DNA from: Oscillatoriales cyanobacterium
Lineage (GTDB): Bacteria; Cyanobacteriota; Cyanobacteriia; Cyanobacteriales; Microcoleaceae
Direction of reading: 5' to 3'
Length of the DNA: 64,000 nucleotides
Assembly (NCBI GenBank): GCA_004293365.1
Contig: RDYN01000058.1
Coordinates: 1 to 64,000, forward strand
This document shows, in pieces, positions 1 to 64,000 of this stretch. Made by a program: the position numbers and the translations under genes. The notes beneath the pieces were generated by a model. It was not told the DNA's origin. It worked only from the letters and a program-made list of their open reading frames with translations, and made no database searches. Each line of letters starts with the position of its first letter. Within the stretch, counting starts at the first letter, position 1.

Positions 1-140
1 GACTTCAGTCCTATTAGGTTCGTAGTAAGGACTTCAGTCCTATTAGGTTCGTAGTAAGGACTTCAGTCCTATTAGGTTCGTAGTAAGGACTTCAGTCCTC
101 TAAGTTGGGATAAAGAAGGACTAAAGTCCTCACTACAAAC
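1..140. repeat. 29-bp tandem repeat array ending in a palindrome
   Basis: A 29-bp unit starting gacttcagtcc and ending gtagtaag is repeated head to tail from base 1 (units at 1, 30, 59 and a diverged one at 88), so the array may continue beyond the window. The last unit runs into a complementary block (ggactaaagtcc at about 117-129, then cactacaaac). The gtagt-gaggactNNagtcc motif is the half-site of a palindrome scattered through the window's intergenic DNA. Confidence 0.85.
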
Positions 141-154
141 CAAAAAACATCTAC

Positions 155-1606
155 TTACTCAACGATTTTTTGCTGTTTGAAAAGTTCCTTAAACTTGCGC
201 TGCTGCTGATTGTGGTCTACGATCGGATCGGGATAATGAAGCAGCCGGCGTTCTATAGGTGAAATATTTCCTGTTAGCAAAAGTTTAGTATCAACTCGGC
301 GCAATTCTGGAACCCAGTGCCGAATATATTCCCCTTCCGGGTCAAATTTTTGAGCTTGACTCGCAGGATTGAATATTCGCAAAGGTTTCGGATCCATTCC
401 GCTCGATGCGCTCCACTGCCAGCCGCCGTTGTTAGCAGAAAGGTCGCCATCAATCAATTTTTGCATGAAATATTTTTCGCCCCACTGCCAGTTAATAATT
501 AAATCTTTGGTGAGGAAACTAGCAACTATCATGCGGCAGCGATTGTGCATCCAACCAATCTGATTTAACTGCCGCATTGCCGCGTCGATAATTGGATAGC
601 CAGTTTTGCCCCTGCACCAAGCTTGAAACAGCTTTTCATCGTTCTCCCACGGAAAGTCTTTGAATACTTGACGGTAGGGCCCATCTGCTAATTCAGGGAA
701 GTTATACATCGCGTGTTGGTAAAATTCCCGCCACGCTATTTCTTGTTGCCAAGTGCGGATGCTTGTTCGCGCTTCTTCGCTGTGGCAAGTGTCCATTACT
801 CTCTGAGTAGCTTGCCAAACAGTGCGGATGCCTATTGCACCAAATTTGAGGGCGGCGCTGAGTTGGGATGTGCCCGTAACTGCGGGGAAATTGCGCTCTT
901 CTTGATATTCGTAAATTGTGCGATCGCAAAATTCTTCTAATTTTTTTTGCGCTGCATCTTCTCCGGGTTCTATTACTAATGGATTTTCCCAAATAAATCC
1001 CAAACTAGAGGCAGTTGGCAGTGTTTCAAGTGCACCTGCTCGGTTGGCGATTGATTGTTCTTCTGCGGTTAATCCGGTCATTAATTCCAGATAAGTTATC
1101 GGCAGCGTCTCTACTGGTTGGGCTTTGGGTTTGCTGTTCCAGTTTTTCCAAAAAGGGCTATAAACTGTGTAGGGTTGTCCTGTACCGCTGCGAATTTCGT
1201 CCGGGGCGTGCAGGATTTGATCCCAAAAATTTTTAACTTTAATTCCTGCTTGTTGGAGGGCGTTTGATACATTTCGATCGCGCTCTTTTGAATAGGGTTC
1301 TACATCCCAGTTCCAAAATACTGCTTTAGCATTAATCGCTGTTGCTAATTTCGGTATTCCGAGAATCGGGTCATCTTGAAGTATCAGCAATTGGCTGCCT
1401 GCTTCGCTGTAACGCGAGGATAGTTTTTGCAAGCAGCCGATCGTGTAGGTGACTCGGGCTGGCGCTACGTCAGATCGATCGAGAATGTTGCGATCGAGAC
1501 AAAAAACTCCAACTACTTTCAGGCTTTGCTGGCGCGCTGTTGCTAGTCCAATGTTGTCAGAAATACGCAAGTCGCGGCGGTGCCAAAATAAAATTAAATC
1601 AGACAT
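155..1606 (-). CDS. phr: Deoxyribodipyrimidine photolyase, class I (FAD-dependent)
   Basis: This protein repairs cyclobutane pyrimidine dimers using blue/near-UV light and a reduced FAD. The 483 residues match the usual class I length. The N-terminal alpha/beta antenna domain (about 3-165) opens with FWHRRDLR. The C-terminal FAD-binding domain (about 275-475) contains WMHNRCRM (352-359), [15 protein letters not shown] (392-406) and LRIFNP, the family signature around the flavin. The antenna may be 8-HDF as in other cyanobacterial photolyases, which is inferred. The gene is alone, with repeats on both sides, and no operon partner is visible. A DASH-type cryptochrome is less likely given the standard NGGWQW region. 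Confidence 0.95.
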
Positions 1607-1610
1607 TCGA

Positions 1611-1740
1611 TTTTAGATTTTAGATTTTAGATTTTAGATTTTACAGTCCTGGACACGCGCGGGGTCAAAAACCCGGTTTCTAAGTTAAGATTTATCGGTT
1701 TGATGCAGGATTTTTATAAGAAACCGGGTTTTTTTTCCTA
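1611..1740. repeat. ATTTTAG tandem run plus AAACCGGGTTT palindromic repeat
   Basis: A run of ATTTTAG heptamers (1611-1644) is followed by a two-armed element: caaaaacccggtttct on one side and agaaaccgggtttttt about 45 bp later. The arms can fold back on each other. Related elements occur near 2418, 3157, 8619, 25828 and 55378, so this is a dispersed family. Whether it serves as the photolyase or Nudix gene terminator is unknown. Confidence 0.7.
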
Positions 1741-1748
1741 AGTCCTAT

Positions 1749-2297
1749 TTAAGTCAAAAATGGACGCGCTAAGAAAAAGCTAGAAATTGATTTGGCGTCA
1801 ATTGGTTCGCCAGCTAAGATGGCTTTTTCTAATTCTTCTGGAGTGAATAAAACTGTCTCCATGTCTTCATCGTCATCTTGTTCTGGCGGCTTTTCTAGTT
1901 TGACCAAATCTTGTGCTAAAAAAGCATAAATTATTTCATCGGAATAACCGGGTGCGAGCATAAATTTGCCTAATTCCCGCCATTTTCCGGCGCGATATCC
2001 GGTTTCTTCTTCGATTTCGCGTTTGATTGTTTCGGCGGGGCTTTCGTTGATTTCGACTGTACCTGCGGGGAATTCTAAAATCCGCCCTTTGGCGGCGAAG
2101 CGGTATTGTCGCACTAAGACGAGTTTACCTTCGGGGGTGACGGGAACTGCCAGTGCTCCGCCTGGGTGGCGAATACATTCCCAGTCGCCTTCGGAACCGT
2201 TGGGAAGGCGGAGGCTGGCTACGTCGAAGTTGAATTTGCGCCCTTGGTAAAATAGGCGCTGTTTGAGGAGTTGGGGTAGTTCTTGACCGATCGACAT
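1749..2297 (-). CDS. Nudix hydrolase, ADP-ribose pyrophosphatase type
   Basis: It is predicted to hydrolyse nucleoside-diphosphate-linked compounds such as ADP-ribose. A complete Nudix box G-x5-E-x7-REIEEETGY starts at about residue 79 (GTVEINE ... REIEEETGY), with all acidic metal ligands present. The fold begins with the strand giving GALAVPVTPEGKLVLVRQYR, typical of the ADPRase subgroup. I start at the ATG giving MSIGQ (2297). An upstream in-frame GTG at 2327 would add ten residues. The exact substrate cannot be read from sequence. It lies head to tail with folK on the same strand, about 260 bp apart with repeats between, so co-transcription is doubtful. Confidence 0.88.
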   Translation of the reverse strand: MSIGQELPQLLKQRLFYQGRKFNFDVASLRLPNGSEGDWECIRHPGGALAVPVTPEGKLVLVRQYRFAAKGRILEFPAGTVEINESPAETIKREIEEETGYRAGKWRELGKFMLAPGYSDEIIYAFLAQDLVKLEKPPEQDDDEDMETVLFTPEELEKAILAGEPIDAKSISSFFLARPFLT

Positions 2298-2356
2298 AAG
2301 CGAGAAGCGAATAATGTTGGATTGCACCGATTTAAGACATCATAGGCGATCCAATA

Positions 2357-2500
2357 CCATTTTAGATTTTAGATTTTAGATTTTAGATTTTAGATTTTAG
2401 ATTTTAGATTGGCACAGTCTTGGACGCAGAAACCGGGTTTTTTGCCAAAAATACTGGTTGATAGCCTTTAATCTTGGTAAAAAACCCGGTTTCTTGGGTA
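2357..2500. repeat. ATTTTAG array and AAACCGGGTTT palindrome
   Basis: Seven or so tandem ATTTTAG units (2361-2410) sit next to another copy of the dispersed palindrome (gaaaccgggttttttgcc at about 2420 and aaaacccggtttctt at about 2480). Both parts recur elsewhere in the window. Confidence 0.75.
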
Positions 2501-2558
2501 TTTATACGTCCAGAAGTGATTTTTTTGACTGCTATCAGCCCGGAATTTTGCTCAATTT

Positions 2559-3047
2559 CTACACTTTCATTTTTTCGACTCCCGAACAGTCTACATTTTT
2601 CAGGAGTTGCCCGATCGCACTTTTCGTCACAGGATGCACCCAATCCGGCGCTATTTCTGCTAAAGGTACTAATACAAAAGCTCTTTCGGTCATCCGCGGA
2701 TGAGGCACAGTCAGTGTCGGAGTTTCTAGGATTAAATCATCGTACAGCAGCAAATCTAGGTCGAGGGTTCTCGGCCCCCATTTTTCGCGGCGAATCCGAT
2801 TAAATTTTATTTCAACTTCTAATAAAGTTGCTAGCACTTGTTGTGGTTCTAGTGCAACTTCTAGGATGGCACAGGCGTTGATGTAATCGGGTTGCGGCGG
2901 CCCGACGGGGGCGGTTTGATACCAGCTAGAATGAGATTTTACGGCGATTTCTGGGGTGTTGTTGAGAGTTGCGATCGCGCTTTTGAGGGTGGCGAGGGAG
3001 TCGCCTAAGTTGCTACCGAGGGCGATCGCGCATTTTGTTAATTTCAT
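2559..3047 (-). CDS. folK: 2-amino-4-hydroxy-6-hydroxymethyldihydropteridine pyrophosphokinase
   Basis: HPPK transfers pyrophosphate from ATP to 6-hydroxymethyl-7,8-dihydropterin in folate synthesis. The start chosen is the ATG giving MKLTKCAIALGSNLGDS, because GSNLGD is the family's N-terminal signature; a longer reading would add eight unsupported residues. Further family motifs are the residues ending ALGPQ-like GPPQPDYINA, RREKWGPRTLDLDLLLYDD (conserved RxxxxxPRxxDxD metal/ATP site) and VPHPRMTERAFVLVPL. Length (162 aa) is normal. The gene is single: no folP, folB or pabA is adjacent. Confidence 0.95.
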   Translation of the reverse strand: MKLTKCAIALGSNLGDSLATLKSAIATLNNTPEIAVKSHSSWYQTAPVGPPQPDYINACAILEVALEPQQVLATLLEVEIKFNRIRREKWGPRTLDLDLLLYDDLILETPTLTVPHPRMTERAFVLVPLAEIAPDWVHPVTKSAIGQLLKNVDCSGVEKMKV

Positions 3048-3056
3048 TGCAGGAAG

Positions 3057-3225
3057 AAGGAAGTTCGGCAACGGATTTTATAACGGATTTAACGGATTGA
3101 CTTCAGGGGGAAAGCCGACTCTACAAAATATTATCAGTCTTGGAGGCAGGCGCAGTCAGAAACCGGGTTTTTTACGCAAATACTTCGCAGCCCGCAGAAA
3201 GAGCCAAAAACCCGGTTTCTTTAGT
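3057..3225. repeat. aacggattt-type repeat and AAACCGGGTTT palindrome
   Basis: Just upstream of folK lies ggaagttcggcaacggattt with short aacggat reiterations. The same motif is amplified near 41303-41455. It is followed by a copy of the dispersed palindrome (cagaaaccgggtttttta at about 3157 and caaaaacccggtttcttt at about 3208). Confidence 0.7.
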
Positions 3226-3326
3226 CTTAATGCGTCGTCAGTCCTGAGTTTTTTAATCTCAGCTTAATTAGGTGTTAATTTTTATTGATTATCATTGACA
3301 AGTGTCAGCATTTAGTTAAAAAAATA

Positions 3327-3794
3327 ATGAATTTGCACCGGCGCTTATTTTCAAATTTTATTTTAGCAACGGTCTTTTTTGCCGCAAGTATATCAGTATC
3401 TTTGGCAGAAACTAAGGAAAGCTATCTTACCCTAGATTCGGACGGCAGTCAATCTTATGCAAGTTTAGTGCAGCAGGCGGAAGATTTGGTTAAAGAGTCG
3501 ATCGCCCGCCAGTTTCAAGAAAATCCGGGATTGACAGAAGTTACAGTGATAGTTACAGCCGATCGCAGCCGACAGTTTGTTCCGGTTTTGCGATCGAGAG
3601 TATCCCGCAGCCAGTGGCAGAAAAATTCGAGCATCGAACAGTGGACTAGATATTTTGCCGATGCTAAAGTGCTGCTGGGATTCATAGAACCCAATATCTC
3701 GCCGGCAAATTATGGGCCTTCGCAAAGGATTAATGTACCTGCGCCCAGTCGATCGGCATCCCGACAAAACGATCCGGCTTTTCGAGATGATTAA
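3327..3794 (+). CDS. Secreted protein of unknown function
   Basis: No family was recognised. The start at 3327 (MNLHRRLFSN) gives a classical signal peptide: basic n-region, hydrophobic stretch FILATVFFAASISV, and a cleavage-like SLA-ET site at about residue 27, so export to the periplasm or beyond is likely. The mature part (about 128 aa) contains DSDGSQSYASLVQQAEDLVKE, a beta-rich EVTVIVTADRSRQFVPVLRSRVSR core and a Pro/Ser-rich tail. An upstream ATG at 3285 would precede the signal peptide with 14 charged residues and is less plausible. The gene is followed by a palindromic repeat, then phoX on the same strand. Confidence 0.75.
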   Translation: MNLHRRLFSNFILATVFFAASISVSLAETKESYLTLDSDGSQSYASLVQQAEDLVKESIARQFQENPGLTEVTVIVTADRSRQFVPVLRSRVSRSQWQKNSSIEQWTRYFADAKVLLGFIEPNISPANYGPSQRINVPAPSRSASRQNDPAFRDD

Positions 3795-3819
3795 TGTCCT
3801 GTCCGGTCGATTAGCATCA

Positions 3820-3877
3820 GTTCGTAGTGCGGACTTCAGTCCGCAATATGGAGCGGACTTAAGTCCGCACTACGAAC
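3820..3877. repeat. Palindromic repeat (gttcgtagtgcggactt...)
   Basis: Near-perfect inverted repeat: gttcgtagtgcggacttcag on the left and taagtccgcactacgaac on the right, about 18 bp of pairing around a short spacer. It belongs to the same family as the elements near 12284, 14091, 40873, 48661 and 57914. Confidence 0.85.
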
Positions 3878-3882
3878 AGCTA

Positions 3883-3950
3883 TTTAACCTATGGTTAACT
3901 AAAAGATTTCCAGAGTTTAATTAACCAAAAGTTTAACTATCCTTAATTTA
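3883..3950 (+). promoter_or_regulatory. Candidate Pho boxes upstream of phoX
   Basis: Two pairs of 8-bp motifs resembling the cyanobacterial PhoB/SphR repeat (YTTAACCT-like) with 3-bp spacers are visible: TTTAACCT-atg-GTTAACTA at 3883-3901 and TTTAACTA-tcc-TTAATTTA at 3932-3950. They lie 60-130 bp before an alkaline-phosphatase-type gene, where phosphate control is expected. The region is AT-rich, so chance matches are possible. Confidence 0.45.
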
Positions 3951-4010
3951 ACAGTAGTAAATTTCTATTGAGACTCGTAAGACTAGGGATGTTGGGTTGA
4001 AAAGGAATTT

Positions 4011-6359
4011 ATGTCTAAAATAACTCGCCGACAACTGCTCATTTTCTTCGGTAGCAGTGCAGCTACCACCGTGCTTGCTCCTAAGCTAACTCAAACATTG
4101 TTCGGCATCAATTCCAGCGCTGCCGAAGCTGTAGTTCCGACATCTTTCACTCCTCTAAGACTTCCCCACCCGCTGCCAATTTATCGAGAACTGTCGAGTT
4201 TCATGCCGACGGCTTTGAACGGACAGGGGACTGTGATGAGTGCGTCGGGGGATACTAAATTAACCAGCTACAGCGTGGTTGACGATGTGGTTGTGCCGCC
4301 GGAATACGAACGTTACGTGATTCTCCGCTGGGGCGATCGCGTTTTTCCCGATCCGGCAGACTATTTCGGCTACAACAACGACTACACGGGCTTTGTCGGG
4401 CTGCGCGGCAGCAATGACGACGGCTATCTGTGGGTTAACCACGAGTACGTATCCTTCCCGATGTCGAAAATCGCGCCCGAAGCCCCGGCGGATGTGGCAT
4501 CTTTTCCAGCGAGCGATCGCGCCGTCCTCGGTATAGACTTATCCGTAAAAAATCAGGCTACCCTCGGCGAATTCCTGTACAACCTCGGCGGATCGATCGT
4601 CCGCATCACCAAACAAGCTGACGGACGCTTTGCAGCCATTCCCCGCGACTCCCTCAACCGACGCATCCACGGACTTTCCGGCCTCGGAATCAACAGTCAG
4701 CGCAGCGATAAATACAAAGCAGTCACCGGATGGGGAACCAGACAAGGCGACAACAACTATCTCACAGGCACGGGCCCCGCAGCCACCCAAGTCTTCGCAA
4801 CAGTCAACAGCGACGGACTCGGCAACCGCATCATCGGCACAGCATACAACTGTTCCGGCGGCACCACCCCTTGGGGAACAATCCTCTCCGCCGAAGAAAA
4901 CTTCCAAGGTAGCGAACTATTTTTCGTGGGAGTTCAGGAAAACATCAAACCCAACGGCGGCCAAACCGGCTACGCCAAGGGCACTACGGGCGAAGAATTC
5001 GGCTTAGTCGGCGAAAAATACGGCTGGATGGTAGAAGTCGATCCCCAAGATCCGAGTTTCCGCCCCCGCAAACACACCGCTTTAGGCCGTTTCCGCCACG
5101 AAAACGTCGCCATGCGGGCCGAAGCAGGCCGCAAGTTAGTAGTGTACATGGGGGACGATCGGCGCGGCGGACACACCTGGAAATTTGTCAGCAACGGTAC
5201 TGTCACAAACCCCGCAGATAAAAGCAACAGCCGCTTGTTTGAAGACGGCGTTTTGTACGTCGCCCAATACAACCGCAACGGTGCGGGAAGATGGCTGCCG
5301 CTGACAATCAATACCCAGACAAATCCGGTGCGTCCAACCAAAATGGGCGAGGCCGAATTGGCAACTTTTGGCAAAGCTCAAAGAGATGCAAATACTCGCT
5401 TGCCAAAACGCGCCGGAATTGCCGATCAAACCGAAGATGGCGGTTCTTTTGTAGCAGATACAACTAATGAAGCAACAGCACTTCCCGGCTACAGGAATAA
5501 AACTCTTGCTAATTTCTACAGCAGCCAAGGTGCGGTTTTAGTTGATGCTTTTTTAGCTGCTAATTTGATTGGCGGGACTCCGACGGCGCGGCCGGAAGAT
5601 TTGGAAGTTAATCCTACTACTAAGGAAGTTTTCATTGCTTATACTGACGGCGCACCGGGAAGCGATGGCTATCCAGATTCTCGCATTTTTAATGTTGCGA
5701 AATACGGTAGCGCAGTCAACAGCAATCAGCAGTCGGGAGGACTTTACAAAATAATTGAAGACAGTCCCGACGGTGCTGGTTTGACTTTCCGCTGGCAGCG
5801 TTTGGCCCAAGGCGGAGAAGCCGGCACAGTAGCTGGGGCGGGATTTGCTAATGTGGACAATTTGGCTTTTGACCCTCAAGGCAATATTTGGGGTGTGACT
5901 GATATGTCTACTTCTGGGCACAACGGTTTTGATGTGGGTGCTGTTGGTAAGCCAAGTGCGATCGACCACACGAAAACTGGAAACGTGTCTGATTTTACTG
6001 GTGTTTTCGGCAACAATTGGCTGTTTTACATTCCAACGAACGGGCCGAATGCGGGAACTGTAATTCCGTTTGCTCAGGGGCCGAATCGGTGCGAGATGAC
6101 GGGGCCGACTTTTGTCGGAGATACGCTGCTGCTTTCGGTGCAGCATCCGGGGGAAGATTGTCCGATCGATGACGGTACTGTGTTGCGCCGCCAAATTGAG
6201 ATGTTGGATTTAAACGGTGCTGTTTTTAATCAAACTCGCACTGTTTCGCGGGGGAGTTTGTGGCCGAGCAATATTGAGAACGATCGCAGGCGATCGCCGA
6301 TGCCGTCGGTGATTGGAATTCGCCGCCTGCGAACAAGTCCCACTGGCCAGTTTGTTTAG
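4011..6359 (+). CDS. phoX: PhoX-type alkaline phosphatase (DUF839), TAT-exported
   Basis: PhoX enzymes are periplasmic or secreted Ca/Fe-dependent phosphomonoesterases that release phosphate from organic esters. The 782-residue protein begins with a twin-arginine signal, SKITRRQLLIFFGSSAA, and a hydrophobic stretch up to about residue 35. The body contains long DUF839 signatures such as GYLWVNHEYV, GWMVEVDP, GRFRHENVAMR, YMGDDRRGGHTWKF, and near the end GPNRCEMTGPTFVGDTLLLSVQHPGE. The length fits the large cyanobacterial PhoX group. Two Pho-box-like motifs lie upstream, suggesting induction by phosphate starvation (inference). A second role as a choice-of-anchor or phytase-like protein is unlikely given the clear TAT and DUF839 features. 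Confidence 0.88.
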   Translation: MSKITRRQLLIFFGSSAATTVLAPKLTQTLFGINSSAAEAVVPTSFTPLRLPHPLPIYRELSSFMPTALNGQGTVMSASGDTKLTSYSVVDDVVVPPEYERYVILRWGDRVFPDPADYFGYNNDYTGFVGLRGSNDDGYLWVNHEYVSFPMSKIAPEAPADVASFPASDRAVLGIDLSVKNQATLGEFLYNLGGSIVRITKQADGRFAAIPRDSLNRRIHGLSGLGINSQRSDKYKAVTGWGTRQGDNNYLTGTGPAATQVFATVNSDGLGNRIIGTAYNCSGGTTPWGTILSAEENFQGSELFFVGVQENIKPNGGQTGYAKGTTGEEFGLVGEKYGWMVEVDPQDPSFRPRKHTALGRFRHENVAMRAEAGRKLVVYMGDDRRGGHTWKFVSNGTVTNPADKSNSRLFEDGVLYVAQYNRNGAGRWLPLTINTQTNPVRPTKMGEAELATFGKAQRDANTRLPKRAGIADQTEDGGSFVADTTNEATALPGYRNKTLANFYSSQGAVLVDAFLAANLIGGTPTARPEDLEVNPTTKEVFIAYTDGAPGSDGYPDSRIFNVAKYGSAVNSNQQSGGLYKIIEDSPDGAGLTFRWQRLAQGGEAGTVAGAGFANVDNLAFDPQGNIWGVTDMSTSGHNGFDVGAVGKPSAIDHTKTGNVSDFTGVFGNNWLFYIPTNGPNAGTVIPFAQGPNRCEMTGPTFVGDTLLLSVQHPGEDCPIDDGTVLRRQIEMLDLNGAVFNQTRTVSRGSLWPSNIENDRRRSPMPSVIGIRRLRTSPTGQFV

Positions 6360-6395
6360 GGCGATCGGCTGCTTATTGTAGGCGAGCATCTGTAG

Positions 6396-6416
6396 GGACA
6401 CGGCATTGCCGTGTCC
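6396..6416 (+). terminator. Palindrome after phoX
   Basis: Perfect inverted repeat ggacacggca / tgccgtgtcc with a one-base centre, 37 bp after the phoX stop and followed by a T-containing stretch. It could act as a terminator, but a related cacggcactgccgt motif occurs at about 32233-32265, so it may just be another dispersed repeat. Confidence 0.4.
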
Positions 6417-6447
6417 TTACTTTTCCTGAAATCCAGGAGAGCCAAGT

Positions 6448-7095
6448 ATGATGAGGATATCAGCCTTCGCCCGGATTTGTGTGATGACTCTGAAGCGATC
6501 GAGACTTTTACAATCCATTCGGTCAAAATCGATATCGATTCCGCAAGCAAAATCTGCCGAACCCAATCCAACGTCGCGACGCATTCTTGCCGATCGATCT
6601 CAACGGGCTCCCAACATCGATCGCGGAGTTCCGATTTATTATGAAGATCGAAAACTTCACTGTGCGGACTGCGGGAAACAATAAATTTGGACTGCCGAAC
6701 AGCAGAAGTGGTTGTACGAGGTGGAGAAAGAATTTACCAGTTTAAAAGCATTCAAATGTCGGAATTGTCTTCAGAAATATCGCGAAGTTAACAGCGAAAA
6801 AGCTCGCCCACCGCCCCGACGAATCCCCGCTGACATGAGCGAACAAGCTCGCAATAACTCCTAGGATCCGCCCACTTATTATAAAGATCTAAAATTTTCG
6901 TGTGCGGACTGTGGCAAGCCACAAATTTGGACGGCAGAACAGCAAAAGTGGTGGTATGAAGTGGCGAAGCGATCGATGTACGCCCATGCCGTTCGCTGTC
7001 GCGATTGTCGTCAGAAACGCCGTGCCGAAAAAGAAGAGCAACGCCGCCGATGTGAAGCAGGACGGAAACGGAAAGAAGAGTTAGGCGATCGTTAG
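6448..7095 (+). pseudogene. Tandem zinc-ribbon protein gene with two in-frame stops
   Basis: One frame from about 6613 to 7095 encodes two similar zinc-ribbon modules of the 'probable zinc-ribbon' type. The first reads YYEDRKLHCADCGKQ, then stop TAA (6682-6684), then IWTAEQQKWLYEVEK ... CRNCLQKYRE. After a second in-frame stop TAG (6862-6864) the second module reads YYKDLKFSCADCGKPQIWTAEQQKWWYEV ending CRDCRQKRRAEK. Comparison of the modules shows the first stop replaces a Gln codon (CAA in CGKPQIW). No frameshift is needed. The boundary upstream of 6613 is unclear, as the residues from 6448 do not look like this family. It is probably a recently killed gene; the second module could still be translated from an internal start. 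Confidence 0.7.
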
Positions 7096-7193
7096 ACCTA
7101 TTACAGTATTGGTAACGAATCGCCCCGCAACAAAAAACACACATATGAAGGATATAATGTTACAAAAAAATTAACTCACAGGAGCCTTTACTA

Positions 7194-8513
7194 ATGACCC
7201 ACTTCGGCATCCTCTGTCCGGCATCCACGGGCCACCTCAACACCATGACAACTTTGGGCAGCGAACTCCTACACCGAGGTCATCGAGTCACGGTATTTAA
7301 CTTCCTTGATGCCAAAGCAAAAACTCTAGCCAGCGGCTTAGAATTTCAGGCATTAGCTGAAGATGAATTTCCCCTCGGTGCCAGTACAAAAATCTTAACC
7401 GAAATGGGGAAACTCAGCGGACTGAATGCGTTGCAATATAATCTTAAAAATGTTCCAAAAACTTCGGCTGTTATGCTCAGAGAGGCTCCACCCACTATTA
7501 AAAAGGCAGGTGTAGAAGCTTTGCTTGTAGACCAATATTCACTGGAAGGAGGAACGGTTGCGGATATTCTTAACATTCCTTTTGTAACTATATGTAGTGG
7601 GTTGATGCTGAATCGAGAACCCAACATTCCTCCAATTTTCACTACTTGGCAATACAATCCTACTTGGAAAGGGCGCTGGCGCAATCGACTCGGCTTTCGG
7701 TTAGTAGAAGTGCTTGCAAAACCGATTCGCAAGACGATCGCCCAGTCTCGCAAAGAGTGGAAATTACCTCTCTACAATCACCCGAACGATTATTACTCTA
7801 AACTGGCTCAAATCAGCCAGCAACCGCCTGAATTTAATTTTCCCCGGCAAAGTTTACCCCCACATTTCCATTTCGTCGGCCATTTACACAATCCTGCGCT
7901 GCGCCAACCAGTTTCTTTCCCTTTTGAACAATTAACTGGCAAACCATTGATTTATGCCTCGATGGGAACTATTCAAAATCGCTTGCTAAATGTTTTTCAA
8001 ACCATCGCGTCTGCTTGTGAAGGATTAGACGCTCAATTGGTCATCGATCTCGGTGGTGGTGCTACTCCCGAATCCTTGCCGCAATTGGCGGGAAATGCGA
8101 TTGTTGTTGGCTATGCACCGCAATTAGAACTGCTACAAAAAGCAACTCTTACGATTACTCACGCTGGGATGAATACAACTCTGGAATCTTTGAGAAATGG
8201 AGTGCCGATGGTGGCAATTCCTGTGGCGAACGACCAGCCTGGAATTGCTGCGCGGATTGCTTATACTGGTGTTGGTGAAGTGGTTTCTCTGAAGGAGTTG
8301 AGTGTTGCTAAATTGCGATCGGCAATTGAGACAGTGCTGACGCAAAAGTCGTACAAACAAAGGGCGGTGGAGATGCAAGGGGCGATCCTCTTCGAGGGCA
8401 ACGCTTACGCGCGATCGGGCGGAGTTAAGCACGCTGCTGATATTATCGAACAGGTTGTCTTGACTGGAAAACCTGTCTTGGCTTCTCAAATCTCCAATCA
8501 ATCTCAAATCTAA
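7194..8513 (+). CDS. GT1-family glycosyltransferase (MGT/UGT type)
   Basis: It is predicted to transfer a sugar from a nucleotide donor to a small hydrophobic acceptor; zeaxanthin glucosyltransferase and macrolide glycosyltransferases are relatives. GT-B fold: N-terminal acceptor domain opening with FGILCPASTGHLNTM, and C-terminal donor domain with PLIYASMGTIQN, VVGYAPQLELLQKATLTITHAG and GMNTTLESLRNGVPMVAIP, the UGT donor-binding signature (HAGMNT..E). The 439-residue length is usual. The ATG is preceded by caggagcc. It stands alone between a decayed gene and a repeat-rich spacer. Acceptor identity (carotenoid, sterol or other) cannot be told from sequence. Confidence 0.88.
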   Translation: MTHFGILCPASTGHLNTMTTLGSELLHRGHRVTVFNFLDAKAKTLASGLEFQALAEDEFPLGASTKILTEMGKLSGLNALQYNLKNVPKTSAVMLREAPPTIKKAGVEALLVDQYSLEGGTVADILNIPFVTICSGLMLNREPNIPPIFTTWQYNPTWKGRWRNRLGFRLVEVLAKPIRKTIAQSRKEWKLPLYNHPNDYYSKLAQISQQPPEFNFPRQSLPPHFHFVGHLHNPALRQPVSFPFEQLTGKPLIYASMGTIQNRLLNVFQTIASACEGLDAQLVIDLGGGATPESLPQLAGNAIVVGYAPQLELLQKATLTITHAGMNTTLESLRNGVPMVAIPVANDQPGIAARIAYTGVGEVVSLKELSVAKLRSAIETVLTQKSYKQRAVEMQGAILFEGNAYARSGGVKHAADIIEQVVLTGKPVLASQISNQSQI

Positions 8514-8841
8514 AATATCAAATCTCAAATGATCGCAAGCCGCCATTGCCGCGTTAAAACGGGGGATTGTCAGCTTGTAGTTTGGCACAATACCCAGCCT
8601 AGGATTTACGCATGGGTGGTCAGAAACCGGGTTTGTTCGAGATACTTCGTTACAGGCGACAAAACCCACAAAAACCCGGTTTCTTGAGTTGTGCGCGCGC
8701 TCTGAATCCTAAGTATTTTTACTGATAAGTATGACTATTATGACGGGAAGTAATGACAAATAAGACCTTAAGTTTTACGTCAAAACTTGGGAGCAAGGCT
8801 AAGGTAGAGCTAATAGGACAAATTAGCTCGTATCAAAAAAA
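8514..8841. other. Gene-free spacer with an AAACCGGGTTT palindrome
   Basis: No gene seen. At 8619-8684 there is a copy of the dispersed palindrome (cagaaaccgggtttgttc ... caaaaacccggtttcttg). The last 90 bases before the next gene are AT-rich and presumably hold its promoter, but no clear ribosome-binding site precedes the ATG at 8842. Confidence 0.6.
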
Positions 8842-11010
8842 ATGCTTTATTCACTTTTGCCCAAATCTCAAGTCAAAGCCCGCATTTTAAAACAGTTTGC
8901 AGCCGCTGTTTCGGCATCTTTAGCCCTCAGCGCCACAACCAGTTTGAAACCCTCGCCGGTATTAGCTGCTGGCGATATCCCCCCTGCAACTCAAACCTCG
9001 ATCCAGCTAGCAGCAAAACCCGATTCTAGCTTGCAGCTAGGGCAGTTGCGCGCGACTGTTCCCGTGCAGACAATGCAGCTCGATGGAGGTGGATTTATCC
9101 CGATCGCGATCGGCGGTATGATAATTATCCTAGTGCTACCGCTATTTTTTGGCGGATTAGTCGTAATTGGCGATCGCGAAGTAGGAATTGTCAGCAAAAA
9201 GTTTAGCTTCGGTGGCAAATCTTTACCCGCAGGCGATTTAATTGCCTTAAACGGAGAAGCGGGATATCAAGCCGATACATTACCCCCCGGCTGGCATTGG
9301 GGTTATTGGCCTTTGCAATATAACGTCCGCAAAGAATCTCTAACCGTAGTTCCCCAAGGTGAAATTGCCCTGATTATCGCAGCAGGTGGCGAGTCAATTC
9401 CGCCCCAGCGAATCCTCGGGAAATTCACAGAATGCGACAATTTTCAAGATGCTCGCAAATTCCTGAAAGCAGGCGGTGAAAAAGGCAGACAACTCGGAAT
9501 CTTGACAGGCGGTAGCTATCGAATAAATACGGCATTATTTACCGTAATCACAGCAGCTAACGCTCCCAAACACGGGATGACAGCAGAACAATTGAAGCTG
9601 TACAAAATTGCCCCCGATAAAGTAGGAATTGTTACAACCTATGACGGCGTGCCGATTCAAGACGGTGAAATTGCCGGCCCGATTATTCCAAATCACGACA
9701 ACTTCCAAAACGCACAAAAATTTATCGGCGGCGGCGGGCGGCGCGGTTTGCAGGAACAGGTTTTGCTCTCCGGTTCGTGGAACTTAAACCCCTGGTTTGT
9801 CGGGGTTGAGCAAGTCGCAATGACCGAAATCCCGATCGGCTATGTCGGCGCGGTGATTTCCTATGTCGGCAAAACCTCGGAAGATGTCAGCGGCGCAGCT
9901 TTCACCCACGGAAACTTAGTAAATGTCGGCAACAAAGGCGTGTGGGTGACTCCTCTGTATCCGGGGAAACATCCGCTGAATACTCGCATTTTGAAAGTAG
10001 AATTAGTGCCAACTACTAATATTGTATTGAACTGGTCTGGCAAAACAGAACGGCACAGTTACGACTCTAAACTTTCATCTTTAACCGTGCGTTCTCAAGA
10101 CGGTTTTGCCTTTGATTTAGAAGTAGCTCAAATCATTCACGTCGGAGCTTTGGATGCTCCGAAAGTCATCTCTCGCGTCGGTTCGATGCAGAATTTAGTA
10201 GACCACGTTTTGCAGCCGACAATCGGCAATTATTTCCGCAATTCGGCTCAAGCTTATTCTGTATTAGATTTTCTCTCAGCAAGAAGCGGCAGACAAGCGG
10301 AAGCCGCCGAGTATATCAAAGCAGCTTTACGCACCTACGACGTGCAAGCAATTGATACTTTAATCGGGGATATTTTGCCGCCTGCTGAGTTGATGCAAAC
10401 TCAAACCGATCGCAAAATTGCCGAGGAACAGTGCAAGACGTATGAGGTGCAGCAAATAGCACAAACTCAGCGGCAACAATTGGTAAGAGAAACAGCTTTA
10501 GCCGAGATTCAACAAGAGATGGTGAAATCGGAACAAGGCGTGAAGATTTCTGAGTTGAAAGCGAATTCTCAGGTGAAACAAGCTCAAGGCGAGGCTGAAT
10601 CTATCCGGGTAAAAGGAAACGCTCAAGCTGAAGCTTACCGCGCGGGTGTTGTGGCTTTGGGCGGTTCCGGTTATACAGCTTTGCAGTTAATGCAAATTAT
10701 AGGCGATCGCAACGTGCGAGTTGTACCGGATGTTGCAGTTAGCGGCAACGGTAGCGGCGGCGGCTTGGTTGACGGTTTGCTGGGAATGATGATGTGGAAT
10801 CAAACGAGCAAAAATGGAGAAAATGGCGGGGAGTTACCGATAGTTAAGTTGGAGAAATCCCAGCCTGCTGTTTTGGAACCTGCGGCCAAGTTACCTGTAG
10901 CAAAGGTGCATTCAAGCAAGCCGCCTGTGGCGAAGTCTGAGGCTGTTGCGGAGTCTGATATTGATTCGCTGTTTGATGAATTGCCGTTTGACGATAAATC
11001 TTTGAGTTAG
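8842..11010 (+). CDS. SPFH/band-7 (flotillin-like) membrane protein
   Basis: SPFH proteins form large membrane-associated cages that organise membrane microdomains. The 722 residues start with a signal-like segment (about 1-42, ending PSPVLAAGD), then a strong transmembrane helix around 88-112 (IAIGGMIIILVLPLFFGGLVV) followed by GDREVGIVSKKF, the typical beginning of the SPFH domain. The C-terminal half has the alanine/glutamate/glutamine-rich coiled coil (AEEQCKTYEVQQIAQTQRQQ, AQGEAESIRVKGNAQAEAY) usual in flotillins, then a Gly linker and a Lys/Pro/Val-rich tail ending in an acidic SDIDSLFDELPFDD motif. An N-terminal signal peptide in addition to the TM anchor is unusual for the family. No NfeD partner is adjacent. 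Confidence 0.85.
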   Translation: MLYSLLPKSQVKARILKQFAAAVSASLALSATTSLKPSPVLAAGDIPPATQTSIQLAAKPDSSLQLGQLRATVPVQTMQLDGGGFIPIAIGGMIIILVLPLFFGGLVVIGDREVGIVSKKFSFGGKSLPAGDLIALNGEAGYQADTLPPGWHWGYWPLQYNVRKESLTVVPQGEIALIIAAGGESIPPQRILGKFTECDNFQDARKFLKAGGEKGRQLGILTGGSYRINTALFTVITAANAPKHGMTAEQLKLYKIAPDKVGIVTTYDGVPIQDGEIAGPIIPNHDNFQNAQKFIGGGGRRGLQEQVLLSGSWNLNPWFVGVEQVAMTEIPIGYVGAVISYVGKTSEDVSGAAFTHGNLVNVGNKGVWVTPLYPGKHPLNTRILKVELVPTTNIVLNWSGKTERHSYDSKLSSLTVRSQDGFAFDLEVAQIIHVGALDAPKVISRVGSMQNLVDHVLQPTIGNYFRNSAQAYSVLDFLSARSGRQAEAAEYIKAALRTYDVQAIDTLIGDILPPAELMQTQTDRKIAEEQCKTYEVQQIAQTQRQQLVRETALAEIQQEMVKSEQGVKISELKANSQVKQAQGEAESIRVKGNAQAEAYRAGVVALGGSGYTALQLMQIIGDRNVRVVPDVAVSGNGSGGGLVDGLLGMMMWNQTSKNGENGGELPIVKLEKSQPAVLEPAAKLPVAKVHSSKPPVAKSEAVAESDIDSLFDELPFDDKSLS

Positions 11011-11061
11011 ATGGTTTGGGGAATTTGAATGATTCGTATTTAATCATTCGTAGAGAAGACT

Positions 11062-11361
11062 CGGCGAATAGAATTCGCAGCTATACAAACAAAACCCGGA
11101 TGGTGCGCGGGTTGAAGAGTGAGTGGCTAAAATTACGTTATTTTCTTCATTCTGCGGAGGCAGAATTCGTTTGTATAGACGCGGTTTCAACCGCCGTATT
11201 ATCTGGTAATTCTCTGTTTGTGTAAGACGGCGAATAGAATTCGCGTCTATACAAACGAAACCCGCCGGACGCGGGTTGAAGAATGAGCCGCTAAAATTAC
11301 GTTATTTTCTTCATTCTGCGGAGGCCCAATTCGTTTGTATAGACGCGGTTTCAACCGCCGT
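11062..11361. repeat. Two tandem copies of a ~135-bp fold-back repeat
   Basis: Copy 1 (11062-11197) and copy 2 (11228-11361) are about 90% alike, both starting cggcgaatagaattcgc and ending cggtttcaaccgccgt. Each can fold on itself (tagacgcggtttc against gaaacccgcgtcta-like bases), like a miniature inverted-repeat element. A shorter relative lies at 63425-63505 and another at about 50466-50492. No ORF or transposase lies within. Confidence 0.8.
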
Positions 11362-11409
11362 CTGGAAATTCTATATTTGTGTAAACGCGAATTATATTCG
11401 CCGTAAATT

Positions 11410-11868
11410 CTATGTTTGTGTAGACACCAATTCTATAGGCTGGGAATTCTTGGATGCTGGATTTAGTGGAAAGAATGCAGCCGGCGAGACACAGAAAAAC
11501 TCAGCAAGTTTTTGTATGTGTTCAGTGGTGAGTTCGCGCTTTTTATGCAGAATATCAGAAACAATAGACTCTGTTTTGAAAATAGGAAGGAGGTCTTTTT
11601 GTCTGAGGTCAAATTCTTCTATCAAACCTTTTAACAGTTCTATCCCGTAAATATCAGGAATAGGTTCTAAAGTTTGCTCGTATTCATAAACCAGGGTTCC
11701 GAGTACGTTGAGATAATCGCGTTCGTCGGGAGTCAGTTCGCCTTTGTCTAACAGAGAGTCGATCGTTTCTTGAGTTGCGATTAATTCTGACTCGACAGTT
11801 ATGGGTCGCGGTGGAAATGATTTAAGCAATTCAATATAAGCATTAGAGTTATTCATGAGATTATTCAC
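11410..11868 (-). CDS. HigA-type antitoxin / XRE-family regulator, orphan
   Basis: HigA-like antitoxins neutralise HigB/RelE-type RNases and repress their own operon. The 152-residue protein has an N-terminal dimerisation region rich in acidic residues and a C-terminal helix-turn-helix: LKGLIEEFDLRQKDLLPIFKTESIVSDILHKKRELTTEHIQKLAEFFCVSPAAFF is the fold of the HigA family (shown here in part only through key residues Gln-Lys-Asp-Leu and Pro-Ala-Ala-Phe-Phe). No toxin gene lies on either side: the 90 bp upstream lead into the divergent DUF2470 gene and downstream is repeat DNA. It may be an orphan antitoxin or a plain regulator. The start at 11868 is assumed; MNNSN four codons later is also possible. 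Confidence 0.72.
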   Translation of the reverse strand: MNNLMNNSNAYIELLKSFPPRPITVESELIATQETIDSLLDKGELTPDERDYLNVLGTLVYEYEQTLEPIPDIYGIELLKGLIEEFDLRQKDLLPIFKTESIVSDILHKKRELTTEHIQKLAEFFCVSPAAFFPLNPASKNSQPIELVSTQT

Positions 11869-11958
11869 TCTTAATAGAACACAATATTATCATCTATACT
11901 CTCCGATCGCGCAAATCGCAGTACAATCGATCGCAATATTGCATATGAGGAATCTCCC

Positions 11959-12243
11959 ATGTCAGACCAGTTTTCCACCGAAATTAGCGATCGCATCTGC
12001 ACTCACATGAACGACGATCACGCTAGCGCCGTAGTTTTGTACGCTCAAGCCTACGGCGGCCAACCCGAGGCGACATCAGCTCAAATGCTCGCCATTGATG
12101 CCAACGGTATGGATTTAACCGCTCAAGTCAATGATGAAATAGTACCAGTCAGAGTAAAGTTCGATCGCACTTTAACAGACGCCGAAGATGCCCACCACAC
12201 TCTCATTGACATGGTGAAACAAGCCCGCAAAGCTGCTAAGTAG
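11959..12243 (+). CDS. DUF2470 domain protein
   Basis: The 94-residue protein is a stand-alone DUF2470 domain, a module related to the C-terminal part of HugZ/pyridoxamine-oxidase-like haem-binding proteins. Signatures are ICTHMNDDHASAVVLYAQAYGG near the start (conserved His residues in HMNDDH), ANGMDLTAQV in the middle and DAEDAHHTLIDMVKQAR at the end. Such free-standing copies are common in cyanobacteria and have been linked to haem or pigment metabolism, but the function here is not established. A GAGGAAT-like ribosome-binding site precedes the ATG. It is divergent from the HigA-like gene. Confidence 0.85.
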   Translation: MSDQFSTEISDRICTHMNDDHASAVVLYAQAYGGQPEATSAQMLAIDANGMDLTAQVNDEIVPVRVKFDRTLTDAEDAHHTLIDMVKQARKAAK

Positions 12244-12283
12244 CCAAATTATCCCTATTCTGTTATAATTTCAAGGTTCGTTC

Positions 12284-12395
12284 GTTCGTAGTACGGACTT
12301 TAGTCCGTTTAAATCCTCGATACGGACTAAAGTCCGTACTACAAACCTTTAGTCCGGTTAAATTCTTAAGAAGGACTAAAGTCCTTACTACAAAC
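12284..12395. repeat. Compound palindromic repeat (ggactttagtcc family)
   Basis: Three half-sites of the dispersed palindrome: gtagtacggactttagtccg, then tacggactaaagtccgtactacaaac, then gaaggactaaagtccttactacaaac. The first two pair as a long hairpin; the third looks like a duplicated right arm. Confidence 0.8.
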
Positions 12396-12440
12396 AAAAT
12401 ATTTAATATCGTTAAATTTACATCTAATATATCAAATAAA

Positions 12441-14081
12441 ATGACAGAACAATACACCCAACCCAGAGAATTCGATGCCATCAATGCCCGTCAAAATAAC
12501 CCTTTCGATGCACTCGTAAAGCGACTAGATTTGATGATTCGCGCCCGCTACTCCCTGCTGTACATTGTCGGCGCCGAAGAGGAACCAGTCGAAGCTGTAA
12601 TTGCCCAAGTAGCCCTGCAAGTAACACCACCGCGCCGAGTATTGTTCTGGGATATCGTGCGCGGCTGGGAAGATAACGGTTCCGGGAAAGGTTCGGTAAT
12701 GGCGGCCCTCGATCGCATCGGCAAGACCGCTGTTGAAGAATATACCATATTTGTACTGCGGGATTTGCACCCAGTTTTAAAATCTCCCTACACCGACAAA
12801 AATGCTCCGGTAATCCGGGAATTGCGAAATTTAACGCGGGAATTGAAGCGCAGCAAAAAAACAATCGTCCTCACTTCTCACGCACTAGAATTGCCAGAAG
12901 AATTGAAAGAAGAAGTAACAGTAATTGATTTCCCTTTACCCAACGTCCAAGAAATAGATCGTTTAATTTCCCACGTTGTGGAAAAGCCGGAACAGTTGCA
13001 AGTTAGCGGCTTAGCAAAGGAACAGTTAGTTAAAGCTTGTCAAGGTTTGAGCCGCGCTCGCATCGGGCGGGTTTTAGCTAAAGCTTTGGCAGCCAAACAG
13101 CAAATTAACGAGTCAGATATTGATGGAGTTTTGGAAGAGAAACAGCAAGCTATTCGCCAAACAGGAATTTTGGAATTTTTCAATTCCCGAGAATCCCTGA
13201 AAAATGTGGGCGGATTGGAGAATTTGAAGCAGTGGGTAAAGATGCGGCAAGATGCTTTTACAGACGAGGCGCGCCGCTACGGTATACCCAATCCTAAGGG
13301 CGTTTTGTTAGTAGGAATTCAAGGAACTGGCAAATCTTTATCTGCGAAAACTATTGCTTGTGAATGGCGTTTGCCGCTGTTACGATTGGATACTGGGAGA
13401 TTGTTTGGCGGGATTGTCGGGGAAAGCGAAAGCCGCGTTCGGCAAATGATACAATTGGCAGAGGCGATCGCACCTTGCGTCTTGTGGATCGATGAAATAG
13501 ATAAAGCCTTCGGCAACATTATCAACGGCGGCGACGGCGATTCGGGAACTTCGCGCCGGGTATTCGGCAGTTTGATCACTTGGATGCAGGAAAAAACCAG
13601 CCCGGTGTTTATTGTAGCAACTGCAAATAACGTGCGGATTTTGCCGGCTGAGTTGCTGAGAAAGGGCAGGTTTGATGAGATTTTCTTTTTGAATTTGCCC
13701 TCGGAATCGGAACGCCAAGATATTTTTAAGGTGCATTTGCAGCGTTTGCGCCCGACTAGATTGCGCGATTTTGATTTGGCAATTTTGGCGAAGTCTGCTG
13801 AGAATTTTAGCGGTGCGGAAATTGAGCAAGTGGTGATTGATGGATTGTACCGCGCTTTTGGCACTTTTGTGAACGGGCAGCGCCGAGATTTGACGACGGA
13901 GGATGTTTTGAGGTCGATCGAGGATACTGTACCTTTAGCTGCGATCGCGCGATCGCAAATTGAAGATTTGAAGCGCTGGGCGGCCGAAGCAGGCGCGAGA
14001 ACAGCTTCTAACGATACTCGATTGATTGATGAATTGAAACGCTACAGCAGGCCGCTGGGAGGAGATGCGATCGACAATTAA
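12441..14081 (+). CDS. AAA+ ATPase, Ycf46-like
   Basis: This 546-residue protein matches the cyanobacterial/plastid Ycf46 type. An N-terminal domain of about 240 residues (degenerate, with PRRVLFWDIVRGW) precedes a full AAA module. Walker A is GIQGTGKS (292-299), Walker B is CVLWIDEIDKA (346-356), sensor 1 is VFIVATANN, and the arginine-finger region is LLRKGRFDEIFF. The C-terminal lid follows, with NFSGAEIEQVVIDGLYRAF. Ycf46 has been connected to CO2 uptake/photosynthesis regulation in Synechocystis, which is family knowledge and not visible here. The gene stands alone between two palindromic repeats. Confidence 0.85.
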   Translation: MTEQYTQPREFDAINARQNNPFDALVKRLDLMIRARYSLLYIVGAEEEPVEAVIAQVALQVTPPRRVLFWDIVRGWEDNGSGKGSVMAALDRIGKTAVEEYTIFVLRDLHPVLKSPYTDKNAPVIRELRNLTRELKRSKKTIVLTSHALELPEELKEEVTVIDFPLPNVQEIDRLISHVVEKPEQLQVSGLAKEQLVKACQGLSRARIGRVLAKALAAKQQINESDIDGVLEEKQQAIRQTGILEFFNSRESLKNVGGLENLKQWVKMRQDAFTDEARRYGIPNPKGVLLVGIQGTGKSLSAKTIACEWRLPLLRLDTGRLFGGIVGESESRVRQMIQLAEAIAPCVLWIDEIDKAFGNIINGGDGDSGTSRRVFGSLITWMQEKTSPVFIVATANNVRILPAELLRKGRFDEIFFLNLPSESERQDIFKVHLQRLRPTRLRDFDLAILAKSAENFSGAEIEQVVIDGLYRAFGTFVNGQRRDLTTEDVLRSIEDTVPLAAIARSQIEDLKRWAAEAGARTASNDTRLIDELKRYSRPLGGDAIDN

Positions 14082-14090
14082 CTTAAATTC

Positions 14091-14177
14091 GGTTCGATCG
14101 TTCGGACTTTAGTCCTTAATTCTGAGGACTGAAGTCCTCACTACAAACCTGAGGACTGAAGTCCGAACGATCGAACC
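14091..14177. repeat. Palindromic repeat (ggttcgatcgttcgg...)
   Basis: Inverted repeat starting ggttcgatcgttcggacttta and ending agtccgaacgatcgaacc, with an internal gaggactgaagtcctcactacaaac unit. It lies 10 bp after the AAA ATPase gene and could also end transcription. Confidence 0.8.
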
Positions 14178-14321
14178 TAACTCAACGCTCATTCTGCCGC
14201 AAACCGAACCTCCGCAGACGGATACCACCCTAATTGCAGCATTAACATCTCAGTTACATTTCGTTACGATAAGGAAACAGAGAGCAAAAAACTCTCCCCC
14301 ATAATATCAGAGGTAGCCATT

Positions 14322-15425
14322 ATGAACGGTACATTTCGCGTCGGCAACCTGTTTGGAATTCCCTTTTTTGTCAACGCTTCTTGGTTCTTAGTTCTGGGTT
14401 TAGTAACCTGGCAGTACGGCGGTGCACTAGCTGGCCTGTTTCCCACCTTAGGCCCCGTAGCGCCGTGGCTGCTGGGATTATTCGCAGCATTACTGTTATT
14501 TGCTTCCGTCTTAGCCCACGAATTAGGACACAGTTGGGTAGCTATCAAACAGGGAATTGGCGTGAAATCGATTTCGCTATTTCTGTTTGGCGGACTGGCT
14601 AATTTGGAAAGAGAATCGAAAACCCCAGCAGAAGCCTTTTGGGTAGCGATTGCAGGCCCGTTAGTTAGCTTATTTTTGGCTGGTTTGTTAACAGTTATCG
14701 GAGTCGGTGCAGCCCTCACAGGCCCCGCAGCAGCCATCGTCCAACTTTTAGCTTCCATCAACCTAGCTTTAGCCTTATTTAACCTCATTCCCGGCTTGCC
14801 CCTCGACGGCGGCAACATCCTCAAAGCGATCGTCTGGAAGATTACCGGCAACCCTTACAAAGGCATAATTTTTGCTAGCCGCGTCGGTCAAATCATTGGC
14901 TGGATTGCCATTGCTACAGGCATCTTCGGCAATATTTGGAATCTAGTAATCGGTTGGTTCTTGCTGCAAAATGCCGGTCAGTCTGCACAATATGCCACAG
15001 TCCAAAATGAACTCGCAGGGCTGACAGCCGCAGATGCTTTGACTGCCGAAAGCCCGATCGTCCCAGAAAACTTATCCCTCAGAGAATTTGCCAACAACTA
15101 CGTCATCGGTAGCACTCACACCTGGCGCCGGTTCCTAGTTACCGATGATGCGGGACAATTGGTAGGGGCGATCGACCTTGACGACATGAAAACCATCCCC
15201 ACCGGAAGCTGGCCCCAAGTTCAAGTTAAAGAACTCCTGAAGCCGATCGAATTTTCCACCACCGTCAAACCCGAATTATCCCTCCTCGAAGTCGTCAACC
15301 TCCTCGAACAACTCAAAGTCCAAGAACTCCCCGTCACAGGCGAAAACGGCGTCCTCGTCGGGCTTGTAGAAAAAGCAGAAATCGCCCGCCTGCTACAAAG
15401 ACGAGCTCAAGCTAACCCCGCTTAA
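14322..15425 (+). CDS. Site-2-protease family (M50) membrane metalloprotease with CBS domains
   Basis: Intramembrane zinc proteases of this family cleave membrane-bound regulators. In 367 residues there are about five to six hydrophobic segments in the first 215. The zinc-binding motif is LAHELGHSW (His66, Glu67, His70) and the third ligand is in LIPGLPLDGGNIL (Asp162). A pair of CBS-like regions follows (about 235-290 and 300-360), typical of the CBS-containing S2P subgroup that may sense adenosine nucleotides. All key residues are present, so it is likely active. The substrate is unknown and no anti-sigma factor is nearby. A hairpin lies just after the stop. Confidence 0.9.
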   Translation: MNGTFRVGNLFGIPFFVNASWFLVLGLVTWQYGGALAGLFPTLGPVAPWLLGLFAALLLFASVLAHELGHSWVAIKQGIGVKSISLFLFGGLANLERESKTPAEAFWVAIAGPLVSLFLAGLLTVIGVGAALTGPAAAIVQLLASINLALALFNLIPGLPLDGGNILKAIVWKITGNPYKGIIFASRVGQIIGWIAIATGIFGNIWNLVIGWFLLQNAGQSAQYATVQNELAGLTAADALTAESPIVPENLSLREFANNYVIGSTHTWRRFLVTDDAGQLVGAIDLDDMKTIPTGSWPQVQVKELLKPIEFSTTVKPELSLLEVVNLLEQLKVQELPVTGENGVLVGLVEKAEIARLLQRRAQANPA

Positions 15426-15450
15426 TACCCTCAGATACTTGAAAAATAAC

Positions 15451-15501
15451 AGTTAGCCCCCTCGATTTTCCTTACCAAAAGGGCGATCGGGGGGCTTAAC
15501 T
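15451..15501 (+). terminator. Inverted repeat after the S2P gene
   Basis: agttagccccctcgat (15451-15466) pairs with atcggggggcttaact (15486-15501) around a 19-base loop, 25 bp after the stop codon. It is a plausible terminator, though not followed by a T run. Confidence 0.5.
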
Positions 15502-15597
15502 GTAGCTACCCAAAAGTCAAATCAAATACTAAATTATTAGCTGCAAATCAGCAATAAATAACTATAATAGTGTATTGATCATCTGAGCGAAGACGGT

Positions 15598-17013
15598 ATG
15601 CCATCTCAGGACGTTTCCTCTCAATCCCAAACCCAAGAGTCAAAAGTTCTCCCTACTCTCACAAACAATATATTGCCCGAGGCGCGTGAGGCGCAGCCAT
15701 CGCGTAGCAAATCGCCTCAACCAACAGCTCAATTACAAAAATCGGAGCTGACAGTTTTTGCTGCTCAAGAGATTATTTACAAATTTTTCATATATCACAT
15801 CAACAACTCGGAACCAGAAATTAGTCTCCAGGAATTCAAAAAAATCTTTATAGAACTAATTGCTCCAGTTAACCCTACATTAATTCAATCCCTCTACACA
15901 ATAATTGAATTTAACAGTCAACAAGAATTTAACAACTTATTTAAACGCTGCTGTTACATCTTATTAAATAACTGGATATCCAACAAACAATACCAACTTG
16001 CTCGGGAATTAATTACAATTATTAGCGAGATCACCCTCAGCGAACCCCAGGCAGACAATATTCTCAAAAGACTGAAAGTGTCGCTGAGAAAATTTGTCAG
16101 CAGCCAAGACTATGAAAACATCAAATTATTTGTATTGAAGTACGGCGACTACCAGCCCGTAGAAAAGCACTGGACTTCTCGCTATCAGCCTTATTTGCTA
16201 GCCACCCAATATCTCGATACTAAAAACACCCTCGAAGCACGCCAAACTGCCAAACTATTGTCCCAGAAGTTAAAAGACAAGTATAAGTTTGACCTAGCAA
16301 TGTATACATCTCGCTCTCAGTCGGCCGCATTCAAATTAAAAAATTCTCATAATCCCACACTTTTAGGAGAGGAAGCCCTGCGTTTAATCAAAATAATTTT
16401 GGTCAACCGAGGCTCGTTGAACTATCGGAGCTTAGCCAATATTTTTATCACTCAGAGTCAAAATATTACCTACAAGCAGTTTAAGGAATCTCTAATTAAG
16501 TATTTATGTTATTACCATGAAAAAAAAAATAGTTCTGATATTTATCACCAAGAACTCATCAATAGTTTAGATAATTTTCATCCGCAGAATGACGAAGAAA
16601 GTTTGAACAGTAGCCTGTTGCTCAGAACTTGCAATTATCTAATCAAATGTTTAACTGTGGAAAATTCCGGGGAACCAACCGCCTTATTTCTAATTTTCGC
16701 CACTCAACTAAATCCTTTAATGCTAGCAATTTTGATGCTAAAGTTAATTTTAATTTCCCCCTATTCCCAAACCTACTTAGAACTTTGTTTTGCTCGATTA
16801 ATTGAATACTATCAAGATAACTCGGCTGCTGAATGTCAGTGGCTAATTAAATTTTTAGAAGTTTGCCAGATTGCTCTAACTATTTATGGAGACAATGTTC
16901 AATACAATCTAGTGAATATGTCAGACAAGCATCAAGAAGAACAGTTGTTTATCGACCTCAATAACTGTCGAGTTTTTTCTCAACACAAACAAATCTCAAA
17001 AGATCGAGATTAG
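15598..17013 (+). CDS. Protein of unknown function, all-helical, AT-rich gene
   Basis: No family was recognised. The 471-residue protein has a low-complexity Ser/Gln/Pro-rich N-terminus (about 1-50), then a mostly alpha-helical body rich in Leu, Ile, Asn, Lys and Gln, with sections such as KFFIYHINNSEPEISLQEF and YQLARELITIISEI that suggest helical repeats (TPR/HEAT-like). There is no signal peptide or convincing membrane segment. Codon use and base composition are more AT-rich than the flanking genes, which could mean lateral origin or simply weak constraint. At about 15683-15715 the sequence gaggcgcgtgaggcgcagccat suggests a small repeat within the N-terminal coding part. It is followed directly by a GTCATTA repeat array. 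Confidence 0.65.
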   Translation: MPSQDVSSQSQTQESKVLPTLTNNILPEAREAQPSRSKSPQPTAQLQKSELTVFAAQEIIYKFFIYHINNSEPEISLQEFKKIFIELIAPVNPTLIQSLYTIIEFNSQQEFNNLFKRCCYILLNNWISNKQYQLARELITIISEITLSEPQADNILKRLKVSLRKFVSSQDYENIKLFVLKYGDYQPVEKHWTSRYQPYLLATQYLDTKNTLEARQTAKLLSQKLKDKYKFDLAMYTSRSQSAAFKLKNSHNPTLLGEEALRLIKIILVNRGSLNYRSLANIFITQSQNITYKQFKESLIKYLCYYHEKKNSSDIYHQELINSLDNFHPQNDEESLNSSLLLRTCNYLIKCLTVENSGEPTALFLIFATQLNPLMLAILMLKLILISPYSQTYLELCFARLIEYYQDNSAAECQWLIKFLEVCQIALTIYGDNVQYNLVNMSDKHQEEQLFIDLNNCRVFSQHKQISKDRD

Positions 17014-17369
17014 TCATTAGTCATTAGTCATCAGTCATTAGTCATTAGTCATTAGTCATTAGTCATCAGTCATCAGTCATTAGTCATTAGTCATTAGTCA
17101 TTCCTATTCGTAGGGTGCGTCGCCACTAAAAATCCCTAAATTTAATCGGCAATCTGATAGCGACGCACCTTACACATCGTGTAGGTAAACAACTCTCCAT
17201 TTAACTCAGATAAAAAAAATTATGTGGTAGGATTTTCACAAATAGGATAAGGTGCGGATCCCTCAGATTGTCGCTCTTTTCTTAAGAATTTTTCGCAGGA
17301 TCCGCACCCTACGAATCCTGTTGCATTTTTTGGGAAAAATGGTATTAGTCATTAGTCATTAGGTGTACC
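17014..17369. repeat. GTCATTA tandem array and imperfect palindromes, no gene
   Basis: Tandem gtcatta/gtcatca heptamers (17014-17102, again at 17346-17361) frame a segment with ggtgcgtcgc ... gcgacgcacc (about 17116-17170) and aggtgcggatcc ... ggatccgcaccc (about 17250-17308) inverted repeats. Nothing coding was seen. The element lies between convergent genes. Confidence 0.75.
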
Positions 17370-20300
17370 CTACAGGTCAAATTCTGCAATCAAATCGAGT
17401 ATCTTTTGATAATCAAAATTATCTAAATGATTCATCAGAACTTCGGCAAAAATAGGATTATCGCTGCGAATTTCCTCAATTGTTTTGGCAATAAAATCGA
17501 AGTCAGCCTGATGAACTGCCTGTTTGAGATTGCGCGTCCATTCTAGGGAAACTTGCGGCTTCGACTCCAACGTAAATATTGCAGCACTATCAGATATTTT
17601 TTCGGTAACAATAGTTGAACTCTCCGATAAATTATTTACTTTAACAGATTTATTGATGACTTCAACAAAGCCGACTCCCGTCACAACTTGAATATGAAAT
17701 TTGAAGACTGTGCCGCGTCCAACTTCGCTCAGGGCGGTAATATCACCGCCCATTAATTTGATGAACGCGCGGCTGATACTTAATCCTAAACCTGTACCTT
17801 TTTGAAGTTTTTTACCCGATGAACTTTGCACGAATAATTCAAATATACTGTCTAATTCTTCGGGAGAAATCCCCCAGCCTGTATCGGCAATTTGAAAGTA
17901 AATAAAAGCCCGATTATTTTGATTTTCTGATAAATTGAGATTTTTGCCTGGTTCGGGGGCGATAGTTCCTTCTATTGTCGGTCTTACTGTTACTGATACT
18001 GAGCCTTCTTTTGTAAATTTAATTGCATTGTCTAACAAATTAATCAACACTTGTCGCAACTTAACGTCATCAGTTTGTACGTACTGAGGAACATCGGAGG
18101 CGCAGTTGATAATTAATTCCAATCCTTTATTTTGAGCGGGTATTTGGAACATATTTTGCACGTCGCCCAGCAAACGGTACAAGTCAAAGTTTTTTGGGTT
18201 GAGTGTCATGCGTCGAGCTTCGATTTTAGATAAGTCTAATATTTGATTGATGAGTTGAAGCAAGTGTTCTCCGCTGCGACGAATAATTTTGATATTTTCT
18301 TGTTCCTGCAAAGTTAAATTAGCGCTGGGTTCTATTAATTGAGCAAAGCCGAGAATGGCGTTAAGGGGTGTTCGCAATTCGTGCGTCATGTTGGCGAGAA
18401 ATATACTTTTAGCTTTGTTGGCAGCTTCTGCGGCTTCTTTGGCTTGTTTGAGTTCTTGTTCTGCTTGTTTGCGATCGCTAATATCAAGTATTATGCCGTG
18501 CCAGACAATATCTCCATTTTCGCGCAATTCCGGGCGAGAATAGCTTTGCAGCCATTTGAGTTTTCCCGATGCTGTCACAATCCGCCACTCGTGGGACAAT
18601 GGTTCGAGATTTGTGGCGCTTTTGACAATTGACTCGTGGTGGCTGGGGCGATCGTCCGGGTGGATTTGTTCGCAGAGTAAAGTAGAGTTGCTCTGAATTT
18701 CCTCCGGCTCTAATTCTTGAATTTCCCGGCACAGAGGACTGATATATTCCATCTTGACTGAGCCGTCGGGATGTTGCACGAATATGTAAAGTTCTCCGGG
18801 AACAGTGATCGCTAATTTGTGAAACAGAGCTTCGCTTTTTTGCAAAGCTATTTGTGCTTGTTTGCGATCGCCAATATCAATCCCAAATCCAAACAGAAAG
18901 TCAAAACTGCCATTTTCATCCAAAACGGGCGTACCGTGCCACTCAATCAACAAAGTATCACGGCACTTTGTGAGAATCCGGTGTTCGTTAACCGTTTGCG
19001 GGCTGGCTTTGACGCCCTTAAAAATCGAGTGCAATCCGGCTCGATCGCCCTCGGGTACAAATGTAGTTAAATAATCTTTGCCGATAACTTCCGCGGCAGT
19101 ATAGCCCACAGCTTGCAGCATACAGTCATTCACCCGCAGGATTTTACCCTCACAGTCGATCGCCACAAAAAATATCGGAGAATTTTCGATAATCTTTAAG
19201 TTAAAGTCGCGCTCTTTACGGATAATTTTTGTAGCTTGGTGGCGCTCCTCAATTTCGAGCTCCAAGCGGGCATTGATTTCGGCTAACTCCGCTGTGCGCG
19301 AAGCTACTTCAATTTCCAGAGTCCGGTTGTAGTCAGCCAATATTTTTTCTGCTTGTTTGCGATCGGTGATATCTTGAAAAACAATAATCACATACAGGAC
19401 ATTGCCAAGAGCGTCAAACACCGGCATCGATCGCACTTGCAAAGGAATAATTTTCCCACCGGGGCGAATTTCTATATCTTCAACAATCATTGTTCCACCC
19501 CTCACAGCCCGTGCAAACGGGGACTTATCCATCGGGTACAGCCGATCGGTGCCTGCTACATAAAGCTGATAAGTTTCTGAGAGCCCTGCTGCGGTTGTAT
19601 TTGGCATTGCCCCTTTGCCAGTGAGCTCTTCTCCCACCGAATTCATAAAAATAGTGCTACCTGTGGGAGTCAGGGCTGTGACTCCAACGGGCAAGCTTTC
19701 TAACAACTTGGCAAATTTTTCTTCACTAGACGCCAAAGCTTCAAAAGACGTTTTCAATTGAGCGGCCATTTCATTAAAAGACTGGGCTAATTTACCGACT
19801 TCATCCACCCTGCTCACAGCAACAGCGCGATCGAATTCTCCTCGGGCAATATCCTTAGCTGCTGCATTGAGACGCAGCAGCGGCAGCGTTACCCACCGGG
19901 CTGTCAGAACTCCGGCAATGGTGGATAGCAGCAGCGCCGCCGCACAAAGTACAATCGTATTGCGGGTATTTCTGTTAACTTGCCCCATGAAATCGGATTC
20001 GGGAACTGCGATCGCAATCAGCCAGTTCAAACCGTAACTATCAGAAAACGGCACCACTGCCATATAATAATCCTGCCCGTCTCGGCTGAATTTCATTTGA
20101 TGCCGTTGCTTAATCTCGCCCAATCCACCGAAGTATTCGTGCAAATGCTTAGCTGCGGTACGAATAACAGGAGTTTTGCTGTCTAAAACATTCAGCCGCT
20201 CCGGTTGCGACTTTCCCGACATATTTCTAAAGGGTGATTCTTGACTCGAACTGGCAACCAGCAAGCCCGATCGTTCGATCGCGAAAATTTCCCCCGTTTT

Positions 20301-21038
20301 GCTAAACCTGAGGCGATGGAGATATTGCTGAATTTCCAAGATCGAAAAGTTTACCGCACTAACTCCCAGCAATGTACCATTGCGATCGCGAATCGGTTGA
20401 CTCGCAGCAATAAACACAGTCCCCGGAGTAAAACCGGGGTAAATGCTCGTCCAAATTGGTTTGTTAGCTGCGACAGCTTCTTTGTACCAAGGGCGCCATC
20501 GAGCATCGTAGGTTCCCGGTTCTACTTTTAATTGAACCGTGCGAGTTCCTCTGTTGTCTGTAGCGTAGTAAATGTTCTGAGAGTTGGTAGATTTGTTAGC
20601 GACGACAATTTGCAAGCTCTTGTCCTTGGGGTTGCGCCAAATGGCGAGACATTCTCCTGATTTTTCAGAACCGAGGGACATCCACTGAATGCTTTTAAAC
20701 GATTGCATTTGCTGCCAGAGGAACTTTTCTGCCCGAGGCTGGCGCGTTTCTAACTTTAAGTTTAATTCCCTGCGATCGATCGCTTCAGCATTGAGTTGAT
20801 TTACCCAGTGAGTATTTTCGAGAACACCACTCAGCTTTTCTTCAACTCTTTTCCCCGTCTCCCCGATCAATTTCTGGGCGAGCTCTTCGACAGATCTTTG
20901 TCCGTTGCGAAAGGAAAAATATCCGACCATCCCGACTGCTGCGACGATTTGCACCACAAAAGAGCCGACTAGAACGCAGCGCAGAGGTATTTTTGTGGGT
21001 TGTCGGACAGTTTGAAAGGCGAATCGGGACAAAGGCAT
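17370..21038 (-). CDS. Large PAS-domain sensor histidine kinase
   Basis: A membrane sensor kinase of 1222 residues. Order of parts: TM1 (about 20-42); an extracytoplasmic Cache-like sensor domain (about 45-345, with DARWRPWYKEA and PIWTSIYPGF typical of dCache); TM2 (about 360-380); HAMP (380-430); PAS 1 (about 440-560); a coiled-coil link; PAS 2 (about 612-725); PAS 3 (about 735-855); HisKA with phosphoacceptor in NMTHELRTPLNAILGF (His886); and HATPase with the N box around NLLDNAIKFT (1000), DTGWGI (1052) and GTGLGL (1081). A C-terminal extension of about 100 residues follows with no receiver domain. No response regulator is adjacent, so its partner is elsewhere. Ligand unknown. Confidence 0.9.
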   Translation of the reverse strand: MPLSRFAFQTVRQPTKIPLRCVLVGSFVVQIVAAVGMVGYFSFRNGQRSVEELAQKLIGETGKRVEEKLSGVLENTHWVNQLNAEAIDRRELNLKLETRQPRAEKFLWQQMQSFKSIQWMSLGSEKSGECLAIWRNPKDKSLQIVVANKSTNSQNIYYATDNRGTRTVQLKVEPGTYDARWRPWYKEAVAANKPIWTSIYPGFTPGTVFIAASQPIRDRNGTLLGVSAVNFSILEIQQYLHRLRFSKTGEIFAIERSGLLVASSSQESPFRNMSGKSQPERLNVLDSKTPVIRTAAKHLHEYFGGLGEIKQRHQMKFSRDGQDYYMAVVPFSDSYGLNWLIAIAVPESDFMGQVNRNTRNTIVLCAAALLLSTIAGVLTARWVTLPLLRLNAAAKDIARGEFDRAVAVSRVDEVGKLAQSFNEMAAQLKTSFEALASSEEKFAKLLESLPVGVTALTPTGSTIFMNSVGEELTGKGAMPNTTAAGLSETYQLYVAGTDRLYPMDKSPFARAVRGGTMIVEDIEIRPGGKIIPLQVRSMPVFDALGNVLYVIIVFQDITDRKQAEKILADYNRTLEIEVASRTAELAEINARLELEIEERHQATKIIRKERDFNLKIIENSPIFFVAIDCEGKILRVNDCMLQAVGYTAAEVIGKDYLTTFVPEGDRAGLHSIFKGVKASPQTVNEHRILTKCRDTLLIEWHGTPVLDENGSFDFLFGFGIDIGDRKQAQIALQKSEALFHKLAITVPGELYIFVQHPDGSVKMEYISPLCREIQELEPEEIQSNSTLLCEQIHPDDRPSHHESIVKSATNLEPLSHEWRIVTASGKLKWLQSYSRPELRENGDIVWHGIILDISDRKQAEQELKQAKEAAEAANKAKSIFLANMTHELRTPLNAILGFAQLIEPSANLTLQEQENIKIIRRSGEHLLQLINQILDLSKIEARRMTLNPKNFDLYRLLGDVQNMFQIPAQNKGLELIINCASDVPQYVQTDDVKLRQVLINLLDNAIKFTKEGSVSVTVRPTIEGTIAPEPGKNLNLSENQNNRAFIYFQIADTGWGISPEELDSIFELFVQSSSGKKLQKGTGLGLSISRAFIKLMGGDITALSEVGRGTVFKFHIQVVTGVGFVEVINKSVKVNNLSESSTIVTEKISDSAAIFTLESKPQVSLEWTRNLKQAVHQADFDFIAKTIEEIRSDNPIFAEVLMNHLDNFDYQKILDLIAEFDL

Positions 21039-22086
21039 AGGCTGCTGACTAATTGCTCCCTAACACTGTAACTGTTTCGACCCATAATTTCACGTAGGGC
21101 GATCGAGGCTGCTGGCTTCGGTGTCAGTCGATTTTAGATTTTAGATTTTAGATTTTAGATTTTAGATTTGGGAATGAACGAGCTCGTGCTTGCGATCGGC
21201 AGCACAAGAGTTACATCAGACAAGATTGGAAAAGTCGCTCTCCAATCGGGAAATACATCTGTATTCCGAAGCCGTTGCCCTCTAGCATCAAAGATTTATG
21301 CAATTCCAGTCTATTCTTTTTTTACTGGTATTACGCACTCTTGGCTGACAATACCTCCGCCATTTTCTTGACGAAGTTTGGTTTCTTACCTAAACCCAAG
21401 CTACTTTTTCCCTTCTTCCCGAATCCCTCTTTTTGCCCTCCGAGCGAAGCCAAAGCCAGCCCTCTTCCTTCCTTCGACTAAGCTGACTGACAAGTTGACT
21501 GCGCTCATCACCGGGTGCATCCCAGTTTTGTAAAAAGTATTTTTTGTTTGAGTGCGAGCGTCCCCGCTCGCGTGCTTATATGAGCACGCGAGCGGGGACA
21601 GCACTACAAGAGCAAAACTGAGATGCTCCCCTCATCACCAGTCTTTTTACCCTCCGAGCGAAGCCGAAGCGAGCCTTCTTCCTAATGACTAATGACTGAT
21701 GACTGATGACTAATGACTGATGACTAATGACTAATGACTGATGACTGATGACTAATGACTGATGACTAATGACTGATGACTGATGACTAATGACTAATGA
21801 CTGATGACTAATGACTAATGACTTCTTCCTTCTCTTCAAAACAGCTACGCGGAAAATCCCCCGCTTGTCCAAACGGATATAGCGAGGGGCGAGAATAGGT
21901 ATTCTCAGAAAATATAAAGTAGTAGCACTGGCTTTTGTCGAGCCATTGCCATCTATAGAATCCATACTGTTTTAGGCGCACTGAAAAATTTCAGAGCAAA
22001 ATTTCAGAGCCCGCTCTCTGCCAGCAGTCAATGCTTGAAGTCAAACCAACCCGTTCAAGCAAGAATTCAAAGCAAATTGTAAAGAC
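21039..22086. other. 1-kb gene-free region with tandem repeats and a strong hairpin
   Basis: It contains an ATTTTAG run (21133-21169) and a perfect 17-bp inverted repeat, gtccccgctcgcgtgct / agcacgcgagcggggac (21560-21576 and 21583-21599). A 140-bp array of gactaatgactgat heptamers (about 21683-21822) follows. Reading frames across the array give a repetitive SLVISHQ peptide, which is an artefact. The bases 21200-21400 show no recognisable gene. The last 120 bp hold nothing I can name. Confidence 0.65.
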
Positions 22087-22473
22087 CTAGGATACTTCTT
22101 CGCGATCGATTTGGCGCAGGTGAATGTGCTTGCGTCCCAGAGAAATTTCAAATTCATCTCCCGGCTGGAGTTCCATCTGCTTGGTGTAGGCAGCTCCAAT
22201 CAGTAAGTTGCCGTTAGATTGAACGCTAATCCGATAGCTAGCCGAGCGTCCGCCGCGTCCGTTGCCGTTTTGCTTCCCATCAAGCTGAATGCCTTCTGCA
22301 TCAATCAGCGCATTCAGGAATTTCATCATGTTGACCCGTTCTACGCCGTTCTTGGTAACGGTATAGTAGCCACAGGCTCTAGCTTTTTCTTCCTTGGTAA
22401 GATTCTCTAGGTCTTTGACCTTTTTGATCAGATCTTCGCCTTCAAGGGGTTCGATATTTTTCTTTTTAGCCAT
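22087..22473 (-). CDS. cyabrB1: cyAbrB-family transcriptional regulator
   Basis: Cyanobacterial AbrB-like proteins are abundant DNA-binding regulators of carbon/nitrogen balance and other processes; the cyAbrB1 (CalA) group is essential in Synechocystis. The 128-residue sequence has the characteristic N-terminal half LTKEEKARACGYYTVTKNG followed by VNMMKFLNALIDAEGIQL, and the C-terminal AbrB-like SpoVT fold ASYRISVQSNGNLLIGAAYT ... LQPGDEFEISLGRKHIHL. The C-terminal position of the AbrB domain is diagnostic of the cyanobacterial subfamily. The B1 assignment rests on my memory of the B1 sequence and is less sure than the family. It is divergent from the Rrf2 gene. Confidence 0.88.
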   Translation of the reverse strand: MAKKKNIEPLEGEDLIKKVKDLENLTKEEKARACGYYTVTKNGVERVNMMKFLNALIDAEGIQLDGKQNGNGRGGRSASYRISVQSNGNLLIGAAYTKQMELQPGDEFEISLGRKHIHLRQIDREEVS

Positions 22474-22740
22474 TTACTGAGTCCTGAAATATTCAAGTGG
22501 TGTACGGATTTTTTCTCGGTTGGTTTTTGGTTTGACCAAGAAACTTTAGCTTTATAGCTGGTCGTAAAACTATATTACACCGATCGGCTCAATTGTTAAC
22601 CACTATTGTCTAAATATTTTTAACAAGGTGGAGTCTTTCTTGAGGAGTAGCTGCCAGGAGCGTGCGAGCAATCTCTAAACTAGGTAGCATAAGCTATCAG
22701 CTATCAGCTAGCTGAATATTTGCCCCGCTCTTAAAACCCC

Positions 22741-23184
22741 ATGAAGTTAACCACGCGCGGACACTACAGTGTCAAAGCATTACTGGATCTAAGTTTGCAA
22801 CCTCGGTTCGGGCCGACATCGGTGAAATCGATCGCGAACCGACAGGAGTTACCCGCTCCATATCTAGAAAAATTGCTGATTGAAATGCGACGAGCCGGTT
22901 TAGTCCAATCCGTTCGGGGCTCCCAGGGAGGATATCAATTGGCTCGGGAGCCAGCTCAAATCTCTTTAGGACAAATCTTAGAGGCTGTAGGGGAAACTAT
23001 TGAACCTTTACCTCGACATTCTCCTGACGCGGCCCAACCAGAGGACTGGGTAACATTCAGTTTGTGGAACCGATTGCACAAAAAACTTGCTGAAGCGCTG
23101 TACAGTATTTCCCTCGAAGACTTATACTATGATGTCCGCAGTTGGCAAGCTGCTCTCGGAGAAGAAACTAGCTTTATCATTTAG
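22741..23184 (+). CDS. Rrf2-family transcriptional regulator lacking Fe-S cysteines
   Basis: The 147-residue protein has the Rrf2 winged helix at its N-terminus: MKLTTRGHYSVKALLDLS, SVKSIANRQELPAPYLEKLL and LVQSVRGSQGGYQLAREP (wing). It contains no cysteine at all, so it cannot ligate an Fe-S cluster in the way IscR or NsrR do. This matches the cyanobacterial slr0846-like branch. It may respond to another signal or act as a constitutive DNA-binding factor. Its stop codon is followed 33 bp later by the start of the GFA-family gene, suggesting one transcript. Confidence 0.88.
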   Translation: MKLTTRGHYSVKALLDLSLQPRFGPTSVKSIANRQELPAPYLEKLLIEMRRAGLVQSVRGSQGGYQLAREPAQISLGQILEAVGETIEPLPRHSPDAAQPEDWVTFSLWNRLHKKLAEALYSISLEDLYYDVRSWQAALGEETSFII

Positions 23185-23217
23185 ATGGTAAGTTCATTCA
23201 TTCGATCGCCAACTCAC

Positions 23218-23619
23218 ATGGACGCAACACTTGTTACCTACTCTGGTGGCACACGTTGCGGTGCTGTCCGCTTCACAGTCACGGTTGACAAACACGAAGC
23301 ATCTGACTGCAACTGCTCTATCTGTAAAAAGAAAGGATTTTTGCACCTGATTGTGCCGCCCGAACGTTTTACCTTGCTCTGCGGGGAAGATGTTTTGACA
23401 ACCTATACATTTAATACAGGCACTGCTAAACATACTTTCTGCCGGATTTGCGGCATTCACTCGTTCTATCGTCCCCGATCGCATCCCGATCAATTCGATG
23501 TCAACGTCCGCTGTCTTGACGACTGTGCCGTTTCCCAATTTCAGATTCTACCCTTTGAGGGTGTTAATTGGGAACAGAACGTACACTTGCTGCACGACGA
23601 AAGTAATCTCAGCAGTTAA
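23218..23619 (+). CDS. GFA/CENP-V family zinc protein
   Basis: Members include glutathione-dependent formaldehyde-activating enzyme, but most bacterial relatives have no known substrate. In 133 residues (start at 23218, MDATLVTYSGG, which places the family's G-x-x-x-CGAVRF at the right distance) the zinc ligands are visible: Cys in TRCGAVRF, DCNCSICKKKG (C-x-C-x2-C) and TFCRICGIHSFY (C-x2-C). An in-frame ATG directly after the upstream stop (23185) would add 11 residues. It is probably co-transcribed with the Rrf2 gene and so may be part of its regulon (inference). Confidence 0.85.
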   Translation: MDATLVTYSGGTRCGAVRFTVTVDKHEASDCNCSICKKKGFLHLIVPPERFTLLCGEDVLTTYTFNTGTAKHTFCRICGIHSFYRPRSHPDQFDVNVRCLDDCAVSQFQILPFEGVNWEQNVHLLHDESNLSS

Positions 23620-23729
23620 AATCTGCTCTAAAAAATCACACTCCGCTCGATGTAGCAGCAGTTAAAACAGCAGCTACCCGATCGCTCACTGAGCGATCGC
23701 ACGGACTATCAAGTTTAACACCATATATA

Positions 23730-24809
23730 ATGATGCCGGATGAATTTACTGTTTTGATTTTAGCTGCGGTATTGGATTATTCGATCGGCGATCCTTGGGG
23801 TTGGCCGCATCCCGTGCAGGCGATGGGTTGGGCGATCGACCTTTATACTCGATTTGTCTTTAATATATGGAACAATCCCGCAGACAAAATGCCTCGCTCT
23901 GGCGATCGTCGGATTCTCGTCCGGCACCAACTGCTGCTGCGATGTGCTGGTACAATACTAGCGATCGGGCTGATTCTAGGCAGTTATACTGTCAGTTGGT
24001 CGATCGTCTTTGCTGCTAGTTGGGTGCATCCTGTTTTAGGCATTGCGCTACAGACCATTTTGCTGGCTAGCTGTTTTGCCGGCCGCAGTTTGAGAGCGGC
24101 TGCTGAGGACGTGCTAGCGCCTTTAAATGTTGGAGATTTAGTCAAGGCGCGAGAAAGGTTGAGCCTTTACGTCGGCCGGGATACCGAAAACTTATCCGAG
24201 CCAGAAATTCTGCGAGCATTGTTAGAAACTGTAACAGAGAATGCAGTTGATGGCGTGAGTGCCCCGCTATTTTATGGATTAGTTGGGTTCGCTCTGCCGC
24301 ATCTATTATTAACTGTTATCGATCGACCGATCGCTCCTAACTCGATGTGGGATCTGGCGATCGTTCCCTGTGCGATCGCCTACAAAGCAGCCAGCACATT
24401 AGATTCAACCGTCGGCTACAAAGAAGCACCCTACACAGATTTAGGATGGTTTAGCGCCAAACTAGAAGACGCGCTGACATGGATTCCTTGCCGGCTAACA
24501 GTGATTACTTTAGCCCTGATATCTGGCAAACCGATCTACGTTTGGCAGATTTGTCAGAGAGATGCTGTTAAAGATGCCAGTCCCAATTCCGGTTGGAGCG
24601 AGTGCGCCTACGCCGCCATCTTGGGAGTACAGCTAGGAGGTACAAATTCCTATCGGGGAGTTATCAAACACAAACCGCTGTTAGGGGATCCGATTAGGGC
24701 GATCGCACCGCAGCAAATTGACCGAGCATTGCAATTAACTCGCTATTGCTTTCTGATTTGGTTGGCACTATCATTGCTTGTTTATACCTTATTATGTTTT
24801 GTTCCCTAA
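23730..24809 (+). CDS. cobD: Adenosylcobinamide-phosphate synthase (CbiB/CobD)
   Basis: It attaches the aminopropanol linker to adenosylcobyric acid in cobalamin (pseudocobalamin in many cyanobacteria) synthesis, as an integral membrane protein. The 359 residues are strongly hydrophobic with several TM segments and carry the family signatures LDYSIGDPWGWPHPVQAMGW near the start, LSLYVGRDTENLSEPEILRALLETVTENAVDG in the middle (key residues GRDT and ENxxDG), MWDLAIVPCAIAYKAASTLDSTVGY and, late, LGVQLGGTNSYRG. Length is slightly above the usual 320. No cobalamin riboswitch is recognisable in the 110 bp upstream. No other cob gene is adjacent. Confidence 0.93.
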   Translation: MMPDEFTVLILAAVLDYSIGDPWGWPHPVQAMGWAIDLYTRFVFNIWNNPADKMPRSGDRRILVRHQLLLRCAGTILAIGLILGSYTVSWSIVFAASWVHPVLGIALQTILLASCFAGRSLRAAAEDVLAPLNVGDLVKARERLSLYVGRDTENLSEPEILRALLETVTENAVDGVSAPLFYGLVGFALPHLLLTVIDRPIAPNSMWDLAIVPCAIAYKAASTLDSTVGYKEAPYTDLGWFSAKLEDALTWIPCRLTVITLALISGKPIYVWQICQRDAVKDASPNSGWSECAYAAILGVQLGGTNSYRGVIKHKPLLGDPIRAIAPQQIDRALQLTRYCFLIWLALSLLVYTLLCFVP

Positions 24810-25162
24810 CAATAGACCAGACCCGCAGACAGATACAGCCCTCCGACAGGAGTCGGCCAGAGCCAAAAAAGTTTTGACGTTAGTAGTTCTACCCAGATTC
24901 ATCTATCAAGTCAATCTAAAATCTAAAAATGGAACATCTAAAATCGTTCCACCCCCTGATTCAAAGACGAGCAATTGCACAAATCTTCGATCGATCCTTC
25001 AACCGCAGATAATGGCAGATAAACACAGATAAACGCAGATAATTTGCGATGGAGAGCTTGGGAATGCAAGATGTCTCATTTGTCAAGTCTATCTAAAATC
25101 TAAAATCTAAAATCTAAAATTGTTCGATTCGCTAACAGCCAACCATTAGCTCCCAGCCCGCA
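24810..25162. other. Gene-free spacer with short tandem repeats
   Basis: Contains taaaatc reiterations (about 24912-24955 and 25080-25120), gcagataaacacagataaacgcagataa (three copies of a 9-12 bp unit, about 25005-25045) and AT-rich DNA. No gene or clear regulatory hairpin seen. The pyrR start has only a weak upstream purine stretch. Confidence 0.55.
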
Positions 25163-25696
25163 ATGACTAAAATTATCGAAATTCTATCCGCAGATGAAGT
25201 GAGGCGCACTCTCACCCGCGTCGCTTCCCAGATTGTCGAAAAATCAGGAGCTCCCTCGGAGTTAGTGCTGTTGGGAATTCATACTAGAGGAGTGCCTTTA
25301 GCTCAAATGTTGGCAGCTCAAATTGAAGTCCTCGAACAAGTCAAAGTATGCGTGGGCGCTTTGGATATTACTTTTTACCGAGATGACTTGGATCGAGTTG
25401 CGATGCGGACACCGGCTAAAACAGAAATTCCTTTCGATTTGACGGGCAAAACGGTAGTGTTGGTAGATGACGTTATATATAAAGGTAGAACAATTCGAGC
25501 GGCTTTGAATGCGGTAAACGATTACGGGCGACCGGAGAAAATTTGGTTGGCGGTATTAGTCGATCGCGGACACCGAGAAGTACCGATTCAGCCGGATTTT
25601 ACGGGTAAAAAGTTGCCGACAGCCAAGGAAGAACAAGTGAAGGTTTACGTGCAAGAACTTGACGGGCGCGACGGAGTGGAATTGATTAAGCGTTGA
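25163..25696 (+). CDS. pyrR: Bifunctional pyr operon regulator / uracil phosphoribosyltransferase PyrR
   Basis: PyrR binds pyr mRNA attenuators in Firmicutes and also makes UMP from uracil and PRPP. The 177 residues carry the type I phosphoribosyltransferase PRPP loop [19 protein letters not shown], plus PyrR-specific [24 protein letters not shown] and [15 protein letters not shown]. The RNA-binding function in cyanobacteria is uncertain and no attenuator is visible in the window; the UPRTase role may dominate. This matters for the URC locus at 58-63 kb, since uracil salvage and uracil catabolism share uracil phosphoribosylation. Confidence 0.93.
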
Positions 25697-25827
25697 TATC
25701 GTTTTCGTTGGCATCGGAATCATAATTTTAGCCCAGGAGCGTGCGAGATCGACGCGCGCGGAGCCAAGATATCTCAGGAAGGAGTCGATCGATCGAATGT
25801 CTAGTTTGCCGCGATCGCACGCTCAGA

Positions 25828-25930
25828 CATCAGAAACCGCGTTTCTACGTATATTTCTCGTTACTAAACGTAAAAATTCGTAGAAACCCGGTTTCTCGCC
25901 ACCCATGCCTCGAGGGAAGAAACCCGGTTT
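25828..25930. repeat. AAACCGGGTTT palindromic repeat
   Basis: Three arms of the dispersed family: cagaaaccgcgtttctacg, then gtagaaacccggtttctcg, then gaaacccggttttgggttc. Located between pyrR and the split tRNA. Confidence 0.7.
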
Positions 25931-26044
25931 TGGGTTCACGGGGGGAGCATCTTGACTGATATAAAATCGGCAGTGCAGGAGTTGAACCTGCCTGAGGCGA
26001 ATTAGTTGCCTAAGCATAGAAGTTGCCTCCTATACTCGGCTGCC

Positions 26045-26079
26045 AAACCGGACGTACACCTTTCGGCGTATCCGGCTTT
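26045..26079 (-). ncRNA. Group II intron domain V
   Basis: The minus strand reads AAGCCGGATACGCC-GAAA-GGTGTACGTCCGGTTT: a 34-nt hairpin with a GAAA tetraloop, a two-base bulge and the conserved catalytic AGC near its 5' end, the usual domain V design (the sequence is divided here at the loop). Confidence 0.9.
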
Positions 26080-26082
26080 ACG

Positions 26083-27807
26083 TTAGATGGAATCTGTAAT
26101 AGACCCCGCATTTTCTAAGTGGATAGCATCGTGGCAGTGTAGGTGAACTAAGGTCTTGTTTGACCTTTTATTGTTGTTCCTATTACCGTCGATGTGATGA
26201 ACCTCAATGTAATCTTCAGTGGTGAAAAGTTGTTGACAGTGAGAGCATCGACCCTTCTGATTTTTCAACCCGAATCGAATGTCTTTAGGTGTTAATGGGT
26301 GGTCGCCTCGACGTGTAACCCAATATACCCAATCTCCGTCATAGGGGCTCCTAGTGCCTTGTACCTTAGTGTAGTGCTTATACTCAAACGAGTACAACAT
26401 TTCTACTAAGTAAAGACGATCTCCCTCTTTCCATCCAAAGTTCCACGATGATTCCTTGCTTTTGAAGAATATTCGCGAGCAAATATATCCATCCCCTTTT
26501 TGAGAAAATTTCTTTCTCCCCCAGTTCAAGTAAACCTTATATAGGTTGTGTTGAACTTTGGAGAATACTTCGTGTGAATGACTTCCACTTTTGAAGTAAT
26601 TTCCCCAGCCTCTAATGAACCAGTTGAGGCTTTCAATCATTCGAGTTGGCTCTTGGGATTGTCCTTTGTTTAGTAGGGCTTTCAGATGGGATTGAAATTC
26701 TTTTATGGATTTATCTGAAGGTAGCACTTTCGTTACCATCTCCAAAGATTCGCCATTAGTCTTCTTTCCTGCCCTGTTTTTCCCTCTAGCAAAGGATTGG
26801 ATATGGAATCCTAAGAAATTGAAACCCGGCTTTTCTCCTTCATATTCCTCTAATGTGTGGCATATTTTGGTCTTTTGCTCGTTTAGAGAAAGTCCTAGGT
26901 TTGCCATCCATTGTTTGGTCTTTTCAAGAGCTGCCTTGATTACTTCTTCCTCTTCGTGGATTATTACGAAGTCGTCGGCATATCTTATTACTCTCGCTTC
27001 ACAATATTCCTTCATTTTTCCTTTAGGTTGACCTATTCTTGTCTTCCTTGTGGGAAATTCGGAGGAGATATAGCTTTCAAAGCCATGTAGGGCAATGTTT
27101 GCTAATAGTGGAGATATGACGGCGCCTTGTGGGGTTCCTGATACTGTCTTATGAAAAACATCGCCTACTAGGACGCCTGATTTGAGCCAAGCTCTTATCT
27201 GGGTTTCCATGTCTGGAAAAGTTTTCAGTTTTTGTATCAGAGCCTCGTGGTCAATATTATCGAAACATCCTTTTAAGTCTGCATCTATTAGATACTTGGG
27301 CTTTTTTCGGATGCTTAATTCGATTGCCTCTATGGCATCGTGGCAACTCCTACCTGGTCGAAATCCGTAAGAATTCGGTTCAAATAGTGCCTCCCATTCA
27401 GGCTCTAGAGCTAACTTTGCTAATGCTTGTTTCGCTCTGTCTTCTATCGTGGGAATGCCTAGAGGACGTTTCTCCTTTTTGCCCGGTTTTGGAATTTCAA
27501 CTCTTCTTAGAGGGGAGCTTTTACCGTCTAGTCGTAACTGTTCGGCTAGTATTACCCTTTGTTGAGGAGTCAGAGATTTAATCCCGTCAATTCCCGCCGT
27601 GCGTTTCCCTTTGTTTTCTTGTGTTACGCGACGAACTGCTACCAGTCTTGCGCTAAACGAAGAAATTAAGGTTTTTTGGAGTTTGACTACGAGTGGTTTA
27701 TTTCCACTCTTGGATGCTTCGTAAATCTTCGTCTGTAGCTTTATCACCCTTGTCTGGATTTCACTCCATTCAATAGATGACCATTCCGCTTCTAGAGCCT
27801 TGGACAT
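26083..27807 (-). CDS. ltrA: Group II intron-encoded protein: reverse transcriptase, maturase and HNH endonuclease
   Basis: The 574-residue protein assists splicing of its own intron and drives retrohoming. Parts in order: RT0/RT1-3 (GIDGIKSLTP, KKEKRPLGIPTIEDRAKQAL, NSYGFRPGRSCHDAI); DADLKGCFDNIDH (RT3, catalytic Asp near 176); TPQGAVISPLLANI (RT4); RYADDF (RT5, catalytic YADD 276-279); RT7; then the X/maturase domain (about 350-500) and a C-terminal HNH zinc region (about 521-560) with CSHCQQLF, HHIDGN and HCHDAIH. No residue essential for RT or HNH is obviously missing. Its stop codon lies only 3 bases before domain V, so the ORF takes up essentially all of the end of domain IV. Its host gene is a tRNA, not the more usual intergenic or protein-coding site. 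Confidence 0.95.
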   Translation of the reverse strand: MSKALEAEWSSIEWSEIQTRVIKLQTKIYEASKSGNKPLVVKLQKTLISSFSARLVAVRRVTQENKGKRTAGIDGIKSLTPQQRVILAEQLRLDGKSSPLRRVEIPKPGKKEKRPLGIPTIEDRAKQALAKLALEPEWEALFEPNSYGFRPGRSCHDAIEAIELSIRKKPKYLIDADLKGCFDNIDHEALIQKLKTFPDMETQIRAWLKSGVLVGDVFHKTVSGTPQGAVISPLLANIALHGFESYISSEFPTRKTRIGQPKGKMKEYCEARVIRYADDFVIIHEEEEVIKAALEKTKQWMANLGLSLNEQKTKICHTLEEYEGEKPGFNFLGFHIQSFARGKNRAGKKTNGESLEMVTKVLPSDKSIKEFQSHLKALLNKGQSQEPTRMIESLNWFIRGWGNYFKSGSHSHEVFSKVQHNLYKVYLNWGRKKFSQKGDGYICSRIFFKSKESSWNFGWKEGDRLYLVEMLYSFEYKHYTKVQGTRSPYDGDWVYWVTRRGDHPLTPKDIRFGLKNQKGRCSHCQQLFTTEDYIEVHHIDGNRNNNKRSNKTLVHLHCHDAIHLENAGSITDSI

Positions 27808-28663
27808 AGCCGACCTACGTGATTTACATCTTTCTAACGTTCAATCTTTTGGCGTATCCCACACATTACATGGGGGCTTTTGCTTGAGATTGAATCCTTC
27901 ACATCTTTGATTTACCTAGCAGGTAATCCCTGTTAAGGGCTTATATCTTAGATGTTTCCCTCTTATCCTTATCGAGCATATATGACGATTTAGGTGCCTG
28001 CTTTCTCCAGATGGGATTTATTGGATCGTCTCTAGGGTACTCAAGACCTAGTTTCCTTCCCATGTGTCCTTTTGAACCCAGCGTGTCATTCCATTTTCGC
28101 TGGTGCGTCTGACTGGAGTTGGTAATGCAGGTTCACTTTCGTTCACCTTGTCGTCTCCCTCCCCTAATTACTGTGTGTGGATTCACCTAGTAAATGGGTT
28201 TTACCTCTAGCTTATAAATCCTGGGTGTTGCTAGTTCCCAGAACCGAGATATGGAGTCCCCAGACGAATATGGGGGATGGAATTGCACCATCATGCTCGA
28301 TAGGCATCAAGTCGCACTGAGTTCGCTGCCTAAACCGCTCGGCCAACTGCCGTTAGATCGCTAAGCGCGATCGAACTGAAAAGTAGTATAACATAATTTC
28401 CCAGTCCGTGCTAAAACTAGAGAACAAAAATCAAAATCTTTTAGATCTGCCGAACCCGCGATCGCCTGCATCACCTCTGTGCTGGAGTCGATCGACTGGA
28501 ATTAGCAGTTTCTATGATTTGGAATCAACTTATAGGCAATGGCAGTCAACAAGCCACCGTTAAATCGGAGTACCGACTATAACGGGGGCTTGAAAGATAG
28601 CCCTAGTTGACCAGACTCAGGCAGTAATGCCTGCGTTAGTGGCAAGGCGTTTAACTAATACGA

Positions 28664-28709
28664 GTGGGAAGTCCCGCACTCTATCCGTTTACAGGATGAG
28701 TGACGGGAT
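28664..28709 (+). ncRNA. Omega-RNA-like terminal hairpin, copy A
   Basis: The bases gtgggaagtcccgcactc followed by tatccgtttacaggatgagtg and acgggatg fold into a long hairpin (cccgcactc against gagtgacggg, then atcc against ggat around gtttaca). The opening ggaagtcccgc and the closing cgggatg resemble the right-end guide scaffold of cyanobacterial IS200/IS605 elements. Orientation is assumed. Confidence 0.5.
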
Positions 28710-28984
28710 GAAAACGAGCAGCAAACAAATTGAGCGATAGCGAATCCAAAGGCTAGACACCACCTATCAGTTTCTCACTGGTAGCCCCAAGATCCCTTTC
28801 TTGCCGTAAAAGAGCTGATGGATGGGTGAAAAAATCAACAATTCTACTCCTTGGGACACAGGGAGTCTGCCTCGAAGATAAGTAATTATCTTGCTAGTGA
28901 GTACCACCTTCGGGTGAGTAAAACCTACGGAGGGAGGATAAGACCAGCTTAGAGAGGGCTGCGAATAAGGCTCTCCCGTTGAAA

Positions 28985-29035
28985 GAGGAAGCCCGCACTC
29001 TATTTGTTTACAAAATGAGTGTCGGGTATGTCACG
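28985..29035 (+). ncRNA. Omega-RNA-like terminal hairpin, copy B
   Basis: gaggaagcccgcactc, tatttgtttacaaaatgagtg and tcgggtatgtcac form the same hairpin as copy A 325 bp upstream. Relative to copy A, the CC/GG pair of the upper stem has become TT/AA: both strands changed together, which is evidence for a conserved RNA stem. The end gtcac is the usual terminus of such right ends. No TnpB or IscB gene lies in front of it. Confidence 0.55.
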
Positions 29036-29398
29036 TTCTTACCTACGGATGCGTAGCTAGTCCGTAGCTCTAAAACTCTTAGGTTAAACAGTCATTTGGG
29101 AGACAGTGCCAAGGGAGAAAGTACCGACCACTAACTTTGTCGAAGCTAACATTACCGGAGCAATCCGAGAGGGAGCAATCCCCAAATTAAACGCCCCACT
29201 GAGGCGGGTAAGCGAAAGAACAATATCAGCAGCCTCTATCCTGTAATGTCAGCAGGTATGCCAGGGAGAATAACCACTTTTGAGGCGCAACGGTTTCCTT
29301 TTATGGAGATACATAATGCAGTATAGACCCTGGCCTCCCTTTCCTCTCACCGCCAAGCCGAGTACAGCTATGGCGGGAGTCTCCAGGGAGGAAAAAAG

Positions 29399-30085
29399 GT
29401 GAATTCGACGGTAGTGCTGACTCTTATTCTGCTCGGTCTGATGTTTGGAGCAGGTGTGACGAGTTCTGTTTGGGGATTTACTATAGGTCGCGAAGCCTTG
29501 AAAGGAACGACTCAACCTGATGTTCGCCCCAGCAACAATGCTGGAAGCGGCAAGCAGGGAAGTGCGACTAGCAAAGACCAAGTGAGTATTTTGAAAGAAA
29601 AAGACATTCTCAAAACCGTCAAAGCGCGGGTAGAAGGTCGCGATCCTGACAAAAAAACAGCCGGGACAAATACTAAAGCAGACAAGGCAAGCCCTAAACC
29701 AGCCACAGCCAAAAAACCGGCTGCGGCCAATGCCAGCGCCAAGTTTCCTTTGAACAGTCGCGACGGGGGAGTAACTCTGGAAGTGAGCGCCGCCAGCCAG
29801 CGCAGCAACTCGATGTTGCTAGACGTGAGCATGAAAAACGAAGGTTCCCAAGCTGTGAGGTTTCTCTACAGTTTCTTGAACGTCACTGACAATCAAGGGC
29901 GAGCACTTTCGGCGACTGCTGAGGATTTGCCGGCGGAACTTCCCCCCAACGGGCAGGTGTATTACGGTACGGTGAGTATTCCTACAGCTTTGCTGGAAAA
30001 TGCTAAGGAAATTTCGCTGACGCTGACAGATTATCCAGGCCAAAAACTCCAGTTGCAAATATCTGGCATTCCAGTGGCAAAGTAA
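29399..30085 (+). CDS. Membrane-anchored protein with a beta-sandwich-like C-terminal domain
   Basis: Function unknown. From the GTG start (ribosome site ggagg seven bases upstream) the 228 residues begin with a single N-terminal membrane helix (VVLTLILLGLMFGAGVTSSVWGF, in two parts), then a Lys/Ala/Pro-rich linker of about 90 residues (KPATAKKPAAANASAK) and a 110-residue domain with alternating beta pattern (GGVTLEVSAASQRSNSMLLD, AVRFLYSFLNVTDNQG, QLQISGIPV) reminiscent of DUF4352/immunoglobulin-like folds. An open frame from ATG 29316 (MQYRPWPPFPLTAKPS...) ends 83 nt later out of phase at a six-A run and would join this gene by a one-base shift; see findings. Confidence 0.7.
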   Translation: MNSTVVLTLILLGLMFGAGVTSSVWGFTIGREALKGTTQPDVRPSNNAGSGKQGSATSKDQVSILKEKDILKTVKARVEGRDPDKKTAGTNTKADKASPKPATAKKPAAANASAKFPLNSRDGGVTLEVSAASQRSNSMLLDVSMKNEGSQAVRFLYSFLNVTDNQGRALSATAEDLPAELPPNGQVYYGTVSIPTALLENAKEISLTLTDYPGQKLQLQISGIPVAK

Positions 30086-30250
30086 TAGCATTGGCGATTG
30101 GCGATTGGCGATTGGGAATGACTGATGAATGAAGTGTTTGGAGCAGGGGCTTACAGTTGCATTCTTTTGGAAAATGGTATAAGACAAAAGGAGACAAAAC
30201 CTCCAGACTGATTCTCAGGTTCGATCGAGAAAGTTGTTCTAGGGAGAATT

Positions 30251-31729
30251 GTGTCACTTTTAGGGGCTAGAGTTCAGGAGATAGCTGATTTACCTGCGAT
30301 GAGTTGGGCAGAGGTGCTGTCGCGGTTGCTGTCAGTGCTGCTGCTGATTGCGATCAATGCTTTTTTCGTGACGGCTGAGTTTTCGATGGTGACGGTACGC
30401 CGATCGCGCATCAATCAATTAGTCGAGGCCGGCGATGTTCCGGCGATCACTGTTCAATCTTTGATACACAGTATCGAGCGATTGCTCTCGACAATGCAGT
30501 TGGGGATCACTCTTTCTAGTTTAGCTCTCGGCTGGATTGGAGAAGATACGATCGCCGTACTGATCCGAATGTCGATCGGCTATTTGCCGCTGCCAATTTA
30601 TCTCAAATCGGCGATCGCCCATTCTGCCAGCATCTCAATAGTAACTTTTTTCCTGCTAGCTTACCTGCAAATTGTACTCGGCGAAATCCTGCCCAAATCT
30701 GTAGCCTTAGTTTATTCCGAACAGCTAGCCAGAAGTTTAGGGCCTCCGAGTTTATTGATTTCCCGCTTGTTCAATCCCTTTGTGTCGTTTCTCAATCAAT
30801 CCACGCGATCGCTATTGCAGCTTGCGGGAATCGAATACGAGCGCACGCACCAGCCAGTGACGCCCCAAGAACTGCAATTAATTATAGCGACTTCCAGCGA
30901 ATCAAGCGGGTTGGAAGCAGAAGAGCGAGAATTGCTCAACAACGTGTTTGAATTTGGCGAAGTTTGCGTAGAAGAAGTGATGGTGCCAAGGCCCAGCATT
31001 GTGGCACTTCCTAAGACGGCTACCTTTCAAAATTTGCTGGACGAAATGGCGATTTCCAACCATTCCCGCTATCCTGTCACGGGAGATTCTTTAGACGATA
31101 TTATCGGGATTATTGGCTTCAAACAACTGGCGAAACCCTTAGCTGAAGGTTTGCTATCTCCCGACACGCCGATCGTAACTTGGATTAGTGCGGTGAGATT
31201 TGTGCCGGAAATGATGCTGCTGGGGGAATTACTGCCTTTGATGCAGGGTTCGTCGGAAGAAATTGCGATCGTCGTCGATGAATTTGGTGGCATTTCCGGG
31301 TTGGTGACGCTGAGGGATTTGATCGCTGAAATTATCGGCCGCACTTACGAATCGCCCGATAACAAAGAGATTGCTTTGCAAGTATTGGACGATCGCACTT
31401 TTTTAGCGCAAGCACAGTTAAATGTAGATGATGTCAATCAAATATTAAATTTGGACTTGCAGGTGACAGACGAATATCAAACTCTCGGAGGTTTTCTGAG
31501 TTATCAGTTGCAAAGAATGCCGGCTGTCGGGGAAGTTTGGCGCTGCGAAAATGCGGAACTTACGGTGGTTTCTGCGTGCGGGCCCAGGTTGGATCAAATT
31601 CAAATTCAGTTGCTGGATGGGGCGGCGCGCGATCGAGTTTTGGGTGAAGTTGCAGCGGCGGGCGGGGAAGTTGGGGGAAAAGGGCGATCGAATAGCGGAT
31701 TGAAGGGTGCCGCGAAGTTTTCTAGTTAG
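30251..31729 (+). CDS. CNNM/CorC-HlyC family membrane protein (hemolysin-like)
   Basis: Proteins of this family are linked to Mg2+/Co2+ efflux. The 492 residues comprise a DUF21 transmembrane domain (about 20-200, with TAEFSMVTVRRSRINQLVEAG and LGEILPKSVAL), a CBS pair (about 215-345, VMVPRPSIVALPKTATFQNLL, RYPVTGDSLDDIIGI, VVDEFGGISGLVTLRDL) and a C-terminal CorC_HlyC domain (about 365-445). GTG at 30251 is taken as start; gagaat lies upstream. The order and length are those of bacterial CNNM homologues. Ion specificity cannot be read from the sequence. Downstream the region decays into repeats and a GGDEF remnant. Confidence 0.88.
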   Translation: MSLLGARVQEIADLPAMSWAEVLSRLLSVLLLIAINAFFVTAEFSMVTVRRSRINQLVEAGDVPAITVQSLIHSIERLLSTMQLGITLSSLALGWIGEDTIAVLIRMSIGYLPLPIYLKSAIAHSASISIVTFFLLAYLQIVLGEILPKSVALVYSEQLARSLGPPSLLISRLFNPFVSFLNQSTRSLLQLAGIEYERTHQPVTPQELQLIIATSSESSGLEAEERELLNNVFEFGEVCVEEVMVPRPSIVALPKTATFQNLLDEMAISNHSRYPVTGDSLDDIIGIIGFKQLAKPLAEGLLSPDTPIVTWISAVRFVPEMMLLGELLPLMQGSSEEIAIVVDEFGGISGLVTLRDLIAEIIGRTYESPDNKEIALQVLDDRTFLAQAQLNVDDVNQILNLDLQVTDEYQTLGGFLSYQLQRMPAVGEVWRCENAELTVVSACGPRLDQIQIQLLDGAARDRVLGEVAAAGGEVGGKGRSNSGLKGAAKFSS

Positions 31730-31827
31730 GATGGTGATGGGGAGGGCGATCGAAATAGCGCAACTCTTTACTTAAAAGAAATTATCTCCGAAGTGTTTAA
31801 GTCGATCGCCCTCGATTTTGTGAGAGT

Positions 31828-32004
31828 TTAGAAGTCACTATTTTCGTTCTGCGTCGAAGGCAAAAAACAAGAACTGTATAAATTCATCGCTACACCCACA
31901 ACACCACCATATAGGCGTTTGCCACCTCTTAGTGCGGCTTCGTCTGCAGCTCGATACAGAGTGGAATAATCTACACCATGTTCCGGATAGAAAGCTACCC
32001 CACA
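31828..32004 (-). pseudogene. Remnant of a GGDEF (diguanylate cyclase) C-terminus
   Basis: The minus-strand frame ending at 31828 reads CGVAFYPEHGVDYSTLYRAA followed by DEAALRGGKRLYGGV, which resembles the last alpha-beta part of a GGDEF domain (S-x-GvA-x-P-x-x-x-x-x-x-x-L-x-x-x-AD-x-ALY-x-AK-x-x-GRN). The catalytic half is absent and the sequence upstream is a repeat, so only a fragment of about 55 codons survives. The similarity is moderate and the call could be wrong. Confidence 0.4.
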
Positions 32005-32005
32005 A

Positions 32006-32265
32006 GGGGCGGGTTCGCCAAGGTATTTGAAAAAAACAATAAATCCTATAAACCCGCCCCGGCATTATCGTGGAGGGGGCGGGTTCGCCAAGGTATTTGA
32101 AAAGCGGGTTTATGAATCTGTTTGTCCTAGTTGAAATCATTGGTGAACCCGCCCCTACAAGATTTTTGGATGTTTTTTATGAAGCGCTCCCTCACCATAA
32201 ATAACAATGTATGACATTGCCGTGTCCACAATCCCCGCACCGGACACGGCACTGCCGTTTCCCTA
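32006..32265. repeat. Repeated gggcgggttcgccaaggtatttga blocks (in parts) and palindromes
   Basis: A 22-bp block starting ggggcgggttcgccaagg occurs at about 32006 and 32075, each followed by a complementary ttataaacccgcccc or gaacccgcccc arm (about 32048 and 32147). A cacggcactgccgt palindrome follows at about 32233-32262. No gene is present. Confidence 0.7.
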
Positions 32266-32267
32266 CT

Positions 32268-33257
32268 TCAACTGCTCGAATAAATCCCTCTTTCTTGCAA
32301 TTGCTGCATAAAAAACTCTTCCAAAGAAGGCTTAGCCAAATTCATCCCAATTAGCTGCCCTCCACTCATGCTCAGACTAGAAATAAACTCCTTCGGACTG
32401 CCCTGCAAATGACCGTACCACAAATCATTATCAACTTCCATATCCGGTATCCATTTTTGCAGGATATTCAAATGACCGCCCTTACCTTGAACTCGGTAAG
32501 TTTTTGTATTGCCCAAGAGTTCGTCGATCGCACCAGCACAGATTAACTCACCCCGGGCCAAAATTGCCACCCGATCGCAAATCTTCTCCACATCCGACAG
32601 TACGTGCGAATTAAAAAAAATCGTTTTTCCTTGATTTTTCAGCGATAAAATTATCTCCCGCATCTGATAGCGCCCCATCGGATCTAAACCCGACATCGGC
32701 TCATCTAAAAATACCACATCGGGATTGTTAATCAAAGCTTGAGCCATGCCGATCCGTTGCAGCATTCCCTTAGAATACTGGCGCAACTGTTTTTTAATTG
32801 CCGCCGATTGAGATAGCCCGACTAAATCTAGCAAATGCGGAATTCGCTGCCGCTGAATCGAGGCGGGAATTTCAAACAAGCCCGCCGCAAATTGCAAGAA
32901 TTCCCAGCCCGTGAGATAATCGTAAAAGTAGGGATTTTCTGGCAAGTAGCCGACTCGCCTCTTCACAGCGCGATCGCCCAAAGGCCTCCCCAACAACAGC
33001 GCACTGCCAGAAGTCGGCCGCACTATCCCCAGCAAAGTCTTCAGCAGCGTAGTTTTCCCCGCTCCATTCTGTCCTAACAGCCCGAAAGTTTCCCCCTCAC
33101 AAACAGTCAGAGTGCAACTTTTGAGCGATTCAATCTTTTCGTTCATCCAGAAGCCTGTACGGTAAAACTTCCCCAAATTAAATGTTTCCACGACAGGGGT
33201 AGCTCCGGGTCTCTCGGTGGGAGTTGGCGCATCTATAACAGGTTCCATTTTCGTCAT
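32268..33257 (-). CDS. ABC transporter ATP-binding protein (ABC-2/NatA type)
   Basis: It is the cytoplasmic ATPase of an ABC-2 type exporter. In 329 residues: Walker A GLLGQNGAGKTTLLK, Q loop GYLPENPYFYDYLTG, signature YSKGMLQRIGMAQAL, Walker B DVVFLDEPMSGLDPMGRY, switch His in FFNSHVLSD. A C-terminal extension of about 90 residues follows the nucleotide-binding domain. The start is set at the ATG giving MTKMEPV; a GTG five codons upstream is possible. No permease gene is next to it, unlike most such genes; the partner must be encoded elsewhere. The substrate is unknown. Confidence 0.9.
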   Translation of the reverse strand: MTKMEPVIDAPTPTERPGATPVVETFNLGKFYRTGFWMNEKIESLKSCTLTVCEGETFGLLGQNGAGKTTLLKTLLGIVRPTSGSALLLGRPLGDRAVKRRVGYLPENPYFYDYLTGWEFLQFAAGLFEIPASIQRQRIPHLLDLVGLSQSAAIKKQLRQYSKGMLQRIGMAQALINNPDVVFLDEPMSGLDPMGRYQMREIILSLKNQGKTIFFNSHVLSDVEKICDRVAILARGELICAGAIDELLGNTKTYRVQGKGGHLNILQKWIPDMEVDNDLWYGHLQGSPKEFISSLSMSGGQLIGMNLAKPSLEEFFMQQLQERGIYSSS

Positions 33258-33304
33258 ATAAATAAGTAGCACCTGATTATATTCTAATACGCTTGGGTTA
33301 AGTC

Positions 33305-33385
33305 CGATCCCCCCTAGCCCCCCTTGAGAAAGGGGGGGACAAGAGTATTCTCAAAGTGGGTCTTCGATCGGGGGATGCTGCAAGG
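33305..33385. repeat. gatccccccta-type palindromic repeat
   Basis: cgatcccccctagccccc / gaaagggggggacaag and later cgatcgggggatg: a fold-back G/C-rich element. A longer relative lies at 46271-46382. Confidence 0.65.
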
Positions 33386-33502
33386 GATTTCCGGGCAATA
33401 AACAGTCTTATCTGAAGCGTACTGGATTATATTCTATTGCATAAGTTTAGTCATAATTGCTCTTTTTAATGTTAAACTAAGATTAGCTGCACTTAAAATT
33501 TT

Positions 33503-33697
33503 GTGAATATGGAACGTTCAAAAATTATTGCTATTATCACCGGCGCGATTTCTCTAATTTTAGCAGTGGCTTACCTGCTGCTCGTCACAGTCTTGGACTT
33601 CCGAGGCGAAATGCTGCCCGCACCTCAAAGTCAGTTGCCAGTCTCGCTGCCACTTCAGCAATTAGCCACTGCTAACCCGACTTTGCGAGTACATTAG
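33503..33697 (+). CDS. Small single-pass membrane protein
   Basis: A 64-residue peptide with one clear transmembrane helix (IIAIITGAISLILAVAYLLL, about 7-27) after a short basic N-terminus, and a Pro/Gln/Leu-rich tail. GTG at 33503 or ATG at 33509 can start it. No family name is known to me, but the TM-plus-tail layout, the size and the AT-rich promoter-like region in front suggest a real gene. The stop abuts a TTATTGG tandem array. Confidence 0.6.
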   Translation: MNMERSKIIAIITGAISLILAVAYLLLVTVLDFRGEMLPAPQSQLPVSLPLQQLATANPTLRVH

Positions 33698-33930
33698 TTA
33701 TTGGTTATTGGTTATTGGTTATTGGTTATTGGTTATTGGTTATTGGTTATTGGTTATTAATCATTGCAATAACAACTAACAACTAACAACTAACAACTAA
33801 CAACCAACAACCAACAACTACCAACTATAGCGGTTCTCAAGCATAGTGAGGTATGCTTGCGTGCCCACGGAGGCCTAGGCCCACGGAGCCCACGGAGCCC
33901 TAGGCCCTAGGCCCAGTCGTCCGCGAATAT
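33698..33930. repeat. Tandem arrays of TTATTGG and AACAACT, plus cacggagcc repeats
   Basis: About eight ttattgg heptamers (33698-33755), then about eight aacaacta/aaccaacaa units (33768-33828), then gcccacggag/ccctaggc reiterations (33855-33912). No gene. Confidence 0.8.
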
Positions 33931-33950
33931 GAGAGCTTGAAAAGCTATAA

Positions 33951-34880
33951 CTAATACACATGAATTGCTTTCATCATGTGATATGCAACTAGCAACTGCG
34001 TCAAAGCTAGCGGGTAACTTTGCAAAACTTCGCCAGTTGTGCCGATTAATTTGCCAATTTCCGGGTTGCCTTGGGCGCTGCAAAATCCGCGGAGGTGCGG
34101 CATTTCGTTGCACAAAATCTTTTCCAGTTCGCTTACTTGCTCGCTGGTAGCGTGGGAATCTACTTCTAAAACATCTACTGGTTTGCCCATATCGCGATCG
34201 AGTCCCAAGCGAATTGCAGGTTGCAAATTATCGCTACCTTGAGCTAAAATTTCAGTAAAATCGGGGTGAGGAATTGTCGGTCTCAGCACTAAACGGACGC
34301 TCAAATTTGATTCTTTGTCTGCTTCTGCCGGGTAAAAACTAACTACAACATCGGCAAATTTGCGCTGGGGGCGAATATAATTTTCTGAATCCGGTTCCCG
34401 CTTTTCCATTTCTGCAAGTACCTGTTCTTCGGTATAACCGCGCTTCATAATATCGCGCTTAACTTTCCACTGAGTTCGCAACTCTTCGGGGGGAGCAAGA
34501 TATACTTTTACGTCGTAAGAATCGCGGATGGTTCGGGTTGAGTAACCCAGCAAACCTTCAACTATTACAAATTTTCCCGGCTTGATGTATTCCGGCGGAT
34601 CGAATGTACCTGAGTGGTGGTTGTATATGGGTTTGAGTATTGCTTGGCCTGTACGCAGCAGGCTGAGGTGCTGCTGCATGATGTCGAGGTAATTGCAGTC
34701 GGGATGCAGTGCTGTGATCCCGATTTCGGCGCGCTGCTTTCTGTCGTACCTATGATAGTCGTCTGTGCAAATCACGGTGACATTTTCTGGCCCCAATACT
34801 TGGGCAATTCCCCGCGTCAGGGTGGTTTTGCCTGCTGCGCTGTCTCCGACAATACCGAGAATGATTGGTCGATCGCTCAT
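33951..34880 (-). CDS. Phosphoribulokinase/uridine kinase family protein (PRK paralogue)
   Basis: P-loop kinase of 309 residues with start at MSDRPIILGIVGDSAAGKTT (GDSAAGKTT P-loop, 10-18). Features shared with cyanobacterial PRK: VICTDDYHRYDRKQRAEIGITALHPDCNY (shortened: DDYH, DRKQR), KPIYNHHSGTFDPPEYIKP and VEGLLGYSTRTIRDSYDVKVYL. It differs from the main Calvin-cycle PRK as I remember it: the P loop there reads GDSGCGKST with Cys residues that make the enzyme redox-regulated, and here that cysteine is replaced by Ala. So it is either a redox-insensitive second PRK or a related nucleoside/sugar kinase. Neighbours give no hint. The longer in-frame start adds nine residues with no support. 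Confidence 0.75.
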   Translation of the reverse strand: MSDRPIILGIVGDSAAGKTTLTRGIAQVLGPENVTVICTDDYHRYDRKQRAEIGITALHPDCNYLDIMQQHLSLLRTGQAILKPIYNHHSGTFDPPEYIKPGKFVIVEGLLGYSTRTIRDSYDVKVYLAPPEELRTQWKVKRDIMKRGYTEEQVLAEMEKREPDSENYIRPQRKFADVVVSFYPAEADKESNLSVRLVLRPTIPHPDFTEILAQGSDNLQPAIRLGLDRDMGKPVDVLEVDSHATSEQVSELEKILCNEMPHLRGFCSAQGNPEIGKLIGTTGEVLQSYPLALTQLLVAYHMMKAIHVY

Positions 34881-35505
34881 TGTTTTTACCCGGACGGACA
34901 ATAGCAAATTTTTGGTTAATTTTAAATCTTATCAAAATTGTACTCGATTCGATCGCTAATCCCATGGTTTGACTTGCTCCCCTCCGGAATCTCCCCAATG
35001 TGTAAATTTTTTGTATTATTTCTTAATAAATTTCTGCATCGAAGTCTCACAGAGCATCTGATAAAAAAATCGCGCCCATTGCTCGATCGCCCGCCATGTC
35101 GATCGTACTTTTAAATCCGGCTATACTCAGAATTTCGGGGAAATTAGCCCCGCCAACTGTCCCGATCGTCTATGAGTGTAGTGCAAATTGCAGCAGCTTT
35201 GGAAATAGTGCGATATGTTTGGTTTCAAAACGGGTAGCAAGCAGTCAATCCACTAGCCAGTCAATCAATCGACACGGAGGGCGATCGAATTTACCCGCAA
35301 CATGAAGTTTTAGCCAAAGCTTTCGCCCGGCCTGACAAATTAGTATACATTTGAGTCAAGGAGCCATTCCTACATCAAAAATAGGGTCGATCGCTCTTTC
35401 TACCCTGCTGCAACAAGTAGTTTTATGAAAAAAAGGTTTCAACGCACCGTGCGTAAGTTTTGAATTTAAACCAATCTTAAGTTTAACTAACTTTCTAGCA
35501 AGCTG
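34881..35505. other. Gene-free 625-bp spacer with a possible coding tail
   Basis: The frame 35277-35355 on the plus strand reads EGDRIYPQHEVLAKAF then ARPDKLVYI and stops; it looks like the end of a real protein but is preceded by a stop 50 bases upstream, so it may be a leftover of a lost gene. Family not recognised. The rest is AT-rich, with presumed promoters of both flanking divergent genes. Confidence 0.45.
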
Positions 35506-36639
35506 ATGAATGAATTATCTTTTGAAAAATTTAGGGGCAGTATTTTAATTGTTGACGACAATCTTAACAATTTAGCGCTACTGGAGCGGATATTATCGAG
35601 GAAAGGCTATGAAGTACGACTTGCATCTAACGGCCAACTGGCGCTCGATTCTGTGGATTTGGCTCAGCCTGACTTAATTTTGCTAGATATTATGATGCCC
35701 GGTATGGATGGCTATGAAGTTTGCAGTCGCTTGAAAGCTAGCGATCGCACTCGCGGCATTCCCATTATTTTTCTGAGTGCTTTGGTAGAACTTTCTAATA
35801 AACTGAAAGCCTTTAATGCTGGCGCCGTGGACTACATTACTAAACCTTTTGAAGCCGTAGAGGTGGTGGCTAGGGTTGAAAATCAATTGCGGCTGAGGGA
35901 ACTCGAACTGCAACTGAGGGATAAAAATAAGATGTTACAGCAGGAAATTGCCTTTCGGGAAGAGGCAGAAATTGAAACGCGGTTGCTGTTGGAAACAACC
36001 AAATTTCAGAAAGAAGAAATTGAAGAATTGCTATTAAATATTTTGCCTAAACCGATTGCCGATCGCTTGCAGGAAGGACAAAGCATAATTGCTGACAGCT
36101 TTTCGGATGTCAGCATTTTATTCGCAGATTTGGTGGAATTTACGAATTTTGCATCTCAAAAAAGTGCGACTGAAACAGTAAAAGTTCTCAATCAAATTTT
36201 TAGTCAATTCGATCGGTTATCGTTAGAACACGGTTTAGAGAAAATCAAAACTATTGGTGATGCTTACATGGTAGTCGGCGGTTTGCCCCAAGCGCAGGAA
36301 AATCACGCTGCGGCGATCGCCCAAATGGCACTCGATATGCAAGCTGCTGTCGCTAGCTTCAATCTCAAACACAATCACAGCTTTAGTCTCCGCATTGGCA
36401 TAAATATTGGTGCGGTGGTGGCGGGAGTCATTGGTTTAACTAAATTTAGTTACGATTTGTGGGGAGATACAGTGAATGTTGCTCACCGGATGGAATCAAA
36501 CGGTATTCCGGGAGAAATTCAGGTGACTGCTGCGGTTTACGAGCGTTTGAAAGATAAATTTTCCTTTAAAATGCGCGGTGCTATTGAGATTAAAGGTAAA
36601 GGAGAAATGATGGCTTATTTGTTGCTCGGGCGAAATTAG
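35506..36639 (+). CDS. Response regulator fused to adenylate/guanylate cyclase
   Basis: A 377-residue signalling enzyme: an N-terminal receiver domain (about 14-130, with ILIVDDNLNN, LILLDIMMPGMDGYEV holding the phospho-Asp, and YITKPFEA), a coiled coil (about 130-180), and a class III cyclase domain (about 195-375). Catalytic elements are visible: VSILFADLVEFTNF and KTIGDAYMVVGG (both metal-binding Asp) and GDTVNVAHRMES (Asn and Arg for transition state). Phosphorylation by a histidine kinase would control cAMP or cGMP output. The histidine kinase gene at 37668 is the next gene on the same strand, 1 kb away, and might be a partner (inference). Confidence 0.9.
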   Translation: MNELSFEKFRGSILIVDDNLNNLALLERILSRKGYEVRLASNGQLALDSVDLAQPDLILLDIMMPGMDGYEVCSRLKASDRTRGIPIIFLSALVELSNKLKAFNAGAVDYITKPFEAVEVVARVENQLRLRELELQLRDKNKMLQQEIAFREEAEIETRLLLETTKFQKEEIEELLLNILPKPIADRLQEGQSIIADSFSDVSILFADLVEFTNFASQKSATETVKVLNQIFSQFDRLSLEHGLEKIKTIGDAYMVVGGLPQAQENHAAAIAQMALDMQAAVASFNLKHNHSFSLRIGINIGAVVAGVIGLTKFSYDLWGDTVNVAHRMESNGIPGEIQVTAAVYERLKDKFSFKMRGAIEIKGKGEMMAYLLLGRN

Positions 36640-37667
36640 TCATTGGTCATTAGTCATTGATCATTAGTCATTAGTCATTGGTGATTAGTCATTAGTCATT
36701 AGTCATTGGTCATTAATCAGGAGTCATTAGTCAGTAGTCATTAGTGCTGTCCCCGCGATCGAACGTTATTAGTGAAGTGAAGTGAAGTCAAGTGCAAGCA
36801 GTTACCAATTACCAATTACCAATTCCCAATTCCCAATTACCAATTCTCATATATTAGATTTACTGAATTATGAAAAGTATTTTTAGGCACACAGCGTTGC
36901 CGTATTCATACGCAAAAAATCAGTGTTTTGCATTCATTTCAGGCATTTAATATTAACCGCATAAATTTATACGTAAGTAACCCACTCTAATCCCGATCGT
37001 CCCAGTATAAAATATTATTCCGTAGCAGCTCAGTGGAATTTTAGATCGAAAGCTCGAAAATTCTGCTGTTTATGCCCTAAGATAGATACACTAACTATTT
37101 TCAAGTTAATGTCTGGCTTGGGGTCAGCGAATATGGATGCAACAGTAGATGTAGTACATTTGACGGCCGTAATGCCTGGATATCGCCCGATCGCGCAATT
37201 TTACACCGATTTATTCAACCGCTTTCGGGGCGGTTCGATAAATCCGCAAACCCGCCTGTAGCAAACCCTTGCAGTTTCCAAACCGGCGCGCAACAACCAA
37301 AAATCTCGATATTCCGGGTACAATTCCTGCCCGCAGTATAAAAGCCTACGCCCGCAGTTACCTATTTCTTGTGGACTTCCGCGAGGCGGTTGTGCCAGAA
37401 TGCGATCGAGTTGGATCGGTGACAGTTAATTGCATTGCTCGAAATAGTCATCAAACAAACAGATATTCAAGGGCGAAATGGAAAGGAGGTGAGTTATTTT
37501 AAAATATATGAAAGATTTCTATCGGGTAACTTTTATTGATAGTAACCTGCCAGATAAAACGGATAAGATTTAGCATAAATAGACGCCGGGTTGATAATAT
37601 TCCAGCCGCAATCCGAAGCTGATAGAGAGGGGGATGCTAACAAGATTTATGGGAAAATTGTGTTGCA
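36640..37667. other. 1-kb spacer with tandem repeats and short unassigned frames
   Basis: Starts with a GTCATTA array (36640-36735), then tggtaattggtaat-type repeats on the other strand (about 36800-36845). An ATG frame of 50 codons at 37109-37261 (MSGLGSANMDATVDVVHLTA...) is open but unrecognised. A strong aaggaggt site at 37483-37490 has no good start at proper distance. Given that the next gene seems N-terminally truncated, part of this DNA may be a wreck of its missing end, but I cannot see matching residues. Confidence 0.5.
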
Positions 37668-40067
37668 ATGCTAGTAACTATGATGCACAACTTTTACGAT
37701 GCTCTGGCACATTTAGCTATCTATGAAGATGCCGCACCGACCAAGCGAAAACAAATCCTCAAACGTGTTTTTGTAATTCAAAAAAAACTCAAAGAATTCG
37801 CGCACCGTAACCCGAATAGTTACCAGCACAAATTCAATCTGGTTGAGGCAGAATGGCTTCGCGTTTTGGGGAAGACTACAGAAGCAATGGAACTTTACGA
37901 TCGAGCTATTGCCGGAGCTAAAGCTAACGATTTTTTGAATGAAGAAGCTCTTGCTTGCGAACTCGCTGCTAAGTTTTACCTGTCATTGGGAAGAGAAAAA
38001 ATTGCTCTTGTCTACATGATAGACACCTATGATTGCTATGTACGCTGGGGAGATAGAGCCAAAATTGATGACTTAGAAAAATGCTATCCTCAATTGTTGT
38101 CAGCGATTTTGCAGCCTGCTAAACTCACTACAGATTCATTAGCAACTTTCGCGATACCTGTCAAACAAAATCAATCTATACCTTCATTGATTAATCCGTC
38201 TGTGTCGGCGACAGTCTCAGATTTCGGGAATTTTTCAACTTTGCTAAAAGCTTGTCAAGCGCTTTCTAGTGAAAGAGATTTGGATCAACTAATTGCCAAA
38301 TTGATACAACTGGCGATGAGAAATACAGGTGTTGAGAAAGCAGTGCTGATTTTGCAAAACGGCAATCAATGGGAAGTTGCTGCTGCAAGAGCGATCGACA
38401 ATTTGGGCGTCGATCGGGCGATCGACTTATCATCCGCAACACTCGATGAAAACAGCGATATCCTGCCCCTAAAAATTGTTAAGTGCGTTAAAGAATTATT
38501 AAAACCTGTGATTTTGCGGGACATCCCTCAACAATGCGATTGGGATTGGGACTCCTACATCCTCAAATACCAACCGAAGAGCCTGTCGTGTTTGCCGATT
38601 CTCGATCGAGACAAATTAGTCGGCATTTTGTATCTAGAAAATCTGTTAACTGCAAAAGTTTTTACGCGCGATCGGCTGCAACATCTCAATCTCCTGTGTT
38701 CTCAAGCAGCCATCAGTTTGTCAAATGCTCTGCTATATAAAAGCTCTCAGGATTACAGCCAACAATTAGAGCGAATGCTAACAAAAGTCAGCCGAACTGA
38801 AGCTCAGCTTGCCGAGCAAAAACAAATGCTGCAAGCGATTCTTGATGTCGCTCCGATTTGGATTTGGATGGTTAATACTCAGGGAAAAGTACAGTTTTTT
38901 AACAACACATTTTGTCAAGATGTGGGCGTGCCCCTGAGCGCTTTCCTAGCTGTGGATCATTACAAAGAGATACTGGGAGAGGATGCAGCCGGGTGTATGA
39001 CTTCAGATGCCGCCTGCCTTGCCCAAGATTCGCCCCATTACTCCAGCGAAACTCTCACACTTGCTGACGGAAAACAACACTATTTAGAAGTCACGAAAGT
39101 GCAGTTAAAAAATTACGAGGGCGAGACGATCGGGATTATTGGTTTGGGTGTTGATGCCACCGAGCGCAAGCACTCAGAAGAGCTTTTGCAAGAACAAAAT
39201 AAACAGCTAGAACAAACCTTAAAAGATTTAAAACAAGCCCAATTGCAACTCGTGCAAAACGAGAAAATGTCGGCTTTGGGTAATTTAGTCGCCGGAGTCG
39301 CCCACGAAATTAACAATCCTATTGGGTTTATTTCGGGCAATTTAAGCGAAGCTAAAAGAAGTTTCGGGGATGTTATAGAACACTTAGAATTGTATCGCTC
39401 CGATGCACCCAAATCGGAAATTGCCGACCATGCCGAAGAGATAGATCTCGATTATCTCTTGGAAGATTTACCGAAGATGATTGATTCCATGCAAGTCGGG
39501 TGCGATCGCATTTCCAGCATCAGCACCAGCCTCCGCACCTTTTCGCGAGGTGACAAAGACTACAAAGTTCCTTTTAATATTCACGAGGGCATTGATAGCG
39601 CCCTTTTGATTTTGAAACACCGTCTCAAAGCCAACGAACACCGCCCGCAGATCGAAGTTACCGCTAAATACGGCAGTCTTCCTAAAATCGAATGTTTTCC
39701 CGGTCAATTGAATCAAGTTTTTATGAACTTGCTTGCCAATGCGATCGATGCCTTAGAAGAATCAAATTTAGGACGCAGTTTGAACGAAATTGCCGTCAAT
39801 CCCAACCGGATCGCGATTTGCACTTCTCTACTGGGAGATGAACACATTAAAATTACAATTGCTGATAACGGAACCGGGATGTCAGAAGAAGTTAAAAAGC
39901 AGATATTCGACCATTTGTTCACGACGAAAGGTGTCGGCAAAGGAACGGGATTGGGGTTGGCAATTGCCCATCAGATTGTGGTAGAAAAACATGGCGGCAC
40001 TATCGAGGTGGAGTCGGAGTCTGGAGTTGGCACTGAGTTTGCGATCGTTTTGCCTGTGAGAGGATAA
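37668..40067 (+). CDS. GAF-PAS sensor histidine kinase (C-terminal section of a multikinase)
   Basis: A 799-residue cytoplasmic histidine kinase. Residues 1-150 form a helical TPR-like region (KFNLVEAEWLRVLGKTTEAM, YDRAIAGAK, ELAAKFYLSLGREKIALVYM, CYVRWGDRAKIDDLEKCYP) that I know from the end of the AAA module in large Ser/Thr-kinase/AAA/GAF/HK 'multi-sensor multikinases'. GAF (about 190-355), a coiled coil, PAS (about 390-500), then HisKA with GVAHEINNPIGFISGN (His546) and HATPase ending GKGTGLGLAIAHQIV follow. The Ser/Thr kinase and P-loop parts are missing, so it is either a split derivative or a natural short version. A start upstream of 37668 is not available because of stops. Confidence 0.85.
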   Translation: MLVTMMHNFYDALAHLAIYEDAAPTKRKQILKRVFVIQKKLKEFAHRNPNSYQHKFNLVEAEWLRVLGKTTEAMELYDRAIAGAKANDFLNEEALACELAAKFYLSLGREKIALVYMIDTYDCYVRWGDRAKIDDLEKCYPQLLSAILQPAKLTTDSLATFAIPVKQNQSIPSLINPSVSATVSDFGNFSTLLKACQALSSERDLDQLIAKLIQLAMRNTGVEKAVLILQNGNQWEVAAARAIDNLGVDRAIDLSSATLDENSDILPLKIVKCVKELLKPVILRDIPQQCDWDWDSYILKYQPKSLSCLPILDRDKLVGILYLENLLTAKVFTRDRLQHLNLLCSQAAISLSNALLYKSSQDYSQQLERMLTKVSRTEAQLAEQKQMLQAILDVAPIWIWMVNTQGKVQFFNNTFCQDVGVPLSAFLAVDHYKEILGEDAAGCMTSDAACLAQDSPHYSSETLTLADGKQHYLEVTKVQLKNYEGETIGIIGLGVDATERKHSEELLQEQNKQLEQTLKDLKQAQLQLVQNEKMSALGNLVAGVAHEINNPIGFISGNLSEAKRSFGDVIEHLELYRSDAPKSEIADHAEEIDLDYLLEDLPKMIDSMQVGCDRISSISTSLRTFSRGDKDYKVPFNIHEGIDSALLILKHRLKANEHRPQIEVTAKYGSLPKIECFPGQLNQVFMNLLANAIDALEESNLGRSLNEIAVNPNRIAICTSLLGDEHIKITIADNGTGMSEEVKKQIFDHLFTTKGVGKGTGLGLAIAHQIVVEKHGGTIEVESESGVGTEFAIVLPVRG

Positions 40068-40077
40068 ATTATATAGC

Positions 40078-40190
40078 CTTTCGAGCGAAACATGAGGTAT
40101 GACTGGGCATAGGGCATAGGGCATAGGGCATAGGGCATAGGGCATAGGGCTTACGACATACCTCACTTTTTTGAGAACCGCTATAATTAC
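40078..40190. repeat. atagggc tandem run inside a gaggtat...atacctc inverted repeat
   Basis: Seven gcataggg-type units (40106-40149) lie between gaggtatgac and gacatacctcac, so the whole block can fold. The related gaggtatgcttgc appears at 33848. Confidence 0.7.
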
Positions 40191-40263
40191 AATCAAATAT
40201 TTTTTGGGCGATCGCGTGATAAAATCTAATTTTACCAGTCAATTCTATTGGAGGGTTTTTTAA

Positions 40264-40860
40264 ATGCCCTACAGCCAATTTAGGCTCGAACAAATCAAGT
40301 CAGAATTTGGAATAACTCTCTGCGAGCAATTCGGACTTTTTGCAGAGATTCCAGATGTGAGCTACAGCCAGTTTTTGTCCGAAACCCTAGAGTACAATAT
40401 TCCGCTAGCTTTGGCAATTAACTCGGAAAAATCTCGGTCTGAAATGATTGTAGCGCCAATCTTGATTGAACTCAGAAAACAATTTGACAATGGAATAGGC
40501 TTATTTTCAGGAAAAGATTTTACGGTAGATAGCCTGAGAGGTTTAAACGGATTTTGCGATTTCCTGATTAGCAAATCGCCGGAACAGTTAATTATCGAAG
40601 CGCCCGTTATTGCTTTAGTCGAAGCGAAAAATGATAATATAGAATCTGGTTTGGCTCAATGTATGGCTGAAACGATCGCAGCTCAGTTGTTTAACCAACA
40701 AAAAGGTAATGAAATTAAGAAGGTTTACGGAGTTGTGACAACGGGCAGTCTGTGGAAATTTATGCAGCTAGAAGAGCAAACTATATCTATCGATATAAAT
40801 GAGTATTTTGTGGGCAATCCTGGCAAAATTATCGGTATTTTGAGAAGTTTTATTGAATAA
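40264..40860 (+). CDS. PD-(D/E)XK nuclease-like protein of unknown function
   Basis: A 198-residue protein of a type common in cyanobacteria. The core pattern FCDFLISKS (Asp99), APVIALVEAKNDN (Glu120-x-Lys122) and SGLAQCMAETIAAQLFNQ is that of the restriction-endonuclease-like fold (D ... ExK ... helix with Gln), with the acidic and lysine residues in place. Such genes may be defence nucleases or remnants of restriction systems, but no methyltransferase is near. A gagggtttttt stretch precedes the ATG. It converges on the Csx3 gene. Confidence 0.65.
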   Translation: MPYSQFRLEQIKSEFGITLCEQFGLFAEIPDVSYSQFLSETLEYNIPLALAINSEKSRSEMIVAPILIELRKQFDNGIGLFSGKDFTVDSLRGLNGFCDFLISKSPEQLIIEAPVIALVEAKNDNIESGLAQCMAETIAAQLFNQQKGNEIKKVYGVVTTGSLWKFMQLEEQTISIDINEYFVGNPGKIIGILRSFIE

Positions 40861-40872
40861 CCTTGTACAATT

Positions 40873-40932
40873 TGTTTGTAGTGAGGACTTGAGTCCTCGG
40901 ATTGATGCGGACTGAAGTCCGAACGATCAAAC
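40873..40932. repeat. Palindromic repeat between convergent genes
   Basis: tgtttgtagtgaggacttgagtcc and ggactgaagtccgaacgatcaaacc: members of the dispersed ggactNNagtcc family. Confidence 0.75.
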
Positions 40933-40945
40933 CTTTTCTAATTTA

Positions 40946-41275
40946 CTAAGTTGGTAAGTTCAATTTGATTATTTGTCCAACTGATACTTCGTGTTTGTGA
41001 GTTGCTACTACCACGGCGCCTTCTAATCGCGGATCGTAACATCCAACCCAAGCGGCAGGATGGCATTCGTGCACTAAATACCCGTACAGCCAAATTGCTC
41101 CTCTACCTTCTATGACAATTCCTTGGCTGAATTGAACATTTTGAGGGATTTTCAAACCTTGTAAATCTTCGGGTGTGATAATACCGTCTTGAGTTGTAAT
41201 TCGCAAGCGTAAATGTTGGTAGGCTAAACCGTCTTGAGTTTGATTGGGGATTATTGTTAATTCAATAGGATTCAT
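40946..41275 (-). CDS. csx3: Csx3-family (Crn3) CRISPR-associated protein, stand-alone
   Basis: Csx3 is a small protein of type III CRISPR systems described as a ring nuclease/exoribonuclease acting on cyclic tetra-adenylate. The 109 residues (start at 41275, MNPIELTIIPN) contain the family's hallmark: VIEGRGAIWLYGYLVHECHP then AAWVGCYDPRLEGAVVVATH, ending VGQIIKL. The histidine of LVHECHP and the aspartate of YDPRL are in their expected places. A longer frame from a TTG at 41413 would translate the upstream repeat into RYIRYIRYR and is rejected. No CRISPR array, Cas10 or Csm/Cmr genes are in the window. It is the bare domain; many cyanobacterial Csx3 proteins carry an extra AAA domain. Confidence 0.85.
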   Translation of the reverse strand: MNPIELTIIPNQTQDGLAYQHLRLRITTQDGIITPEDLQGLKIPQNVQFSQGIVIEGRGAIWLYGYLVHECHPAAWVGCYDPRLEGAVVVATHKHEVSVGQIIKLNLPT

Positions 41276-41302
41276 TGGATGCACAAATGTTGAATGCGGT
41301 TG

Positions 41303-41455
41303 TAAGGAAGTTCGGCAACGGATTCTGTAACGGATGTAACGGATGTAACGGATAGAAGGAAGTTCGGCAACGGATTCTGTAACGGATGTAACGGATGGAA
41401 GGAAGTTCGGCAACGGATTCTGTAACGGATGTAACGGATGTAACGGATAGAAGGA
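41303..41455. repeat. Tandem repeat upstream of csx3 (ggaagttcggcaacggatt)
   Basis: Three units of about 40-55 bp begin aaggaagttcggcaacgg and continue with ttctgtaacggatgtaacgg; units differ in the number of atgtaacgg nonamers. They have no spacers, so this is not a CRISPR array. A single related unit lies at 3057-3105. Confidence 0.85.
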
Positions 41456-41536
41456 AGAAGGCTTATAGTAGCTCGTTTTTCAGCTATCTGTATTTGACTT
41501 TTAATTAGGTGGATTTAGTTAAAATCATATACCTTT

Positions 41537-42466
41537 TTAGGGTAAATTGGCAATTCGATCGCCCACCTTCAATCCCAACTCGGCCGCCCTGCCACCTTTG
41601 AGCTCGATCACTCCGTCAACGGGAACATCGGGGCCGTAGTTGGGGCAGGCGTCGCTGAAACAGGGCGGTACGTTGGGAATTATCGCCTGCACGATGCCTT
41701 CGCGCAGAAAAATCATATCGAGATCGATTTGCACGTTTCTCATCCAGAAACGCACGTTTCGCGCTGGGGCGATCGGGAACAGCATTCCCCTGTCATCGGG
41801 CAATTCTGTGCGAAACATTAACCCAATTGCTTGTTCTTGGGGAGTTTTTGCCACTTCTAGCCCGATCGCGCCCGCGCCCACAATCGCATTCACCGAAACT
41901 GGCAAAAGTTGACCCGTATCTATCCCGCCAAACAGCGATATAAAGTTGGATTCAGTCAGATTAAATCTTCCCGAAATGACTCCTAAATAGTTGCCAGAAT
42001 TTTTATTTTGCATCACAGTTTGGTTATCAGAAACAGAAATATTCAAATCGCTAAACTTTATGCCTTCTGTCAAGACAATTTTATCATTGCCGCTGCCAAA
42101 ATCTGCAATTACATCGGCTTGGGCGACAGTAGGTGCAGGGGATGTATTTTCTAGCACAAATAAATCATCGCCGGCGCCTCCTGTCAAGATATCTTTGCCT
42201 TCGCCGCCGATTAGCAAATCGTTACCCCGATCGCCATTAATCGCATCTTCACCTTGTCCTCCATAGATTGTATCGCTACCCTGGCCTCCAAACAGCGTAT
42301 CGGCGCCTTCGTTTCCGGCGATCGAGTCATTGTCGCGATCGCCAAAAATTAGGTCGTTCCCCGCCAAACCTTGAACAGTGTCATTCGCCGCAAATCCTCT
42401 CATCGTATCGTTTCCGGGAGTTCCCAGGAGAAAATCGAAGCCGAAAGTACCGCCGATGTTAACCAT
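41537..42466 (-). CDS. RTX calcium-binding repeats fused to a DUF192 domain
   Basis: A 309-residue protein. The first third consists of nonapeptide RTX repeats (GGxGxDxUx pattern: LLGTPGNDTMRGFAANDTV, GLAGNDLIFGDRDNDSIAG, GQGSDTIYGGQGEDAIN, GGEGKDILTGGAGDDLF), which bind Ca2+ and often mark type I-secreted proteins. A linker with DVIADFGSGNDKIVL follows. The last 115 residues are DUF192 (VAKTPQEQAIGLMFRTELPD, GMLFPIAPARNVRFWMRN, IDLDMIFLREGIVQAI, VIELKGGRAAELGLKVGD). DUF192 is normally a small exported domain on its own. The start is placed at 42466 (MVNIGGTFG), 7 bases after the nadE stop; 42490 would overlap it. Confidence 0.82.
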   Translation of the reverse strand: MVNIGGTFGFDFLLGTPGNDTMRGFAANDTVQGLAGNDLIFGDRDNDSIAGNEGADTLFGGQGSDTIYGGQGEDAINGDRGNDLLIGGEGKDILTGGAGDDLFVLENTSPAPTVAQADVIADFGSGNDKIVLTEGIKFSDLNISVSDNQTVMQNKNSGNYLGVISGRFNLTESNFISLFGGIDTGQLLPVSVNAIVGAGAIGLEVAKTPQEQAIGLMFRTELPDDRGMLFPIAPARNVRFWMRNVQIDLDMIFLREGIVQAIIPNVPPCFSDACPNYGPDVPVDGVIELKGGRAAELGLKVGDRIANLP

Positions 42467-42473
42467 TTTGCGT

Positions 42474-44231
42474 TTAATGATGCGTTTCATAAGAGGAAGA
42501 TTTGGCGATCGGCATCCGCCAACCGGTACCAAAAGCTCGATCGCTAATTTTCAAACCCGGGGCTGCTTGTCGCCGTTTAAACTCCGATTGCCTGACTAAT
42601 TTTACTACAGGTTTAACCACCGCAGCATCGTGTCCCGCAGCGATGATTTGTTGGACAGATTCGTGATTTTCTATTAACCGCTGCAAGATGTCATCCAAAA
42701 CATCGTAAGCAGGCAAAGAATCTTGGTCAACTTGTCCCGGTTTCAGTTCAGCACTCGGCGCTTTATTGATAATATTAACTGGAATAATTTCTCGATCCGA
42801 GGACGGGGGTACAGCCCCTACATATCCGCCCGCATTCAGCCACCGACAAAGGGAATAAACGCGAGTTTTCGGTACATCGGAAATGACTGCCAATCCGCCA
42901 TTCATATCGCCGTAGAGAGTGCAGTAACCCACCGACATTTCCGACTTATTGCCAGTGGAAAGCAGCAAATGTCCGAACTTGTTAGAAATCGCCATCAACA
43001 GATTGCCGCGAATGCGCGATTGAATATTTTCCTCGGCAATCCCGAAAGTGGTATTGAGAAACAAATCGGCAAGAGTGCGATCGTAAGTTTTCATCAAATC
43101 GCCGATCGGCAATAGTTCGATCGCAATTCCGAGATTTCGGGCTAACTCCAAAGCATCATTAACCGAATGATCCGAACTGTAAGGAGAAGGCATCAGCACC
43201 CCCAGCACATTTTCGGGCCCGATCGCGCAACTGGCGATCGCCGCCACCAAAGCCGAATCTATCCCGCCACTCAAACCAAGTACAACCTTAGAAAAACCGC
43301 ATTTGCGAACATAATCTCGGACTCCCAAAACCAAAGCAGCCCAAATTTCCGCATCCCCGAATGGCGGTTCAAAACTTAAATCAGTTGTGGAAATTAAATC
43401 ACTTGTGGAACGGGCATCTTGCCTGTTCCCACCCCCGAGCAAATCTTGTTTGTTTTCATCATATTCCAGCACTGCAAAATCAGTTTCAAAAGAAGCCAAT
43501 ACTTGAATCAAATTCCCCTGACGGTTCACCGCAAAACTGCTACCATCAAAAATAATATCATCATTTCCCCCTACCTGATTAGCGTAAACAATCGGTATTC
43601 CTGAACGGATGACACTGTGCTGCAACATCGCCGATCGCACTCCCCGCTTCCCGACAGAATAAGGCGATGCCGACAAATTCACAACTAAATCCACGCCCAA
43701 TTTTGCCAAATCGGAAATAGGATCGCCCGCGTAACTGCGTTTACCCCAAAACTCCTCATTGTTCCACAAATCCTCACAAATTGTCACGCCAATTTTGAGT
43801 TCGCCAATAGTAAAGTAACGGCTGCTTTTTCCCGGTTCAAAATATCTATCTTCATCAAATACATCATAGGTAGGCAACAAGCGTTTATGAAAAACTTGTT
43901 GAACTGCGCCATTTTGCAACAAAACAGCGCTGTTAAACAATGACTTTCCGCCTAATTTAACACCCTCAATATTAAGTATGGGAGTGCCGACAATGACTGC
44001 CAACTCCGGCGGCAAAGCTCGCGCCAGTTGCTGCAACTGTGCGCTTGCCGCTGCAATGAAACTCGCATCCATCAACAAATCGCGGGGCGGATAACCCAGC
44101 AGGGAAAGTTCCGGTGTTAGCAATAAGTTTGCGCCCTCAATCTGCGCTTGTTTCGCCGCCTCCAGAATTAGGTTGGAGTTGCCACAGATATCACCAATAG
44201 TAGGGTTGAGTTGTGCGATCGCAATTTTCAT
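42474..44231 (-). CDS. nadE: Glutamine-dependent NAD+ synthetase
   Basis: The last step of NAD synthesis: nicotinate adenine dinucleotide plus glutamine and ATP to NAD+. The 585-residue protein has an N-terminal nitrilase-type glutaminase with the triad Glu41 (PELSLLGYPP), Lys116 (VFHKRLLP) and Cys152 (GVTICEDLWN), and a C-terminal synthetase with the ATP loop LGLSGGIDSAL (SGGIDS 321-326) and GNLLMAISNKFGHLLLSTGNKSE region (in parts). All catalytic residues are intact. It belongs to the NAD block that also includes pncB, nadD and the NrtR-like regulator. The RTX-DUF192 gene follows by 7 bp and could be co-transcribed. Confidence 0.95.
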   Translation of the reverse strand: MKIAIAQLNPTIGDICGNSNLILEAAKQAQIEGANLLLTPELSLLGYPPRDLLMDASFIAAASAQLQQLARALPPELAVIVGTPILNIEGVKLGGKSLFNSAVLLQNGAVQQVFHKRLLPTYDVFDEDRYFEPGKSSRYFTIGELKIGVTICEDLWNNEEFWGKRSYAGDPISDLAKLGVDLVVNLSASPYSVGKRGVRSAMLQHSVIRSGIPIVYANQVGGNDDIIFDGSSFAVNRQGNLIQVLASFETDFAVLEYDENKQDLLGGGNRQDARSTSDLISTTDLSFEPPFGDAEIWAALVLGVRDYVRKCGFSKVVLGLSGGIDSALVAAIASCAIGPENVLGVLMPSPYSSDHSVNDALELARNLGIAIELLPIGDLMKTYDRTLADLFLNTTFGIAEENIQSRIRGNLLMAISNKFGHLLLSTGNKSEMSVGYCTLYGDMNGGLAVISDVPKTRVYSLCRWLNAGGYVGAVPPSSDREIIPVNIINKAPSAELKPGQVDQDSLPAYDVLDDILQRLIENHESVQQIIAAGHDAAVVKPVVKLVRQSEFKRRQAAPGLKISDRAFGTGWRMPIAKSSSYETHH

Positions 44232-44318
44232 ATTACCAAATCACTTAATAAATCTTGCTAGCAGTCCGCGCGGGCGGACTCAATTTCCTATACTCCTAGA
44301 TTTGAATATAGGCCAACA

Positions 44319-44621
44319 TTACTCAGATTTGTAATGCTTCAACTCTTCCTCAATATAATAATTTACCAAATCCCGGTAAATATTTTCTACCACATCAGGA
44401 TTCAAACCCGATTCCAAAGCCCACTCGCGTCGCTGTTGTAACATAGCCTGAAAGCGATCGGGCGCTCTAACGCTAGCTTCACTCGTTTTGAACCGGGCTG
44501 CTGCGATGACGTATTGAAATCTCTTGCTCAAAGCATCGATCACTTCTCGATCGATGATATCAATTTCCTCGCGAACCTCGTGAATATTGGCACATTCATC
44601 AGGATTTTTCATCTGCTGCAC
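44319..44621 (-). CDS. Chorismate mutase/isochorismate-pyruvate lyase-like protein (PchB type)
   Basis: A 100-residue all-helical AroQ-fold protein with NPDECANIHEVREEIDIID, VIDALSKRFQYVIAAARFK, APDRFQAMLQQRREWALESG and YRDLVNYYIEEELKHY. The opening NPDEC-x-x-IxxVRxxIDxID and the ARFK are typical of PchB-like enzymes, which convert isochorismate to salicylate and pyruvate and also have chorismate mutase activity. No isochorismate synthase or siderophore genes are near, so the physiological reaction is open; a chorismate mutase role is the simpler guess. Located 88 bp upstream of nadE on the same strand and possibly in its transcript. Confidence 0.85.
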   Translation of the reverse strand: MQQMKNPDECANIHEVREEIDIIDREVIDALSKRFQYVIAAARFKTSEASVRAPDRFQAMLQQRREWALESGLNPDVVENIYRDLVNYYIEEELKHYKSE

Positions 44622-44814
44622 TCCTCAATAGCTTGTTTTCTCATGTTACTCAATTGAACTCGGAATGTCAGTCGATTTTAGATTTTAGATTTTAGATTTT
44701 AGATTGACTCTACGAATTAATCTGAGAAATTGAACTCTTAGTCTAAAATTTGGGGATCGCTTCTCAGCAAGCGTCGGTGGCTGCCATTTTTAGGCGAGGT
44801 CATCCAAGGAACAG

Positions 44815-45564
44815 CTATATAAACACTAGCGGCTTATTTTTGAAAGGAGCAAAAGCGGCAGCATCAAAGCGGTACAAACTAGCAGGGCGCCCTGCACCTC
44901 GCGAAACCTTAACACGGGTATCGCACAAAAAGCCCAATTTCAACAATCGAGCTCTAAAATTAGAATAATCAGAAAAATTTTCCCCCAAAATAGTAGTATA
45001 CAATTGATACAGATCGCTCAAAGTAAAAAGCTCCGGCAAAACTTCAAAAGCTACGGGACTGTATTCAAGTTTGTTGCGGAGTCGCCGGTATCCGTATTCG
45101 AGAATTTGATTGTGATCGAAGGCTAGCTTAGGAACTTGTTGGACGGGATACCAAGCAATGCCGCCGACGCGGTGCCCGACGCCCGCAACTACACTTCCAG
45201 CAATCAATTCAGCTTCTTCAAACCGCACCAAAGCAAAATAACTCACCGAAAGATAGCGATCGCCCCTGGTGAATTCTCTCGGATCCCGCCCGGGTTCTCC
45301 AAAAGTATACAGTTGCTCCAGATACAAATTTTCTACTCTAATTTTCTCCGACAAAATCCGGTAAGCTGCATTTTCCAGAGACTCTCCGTGCCGTACCAAA
45401 GTACCGGGAAGACTCCAAGAATCGATAAATGGTTCGTCTTGTCGCATTACCAACAGCACTAACAAGCGGTTCTGTACGGTATCGACGGAGAAAATTACAT
45501 TATCTACTCCTACTTTAAAGTCAGCTAACGAGCAACCTTCGCTCTTTTTTGTGCCTCGTGCCAT
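44815..45564 (-). CDS. nrtR: NrtR-like Nudix-related transcriptional regulator of NAD metabolism
   Basis: NrtR proteins combine an inactive Nudix domain, which binds ADP-ribose, with a C-terminal winged helix and repress NAD synthesis and salvage genes. This 249-residue protein has both: a Nudix fold (about 15-150) and a wHTH (about 165-245, LPELFTLSDLYQLYTTILGE, FRARLLKLGFL, GRPASLYRFD). The Nudix box at about 54-77 is degenerate: RILSEKIRV stands where REUxEExGU is expected, so hydrolysis is unlikely. It overlaps the end of nadD by 40 bp (translational coupling) and lies beside nadE and pncB, which supports the assignment. An active hydrolase is the alternative. Confidence 0.85.
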   Translation of the reverse strand: MARGTKKSEGCSLADFKVGVDNVIFSVDTVQNRLLVLLVMRQDEPFIDSWSLPGTLVRHGESLENAAYRILSEKIRVENLYLEQLYTFGEPGRDPREFTRGDRYLSVSYFALVRFEEAELIAGSVVAGVGHRVGGIAWYPVQQVPKLAFDHNQILEYGYRRLRNKLEYSPVAFEVLPELFTLSDLYQLYTTILGENFSDYSNFRARLLKLGFLCDTRVKVSRGAGRPASLYRFDAAAFAPFKNKPLVFI

Positions 45565-46124
45565 GCGTACAAATGCTCCCGATTAATGTAATCTTCGATA
45601 GTCGGAGTTAGGGCTTCGGTGTCTCCTGTTTCGCGATAGGAAGTTGAAGAAACATCGGGAGCGTTCAAAGATGCGATCGCCACTTCTGCACCCATGCGCC
45701 TCAACTGCCACAAATCTAACTGTTCTGATGGATAACCAGGGCGCGGTACTATCAACAACTCTACTTCTTTTAACAACTGTTCAAATTTGTACCAGCGAGG
45801 CAGTTGTCCCACCAAGTCGGAGCCTATTACCATCGTCAACTCTGCATCCGGCCACTGCAATCTTGCTTGTTCCACGGTTTCTAGCGTCCTCGGGCTGCTG
45901 AGTTCTGGATGCAAGCAAAGGTTGTGTCTGGGCGAATTAATTTCTTGAATGATTAACAGCAGCATTGCCGATCGGTGTTCGAGGGATGTTTGGTGCGACT
46001 TGAAAGGATTGTCCGACGCCCAAACTGCTACCCAATCAAAATGCTGAGAAAGCCAATTCAGGATTGTTTTGTGTCCGGCTGTCGGCGGATCGGCGCTGGT
46101 TCCAAACAAGGCAATTTTTTGCAT
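45525..46124 (-). CDS. nadD: Nicotinate-nucleotide adenylyltransferase
   Basis: NadD joins nicotinate mononucleotide and ATP to form deamido-NAD. With the start at 46124 (MQKIALFGTSADPPTAGHK) the 199 residues begin in the nucleotidyltransferase motif GTSADPPTAGH (GxFDPxHxGH family). Also seen are WVAVWASDNPFKSH, TMVIGSDLVGQLPRWYK and, at the end, VSSTSYRETGD, the counterpart of the ISSTxIR motif. The longer frame upstream runs into a ggaattgggaa tandem repeat and was discarded. The gene is overlapped by nrtR. Confidence 0.92.
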   Translation of the reverse strand: MQKIALFGTSADPPTAGHKTILNWLSQHFDWVAVWASDNPFKSHQTSLEHRSAMLLLIIQEINSPRHNLCLHPELSSPRTLETVEQARLQWPDAELTMVIGSDLVGQLPRWYKFEQLLKEVELLIVPRPGYPSEQLDLWQLRRMGAEVAIASLNAPDVSSTSYRETGDTEALTPTIEDYINREHLYAWHEAQKRAKVAR

Positions 46125-46470
46125 AGGGAATTGGTAATGGGGAATGGGGAATTGGGAATTGGGCATTGGGAATTGGGCATTGGGAGTTGAAATAAATACT
46201 AATAAACCAAGGGTGTCAACTTAATTATCAAACGTAGTTCAAAGCCTGCTGTTTGATGATTAACCTCTCGATCCCCCCTAACCCCCCTTAAAAAGGGGGG
46301 GACAAGAGCGATCGAATTCCTCTCACAAAGGAGGGACTGTAAGCTTTCAAAGTCCCCCTTATTAAGGGGGATTTAGGGGGATCTAGACGCTTTGTAGAAG
46401 CGAGATATTTCATGAATTTTAGTCGGAACTTGACACCAATAACTAATGAATGATGAATGATGACCAATAA
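46125..46470. other. Spacer with ggaattgg repeats and a large gatcccccctaa palindrome
   Basis: Tandem ggaattgg/gggcattgg units (46135-46185) are followed by an inverted repeat: cgatcccccctaaccccc / aaaaagggggggacaag and then ctcccttattaagggggatt and gggggatc (46271-46385). The family also occurs at 33305. No gene. Confidence 0.7.
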
Positions 46471-47874
46471 CTAATGACTCTTTTTCGTTTTTTGAGTTAG
46501 ACTCTGCAAATCGGTAGAAATTTCCATTGGCGGCGAAATCGGGTTATTTAGTTGGCGAGTTTGTGCAGGCAGACTGGCGACAGAAGCCGCAGTTCGTTTG
46601 GCGATCGCCTCCAAACTTTCCGGCTCCTGGACTCGTTTGCCATCCTTGACAACCAATTGCATCAATGGTATGCGAGAAGCAAAATTATGATTTTCTTCTA
46701 CTGTTAGTCCCAAACAATCGCCGATAATTGCTCCATCTTTCACGGTTCTAAAAATTTGCTTTCTTCCTGGATATGTTACCTTGCCGCTGGCCTCTTTCAT
46801 CACGGGCATCCCGTCTATTTCGACCAACTTATAAACACCGTTGACAGGGGAACCGCTGACCAACTTCGTTCCCAAACCGTAACCGTCAATGCAAGCACCG
46901 GCACTTTTTAATTTAGCAATTTCGTGTTCGTCCAAATCACCGCTAGCAATAATTGGCACCCCCGGAAGGATCGATCGCACTTCCCGCGACAATTTTACCA
47001 AATCCCCCGAATCCAGCCGCACGCCTTGCAACGGCATTTCACCGCTGTTTGCTCGCGATGCCAAAATCCGCGCCGCCGCCACAGTATCGTAAGTATCGAT
47101 CAATAGCGGTGCGCCGGGAAAATAGCGGTGAAAAGCTGCAAACGCCTCATCTTCGCTGCCTTCTTGAGCCGACACAGCCATTACCAAAGCATGAGCCATA
47201 GTACCCACAGGTTTGCGGCCCAACTTCAAAGCAGCCAAAACATTAGAAGTACCATCGAGCCCAGCAGCCAAAGCCGCCCTCGCCGCCCACACAGCAGCTT
47301 GAGGCCCAAAAGCCCTGCGCGTCCCAAATTCCAGCAACTTAGCCTCCGGGCCCGCCACATCTCGCAGCCGCGCAGCCCGCGTCGCAATTAAAGTTTGATA
47401 ATTGATCGCATTCAACAAATAAGTTTCGACTAACTGAGCCTGCCACAGAGGAGCCTCGATTCGCAATAGAGGTTCGTTGGCAAATACCGCCGTCCCCTCG
47501 GGTACCGCCCAAACATCGCCAGTAAAGCGGGCTGTGGCGAGTAGAGTCCAAAATCGCTCCGGGGCCCCAGCAAAAATTCCGGTGGACTGCAAAGCCTGAA
47601 TTTGCGCCGGGGAAAACCGCAATTTCTCCAGATAGTCTAGAACTTGGGCTAAACCCATGGCGATCGCATAACCAAAACTCTCTGGTAGCCTCCGCGCGAA
47701 CAATTCAAAACTCGCAGGGCGATCGTCGAGGCCTTCCCCGACGTAACAAGCCGCCATCGTTAGCTGGTAGAGATCGGTCAACAGGCTGTAATCTGCTGGA
47801 GAAACCGTCAATTCCCGATCTTCTAAGATTTCCTCAAAACCTGTGAGGTGCAGGCTTTCTGTCGCAGTTTTCAT
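46471..47874 (-). CDS. pncB: Nicotinate phosphoribosyltransferase
   Basis: It converts nicotinate and PRPP to nicotinate mononucleotide, feeding nadD next door. In 467 residues: SLLTDLYQLTMAACYVGEGL and ASFELFARRLPESFGYAIAMG at the N-terminus, then EFGTRRAFGPQAAVWAARAA, GTMAHALVMAVSAQEGSEDEAF, LIDTYDTVAAAR and GVRLDSGDLVKLSREVR, GYGLGTKLVSG (phosphate-binding) - all hallmarks of the family. It heads the NAD block; 346 bp with repeats lie between it and nadD, so it probably has its own transcript. Confidence 0.94.
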   Translation of the reverse strand: MKTATESLHLTGFEEILEDRELTVSPADYSLLTDLYQLTMAACYVGEGLDDRPASFELFARRLPESFGYAIAMGLAQVLDYLEKLRFSPAQIQALQSTGIFAGAPERFWTLLATARFTGDVWAVPEGTAVFANEPLLRIEAPLWQAQLVETYLLNAINYQTLIATRAARLRDVAGPEAKLLEFGTRRAFGPQAAVWAARAALAAGLDGTSNVLAALKLGRKPVGTMAHALVMAVSAQEGSEDEAFAAFHRYFPGAPLLIDTYDTVAAARILASRANSGEMPLQGVRLDSGDLVKLSREVRSILPGVPIIASGDLDEHEIAKLKSAGACIDGYGLGTKLVSGSPVNGVYKLVEIDGMPVMKEASGKVTYPGRKQIFRTVKDGAIIGDCLGLTVEENHNFASRIPLMQLVVKDGKRVQEPESLEAIAKRTAASVASLPAQTRQLNNPISPPMEISTDLQSLTQKTKKSH

Positions 47875-48374
47875 AGCTAAAAACCCCGGACAAACTTTGT
47901 TTTCTTAATTATAGTAATAAATACCATATATTTTTGTAAAGGTTTGATTAAGATTGCTGACACCATCTAAGCAAATTCTTGATAACCGCGTTAAATAGAG
48001 AGTTTGAGGTTGATTGCCGGATATCTATTATGGTAGAATCAATTAAAACGACTAACTTAACAATCTCAGCAATTAACCCAAAGAACTCGATCGCCGCGGT
48101 TTTTTGAGGAAATTTGAGGAAAATATTTCGTTGCAGCGGTTAAACAGCCTTGAAAAATCTGGTTTCTGAAGGTTGTGATTGTTTGGGTTGAGCAAAGAAA
48201 AATATACCAGGAGACTGGGGCGATCGTCCAAAACACTGAATTTATAAAAGCTTCAGTTTGCTTCGATGTTGCAGACTAATAAGTAATTCAAACAAATATT
48301 GCTAGAGCGATCGCAGGGCAGAAACTCAGACTAATCTATAAAGTATCAACAGCCAGAAAAGAGAGGCGGTTCTT
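47875..48374. other. 500-bp gene-free spacer
   Basis: AT-rich DNA between divergent pncB and a small protein gene. The first 80 bp (tatagtaataaataccatatat) may hold the pncB promoter and an operator for the NAD regulator, but I cannot match a known NrtR site. A strong gaggaaatttgaggaaaat purine run lies at about 48105. Nothing coding seen. Confidence 0.5.
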
Positions 48375-48524
48375 ATGAATCTTTCTAAATCTGTGGTAGG
48401 CGCAATGCGTTACGTTTCGGAAGCTGCATCGAGAATTTTTAGACGGAGCGATGACGATTATCCGGCTACTGGCGTTCAGCCTTTTGAACGTAAGCCACCC
48501 AAAGGTTCTAAATGGGAAAGATGA
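48375..48524 (+). CDS. Small basic protein, 49 aa
   Basis: ATG at 48375 opens a 49-codon frame: MNLSKSVVGAMRYVSEAASR, IFRRSDDDYPATGVQPFERK, PPKGSKWER. It has an amphipathic N-terminal helix and a charged tail, no TM segment and no signal peptide. gagaggcgg lies 6-14 bases upstream and a strong hairpin terminator about 100 bp downstream, so it looks like a genuine monocistronic small gene. I believe similar small proteins exist in other cyanobacteria but know no function. Confidence 0.7.
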   Translation: MNLSKSVVGAMRYVSEAASRIFRRSDDDYPATGVQPFERKPPKGSKWER

Positions 48525-48620
48525 AAAGCCGATCGGGCTTTTCTAGCGAGGTAGGCAAAGACATTCGTCTCACACAATAACGGTAAATTTTTCAACTACT
48601 TTGAAATATCTTGAATTTTC

Positions 48621-48651
48621 CCCAGCTAAGCTTTGTTTAGCTGGGGTTTTG
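48621..48651 (+). terminator. Rho-independent-type terminator after the 49-aa gene
   Basis: ccccagctaa (48621-48630) and ttagctgggg (48638-48647) pair perfectly over 10 bp with a 7-base loop and are followed by tttt; the stem is preceded by tttt too, so it may work in both directions. Confidence 0.8.
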
Positions 48652-48660
48652 CCGTTATAA

Positions 48661-48718
48661 GTTTGTAGTGAGGACTTCAGTCCTTCTTTTTATGAGGACT
48701 GAAGTCCTCACTACGAAC
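48661..48718. repeat. Palindromic repeat supplying a stop codon
   Basis: gtttgtagtgaggacttcag with tccttc, and tgaggactgaagtcctcactacgaac: a perfect member of the dispersed family. Its right end overlaps the 3' end of the adjacent minus-strand kinase gene; the cta at 48711-48713 is that gene's stop codon, so the element has defined the C-terminus (GS-stop). Confidence 0.8.
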
Positions 48719-49409
48719 CCATTACCCATAATTGATTTAGGAAAAAGCCGATCGCCCCGCTGCCGATTGGTACAGTCAAATTATCAATTCCCAACTTAGA
48801 CACCGACTCCAAAGTAGCAGCAACCAAAGCCACAACAGCCGACACCGCCCAAGTTTGCCAAACATTGCCTTGCACGAAGAGCAAAATCAAACTGCTAACA
48901 GCAAAACTCACCAAATACATAGTTGCAGAACCTTCCCAACTCTTCTGCATTCCCCAAACTCGATAAAGATGTTTGCCGTATTTCTGCCCGATGACAGCGG
49001 CCAATCCGTCCCCCCAAGTCATCACTAAAATGCCCAAAGCAGCGTATTCCTGATGTTGCATCGGCCAAAACCAAGCGACGAGAAGGCTGATACTCACAGC
49101 ATAGAAAAAAGTCCCGAAACTCTTGCGGTTGATACTGTTAAGACTCCGTAAAATCGGCACTTGGTAGGAAATTAGGGCGATCGCACCAGCCAAAAAACCA
49201 GCCGAAATCCCCACCCAGTCGGGTATTTGCAGCCACCAAGCCAGCAAAATCACGTTTCCAGTACCGATGTGAACCACCTTGCGCGATACCTCGGCACCGA
49301 CAGCAGTAAAGCGATTTAACCCTTCAGCCACCAGCAAAATCACGCCCAACCAGGCTCCCACGAGGGAAATTTGTAACCAGACAGTCGGAATTTCAGACAA
49401 TATAAACAC
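48711..49409 (-). CDS. Phytol/polyprenol (dolichol-kinase-like) kinase
   Basis: An integral membrane CTP-dependent kinase of the VTE5/dolichol kinase family, which phosphorylates phytol from chlorophyll breakdown for tocopherol synthesis, or other isoprenoid alcohols. The 232 residues have about six to seven TM helices and the family signature EVSRKVVHIGTGNVILLAWW near the N-terminus, MTWGDGLAAVIGQKYGKHLY in the centre (conserved GD..A..xGxxxG) and a final TATLESVSKLGIDNLTVP (ATxE...DN). Phytol is the likely substrate in a cyanobacterium, but that is inferred. Confidence 0.88.
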   Translation of the reverse strand: MFILSEIPTVWLQISLVGAWLGVILLVAEGLNRFTAVGAEVSRKVVHIGTGNVILLAWWLQIPDWVGISAGFLAGAIALISYQVPILRSLNSINRKSFGTFFYAVSISLLVAWFWPMQHQEYAALGILVMTWGDGLAAVIGQKYGKHLYRVWGMQKSWEGSATMYLVSFAVSSLILLFVQGNVWQTWAVSAVVALVAATLESVSKLGIDNLTVPIGSGAIGFFLNQLWVMGS

Positions 49410-49579
49410 GATATTTAGGAAAAACTGCGATCGGGCACTGTGTACTACTTTAGTGGAAAGCGCGATCGATGTTAGAACCCCGCAGCCTTAAAGTGCTGCG
49501 GGGAGCTGGCTGTTATGTTTTTTTAGGTTGGTCTACTTAAAACCTGTGCTATGCTATAAGCAAGTCTAGGGAAAAAGCT

Positions 49580-49771
49580 ATGACTATTTTAGTAGAAGAA
49601 CTCTTGAATACCTTTGAGCGATTAACAGACTCAGAACGGTTAGATTTGGTATTGGAAATTTTGAAACGGACTGTCGATTTAGACTTTCCGCCCCTGTCTG
49701 ATGACGATTTAGTTCTGAATGCTGAGGGAATTTTTCTAGAGTTAGATGAGGAAGAATCCGTATATGAATAG
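49580..49771 (+). CDS. Antitoxin-like small acidic protein
   Basis: A 63-residue acidic protein (MTILVEELLNTFERLTDSER ... LDEEESVYE) directly in front of a MazF-like toxin frame. Its stop overlaps the toxin ATG by 8 bp (ATGAATAG), the usual arrangement of type II toxin-antitoxin pairs. The helical N-terminal half and the disordered acidic tail fit an antitoxin. No named antitoxin family recognised. Since the toxin is interrupted, it may now be without a target. Confidence 0.7.
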   Translation: MTILVEELLNTFERLTDSERLDLVLEILKRTVDLDFPPLSDDDLVLNAEGIFLELDEEESVYE

Positions 49772-50042
49772 TCCAGATCGTGGTGAAATATGATTAGTCG
49801 ATCTAGGTTATATTGCGAAAGTCAGACCATGTTTGGTCGTGAGTATTCCTGCTTTAAATCAAGACCGGGCCTTAGCTACTCTAGTGCCACATACAACAAG
49901 TCTACGCGGTTCAAGATTTGAGGTAAAAGTCAAAAATAAGTTCCTCCGAGAAGGAGTATTTGACGTACAAAATATGATTACAATCCCTCATGCAAAGCTT
50001 CTACGCAAATTGGGAAGTCTGACATCCGAGAAAATGCTTTAA
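49764..50042 (+). pseudogene. mazF: MazF/PemK-type toxin gene with a premature TGA
   Basis: From ATG 49764 the frame reads MNSPDRGEI and meets TGA at 49791-49793, then goes on without a break as LVDLGYIAKVRPCLVVSIPA, TLVPHTTSLRGSRFEV and FDVQNMITIPHAKLLRKLG to a stop at 50040-50042. MazF proteins have Trp in this position (RGEIWLVDLG), so TGG has become TGA by one G-to-A change. All else is conserved (KxRPxLVVS motif, 92 codons). A downstream restart at GTG 49833 would lack the first beta strand and probably be inactive. The toxin is most likely dead. Confidence 0.82.
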
Positions 50043-50152
50043 GTAGAAGAGGTAATACTTTTGTGGTTGGGATTTAAAGAGGACAGTGCTGAGGAAGAAG
50101 AGGAGTAAGCCGAACCCTTGACGTTTTGAAATAATCAGAAAATCTGACTGCT

Positions 50153-50434
50153 ATGCAATATGTCTTAATTATTCATGAAGTCGAAAATTATGCAGCTTGG
50201 AAAAAGGTATTTGACAATGCTGCAAATATCCGCAAAGAAGCTGGCGAGCGCTCCTATCAGGTTTTGAAGTATGAGAATGAACCCAACAAAATTGTTCATT
50301 TCTCCGCGTGGACATCAACAGCAGATGCCAGGGCATTTTTTGAGTCGCCTGCATTGGTTAAAATTAGAGAGGAAGCGGGAGTCAAAGCTCCTGAATTTAT
50401 CTATTTAGACCAATTAGAGTCAGGAGTATTGTGA
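50153..50434 (+). CDS. ABM-superfamily (antibiotic biosynthesis monooxygenase-like) protein
   Basis: A 93-residue dimeric alpha/beta-barrel type protein: MQYVLIIHEVENYAAWKKVF, AGERSYQVLKYENEPNKIVH, FSAWTSTADARAFFESPALV. The pattern of a short beta strand, VxDYxxWKxxFD helix, SYQVLR and DxAxxFFxSPxLxxxM is that of cyanobacterial and actinobacterial ABM-fold proteins of unknown substrate. No monooxygenase partners. The gene is followed by a cggtttcaaccgccg palindrome that separates it from the convergent glycosyltransferase. Confidence 0.8.
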   Translation: MQYVLIIHEVENYAAWKKVFDNAANIRKEAGERSYQVLKYENEPNKIVHFSAWTSTADARAFFESPALVKIREEAGVKAPEFIYLDQLESGVL

Positions 50435-50495
50435 AAGACGCATTCGTATAATGTCAGTATAAAAGACTCGGCGGTTTCAACCGCCGTTTCATCTT

Positions 50496-51467
50496 TCACA
50501 ACTCGCGTTTCAACAATTCCCGCACAGCCGCAAAAGCCCTCCCCCGACACTTTTCGGGCAGCAGCGACAATCCCAAACCCGCCCACATTTTCGCCTCAGA
50601 AACCGACTTTCCAGCTCGCACCATCCGCCGCCCTTTTGCCGTTTCACCCACCTCAATCAACCGCAAACCAAGCGCTAATTGAGTTTCTGCAATCCTCTTG
50701 AGCCTGACTGTTTCCAACTTCTCGGACTCAAATTCGTAGCTGGTCAAATAGCGCAATTTATCGCTTAAATAGGGAATTGCCCGATCGCATCCTTGCTGTC
50801 CTGGATGAAATCGATACTCCATCAACAGCTCGGGCAAGTAATAGCACTTTTTGCCCGCAATTGCAAGTCTTACGAACAAATCGTTATCTTCGCAATTTTG
50901 CCAATTCGGCCGCAGAAATCCGACTGTTTCCAGCGCGCGGCGTCGAAACAAAGTTGCGCCTATTTGCAAACTTTGTCTCAGAAAAACTGTAGCAAGTAAA
51001 TCTTCAATCATTCCAGACGACAACTCAGTGCGGCCCCACCGCTGCGAATTCAGTTGTGTCTGGTTTTCGTCAATGTTGTTGTTGATATCAATGACCCAAT
51101 GGTCGGTACTAACAAAATCAATGCTGGGGTTTTTATCTAAAATAGCAGATGTCCGCTCTAGAAATTGCGCGCTGAGGCGATCGTCATCGTCAAACTTGAT
51201 AAAATATTCGCCCCTAGCCGCTGCAAAGCCCGATCGCATATTATTGCTTTTACCGATATTCTGCGGGTGGCGAATGTAGCGAATCGGGCGATCGACAAAT
51301 TCCGACATCAACAGCGCAGTCGTGTCCGTCGAACCGTCATCGCAGACAATTAATTCAAAATCTGTATAAGTTTGATCTAGCACGCTGGCGATCGCACTAG
51401 CCAGCAAATTCACTCGATTGCAAGTAGGAATGCAAACACTAATTTTCGGCACTACGACTATTTTCAA
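50496..51467 (-). CDS. Family 2 glycosyltransferase
   Basis: A cytoplasmic GT-A enzyme of 323 residues. The N-terminal domain carries PKISVCIPTCNRVNLLASAI, DFELIVCDDGSTD (nucleotide-binding) and GEYFIKFDDDDRLSAQFLER (DxD metal site), and SLQIGATLFRRRAL plus NCEDNDLFVRLA (acceptor-side ED motif). The C-terminal 90 residues are helical. It probably acts in polysaccharide or glycan synthesis together with the GT4 enzyme at 52126 and perhaps the TPR protein between them, although the strands differ. Donor and acceptor are unknown. Confidence 0.9.
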   Translation of the reverse strand: MKIVVVPKISVCIPTCNRVNLLASAIASVLDQTYTDFELIVCDDGSTDTTALLMSEFVDRPIRYIRHPQNIGKSNNMRSGFAAARGEYFIKFDDDDRLSAQFLERTSAILDKNPSIDFVSTDHWVIDINNNIDENQTQLNSQRWGRTELSSGMIEDLLATVFLRQSLQIGATLFRRRALETVGFLRPNWQNCEDNDLFVRLAIAGKKCYYLPELLMEYRFHPGQQGCDRAIPYLSDKLRYLTSYEFESEKLETVRLKRIAETQLALGLRLIEVGETAKGRRMVRAGKSVSEAKMWAGLGLSLLPEKCRGRAFAAVRELLKREL

Positions 51468-51578
51468 TTTTAGATTGTGGAAAAAATTCGCACTTCAGTC
51501 CAGGGAAAGAAACCACCAATGCCCAATGCCCTGTTTGGCCAATGCCCTGTTTGGCCAATGCCCTATGCGCTATGTATT

Positions 51579-52049
51579 TTAATTTAAACGAGCCGTACAT
51601 TCAAGAATTAACCTTTGATTCACCAAAGCAAAAGGTTGAATTTCCAAAGCGCGGCGAAAAGCTCGAATAGCACTTCTGTATTCTCCCAGAGCAGCGTAGC
51701 ACAAACCCAGACCGTGCAATGCCCCAAAATGCACCGGATTCAGTTGGAGAACTGTTTCGCAATCTTGGATCGACCTTTTATAATTTCCTTGGGTATAGTG
51801 AAGTACGGCCCGCCGGTTCCAAGCTTCAGCAAAATCCGGCGCTTCCGCAATCAGTTTTGTCAGCAAATCCAAAGCGTGCCGAACATCTCCTGCATCTAGC
51901 GAAACTTGCGATCGCCTGAGAACTTGCATCCCGTACTCACCCTTTTGGTTAAACCAAGTGCGCCAGAGTTCTGTAGTAGCCCGATCGCGCACGCTTTCGT
52001 CAGACTTTTTCAAGTCTTCGAGCAGCGCCTTAACAGATAATTCGTCCAT
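51579..52049 (-). CDS. Tetratricopeptide-repeat protein
   Basis: A 156-residue protein with two to three TPR units: DAGDVRHALDLLTKLIAEAP, DFAEAWNRRAVLHYTQGNYK, RSIQDCETVLQLNPVHFGAL, HGLGLCYAALGEYRSAIRAF. The first 45 residues are helical and basic. I start at MDELSVKALLEDLKK (52049) because the preceding 12 residues are not TPR-like and the ATG has a purine-rich stretch before it. TPRs mediate protein contacts, and no enzyme domain is attached. It is divergent from the GT4 gene with 76 bp between the starts. Confidence 0.85.
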   Translation of the reverse strand: MDELSVKALLEDLKKSDESVRDRATTELWRTWFNQKGEYGMQVLRRSQVSLDAGDVRHALDLLTKLIAEAPDFAEAWNRRAVLHYTQGNYKRSIQDCETVLQLNPVHFGALHGLGLCYAALGEYRSAIRAFRRALEIQPFALVNQRLILECTARLN

Positions 52050-52125
52050 AGGTGGGAAGATTGTTAAAAAAGTTTTATCAATCAATTTTATCGCGACAGC
52101 GGCAACTTTATTTATTCAACATCCC

Positions 52126-53367
52126 ATGCAAATTTTAATGCTTTCCTCGACTTTTCCCTATCCGCCAAGCCGCGGAGGAACTCAGGTAAGGACATTTAAT
52201 TTGTTGCAATACTTGAGCCGGCGGCATGATGTAATTCTCGGTACTGTGCGATCGCCCGATGTCACCGATGCACAAATCGACGCATTGCGAGGGCAAGTCA
52301 CAGAATTGGCAGTTTTTGAGACTCCTGGGACAGTTTCAACCGGGATAACTGGAAAAATCCGGCGTTTTAGTCAATTTTTATTGTCCGGGACGCCTCCGAA
52401 CGTACTCTCCAGCTACTCTCAAGCAATGCAAAATTGGGCAGACAATTTAGTCATAGCAGGCAAATGCGATGCTGTTACCTGCGAACACAGCGTTAACGAG
52501 ATTTACGTGCGTCCAGAATGGCGGCAAAAACTGCTAACAGTTGCAAACATTCACAGTTCCGTTTGGGGAACTTGCAGGGAAATGTTAGCTACCGGGACTT
52601 CCCAAAACCCTCTGCGCGATCGACTAAATTTACCGCTACTCGCCCGCTACGAAAAACGCTACTGTACCAAATTCTCCCGCATTGTCGCCACCACATCCAC
52701 AGATAAGCAGCAACTCCTAGAATTGCTGTCCTCGGAGGGCCTCGGAGGGAAAGCAGATTTTTTTGTACCTCCCATTGATGTGATTCCTAACGGCGTGGAT
52801 TTGGCAGAATTTCCCTATCGCGCGATCGATCCAGGAGGACACACCTTAATCTTTGCAGGCGCCATGAACAATTTGCCCAATATAGACGCGGCCAGGTTTC
52901 TCAGTTTGCAGGTACTCCCAAAGTTGCAGCAGCGGTATCCCGATGCTACCCTCACCCTAGTCGGTACCTCGCCAGTCCCCGAAGTCCTCGCCTTGGGGAA
53001 ACTTCCGGGAATTCAAGTAGTAGGCAGGGTGCAAAGGGTGGCAGAATATTTGCATCAGGCTGCTGTTTGTGTGGTGCCCATGCGGATTGGTTTTGGGATT
53101 AAAAATAAAACTTTGGAGGCGATGGCTGCGGGAACGCCTGTAGTTGCTAGCGATCGAGGTTTGGAAGGTTTAGCCGCCGGTGGCGGGCTTTCCCCGACAA
53201 GGGCCTTGCGGGCAAACGAAGTTCAGGAGTATGTTGAGGCGATTACCAGTTTGTTTGAAAATTATCAGTTAAGACAGGAACTGTCTCTGAGGGCGCGATC
53301 GCTCGTGGAAAGCCAATATACCTGGGATATCATAGGTCGGCAGTACGATCGGCTATTCCAATTTTAA
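52126..53367 (+). CDS. Family 4 glycosyltransferase
   Basis: A GT-B enzyme of 413 residues. The start at 52126 (MQILMLSSTFPYPPSRGGTQ) puts the donor-fold's first strand and Gly-rich loop at the N-terminus, as in the family; a longer frame would overlap the divergent TPR gene. Key parts: VIPNGVDLAEFPY, HTLIFAGAMNNLPNIDAARF, TLVGTSPVPEVL, VGRVQRVAEYLHQAAVCVVP and GIKNKTLEAMAAGTPVVASD (E-x7-E-like donor site). The relation to PEP-CTERM-associated sugar transferases is suggested by the N-terminal wording but is not certain. It is followed closely (38 bp) by a membrane protein gene. Confidence 0.9.
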   Translation: MQILMLSSTFPYPPSRGGTQVRTFNLLQYLSRRHDVILGTVRSPDVTDAQIDALRGQVTELAVFETPGTVSTGITGKIRRFSQFLLSGTPPNVLSSYSQAMQNWADNLVIAGKCDAVTCEHSVNEIYVRPEWRQKLLTVANIHSSVWGTCREMLATGTSQNPLRDRLNLPLLARYEKRYCTKFSRIVATTSTDKQQLLELLSSEGLGGKADFFVPPIDVIPNGVDLAEFPYRAIDPGGHTLIFAGAMNNLPNIDAARFLSLQVLPKLQQRYPDATLTLVGTSPVPEVLALGKLPGIQVVGRVQRVAEYLHQAAVCVVPMRIGFGIKNKTLEAMAAGTPVVASDRGLEGLAAGGGLSPTRALRANEVQEYVEAITSLFENYQLRQELSLRARSLVESQYTWDIIGRQYDRLFQF

Positions 53368-53405
53368 ACTCTAAATTCTAAAATCTAAATTCTAAAATTT
53401 CGACG

Positions 53406-55325
53406 ATGGAACACAAAATAAACTCCTCAAAAAATCGACCCAAACCCCCAGAAAATCCCAAAGTTGCTCCTCCTCCCACAAGACGCCGCCGCCAAAACCG
53501 ACGCGCCAAAAAACTTCAAGAGTCCCAGCTTCCCATACCCGGTGCCCCAACTCCCGCCAGATATCCCTGGAAAAGACTCGTAGCTAATTTGACAGCCCTC
53601 AGCGTCTTGTGCGGCTGTGCAGCTTTGATGGGAGGCGGCGCTTGGCTGAGTTACCAGCTAATTGTCGATCCCAACGGCAACAGATTGATCTCTCAGTTTG
53701 TACCTGGATGGTCGCGCTTGCCTACAGGTAGCAGAGATACCATCCAAACTCTCGATCAAATCAAAGCCAGCATCCGCAAATTGGGATTCATCACCGGCGA
53801 ACCCCTGCCGCTTCCTGTTGAGAAATCCGCAGATAATTCTATTTCCGATTTGCTGTTGCCGGTGATGGTAGAAAGAACAGTTAATGCTTCTACAGTTTGC
53901 AAAAATCCTTGCCGTCAAATTGTCGAACTTCGCGTGTACAAGCGGGTGCAACTTCCCGATCGCGATTCCGATACCGTACAGTATTTTCAGCTAGCCAGTT
54001 CAGTCAATATAGAAGGCCCGGCGGAATCTTTTGTCATTGCTTCTTTGGATGACTCTGAGTCCAACAATCAAGCCTCAAATCAGTCGCTACCGCTGACAGA
54101 ACTCCGCCGCTTTGACGGCAAGCCCCCCGAATTGGGCATTTGGTTTAATGTCAGCGGTAAACTCGTGCGGGGCGACAAGAAAATTCCCTACGGACAAGTC
54201 GTTCGCTACAACCCCAGTCAAAATCATTTAATCTCGCTGTTGGATTGGGCGAGTGCAGGTGGACAAGCGCCGAATTGGCAGCAAATTGTTAAGGGGCAAA
54301 ACCCCCAGTTGGCGATCGACCAAACAATTGGTTTAGAACCGCAATTTACCATTTATCAAATTGGCCCGCGCAAATTTCTGCCGAACCCAGTTCAATTAAC
54401 CGCGATTTCCTTAGAAGAATTTGCCTTCAATGACCAGACTTATAAAAATGGGCTGCGGCTGGCAAAAAGCGGACTTTGGTCTCCGGGATTAAATGTCATG
54501 CGATCGGCTAAAGCCAAAGCCGGTCAGAATTGGCCCGCAGTCGCCCAAGCTCAACTAGAGACGATCGAATTTCATGCTAAAATTACCCGTGCTCAGGCGA
54601 TCGCATCTTGGGCCAGTCCCAGCCAACAAGTGCTCGCACAATTAATCGACGGCCGCTGGAGTCAAGCTTTGCAAGTATTTGAAGCCGATCCCAGCAACAC
54701 TCACGAAATTGCCACAACGCTCAAAAATGAAGGCGGACGGATCATGAACCGCGTAGACGCCGCCTTGAGAGTCAACGCCGCTGACGCCGATGTCAAAGCT
54801 TGGGGCACCCTGATTGTAGCCTCACAAGACGGAACTCGCGAAGCGATGAATTGGCTCGACCAGCAACCAGATACTGACAGCGAAACTCGAAGTAGAATTC
54901 GCAATTTGGTCAATAAACTTGAGGAAGCAGTTTCTCAAGCTGAAAATTTAGAAGACCACAAAAGTCAAATTATGGGTTCTGCTACTTTAATTAGCAGTAT
55001 CAATCCCGCTGAGTGGCTGGAACCAGAAGCGAAAAACGAGTTAAAACTGACCGGAGAACAAGTTTGGTATCAGGTACAAGTAGCCAGTTTTTACGACGGA
55101 ACCCGCTGGGTTAATCCCCCCTTTGCAGATGTAGAAGTCCGCTCTTTTCCTGCTACTCAAATCAAGTGGTTGTGGGGGCGCCTGGGCTTGCAGGCTGACC
55201 CCAAGATTAAGATAGAGGTAGCGATGGCTAACGGTCAACAAAGAGTCGCTGTGGGAACCGTGAAAGCAGTGCAGATTCAAGACGGAAATCTGCGGTTGCT
55301 AGCAGCGGTTGACAAGCGATCGTAA
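53406..55325 (+). CDS. Large single-pass membrane protein, function unknown
   Basis: A 639-residue protein with a cytoplasmic, Pro/Arg/Lys-rich N-terminus (KNRPKPPENPKVAPPPTRRR and on to about 60), one transmembrane helix (about 62-85, LTALSVLCGCAALMGGGAWL) and a long outer part. That part has a beta-rich segment (about 100-330) and a helical segment (about 350-530) with ARGlike repeats (LAKSGLWSPGLNVMRSAKAK, WPAVAQAQLETIEFHAKITR). It resembles nothing I can name with certainty; similar proteins seem to be conserved in filamentous cyanobacteria. It may be co-transcribed with the GT4 gene. Confidence 0.7.
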   Translation: MEHKINSSKNRPKPPENPKVAPPPTRRRRQNRRAKKLQESQLPIPGAPTPARYPWKRLVANLTALSVLCGCAALMGGGAWLSYQLIVDPNGNRLISQFVPGWSRLPTGSRDTIQTLDQIKASIRKLGFITGEPLPLPVEKSADNSISDLLLPVMVERTVNASTVCKNPCRQIVELRVYKRVQLPDRDSDTVQYFQLASSVNIEGPAESFVIASLDDSESNNQASNQSLPLTELRRFDGKPPELGIWFNVSGKLVRGDKKIPYGQVVRYNPSQNHLISLLDWASAGGQAPNWQQIVKGQNPQLAIDQTIGLEPQFTIYQIGPRKFLPNPVQLTAISLEEFAFNDQTYKNGLRLAKSGLWSPGLNVMRSAKAKAGQNWPAVAQAQLETIEFHAKITRAQAIASWASPSQQVLAQLIDGRWSQALQVFEADPSNTHEIATTLKNEGGRIMNRVDAALRVNAADADVKAWGTLIVASQDGTREAMNWLDQQPDTDSETRSRIRNLVNKLEEAVSQAENLEDHKSQIMGSATLISSINPAEWLEPEAKNELKLTGEQVWYQVQVASFYDGTRWVNPPFADVEVRSFPATQIKWLWGRLGLQADPKIKIEVAMANGQQRVAVGTVKAVQIQDGNLRLLAAVDKRS

Positions 55326-55377
55326 TCCTGGAAAAACCTTCGGCAGAGGGAAAATTCACGGACGCACTCTTGGCACA

Positions 55378-55443
55378 AAGAAACCTGTTTTTTCACCATT
55401 TCTGCCCGTCGCAACAGAAGTATTTCCGCAAAAAAACCCAGTT
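55378..55443. repeat. AAACCGGGTTT-type palindromic repeat
   Basis: aaagaaacctgttttttcac and aaaaaacccagtttccgg: a degenerate copy of the family. Behind it lies a ccctctccc tandem run (55494-55535). Confidence 0.6.
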
Positions 55444-55611
55444 TCCGGCCACCCGTGCGTTCAAAACAAGGAAGAAGTAAAAAGTTTTCTTCTCCCCCTC
55501 TCCCCCTCTCCCCCTCTTCTCTAGATCTCCCCCTATAGAGATCGGACAACAATGCAGACAACAATTTTGTTAAGTTAATTTACACCACTTGCACACAAAA
55601 AACCCGAGATG

Positions 55612-55758
55612 TTATAATGCGCTCTTTTTCGAGAGTGCTGCAATCATCTGTCGTTTGACCGCTTTAGCCCAAAGCTCAAACTCCAAGCTGTTGATATCGT
55701 TAATTTTCACTTCCTCAACAGGCTGATGTGGGGCTTCTTTCTGTGCTGTAGTCTCCAT
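55612..55758 (-). CDS. Small protein, 48 aa
   Basis: ATG at 55758, preceded by gaggaaaaaaa (good ribosome site), encodes METTAQKEAPHQPVEEVKIN, DINSLEFELWAKAVKRQMIA, ALSKKSAL. An acidic, proline-containing N-terminus is followed by an amphipathic basic helix. There are no cysteines, no double-Gly site and no membrane segment. The upstream region is AT-rich. It has the look of a leader-like or regulatory small protein; no function is known to me. Confidence 0.65.
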   Translation of the reverse strand: METTAQKEAPHQPVEEVKINDINSLEFELWAKAVKRQMIAALSKKSAL

Positions 55759-56485
55759 TGTTTTTTTCCTCGTTCAAAAAAAGTTATTAGTCGATCGTAA
55801 TCAGTCAGCATCATACCTCTATTTTATGTAGTAATTGCTGCCATTAGTTATACTAAATACATAGAATTTAACGATTAGATGCAGTAAATACATCTTGATA
55901 ATGCAATTTGTGAATAAAATCTTAAGAATCCTGTAATCCTTGCTATATATAGGTTTTTCCTGACATAAGAATGTAACAAATTACAAATTATGGCAATATC
56001 AAACCAAGATTCATGTTAACAAAGTTTTGTTAAATGAATGTATTAGCATATACAGCAAAAATATATTTAATTCAATTTACAAAGGGCAATAAAGGCGATC
56101 GGCGCATCTCCAAGTCCCGGTCAATATAGCCCTACGGGAACGCAGATCCGCCCCAAAAGCCTCCCGACTGGTCTCCCTCGCTGTCTCCCGCTCCAAAACA
56201 GCCCAATAACGCATATCCGGAGTTTCGCACAAGAATCTTCCGGAACATTCACCAACAGATATGAATCTTAGAAAGTATCACCAGAAAACATTTTTTTCGA
56301 TTAATTCACCAATCGAAAAAACCTGCTCTCTTATCTGCAATTGAGGTAATCAGCTTGGCTTGAACAGCTTTTCATCTCTCAAGAGGAATGCCGTCACATC
56401 CAAGTTTAAAAAACCTTACCTAAATTCAGTTTAAATTTTTTAGGCTGCTTCTAACACACAACTTAACTTATTAAGGAGAACCTCC
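55759..56485. other. Spacer of 727 bp with an unassigned coding remnant
   Basis: The first 300 bp are very AT-rich, presumably the promoter of the 48-aa gene. 56077-56277 contains a coding-like remnant listed separately. 56280-56485 precedes the secreted protein gene; aaggagaacctcc stands directly before its ATG. Confidence 0.55.
56077..56277 (-). pseudogene. Unrecognised coding remnant, about 66 codons
   Basis: On the minus strand an open frame with protein-like composition but no start codon near its beginning reads, in part, CETPDMRYWAVLERETAR, EAFGADLRSRRAILTG and TWRCADRLYCPL, then stops at 56077. The frame begins after a stop with no plausible start, so it may be the 3' end of a decayed gene. 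Family unknown. Confidence 0.4.
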
Positions 56486-57061
56486 ATGAAATTTGTAAAA
56501 CTCTTGCTAGCCACAGTATTAACCACTGCTGCTATCAGCCCCGCCCTTGCTGCTACTCCATCAGTTCAAATATTAGGTGCAAGCTACGGCGGTAGCGGTT
56601 GCCCAGACCGCTCAGCCAGCGTCAGCGTCAGCCCCGACGGTCAAGAACTCAGCATCCTATTTGATAAATTTGTAGCCCAAGGAAATGTCTCATCAGAAAC
56701 CCGGAAAAGCTGCAATTTGAGCATTCCCATCAAAGTACCCCAAGGCTTCCAAATTTCGATCTACGATGCCGATTATCGCGGTTACGTTGCTCCTAAAACC
56801 AGCGGAAACCTCAGAGCAGAATACTTTTTTGCTGGAACCAAGGGCCCCGTTTTTTCTCGCACTTTCAACGGCGAAACGAACTACAACGTTCGAGATAGCC
56901 TAGCCACTGTAGCAGATGTTTGGTCTCGCTGCGGCGACAGTGTAAATATGCGAGTCAATGCTGCGATGACAGCCCGCGGTGCCGGCACAGCAACCGTTGA
57001 CTCCTTCGATTTAGCCCATCGCGGTTTAGTTTATCACGTCAAATATCGCACTTGCCGCTAA
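56486..57061 (+). CDS. Secreted DUF4360-family protein
   Basis: 191 residues with a clean signal peptide (MKFVKLLLATVLTTAAISPALA, cut after about residue 22). The mature domain matches DUF4360: ASYGGSGCPDRSASVSVSPD, GQELSILFDKFVAQ, KSCNLSIPIKVPQGFQISIYDADYRGY (in parts), and a C-terminal LVYHVKYRTCR. Four cysteines (GSGCP, KSCNL, SRCGD, RTCR) can form two disulfides. The domain is found in secreted proteins of fungi and bacteria with unknown role. A strong aaggagaa site precedes the ATG, and a hairpin follows the stop. Confidence 0.9.
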   Translation: MKFVKLLLATVLTTAAISPALAATPSVQILGASYGGSGCPDRSASVSVSPDGQELSILFDKFVAQGNVSSETRKSCNLSIPIKVPQGFQISIYDADYRGYVAPKTSGNLRAEYFFAGTKGPVFSRTFNGETNYNVRDSLATVADVWSRCGDSVNMRVNAAMTARGAGTATVDSFDLAHRGLVYHVKYRTCR

Positions 57062-57085
57062 GCATAACCGCTAAAAAAAACATAA

Positions 57086-57126
57086 CACCGATGGCCCGGT
57101 TTCGTACAGAAATCGGGTCATCGGTG
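57086..57126 (+). terminator. Hairpin after the DUF4360 gene
   Basis: caccgatggcccggttt and aaatcgggtcatcggtg pair over 16 of 17 bases around cgtacag, 25 bp after the stop. The inner cccggttt / aaatcggg resembles the dispersed AAACCGGGTTT family, so it may be a captured repeat used as a terminator. Confidence 0.65.
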
Positions 57127-57208
57127 TGCGAATAATGATAACTACTAAGACTTATATAATTTCCCGAAAAATAGGCTACAATGATGCTTAGGCTTTGAGG
57201 AATATTCG

Positions 57209-57652
57209 ATGAAAGTAAACTACCAAGAAAGAATTGATTTAACAGCCAACGAATTAAAACTACTTCTGTCGCAGCAACGAGCCTTGACTAATCGCTCAAA
57301 AATTCAGGCACTTTATTGGTTAAAGACTGGATACAGCCAAAGCCTTACAGATGTAGCTGAACGTTTAGGTGTACATAGAATTACTGTACATAGATGGTTG
57401 AAACAATATAGTGATGGTGGTCTGCCAGAACTGTTGAAAATACGACAAGCGACTGGTAGACCCCGAATAATTCCCTCAGCAGTAATAGCAGGAATTGCCA
57501 AAAAATTAAGTGAGGATTCCTGTGAGTTTACAACTTACAAAGAAATTGTGGCATGGGTAGAAGACAACTATCAAATATCAGTTAAATATCAAACATTGCA
57601 CAAGCATTTACACTATCGCATGAAAGCAAAATTAAAAGTACCAAAGCATTAG
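57209..57652 (+). mobile_element. IS630-type transposase, N-terminal DNA-binding half only
   Basis: The 147-residue frame carries the winged-helix DNA-binding part of IS630 transposases: LYWLKTGYSQSLTDVAERLG, VHRITVHRWLKQYSDGGLPE, LLKIRQATGRPRIIPSAV and the second HTH VEDNYQISVKYQTLHKHLHY, ending RMKAKLKVPKH. In intact elements the DDE catalytic half follows by a frameshift near LKVPRP. Here about 130 bp with traces (NKKVNDAV) follow, then stops. The element is a fragment and cannot transpose. It could still bind DNA. Confidence 0.78.
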
Positions 57653-58047
57653 AGTAACAAAAAAGTTAATGATGCAGTATACTGAGTTTTTAACAAGCAC
57701 TATACAGCCTAGAATTGAATTCAATCGCTCGGCTATGGCAGCACATAAAACAATAACTGAGTTGTAGGATTTATGATAATTGTGATACTTTTAAATAAAA
57801 ACATTGCACTTATATTGAATGCTTTTTAACAATAACAATAGTATCTCTAACCGGATGGGATTACATTTGATCGGCTTTAGCTACTGTTACATGACCTTTA
57901 AAAATTGATATTAGGTTTGTAGTGAGGACTTTAGTCCGCATAAAAGTCTGAGGACTAAAGTCCTCACTACAAACCTTATTTCTTCTTCCTTCTTCCTTCT
58001 TCCTTCTTCCTTCTTCCTTCTTCCTTCTTCCTTCTTCCTTCTTCCTT
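57653..58047. other. Spacer with transposase traces, a palindrome and a CTTCTTC array
   Basis: 57653-57760 shows residual IS630 coding traces. 57914-57975 is a palindromic repeat (aggtttgtagtgaggactttag ... ctaaagtcctcactacaaacc). 57978-58048 is a tandem array of the heptamer cttcttc. No gene. Confidence 0.7.
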
Positions 58048-59295
58048 CTAAAACACAGTCGCGTCACTTTCAATGTGAATTGGCGGTACTCCACCAGCCC
58101 TCAATTCTGTCGCAATTTTCCGCCCCGCCGCCCAAGTTCCTCCCTGCAAAATCTTCACCAGCGGCAATTCTGTCGCACTCAAATGCAGCTTTTCTCCCAT
58201 AGCTGTGGCAATTTTATCTAAAAGAATCACCGTGAGCGATCGCCATTCTACTACAACTTCCGAACCCGGCAAATACCTCCGTTGAAAAACAGCCGAATCT
58301 TGTGCCCGTAGCAGCCCCATATCCAAACACAAACCGCCGTTACGATACCCCGGCAATCCCGTCAACTCGTCCAATCCGACGACGTACAAACCGAGTTTTT
58401 GTAGCGGTTCCAACAGCGAATAAGTCAACCACTGCGAGAGTTTGTGAAACGGCACAAATTCATCTCCCAGATTTTCTCCTTGCAAAGCCCGATGCCGCCA
58501 AACATCACCTAAATTAACGCCACCAATGACATATCTTCCCGGCTAAATTTCCCCAAAACCTGTCAAAACAGCGCTCAATATTTCAGCACAATCCACAGTT
58601 TTGATTCCAGAAACCCGACTGTCAAGCAAGTATTGTGCCAAATTGCCGGGACGCTGGTTCTCGCTGCCAAACAATAATGGATGTTGGCAAATTGCATTCC
58701 CCAAACGCTGCAACAATTCTAATCTTTCTGTTAAACCAACTAGCGGATTGTCTCGACTTACTTGAAATCCGGCCGCTAAGGTTTCTAATTTTAATTGAGA
58801 AAGTCCGCGAAAATCAGCTTGCCAAGGAAAATCTGGATTGCTGGAAAAAACACCTTGACAAAACATCCGAAAAGTGGCTATTGCTAACCCTTCTGAACGG
58901 CGGTAAATTTGTTCGGTTTCTGCTTCACAATACTGCCAATCTGCGCCAGCACCCGCACCGAGTAAAACGCTGACAATTGCTAAATCAAATTTGATCTTAG
59001 CTTGTTCTATGAGGGAAAATTCTGTTAAAGCTGCATCGAATTGGGTGAGTCGCGGTTGGTTGCCAGCTTCAAAATGCCGCCACTGACTGTGAAACGGAAT
59101 ATTAAAATCGGGATACTGTTGGCGGGTTGTGTCGATTACATAATTTGCTACTTTGTCGAGTTGGGATAAATCGACACAGAAGAAATTGAGTTTATTTTCG
59201 GAGGCTAAGTTAAAAAGCCGATCGCACTTTTGGCGAATCGCAGCCGGCGTTCTCAGATATTCTACAGCCTCTAGCTCAATATTATTCAACTTCAT
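58048..59295 (-). pseudogene. urc4: URC4/urg3-type (DUF1688) uracil catabolism gene with one in-frame stop
   Basis: URC4 belongs to the reductive-independent URC pathway that breaks down uracil via uridine derivatives. One frame covers the whole family length (415 codons): MKLNNIELEAVEYLRTPAAI at the start, FNIPFHSQWRHFEAGNQPRL, VSVLLGAGAGADWQYCEA, RSEGLAIATFRMFCQGVFSS (in the first part), then GFGEI, stop TAG (58543-58545), then PGRYVIGGVNLGDVWRH and the C-terminal half (FVPFHKLSQWLTYSLLEPLQ, GGLCLDMGLLR, VEWRSLTVILLDKIA). The stop replaces the conserved Trp (IWPGR). No frameshift is present. The family's function is not resolved biochemically. Confidence 0.85.
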
Positions 59296-59389
59296 CGAAA
59301 ATTTTGGGTTTGAAAACCCGTGCTAGAAGCACGGCTTTACATTTTGGCTAGGCTTGTGCTGAACTAGCCATATTTCTAGGGAAAGTTCT

Positions 59390-59757
59390 ATGTACCTGAC
59401 TCAAAAAATCAGATGCGCGGACTTGCTACCAAAGAGTTTAACACCTTGCGAGAACTCTGTCGGTTGAGTCAAAACCTTTACGGTGTATGGTTTTATACTG
59501 TCTGAGTGTATTGCTTCCAATCTGGCAAACACCTTCGCTACGAGTGTAACTATTACTACTTCTAGGGAAACGAGAACTATCAACAGTTGAATACTGATAT
59601 AGCTCAACAGAGCTTGAAAGTAGTCGATCGAACTTTTCGGAGTTTCTACGACTCGATAAACCCAGTTAGAGAGGGGAAACTATCAACAAAAAATTCAACT
59701 CCCTCACTATCTCACGAAAGAGGGTTATATCGTGTCCGATCCCTTAACCGTAATTAG
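59390..59757 (+). mobile_element. tnpB: Fossil of an IS200/IS605 TnpB N-terminus
   Basis: ATG at 59390 (MYLTQK) is followed, after one missing A in a run of As, by a frame 59410-59757 reading QMRGLATKEFNTLRELCRLS, QNLYGVWFYTV, stop TGA, VYCFQSGKHLRYE, stop TAG, QLNTDIAQQSLKVVDRTFRS. This is the conserved start of the common cyanobacterial TnpB transposon nuclease. Only about 120 codons remain, without the RuvC-like catalytic domain. A perfect hairpin follows. Confidence 0.8.
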
Positions 59758-59766
59758 ATTTGTTGG

Positions 59767-59815
59767 TAGTGCGTCCTGGTGTCCGCTCTCATGTTGCGGA
59801 CACCAGGACGCACTA
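59767..59815. repeat. Perfect 20-bp inverted repeat
   Basis: tagtgcgtcctggtgtccgc (59767-59786) and gcggacaccaggacgcacta (59796-59815) are exact reverse complements with a 9-base loop. It lies between the TnpB fossil and the converging cyclase gene, and could be a transcription terminator or a MITE-like insert. Confidence 0.85.
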
Positions 59816-59843
59816 CGAACTATCGTAGAAGGGCAGCGGAGTG

Positions 59844-60926
59844 TCAAACCACTAAACATCGGTAAACATCATTTTCCTGAAAAAAGTCAAACTGACTGTA
59901 ATCTAACAGATTATCTAAGATCGCATTTTTATCGATTTTGATCAGCTTGTATTCCCACTTCGAGCCACTGACTTCCCGTTTTATTTGATCGGAAACTATT
60001 ACCGAATTTTTTTCGGTAGCCGGAGATACTATTTTACTTAAGTCTTCCAGCCTGTCGGCGATGTTAATATCTTTTCCGTAAGTGCAAGACCGAAATATAT
60101 ACAAATTTCCTTTAGCAACTCCCACAGACAAACCGCAAGGTATTTTATGGCCGTGTATAAAAAGTTTCCAATTTTCGCACAAACTTTCCATGGCGGCTAA
60201 GGCTGAGTGAGCTTCTGGGAAAGTCAACAAATGGGAATCGCCAACAATACTCCGAATTGTGCCGCCATATTCTTCACAAACTGTTTTTTCAAAAGTATCG
60301 AAGTTGGTGAGCAAATATTCAACGTCTCTGATGGAATTAGATTCTTGATAAGCTATAAAACCTCTCAAGTCGGCTTTAATTATTGCTTGATTTTCCACAA
60401 TTCGCGTCTTGTAACTTTGGTCAACTTTGTAAACCTTTTCAGGTTCGCTCATTCCTTTCAAAGAAAACTCGTTGACAAAAGATGTTTGCACTTCTGCTTT
60501 GTTGAGGGCCAGCCATGCTGCTTGGGACAAATATATTTCATCCTGGGGAGTTACTGATTCTATACGCGCTGTTAAATTTACCGTATCGCCAAAGATATCT
60601 TTATCTTGATGCAAGACATCTCCCAAGGTAATCGACACGCGAATAGCTAATCGTTCGTCGTTCGATTTGCTAGATTGTTGGGTTCTCAATTCTTGCTGCA
60701 TTTCTAAGGCTGCCATAGCGGCTGCTGTGACGCTGGGAAAAATCAGCCAAAATGAATCACCTTCTCCTTTGATCAAACTTCCTTCATTTCTGGTGCTAAT
60801 ATCTGAAATAAAAGTTTTATGCTCGTTCAACAAACTACTTAAGTCCGACTGAGATAATTTTTTAACTCGGGCGGTATATCCGCAAATATCTGTTTTTACG
60901 ATAACAGTAGAACGCAAATTAGCCAT
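59844..60926 (-). CDS. Adenylate/guanylate cyclase with two tandem class III domains
   Basis: A 360-residue soluble protein built from two cyclase homology domains and no sensor. Domain 1 (about 5-170): VKTDICGYT (Asp13) and GEGDSFWLIF (Asp57) for metal, TVNLTARIES (Asn117, Arg121). Domain 2 (about 178-345): IKADLRGFIAY (Asp186), IVGDSHLLTFP (Asp230), KDINIADRLED (Asn288, Arg292). Both carry complete sets of metal and transition-state residues, so two active sites may form between the domains. It sits between the two broken uracil-catabolism genes on the same strand, 35 bp after urc1, suggesting a former operon role in signalling. Confidence 0.85.
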   Translation of the reverse strand: MANLRSTVIVKTDICGYTARVKKLSQSDLSSLLNEHKTFISDISTRNEGSLIKGEGDSFWLIFPSVTAAAMAALEMQQELRTQQSSKSNDERLAIRVSITLGDVLHQDKDIFGDTVNLTARIESVTPQDEIYLSQAAWLALNKAEVQTSFVNEFSLKGMSEPEKVYKVDQSYKTRIVENQAIIKADLRGFIAYQESNSIRDVEYLLTNFDTFEKTVCEEYGGTIRSIVGDSHLLTFPEAHSALAAMESLCENWKLFIHGHKIPCGLSVGVAKGNLYIFRSCTYGKDINIADRLEDLSKIVSPATEKNSVIVSDQIKREVSGSKWEYKLIKIDKNAILDNLLDYSQFDFFQENDVYRCLVV

Positions 60927-60961
60927 AACCTACCCTGACCGATCAAAAACCAGTAATAAAT

Positions 60962-61840
60962 TTAATTTGGCAAAGATGCAACTGTTCGCCGACATTTGCA
61001 TTTTTTGCCTTTCAATCTCCTTGCATCGCGTCCGATCGCTTCTGCAAGAATTGTAGCATCTGGCACAGGGTCTGGCCTGTAGTAGCCGCCGGCTTTTTTG
61101 GCGGCGATTTCGACTTGTGCGCCTGCGGGAATCCAATTTTGGGGAATGGGGATGCGATCGACTACTTGAATGCCAGAATTGATAATAACATTGTATTTGA
61201 GATGGCTTATGGAAACTAAACGGTCAATGCGAGGGATATCTAACCAGTGCACCACGTCTGGCATTAGTTCTTGAAACTGCATATCTTGAACTCGTGCAAC
61301 ACATTAGCGTGCAAGTAAAATACGCATTAGGGCGATCGCCACCTTCGAGCCTTTTTATGGCATTGTACACCAAAAACTTAGTTAATTTTCCCAAAGCTCT
61401 GCCTTTTTTGCGGAAATAAACAATACCCCAGAACCGCCGGATTGTGCCGTTTGGATGCAAATTTCGATACAGCGTACCAAATCTGGACAGCAACAAGTGC
61501 AGATATCCGAACTAAACACGTCAGAACCGTTGCATTCATGGTCTATCCGTACCGCCAACTGCTTCTGTGGGTAAGAAATATTCGCGATATTGCCAAGAAT
61601 ATAAACCGTAGTTCCACCTATTGGCGGCAAGAAAACGTGTCAATCTGGCCGTGTCACTAAATCCGAGAACATACAGCCTCTTCGATCGAACATTACACGG
61701 CGGAGAACGCTTTATTTAACGCCGATATGCCTCACAATTTCAGGCAAATATTATACTGGATCGATCGCAATCTTAGTTACTGCCAAATTACGACTAGCTT
61801 TGATAACTTTGTCATTAATTAGCACCCGAATGAAAAAATG
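60962..61840 (-). pseudogene. urc1: URC1/urg1-type (GTP-cyclohydrolase II-like) uracil catabolism gene, heavily damaged
   Basis: A chain of frames on the minus strand rebuilds a URC1-like protein, related to GTP cyclohydrolase II (RibA). In order: AVTKIAIDPV-stop-YLPEIVRHIGV, stop, SDLVTRPD-stop-HVFLPPIGGTTVYILG and HECNGSDVFSSDICTC. After a shift comes VYFRKKGRALGKLTKFLVYN and EGGDRPNAYF, and after a second shift and a stop CVARVQDMQFQELMPDVVHW, IDRLVSISHLKYNVIINSGI and AQVEIAAKKAGGYY. At least four in-frame stops and two frameshifts are needed. The N-terminal quarter is missing. Two Cys of the RibA-type zinc site (DICTC) are still visible. The gene is dead. Confidence 0.8.
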
Positions 61841-62073
61841 TCATTTGTGGTTGATGGCTGATGGCTAGACGACAATAATAAAGCTAGATATTTAACTTAA
61901 GTTTCTATAAAAGTTTTATCTATTTTATTTTTGAATAAGATTTTTTTAACCGCAGAGGGCGCAGAGGAGCTAGAATATATAAAAATAGAGAGATATTCAC
62001 AATTTCAGCAATAGTTGCTATAGTAATAACTGGTAATTTTTAATTGTAAATAAAATACCAAATCAGAAATTTA

Positions 62074-63456
62074 ATGTTTCCAAGTACATCTTATTTGCTA
62101 AAAAATGGTCGCGTACCCGCATCTCTTCTAGAGATGAACTCGATCGCCAATTCAGCGTCTACTATCACCACAACAGCCGATCGCAATTTTTGTCTGGTAG
62201 ATCTGGAAATTGCCGCCGGCGCGATCGCCCAAATCATCCCCACAGCTACGGAACCTTTATCCCAACTTCCAGATATCCCCATTGTAGACTTGCAAGGCGG
62301 CTTAATTTTCCCGTGTTTTGTGAATATGCACGCGCATTTGGATAAAGGACACATCTGGGAACGATCGCCCAATCCCGATGGAACTTTTGCGGGCGCGATC
62401 GATACAGTACGCGCTGATGCCGAAAAACACTGGAATGCAGAGGATGTTTACCGGCGGATGCAGTTCGCCCTCCAGTGCAGCTACGCCCACGGAACCAACG
62501 CGATCCGCACTCACATCGACAGCGCAGGAGAACAGGGAACCGTTAGTTTAGCAGTATTTGCAGCGTTGCAGGCCGAAGGGCGCGATCGGCTAAGTTTGCA
62601 AGCAGTTTCCCTAGTTTCCCTCGACTATTACCTGACACCCGCAGGCGAAAAATTAGCCGACAAAATTGCCCAAATCGGCGGCATTCTCGGCGGCGTCGCC
62701 TACATGAATCCCGATTTAAACAAACAACTCGATCGCGTATTTAGCTTAGCCCGAGAACGCGGTTTAAACCTCGACTTCCACACCGACGAAACCGACGATC
62801 CCAAATCAACCACACTGCGGGAAGTAGCAAAAACCGCCATCCGCCATGAATTTGCAAGTCAAATAATCTGCGGACACTGCTGTAGTTTAGCCGTACAACC
62901 GCCAGACTTAGTAACAGAAACTTTGACATTAGTCAAAAAAGCAAATATTGGCATTGTCAGCTTGCCGATGTGCAACCTTTACCTGCAAGACAGACAATCT
63001 GGGCGTACACCGCGCTGGCGGGGAGTGACGCTGCTGCACCAACTTAAAGCAGCAGGAATTCCCGTCGCAGTGGCTAGCGACAATTGTCGCGATCCGTTTT
63101 ACGGATTTGGCGATCGCGATGTTTTGGAAGTCTTGAATATGGCAGTCCGCATCGCCCATTTAGATCGGCCTTGGGAAAATTGGCCGCGTACAGTCACAAC
63201 CACACCAGCCGACTTAATGGGATTGCCGAATTTGGGACGAATAGGAGTTGGTTTACCCGCAGATTTGATTTTGTTTAAGGCGCGGAATTTTAGCGAATTG
63301 TTATCTAGATCGCAGCGCGATCGCACAGTTTTGCGGCAGGGTAGAGAAATTGATACAATTTTGCCCGATTACCGCGAACTAGACGACTTGTTGCAGGAAG
63401 ATTCGGCGGTTGAAACCGCAGCGACAGAAACAAAACCCGGATGGTGCGCGGGTTGA
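62074..63456 (+). CDS. codA: Cytosine deaminase-type amidohydrolase
   Basis: A cytoplasmic metal-dependent amidohydrolase (460 residues) that would deaminate cytosine to uracil, the entry substrate of the URC route next to it. Motifs: FVNMHAHLDKGH (metal His pair), NLDFHTDETDD (metal His, catalytic Glu), IICGHCCSLA (His) and VAVASDNCRDPFYGFGD (Asp). The N-terminal 90 residues and the C-terminal strand NLGRIGVGLPADLILFKARN form the composite beta domain. The last 14 residues (ETAATETKPGWCAG) are encoded by a dispersed repeat element and are unlikely to be ancestral. Substrate specificity (cytosine versus related pyrimidines) is inferred from motifs and context. Confidence 0.88.
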   Translation: MFPSTSYLLKNGRVPASLLEMNSIANSASTITTTADRNFCLVDLEIAAGAIAQIIPTATEPLSQLPDIPIVDLQGGLIFPCFVNMHAHLDKGHIWERSPNPDGTFAGAIDTVRADAEKHWNAEDVYRRMQFALQCSYAHGTNAIRTHIDSAGEQGTVSLAVFAALQAEGRDRLSLQAVSLVSLDYYLTPAGEKLADKIAQIGGILGGVAYMNPDLNKQLDRVFSLARERGLNLDFHTDETDDPKSTTLREVAKTAIRHEFASQIICGHCCSLAVQPPDLVTETLTLVKKANIGIVSLPMCNLYLQDRQSGRTPRWRGVTLLHQLKAAGIPVAVASDNCRDPFYGFGDRDVLEVLNMAVRIAHLDRPWENWPRTVTTTPADLMGLPNLGRIGVGLPADLILFKARNFSELLSRSQRDRTVLRQGREIDTILPDYRELDDLLQEDSAVETAATETKPGWCAG

Positions 63457-63505
63457 AGAACACATTGTTCGTGTAGACGCGGTTTCAACCGCCGTCCTAT
63501 CTTGT
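63425..63505. repeat. Partial copy of the 135-bp fold-back repeat
   Basis: acaaaacccggatggtgcgc, gggttgaaga and tagacgcggtttcaaccgccgt match parts of the elements at 11062-11361. It overlaps the end of the deaminase gene and provides its last codons and stop. Confidence 0.75.
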
Positions 63506-63562
63506 CAAGTGACAACAAATTTGATATAAATATAAAACCTGATGCGATCGAGGATGTTTTAA

Positions 63563-64000
63563 GTGAAAGCAGTTATTTTATTGTCGGGAGGGCTGGATTC
63601 CTCAACTGTTTTGTATCAAGCCAAAGCCGACGGCTGCGAGTGTTACGCGATTTCCTTTGACTACCAGCAAAGGCACCGGCGGGAGTTGGAATCAGCACGG
63701 GCGATCGCACTTTCAGCACAGGTTAAGGCGCATCAGGTGGTAAACTTTGACTTGACGCTGTGGGGCGGTTCGGCTTTGACGGATAATGAGATGGAATTGC
63801 CGATCGATCGCAACCTTGCAGAAATGTCGCAAAACATCCCCATTACCTACGTTCCAGCTAGAAATACAATTTTTCTCAGCTTTGCCCTCGCCTACGCCGA
63901 AACCCTACAAGCTGAGCGAATTTACATTGGAGTCAACGCTTTAGATTATTCCGGCTATCCCGACTGCCGCCTCGATTACATCCAAGCAATGCAGGAAGTA
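63563..64000 (+). CDS. queC: 7-cyano-7-deazaguanine synthase QueC (cut by the window end)
   Basis: QueC converts 7-carboxy-7-deazaguanine to preQ0 in queuosine synthesis, using ATP and ammonia. The visible 146 codons start at GTG 63563 (VKAVILLSGGLDSSTVL; SGGLDS is the ATP-pyrophosphatase loop) and include FDYQQRHRRELESARAIA, ITYVPARNTIFLSFALAYAE and IYIGVNALDYSGYPDCR, all family signatures. An ATG just upstream (63554) runs into a stop and cannot be used. The C-terminal zinc-binding cysteines lie beyond the window. Confidence 0.93.
   Translation, partial: MKAVILLSGGLDSSTVLYQAKADGCECYAISFDYQQRHRRELESARAIALSAQVKAHQVVNFDLTLWGGSALTDNEMELPIDRNLAEMSQNIPITYVPARNTIFLSFALAYAETLQAERIYIGVNALDYSGYPDCRLDYIQAMQEV

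Follow-up and report, generated by a model that had tools for sequence, protein, structure and literature searches.

The tRNA-Ile(CAU) gene of a free-living cyanobacterium was found to be split within its anticodon by a maturase-encoding group II intron. On our preferred reading, to which we give a probability of about 0.87, the intron is mobile and belongs to a cyanobacterial group II lineage specialised on the tRNA-Ile(CAU) anticodon, in which maturase-assisted splicing would serve a single-copy tRNA and the reverse transcriptase (RT) site has been subject to recurrent decay. Throughout, the window denotes the whole stretch of DNA that was analysed (64,000 nt).

The split tRNA gene and its empty alleles

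The gene lies on the minus strand (positions 25967..28352) in a genome of the Microcoleus/Tychonema group (G000; 7.3 Mb, 218 contigs), and a 2,313-nt insert interrupts it between A35 and U36 (Table 1). When run without introns, ARAGORN reported zero tRNAs in the window, and with introns it gave tRNA(cat) c[25967,28352] with an intron of 2,313 nt; ordinary tRNA annotation can thus overlook a gene that is presumably essential. A second intron-mode candidate in the window, a 'split tRNA-Arg' at 45231-46999, was spurious. It should be noted that ARAGORN alone is weak evidence; what decides the matter is the empty allele. In 19 congeneric sites, picked for matching the exon halves without the intron, the 73-nt tRNA was unbroken in every case (...CTCATAAT...). 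Because these alleles are uninterrupted, the insertion point CTCA|TAAT is exact and unambiguous. Compared with them, the joined exons showed one variable-loop difference (C for T, 15 of 19) and, in the allele L218 only, one further differing base; their stems comprise 7 bp (acceptor), 5 bp (anticodon), 5 bp (T) and 3 bp (D). Most of the empty alleles examined also carry a GTTATA-like element at about the position of the upstream TATACT.

Table 1. Features of the split tRNA-Ile(CAU) gene and its intron in the window
Feature	Position	Strand	Basis
3' exon of tRNA-Ile(CAU), U36 to discriminator A73	25967..26004	-	ARAGORN; congener empty alleles
Group II intron, 2,313 nt, GTGCG...CAAC	26005..28317	-	Rfam, ARAGORN; absent from 19 empty alleles
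Domains V and VI (DV about 26045-26078, DVI about 26008-26040)	26005..26080	-	RF00029; double changes at 14 of 28 pairs
Bulged A of DVI, probable branch point, 7 nt from 3' splice site	26011	-	Unpaired conserved A, consensus column 74; putative role
RT-maturase, 574 aa: RVT_N, RVT_1 with YADD, GIIM/domain X, C-terminal HNH-like CxxC...HH...CH	26083..27807	-	Pfam; motifs by eye
Ribozyme domains I to III and first part of IV	27808..28317	-	RNAalifold, 14 relatives
EBS1 (5'-UGAGU-3'), loop of covarying hairpin (about 28031-28051)	28039..28043	-	Pairing scan and RNAalifold hairpin
IBS1 (5'-ACUCA-3'), tRNA positions 31-35 (A31 plus bases 32-35 of the anticodon loop)	28318..28322	-	Pairing scan
5' exon of tRNA-Ile(CAU), tRNA positions 1-35 (end ...GAACTCA)	28318..28352	-	ARAGORN; equals congener empty alleles except one base in L218
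Probable -10 element TATACT upstream of tRNA	28385..28390	-	Sequence; putative function

Within a genus of 29 genomes the insert was present in four (G000, G011, G012 and G018, with insert DNA identities of 100%, 97%, 92% and 89%, respectively) and the 19 fetched sites were empty, while the remaining six congeners were counted as neither filled nor empty. The original prediction, a tRNA(CAU) gene split in its anticodon between bases 35 and 36, is therefore borne out by the intron mode of ARAGORN, by the 19 empty alleles and by the junction itself, and the related strains to which it had pointed hold the site in both states (filled in 4, empty in 19). The 73-nt tRNA that it had rebuilt also agrees with the empty alleles; the label Met that ARAGORN attaches to this tRNA did not stand, its identity being better read as Ile (see below). 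An assembly chimera or contamination is extremely improbable: the 218 contigs of the window's assembly would leave room for such an error, but the same structure was repeated in 13 distinct loci, including the isolates Laspinema, Tychonema bourrellyi and Phormidium pseudopriestleyi.

The ribozyme and recognition of its target

Domain V was the sole above-threshold Rfam match in the window (RF00029, 46.9 bits, gathering cut-off 40); no group I core was found, Intron_gpII being the only Rfam model to reach gathering across the whole window. The catalytic AGC of domain V occupies columns 8-10 in 12 of 12 rows. At its 3' end the intron reads AAC, which fits the AY rule, and its 5' end is GUGCG, which fits GUGYG (GUACG in L091 and L092). 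Compensatory changes were observed in 68 of the 96 pairs predicted for domains I-III (RNAalifold, 14 5' parts), and 14 of 28 pairs covaried in the alignment of domains V-VI. Judged by these features, the insert is a maturase-encoding group II intron; the prediction of a GTGCG...AC insert with a domain V was thus confirmed, the ends now being read as GTGCG...CAAC. Class CL is to be expected, as CL types are reported in Cyanobacteriota (PMC8919778).

To find the bases that recognise the exon, ungapped 5-7 nt windows of the aligned 5' part were scanned against exon positions -13 to -1, with a cut-off of at least 11 of the 13 tRNA-resident introns. A single hit was obtained, in which UGAGU pairs with ACUCA (-5 to -1) over 5 bp in 12 of the 13 and also in an ectopic relative, L167 (L094 has one mismatch). 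By this pairing EBS1 reads tRNA bases 31-35, two anticodon bases among them. For EBS2, no ungapped 5-7 nt match reached 11 of 13 rows in the scan. The elongator tRNA-Met of the host genome has the same ACTCA|TAA junction, yet it is uninvaded; with an identical five-base target there, further specificity must come from IBS2 or from contacts of the protein, and the choice of site is only partly accounted for by EBS1 pairing.

The encoded protein

The 574-aa ORF of the window matched RVT_N, RVT_1 and GIIM above the Pfam cut-offs, and it keeps both YADD and the D of motif A. Of the RT-maturase-HNH protein that had been predicted, the RT and maturase parts are thus supported by Pfam, whereas the HNH-like part was seen by eye only. 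The dN/dS of the maturase was 0.06 between the window and Tychonema, 0.047-0.078 in four comparisons among the window (L057), L058, L059 and L088, 0.105-0.121 for L167 against L169 and L094, and, at a higher level, 0.18-0.27 in three Laspinema/Oscillatoria pairs with few changes; two further pairs were saturated. These values point to strong purifying selection on the maturase. The G018 maturase gene (locus L098) carries frame-disrupting indels, which would speak against a strict need for the protein unless they are errors of the MAG assembly.

Identity of the tRNA and presumed dependence on splicing

Apart from the split gene, the CAU tRNAs of the host genome are two initiator fMet genes, one elongator-Met-like gene (C89), with what we take to be Met features (U4-A69 and so on), and an odd one in a tRNA array, whose acceptor ends are unpaired. 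A tilS gene is present (192 bits). Of 439 tRNA candidates in the genome 150 were scored, and the 71 matches obtained included no tRNA-Ile(UAU). AUA accounts for 126 of 12,285 codons, and for 126 of 830 Ile codons, in window frames of at least 300 codons. By the likeness of its D and anticodon arms to the Thermosynechococcus elongatus gene named tRNAIle(CAU) in PMC2882425, we identify the split gene as tRNA-Ile(CAU), the decoder of AUA, and the tRNA-Met identity given by ARAGORN was rejected.

A covariance model built from spliced and empty tRNA-Ile(CAU) sequences (R1) scored the intact tRNA at about 103 bits in the empty genomes G028 and G037. With at most 150 candidates scored in each, the filled genomes G000, G011, G012, G018, G196 and G397 gave best matches of 40-57 bits, as other tRNAs do, and the best in G000 was 51 bits. 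BLAST gave no second copy of the gene in the host genome. The split gene thus appears to be the sole AUA decoder of the host, and the suggestion that it is the only tRNA of its kind in the genome agrees with BLAST, R1 and the list of tRNAs. Because no other of its kind was found, it is a natural inference that growth of the host would depend on splicing of this tRNA.

It might instead be supposed that the interrupted gene is a dead tRNA, that AUA is read by another tRNA, and that the intron is neutral or mildly harmful. The further CAU tRNAs of the genome (the fMet pair, the elongator-Met-like gene and the odd array gene) could provide such a reader, but they are not Ile(CAU)-like in R1 (51 bits in G000 versus 103 in empty genomes), the array gene has its unpaired acceptor ends and no tRNA-Ile(UAU) appeared among the 71 matches. 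Moreover, the exons are intact in 13 of 13 loci and the maturase appears to be under purifying selection. We therefore consider a dead tRNA improbable and retain an intron that would be spliced from a working gene.

In a census of 388 genomes of the class, 45 had no match better than E 1e-16 by hand count. Four of these (G000, G196, G397 and G090) have an interrupted gene, and in a fifth (G121) the CAU tRNA is unbroken but divergent, its variable arm being long; the other 40, G319 included, are not claimed as interrupted.

A lineage at the anticodon site and its apparent recent movement

Loci were collected from a maturase scan (79 loci), from hits in the 388 genomes of the class and from a family search. 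The same insertion site was occupied in 13 distinct loci from several families: the window, L087, L095, L098, L088, L089, L090 (Laspinema), L091 (Phormidium pseudopriestleyi), L092, L093 (Oscillatoria), L094 (Crocosphaera), L168 (G397) and L169 (G196). The intact exons extend to distant families. Their acceptor stems differ (CGGCAGT/ACTGCCG, GGGCGGT/ACCGCCC, CCAGGGT/ACCCTGG and GCGCCTT/AGGGCGC), yet in each the two halves on either side of the intron still pair, the last including a single G-U; L168 has, in addition, a compensated anticodon-stem pair. Such exon-exon compensations may be older than the insertions, as the empty allele L223 has the CCAGGGT stem.

The ectopic relative, L167 of G319, lies at ...CTACTCA|TAAAAT..., which shares the ACTCA|TAA core, and is antisense to, and near the start of, an apparent pentapeptide-repeat ORF (by eye). 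In the maturase tree the anticodon introns (12 tRNA-resident rows, L098 being left out as not full-length) and L167 formed one clade with 100% SH-aLRT. No intact tRNA-Ile(CAU) was detected in G319 by R1 (best 39.9 bits), by synteny with G326 or by a 5'-exon pattern, which missed G196 too. The D-loop of G196 is one base shorter.

The intron of G011 (L058) is identical in sequence to that of the L087 record. Between the window and L087 the dS of the maturase was 0.126 and that of four genes flanking it on its own contig 0.502-0.789; for the opposite flank, two genes of G011 gave 0.571 and 0.613 against the window. G037 is a closer relative (flank dS to the window 0.199-0.368) and its site is empty. 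Because the dS of the intron is below that of the flanks and the closer relative is empty, the intron has apparently been transferred recently between species. For G012 (intron dS to the window 0.422, flanks 0.452-0.644) and G018 (0.776, flanks 0.758 and 0.836, with a broken frame), the introns look inherited rather than newly moved.

A bacterial precedent in the same tRNA

A group II intron, TeI4h, has been reported in the single-copy tRNAIle(CAU) gene of T. elongatus (PMC2882425). As it precedes the present case, a claim that the window intron is the first of group II in a tRNA gene of a bacterium was rejected. TeI4h was the sole report of this kind found in our literature search, which lay mostly outside subscription literature, and earlier ones are possible; PMC4033280 appears to give group II introns in bacterial tRNAs no more than a brief mention, and group I is what its table lists for bacteria. 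TeI4h shares with the window intron its group II identity, a maturase ORF and residence in a cyanobacterial single-copy tRNAIle(CAU). The RT motif of TeI4h is changed (YAGD); mobility at 37 C was 2.5e-5% with YAGD versus 3.4% with YADD (PMC2882425).

Could both belong to one tRNA-Ile(CAU) intron family, so that the window holds the same element as TeI4h, inherited or transferred? The shared tRNA gene would fit, as would the fact that 6me0_C is the sole PDB match with E < 1e-60 and that its aligned stretch is 100% (rounded) identical to the T. elongatus tRNA-resident protein, with YADD in place of YAGD. However, TeI4h (L196) sits in the D-loop (CCAGGGTTGGCCGAGCG|TTGCGACG...; 3' boundary approximate) and the window intron in the anticodon, TeI4h starts with T, its protein is 34% identical to that of the window, and it groups with two same-genome siblings (L198 and L199) in a clade distant from the anticodon lineage. 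Its sister copies occupy intergenic regions (PMC2882425). A common element is therefore quite unlikely, even more so than a dead tRNA. In view of the D-loop site, the 34% identity and the distant clade, TeI4h and the anticodon lineage are best regarded as independent invasions.

Recurrent loss of RT catalytic residues

The 91 full-length rows included 15 tRNA rows, which represent 13 distinct proteins (12 of the anticodon lineage and TeI4h), L058 and L059 being duplicates of L087 and L095. Removal of L166, a second copy of the window, from the 76 others left 75, among which near-identical copies still remain. RT residues were altered in 7 of the 13 distinct full-length tRNA-resident proteins versus 1 of the 75 other full-length homologues (Fisher p 2e-6, for non-independent rows). 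The changes are YGDN (L088), D to E in motif A (L089 and L090), YANE (L094), YADN (L168), YAHD (L169) and YAGD (TeI4h), and all seven frames are open (562-609 codons). Neither L093, with PTG in place of PQG, nor the window, with PQGA, was scored as broken, and the frameshifted L060/L098 lies outside the count. So do the partial non-tRNA rows, of which L120 (YADH) and L105 (YPED) are changed as well, whereas L161 and L154 were flagged merely because their motifs lie outside the match.

On a 53-row tree, the 2.49 units of tRNA-resident branch length carried six separate lesions and the 16.2 units of other branches a single one (binomial p 3e-5), with the clade stem (0.71 units) omitted and the six lesions resting on our own reading of the tree and residues. 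Plain parsimony over the whole tree gave 6 changes, 5 of them, by our count, in tRNA-resident introns; the number is only 6 because a single loss could account for L168, L094 and L169 if L167 had regained the residues, and the differing kinds of lesion speak for separate losses. Independent pairs went in the expected direction in 3 of 3 cases (only 3 pairs, median p 0.25). It should be mentioned that the hypothesis was noticed and tested in one dataset. The residue-changed proteins have probably lost RT activity; the MatK-like loss of catalytic residues itself is observed in relatives of the window intron, not in the window.

Proposed mechanism

We propose that transcription of the tRNA gene runs through the intron and that the maturase, translated from the precursor, would aid folding of the ribozyme. 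EBS1 would pair with A31-C32-U33-C34-A35, the intron would exit as a lariat via the bulged A of domain VI, and joining of the exons would rebuild the CAU anticodon (...CUCAUAAU...), in which TilS would modify C34 to lysidine and thereby fit the tRNA to AUA. Once excised, the RNP may invade empty tRNA-Ile(CAU) genes in related cells by reverse splicing. With only one copy of the tRNA gene, the host would be unable to do without splicing, and for this reason the maturase would be selected even without mobility; the RT active site could then decay repeatedly, while the reading frame stays open.

Comparison with plastid, bacterial and group I systems

Group I introns also self-splice in bacterial tRNA genes, but they are group I ribozymes and, to our knowledge, have no RT-maturase. 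They are described in cyanobacterial fMet and Leu(UAA) genes and in the tRNA-Ile of Azoarcus (PMC4033280, PMC4390854).

Plastid trnK/MatK is similar in that a group II intron and its maturase reside in an essential tRNA gene (PMC4424553) and in that relatives of the window intron lack RT residues with the ORF open. The plastid intron is in tRNA-Lys and is described as IIA, and MatK aligns over motifs 5-7 only (PMC4424553), whereas the window intron is in tRNA-Ile and its protein aligns throughout and has YADD; nothing in the present data points to its splicing of other introns. The arrangement had been proposed as a free-living counterpart of the plastid one. It is not the first free-living case, given TeI4h, and the parallel is one of function, with descent not supported here. 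With less assurance than for the main reading, we lean towards the broader view that the trnK/matK story has been repeated in free-living cyanobacteria, with lock-in, a needed maturase and RT lost about 5-6 times (TeI4h included), an RT-intact form still spreading in Microcoleus. If so, one locus would show both stages, the mobile parasite and the splicing-only essential part.

As far as our literature search shows, a separate anticodon-site lineage with an anticodon-reading EBS1, an empty/filled polymorphism with apparent recent transfer, and recurrent RT-residue loss with the maturase frame kept are new. How a selfish retroelement turns into an indispensable splicing factor would now be testable in free-living bacteria, as one site offers empty, apparently mobile and apparently immobile alleles. 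A 2015 review (PMC4424553) calls RT-degenerate intron proteins rare in bacteria and gives O.i.I2 of Oceanobacillus iheyensis as the only known bacterial example, a protein without YADD in an open ORF; it differs in being a single case, of ML class, in the protein gene radC. Where that text names one bacterial protein without the RT motif, six tRNA-resident relatives of the window intron and TeI4h were found changed here, with their frames open.

Apparent conservation of the target locus

In the window and at six other loci (L219, L223, L224, L225, L231 and L232), which cover several distant cyanobacteria, tRNA-Ile(CAU) had one or both of two genes close by, identified by eye: one for a short membrane-anchored protein, the other of the CBS/hemolysin type. 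Because these neighbors recur in such distant cyanobacteria, the intron seems to have inserted into a locus of long-standing conservation. A family of dispersed repeats, each roughly 100 nt long, occurred at many sites in two genomes, G326 and G319.

Other group II introns and tRNA genes

Besides the window intron, the source genome (G000) contained three domain V matches. Two of them lay ∼1 kb apart and flanked an RT-HNH fragment; this may be a group II element that is nested or truncated. The same genome carried a dense array of roughly 25–30 tRNA genes, mostly low-scoring and beyond the normal tRNA set, which resembles the plasmid tRNA arrays mentioned in PMC9679502. One member was a CAU gene whose acceptor ends were unpaired. 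In G121, a divergent CAU tRNA had a D arm like that of Ile(CAU) and a long variable arm of the class II type.

An ectopic member of the anticodon-intron lineage in G319 retained the YADD motif and was antisense to a pentapeptide-repeat-like ORF (identified by eye), near its start. No intact tRNA-Ile(CAU) was found in this genome with our covariance model R1 (top score 39.9 bits). In G018 (L060/L098), several indels disrupted the maturase frame, which may reflect assembly error of this MAG. Its record is titled Richelia sp. CSU_2_1; the MAG belongs in the window's genus, and thus the Richelia label looks wrong.

Coordinates of the additional features
Feature	Genome	Locus	Position
tRNA-Ile(CAU) neighbor genes	G000	window	29399-31729
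Domain V matches	G000	L227	C2:37623-38689
Domain V matches	G000	L228	C150:54646-54722
tRNA array	G000	L037	C204:39928-46673
Divergent CAU tRNA	G121	L221	1494-1577
Ectopic intron	G319	L167	1386-3700
Repeat family	G326, G319		matches to query 818-1030 of L223:1000-4000
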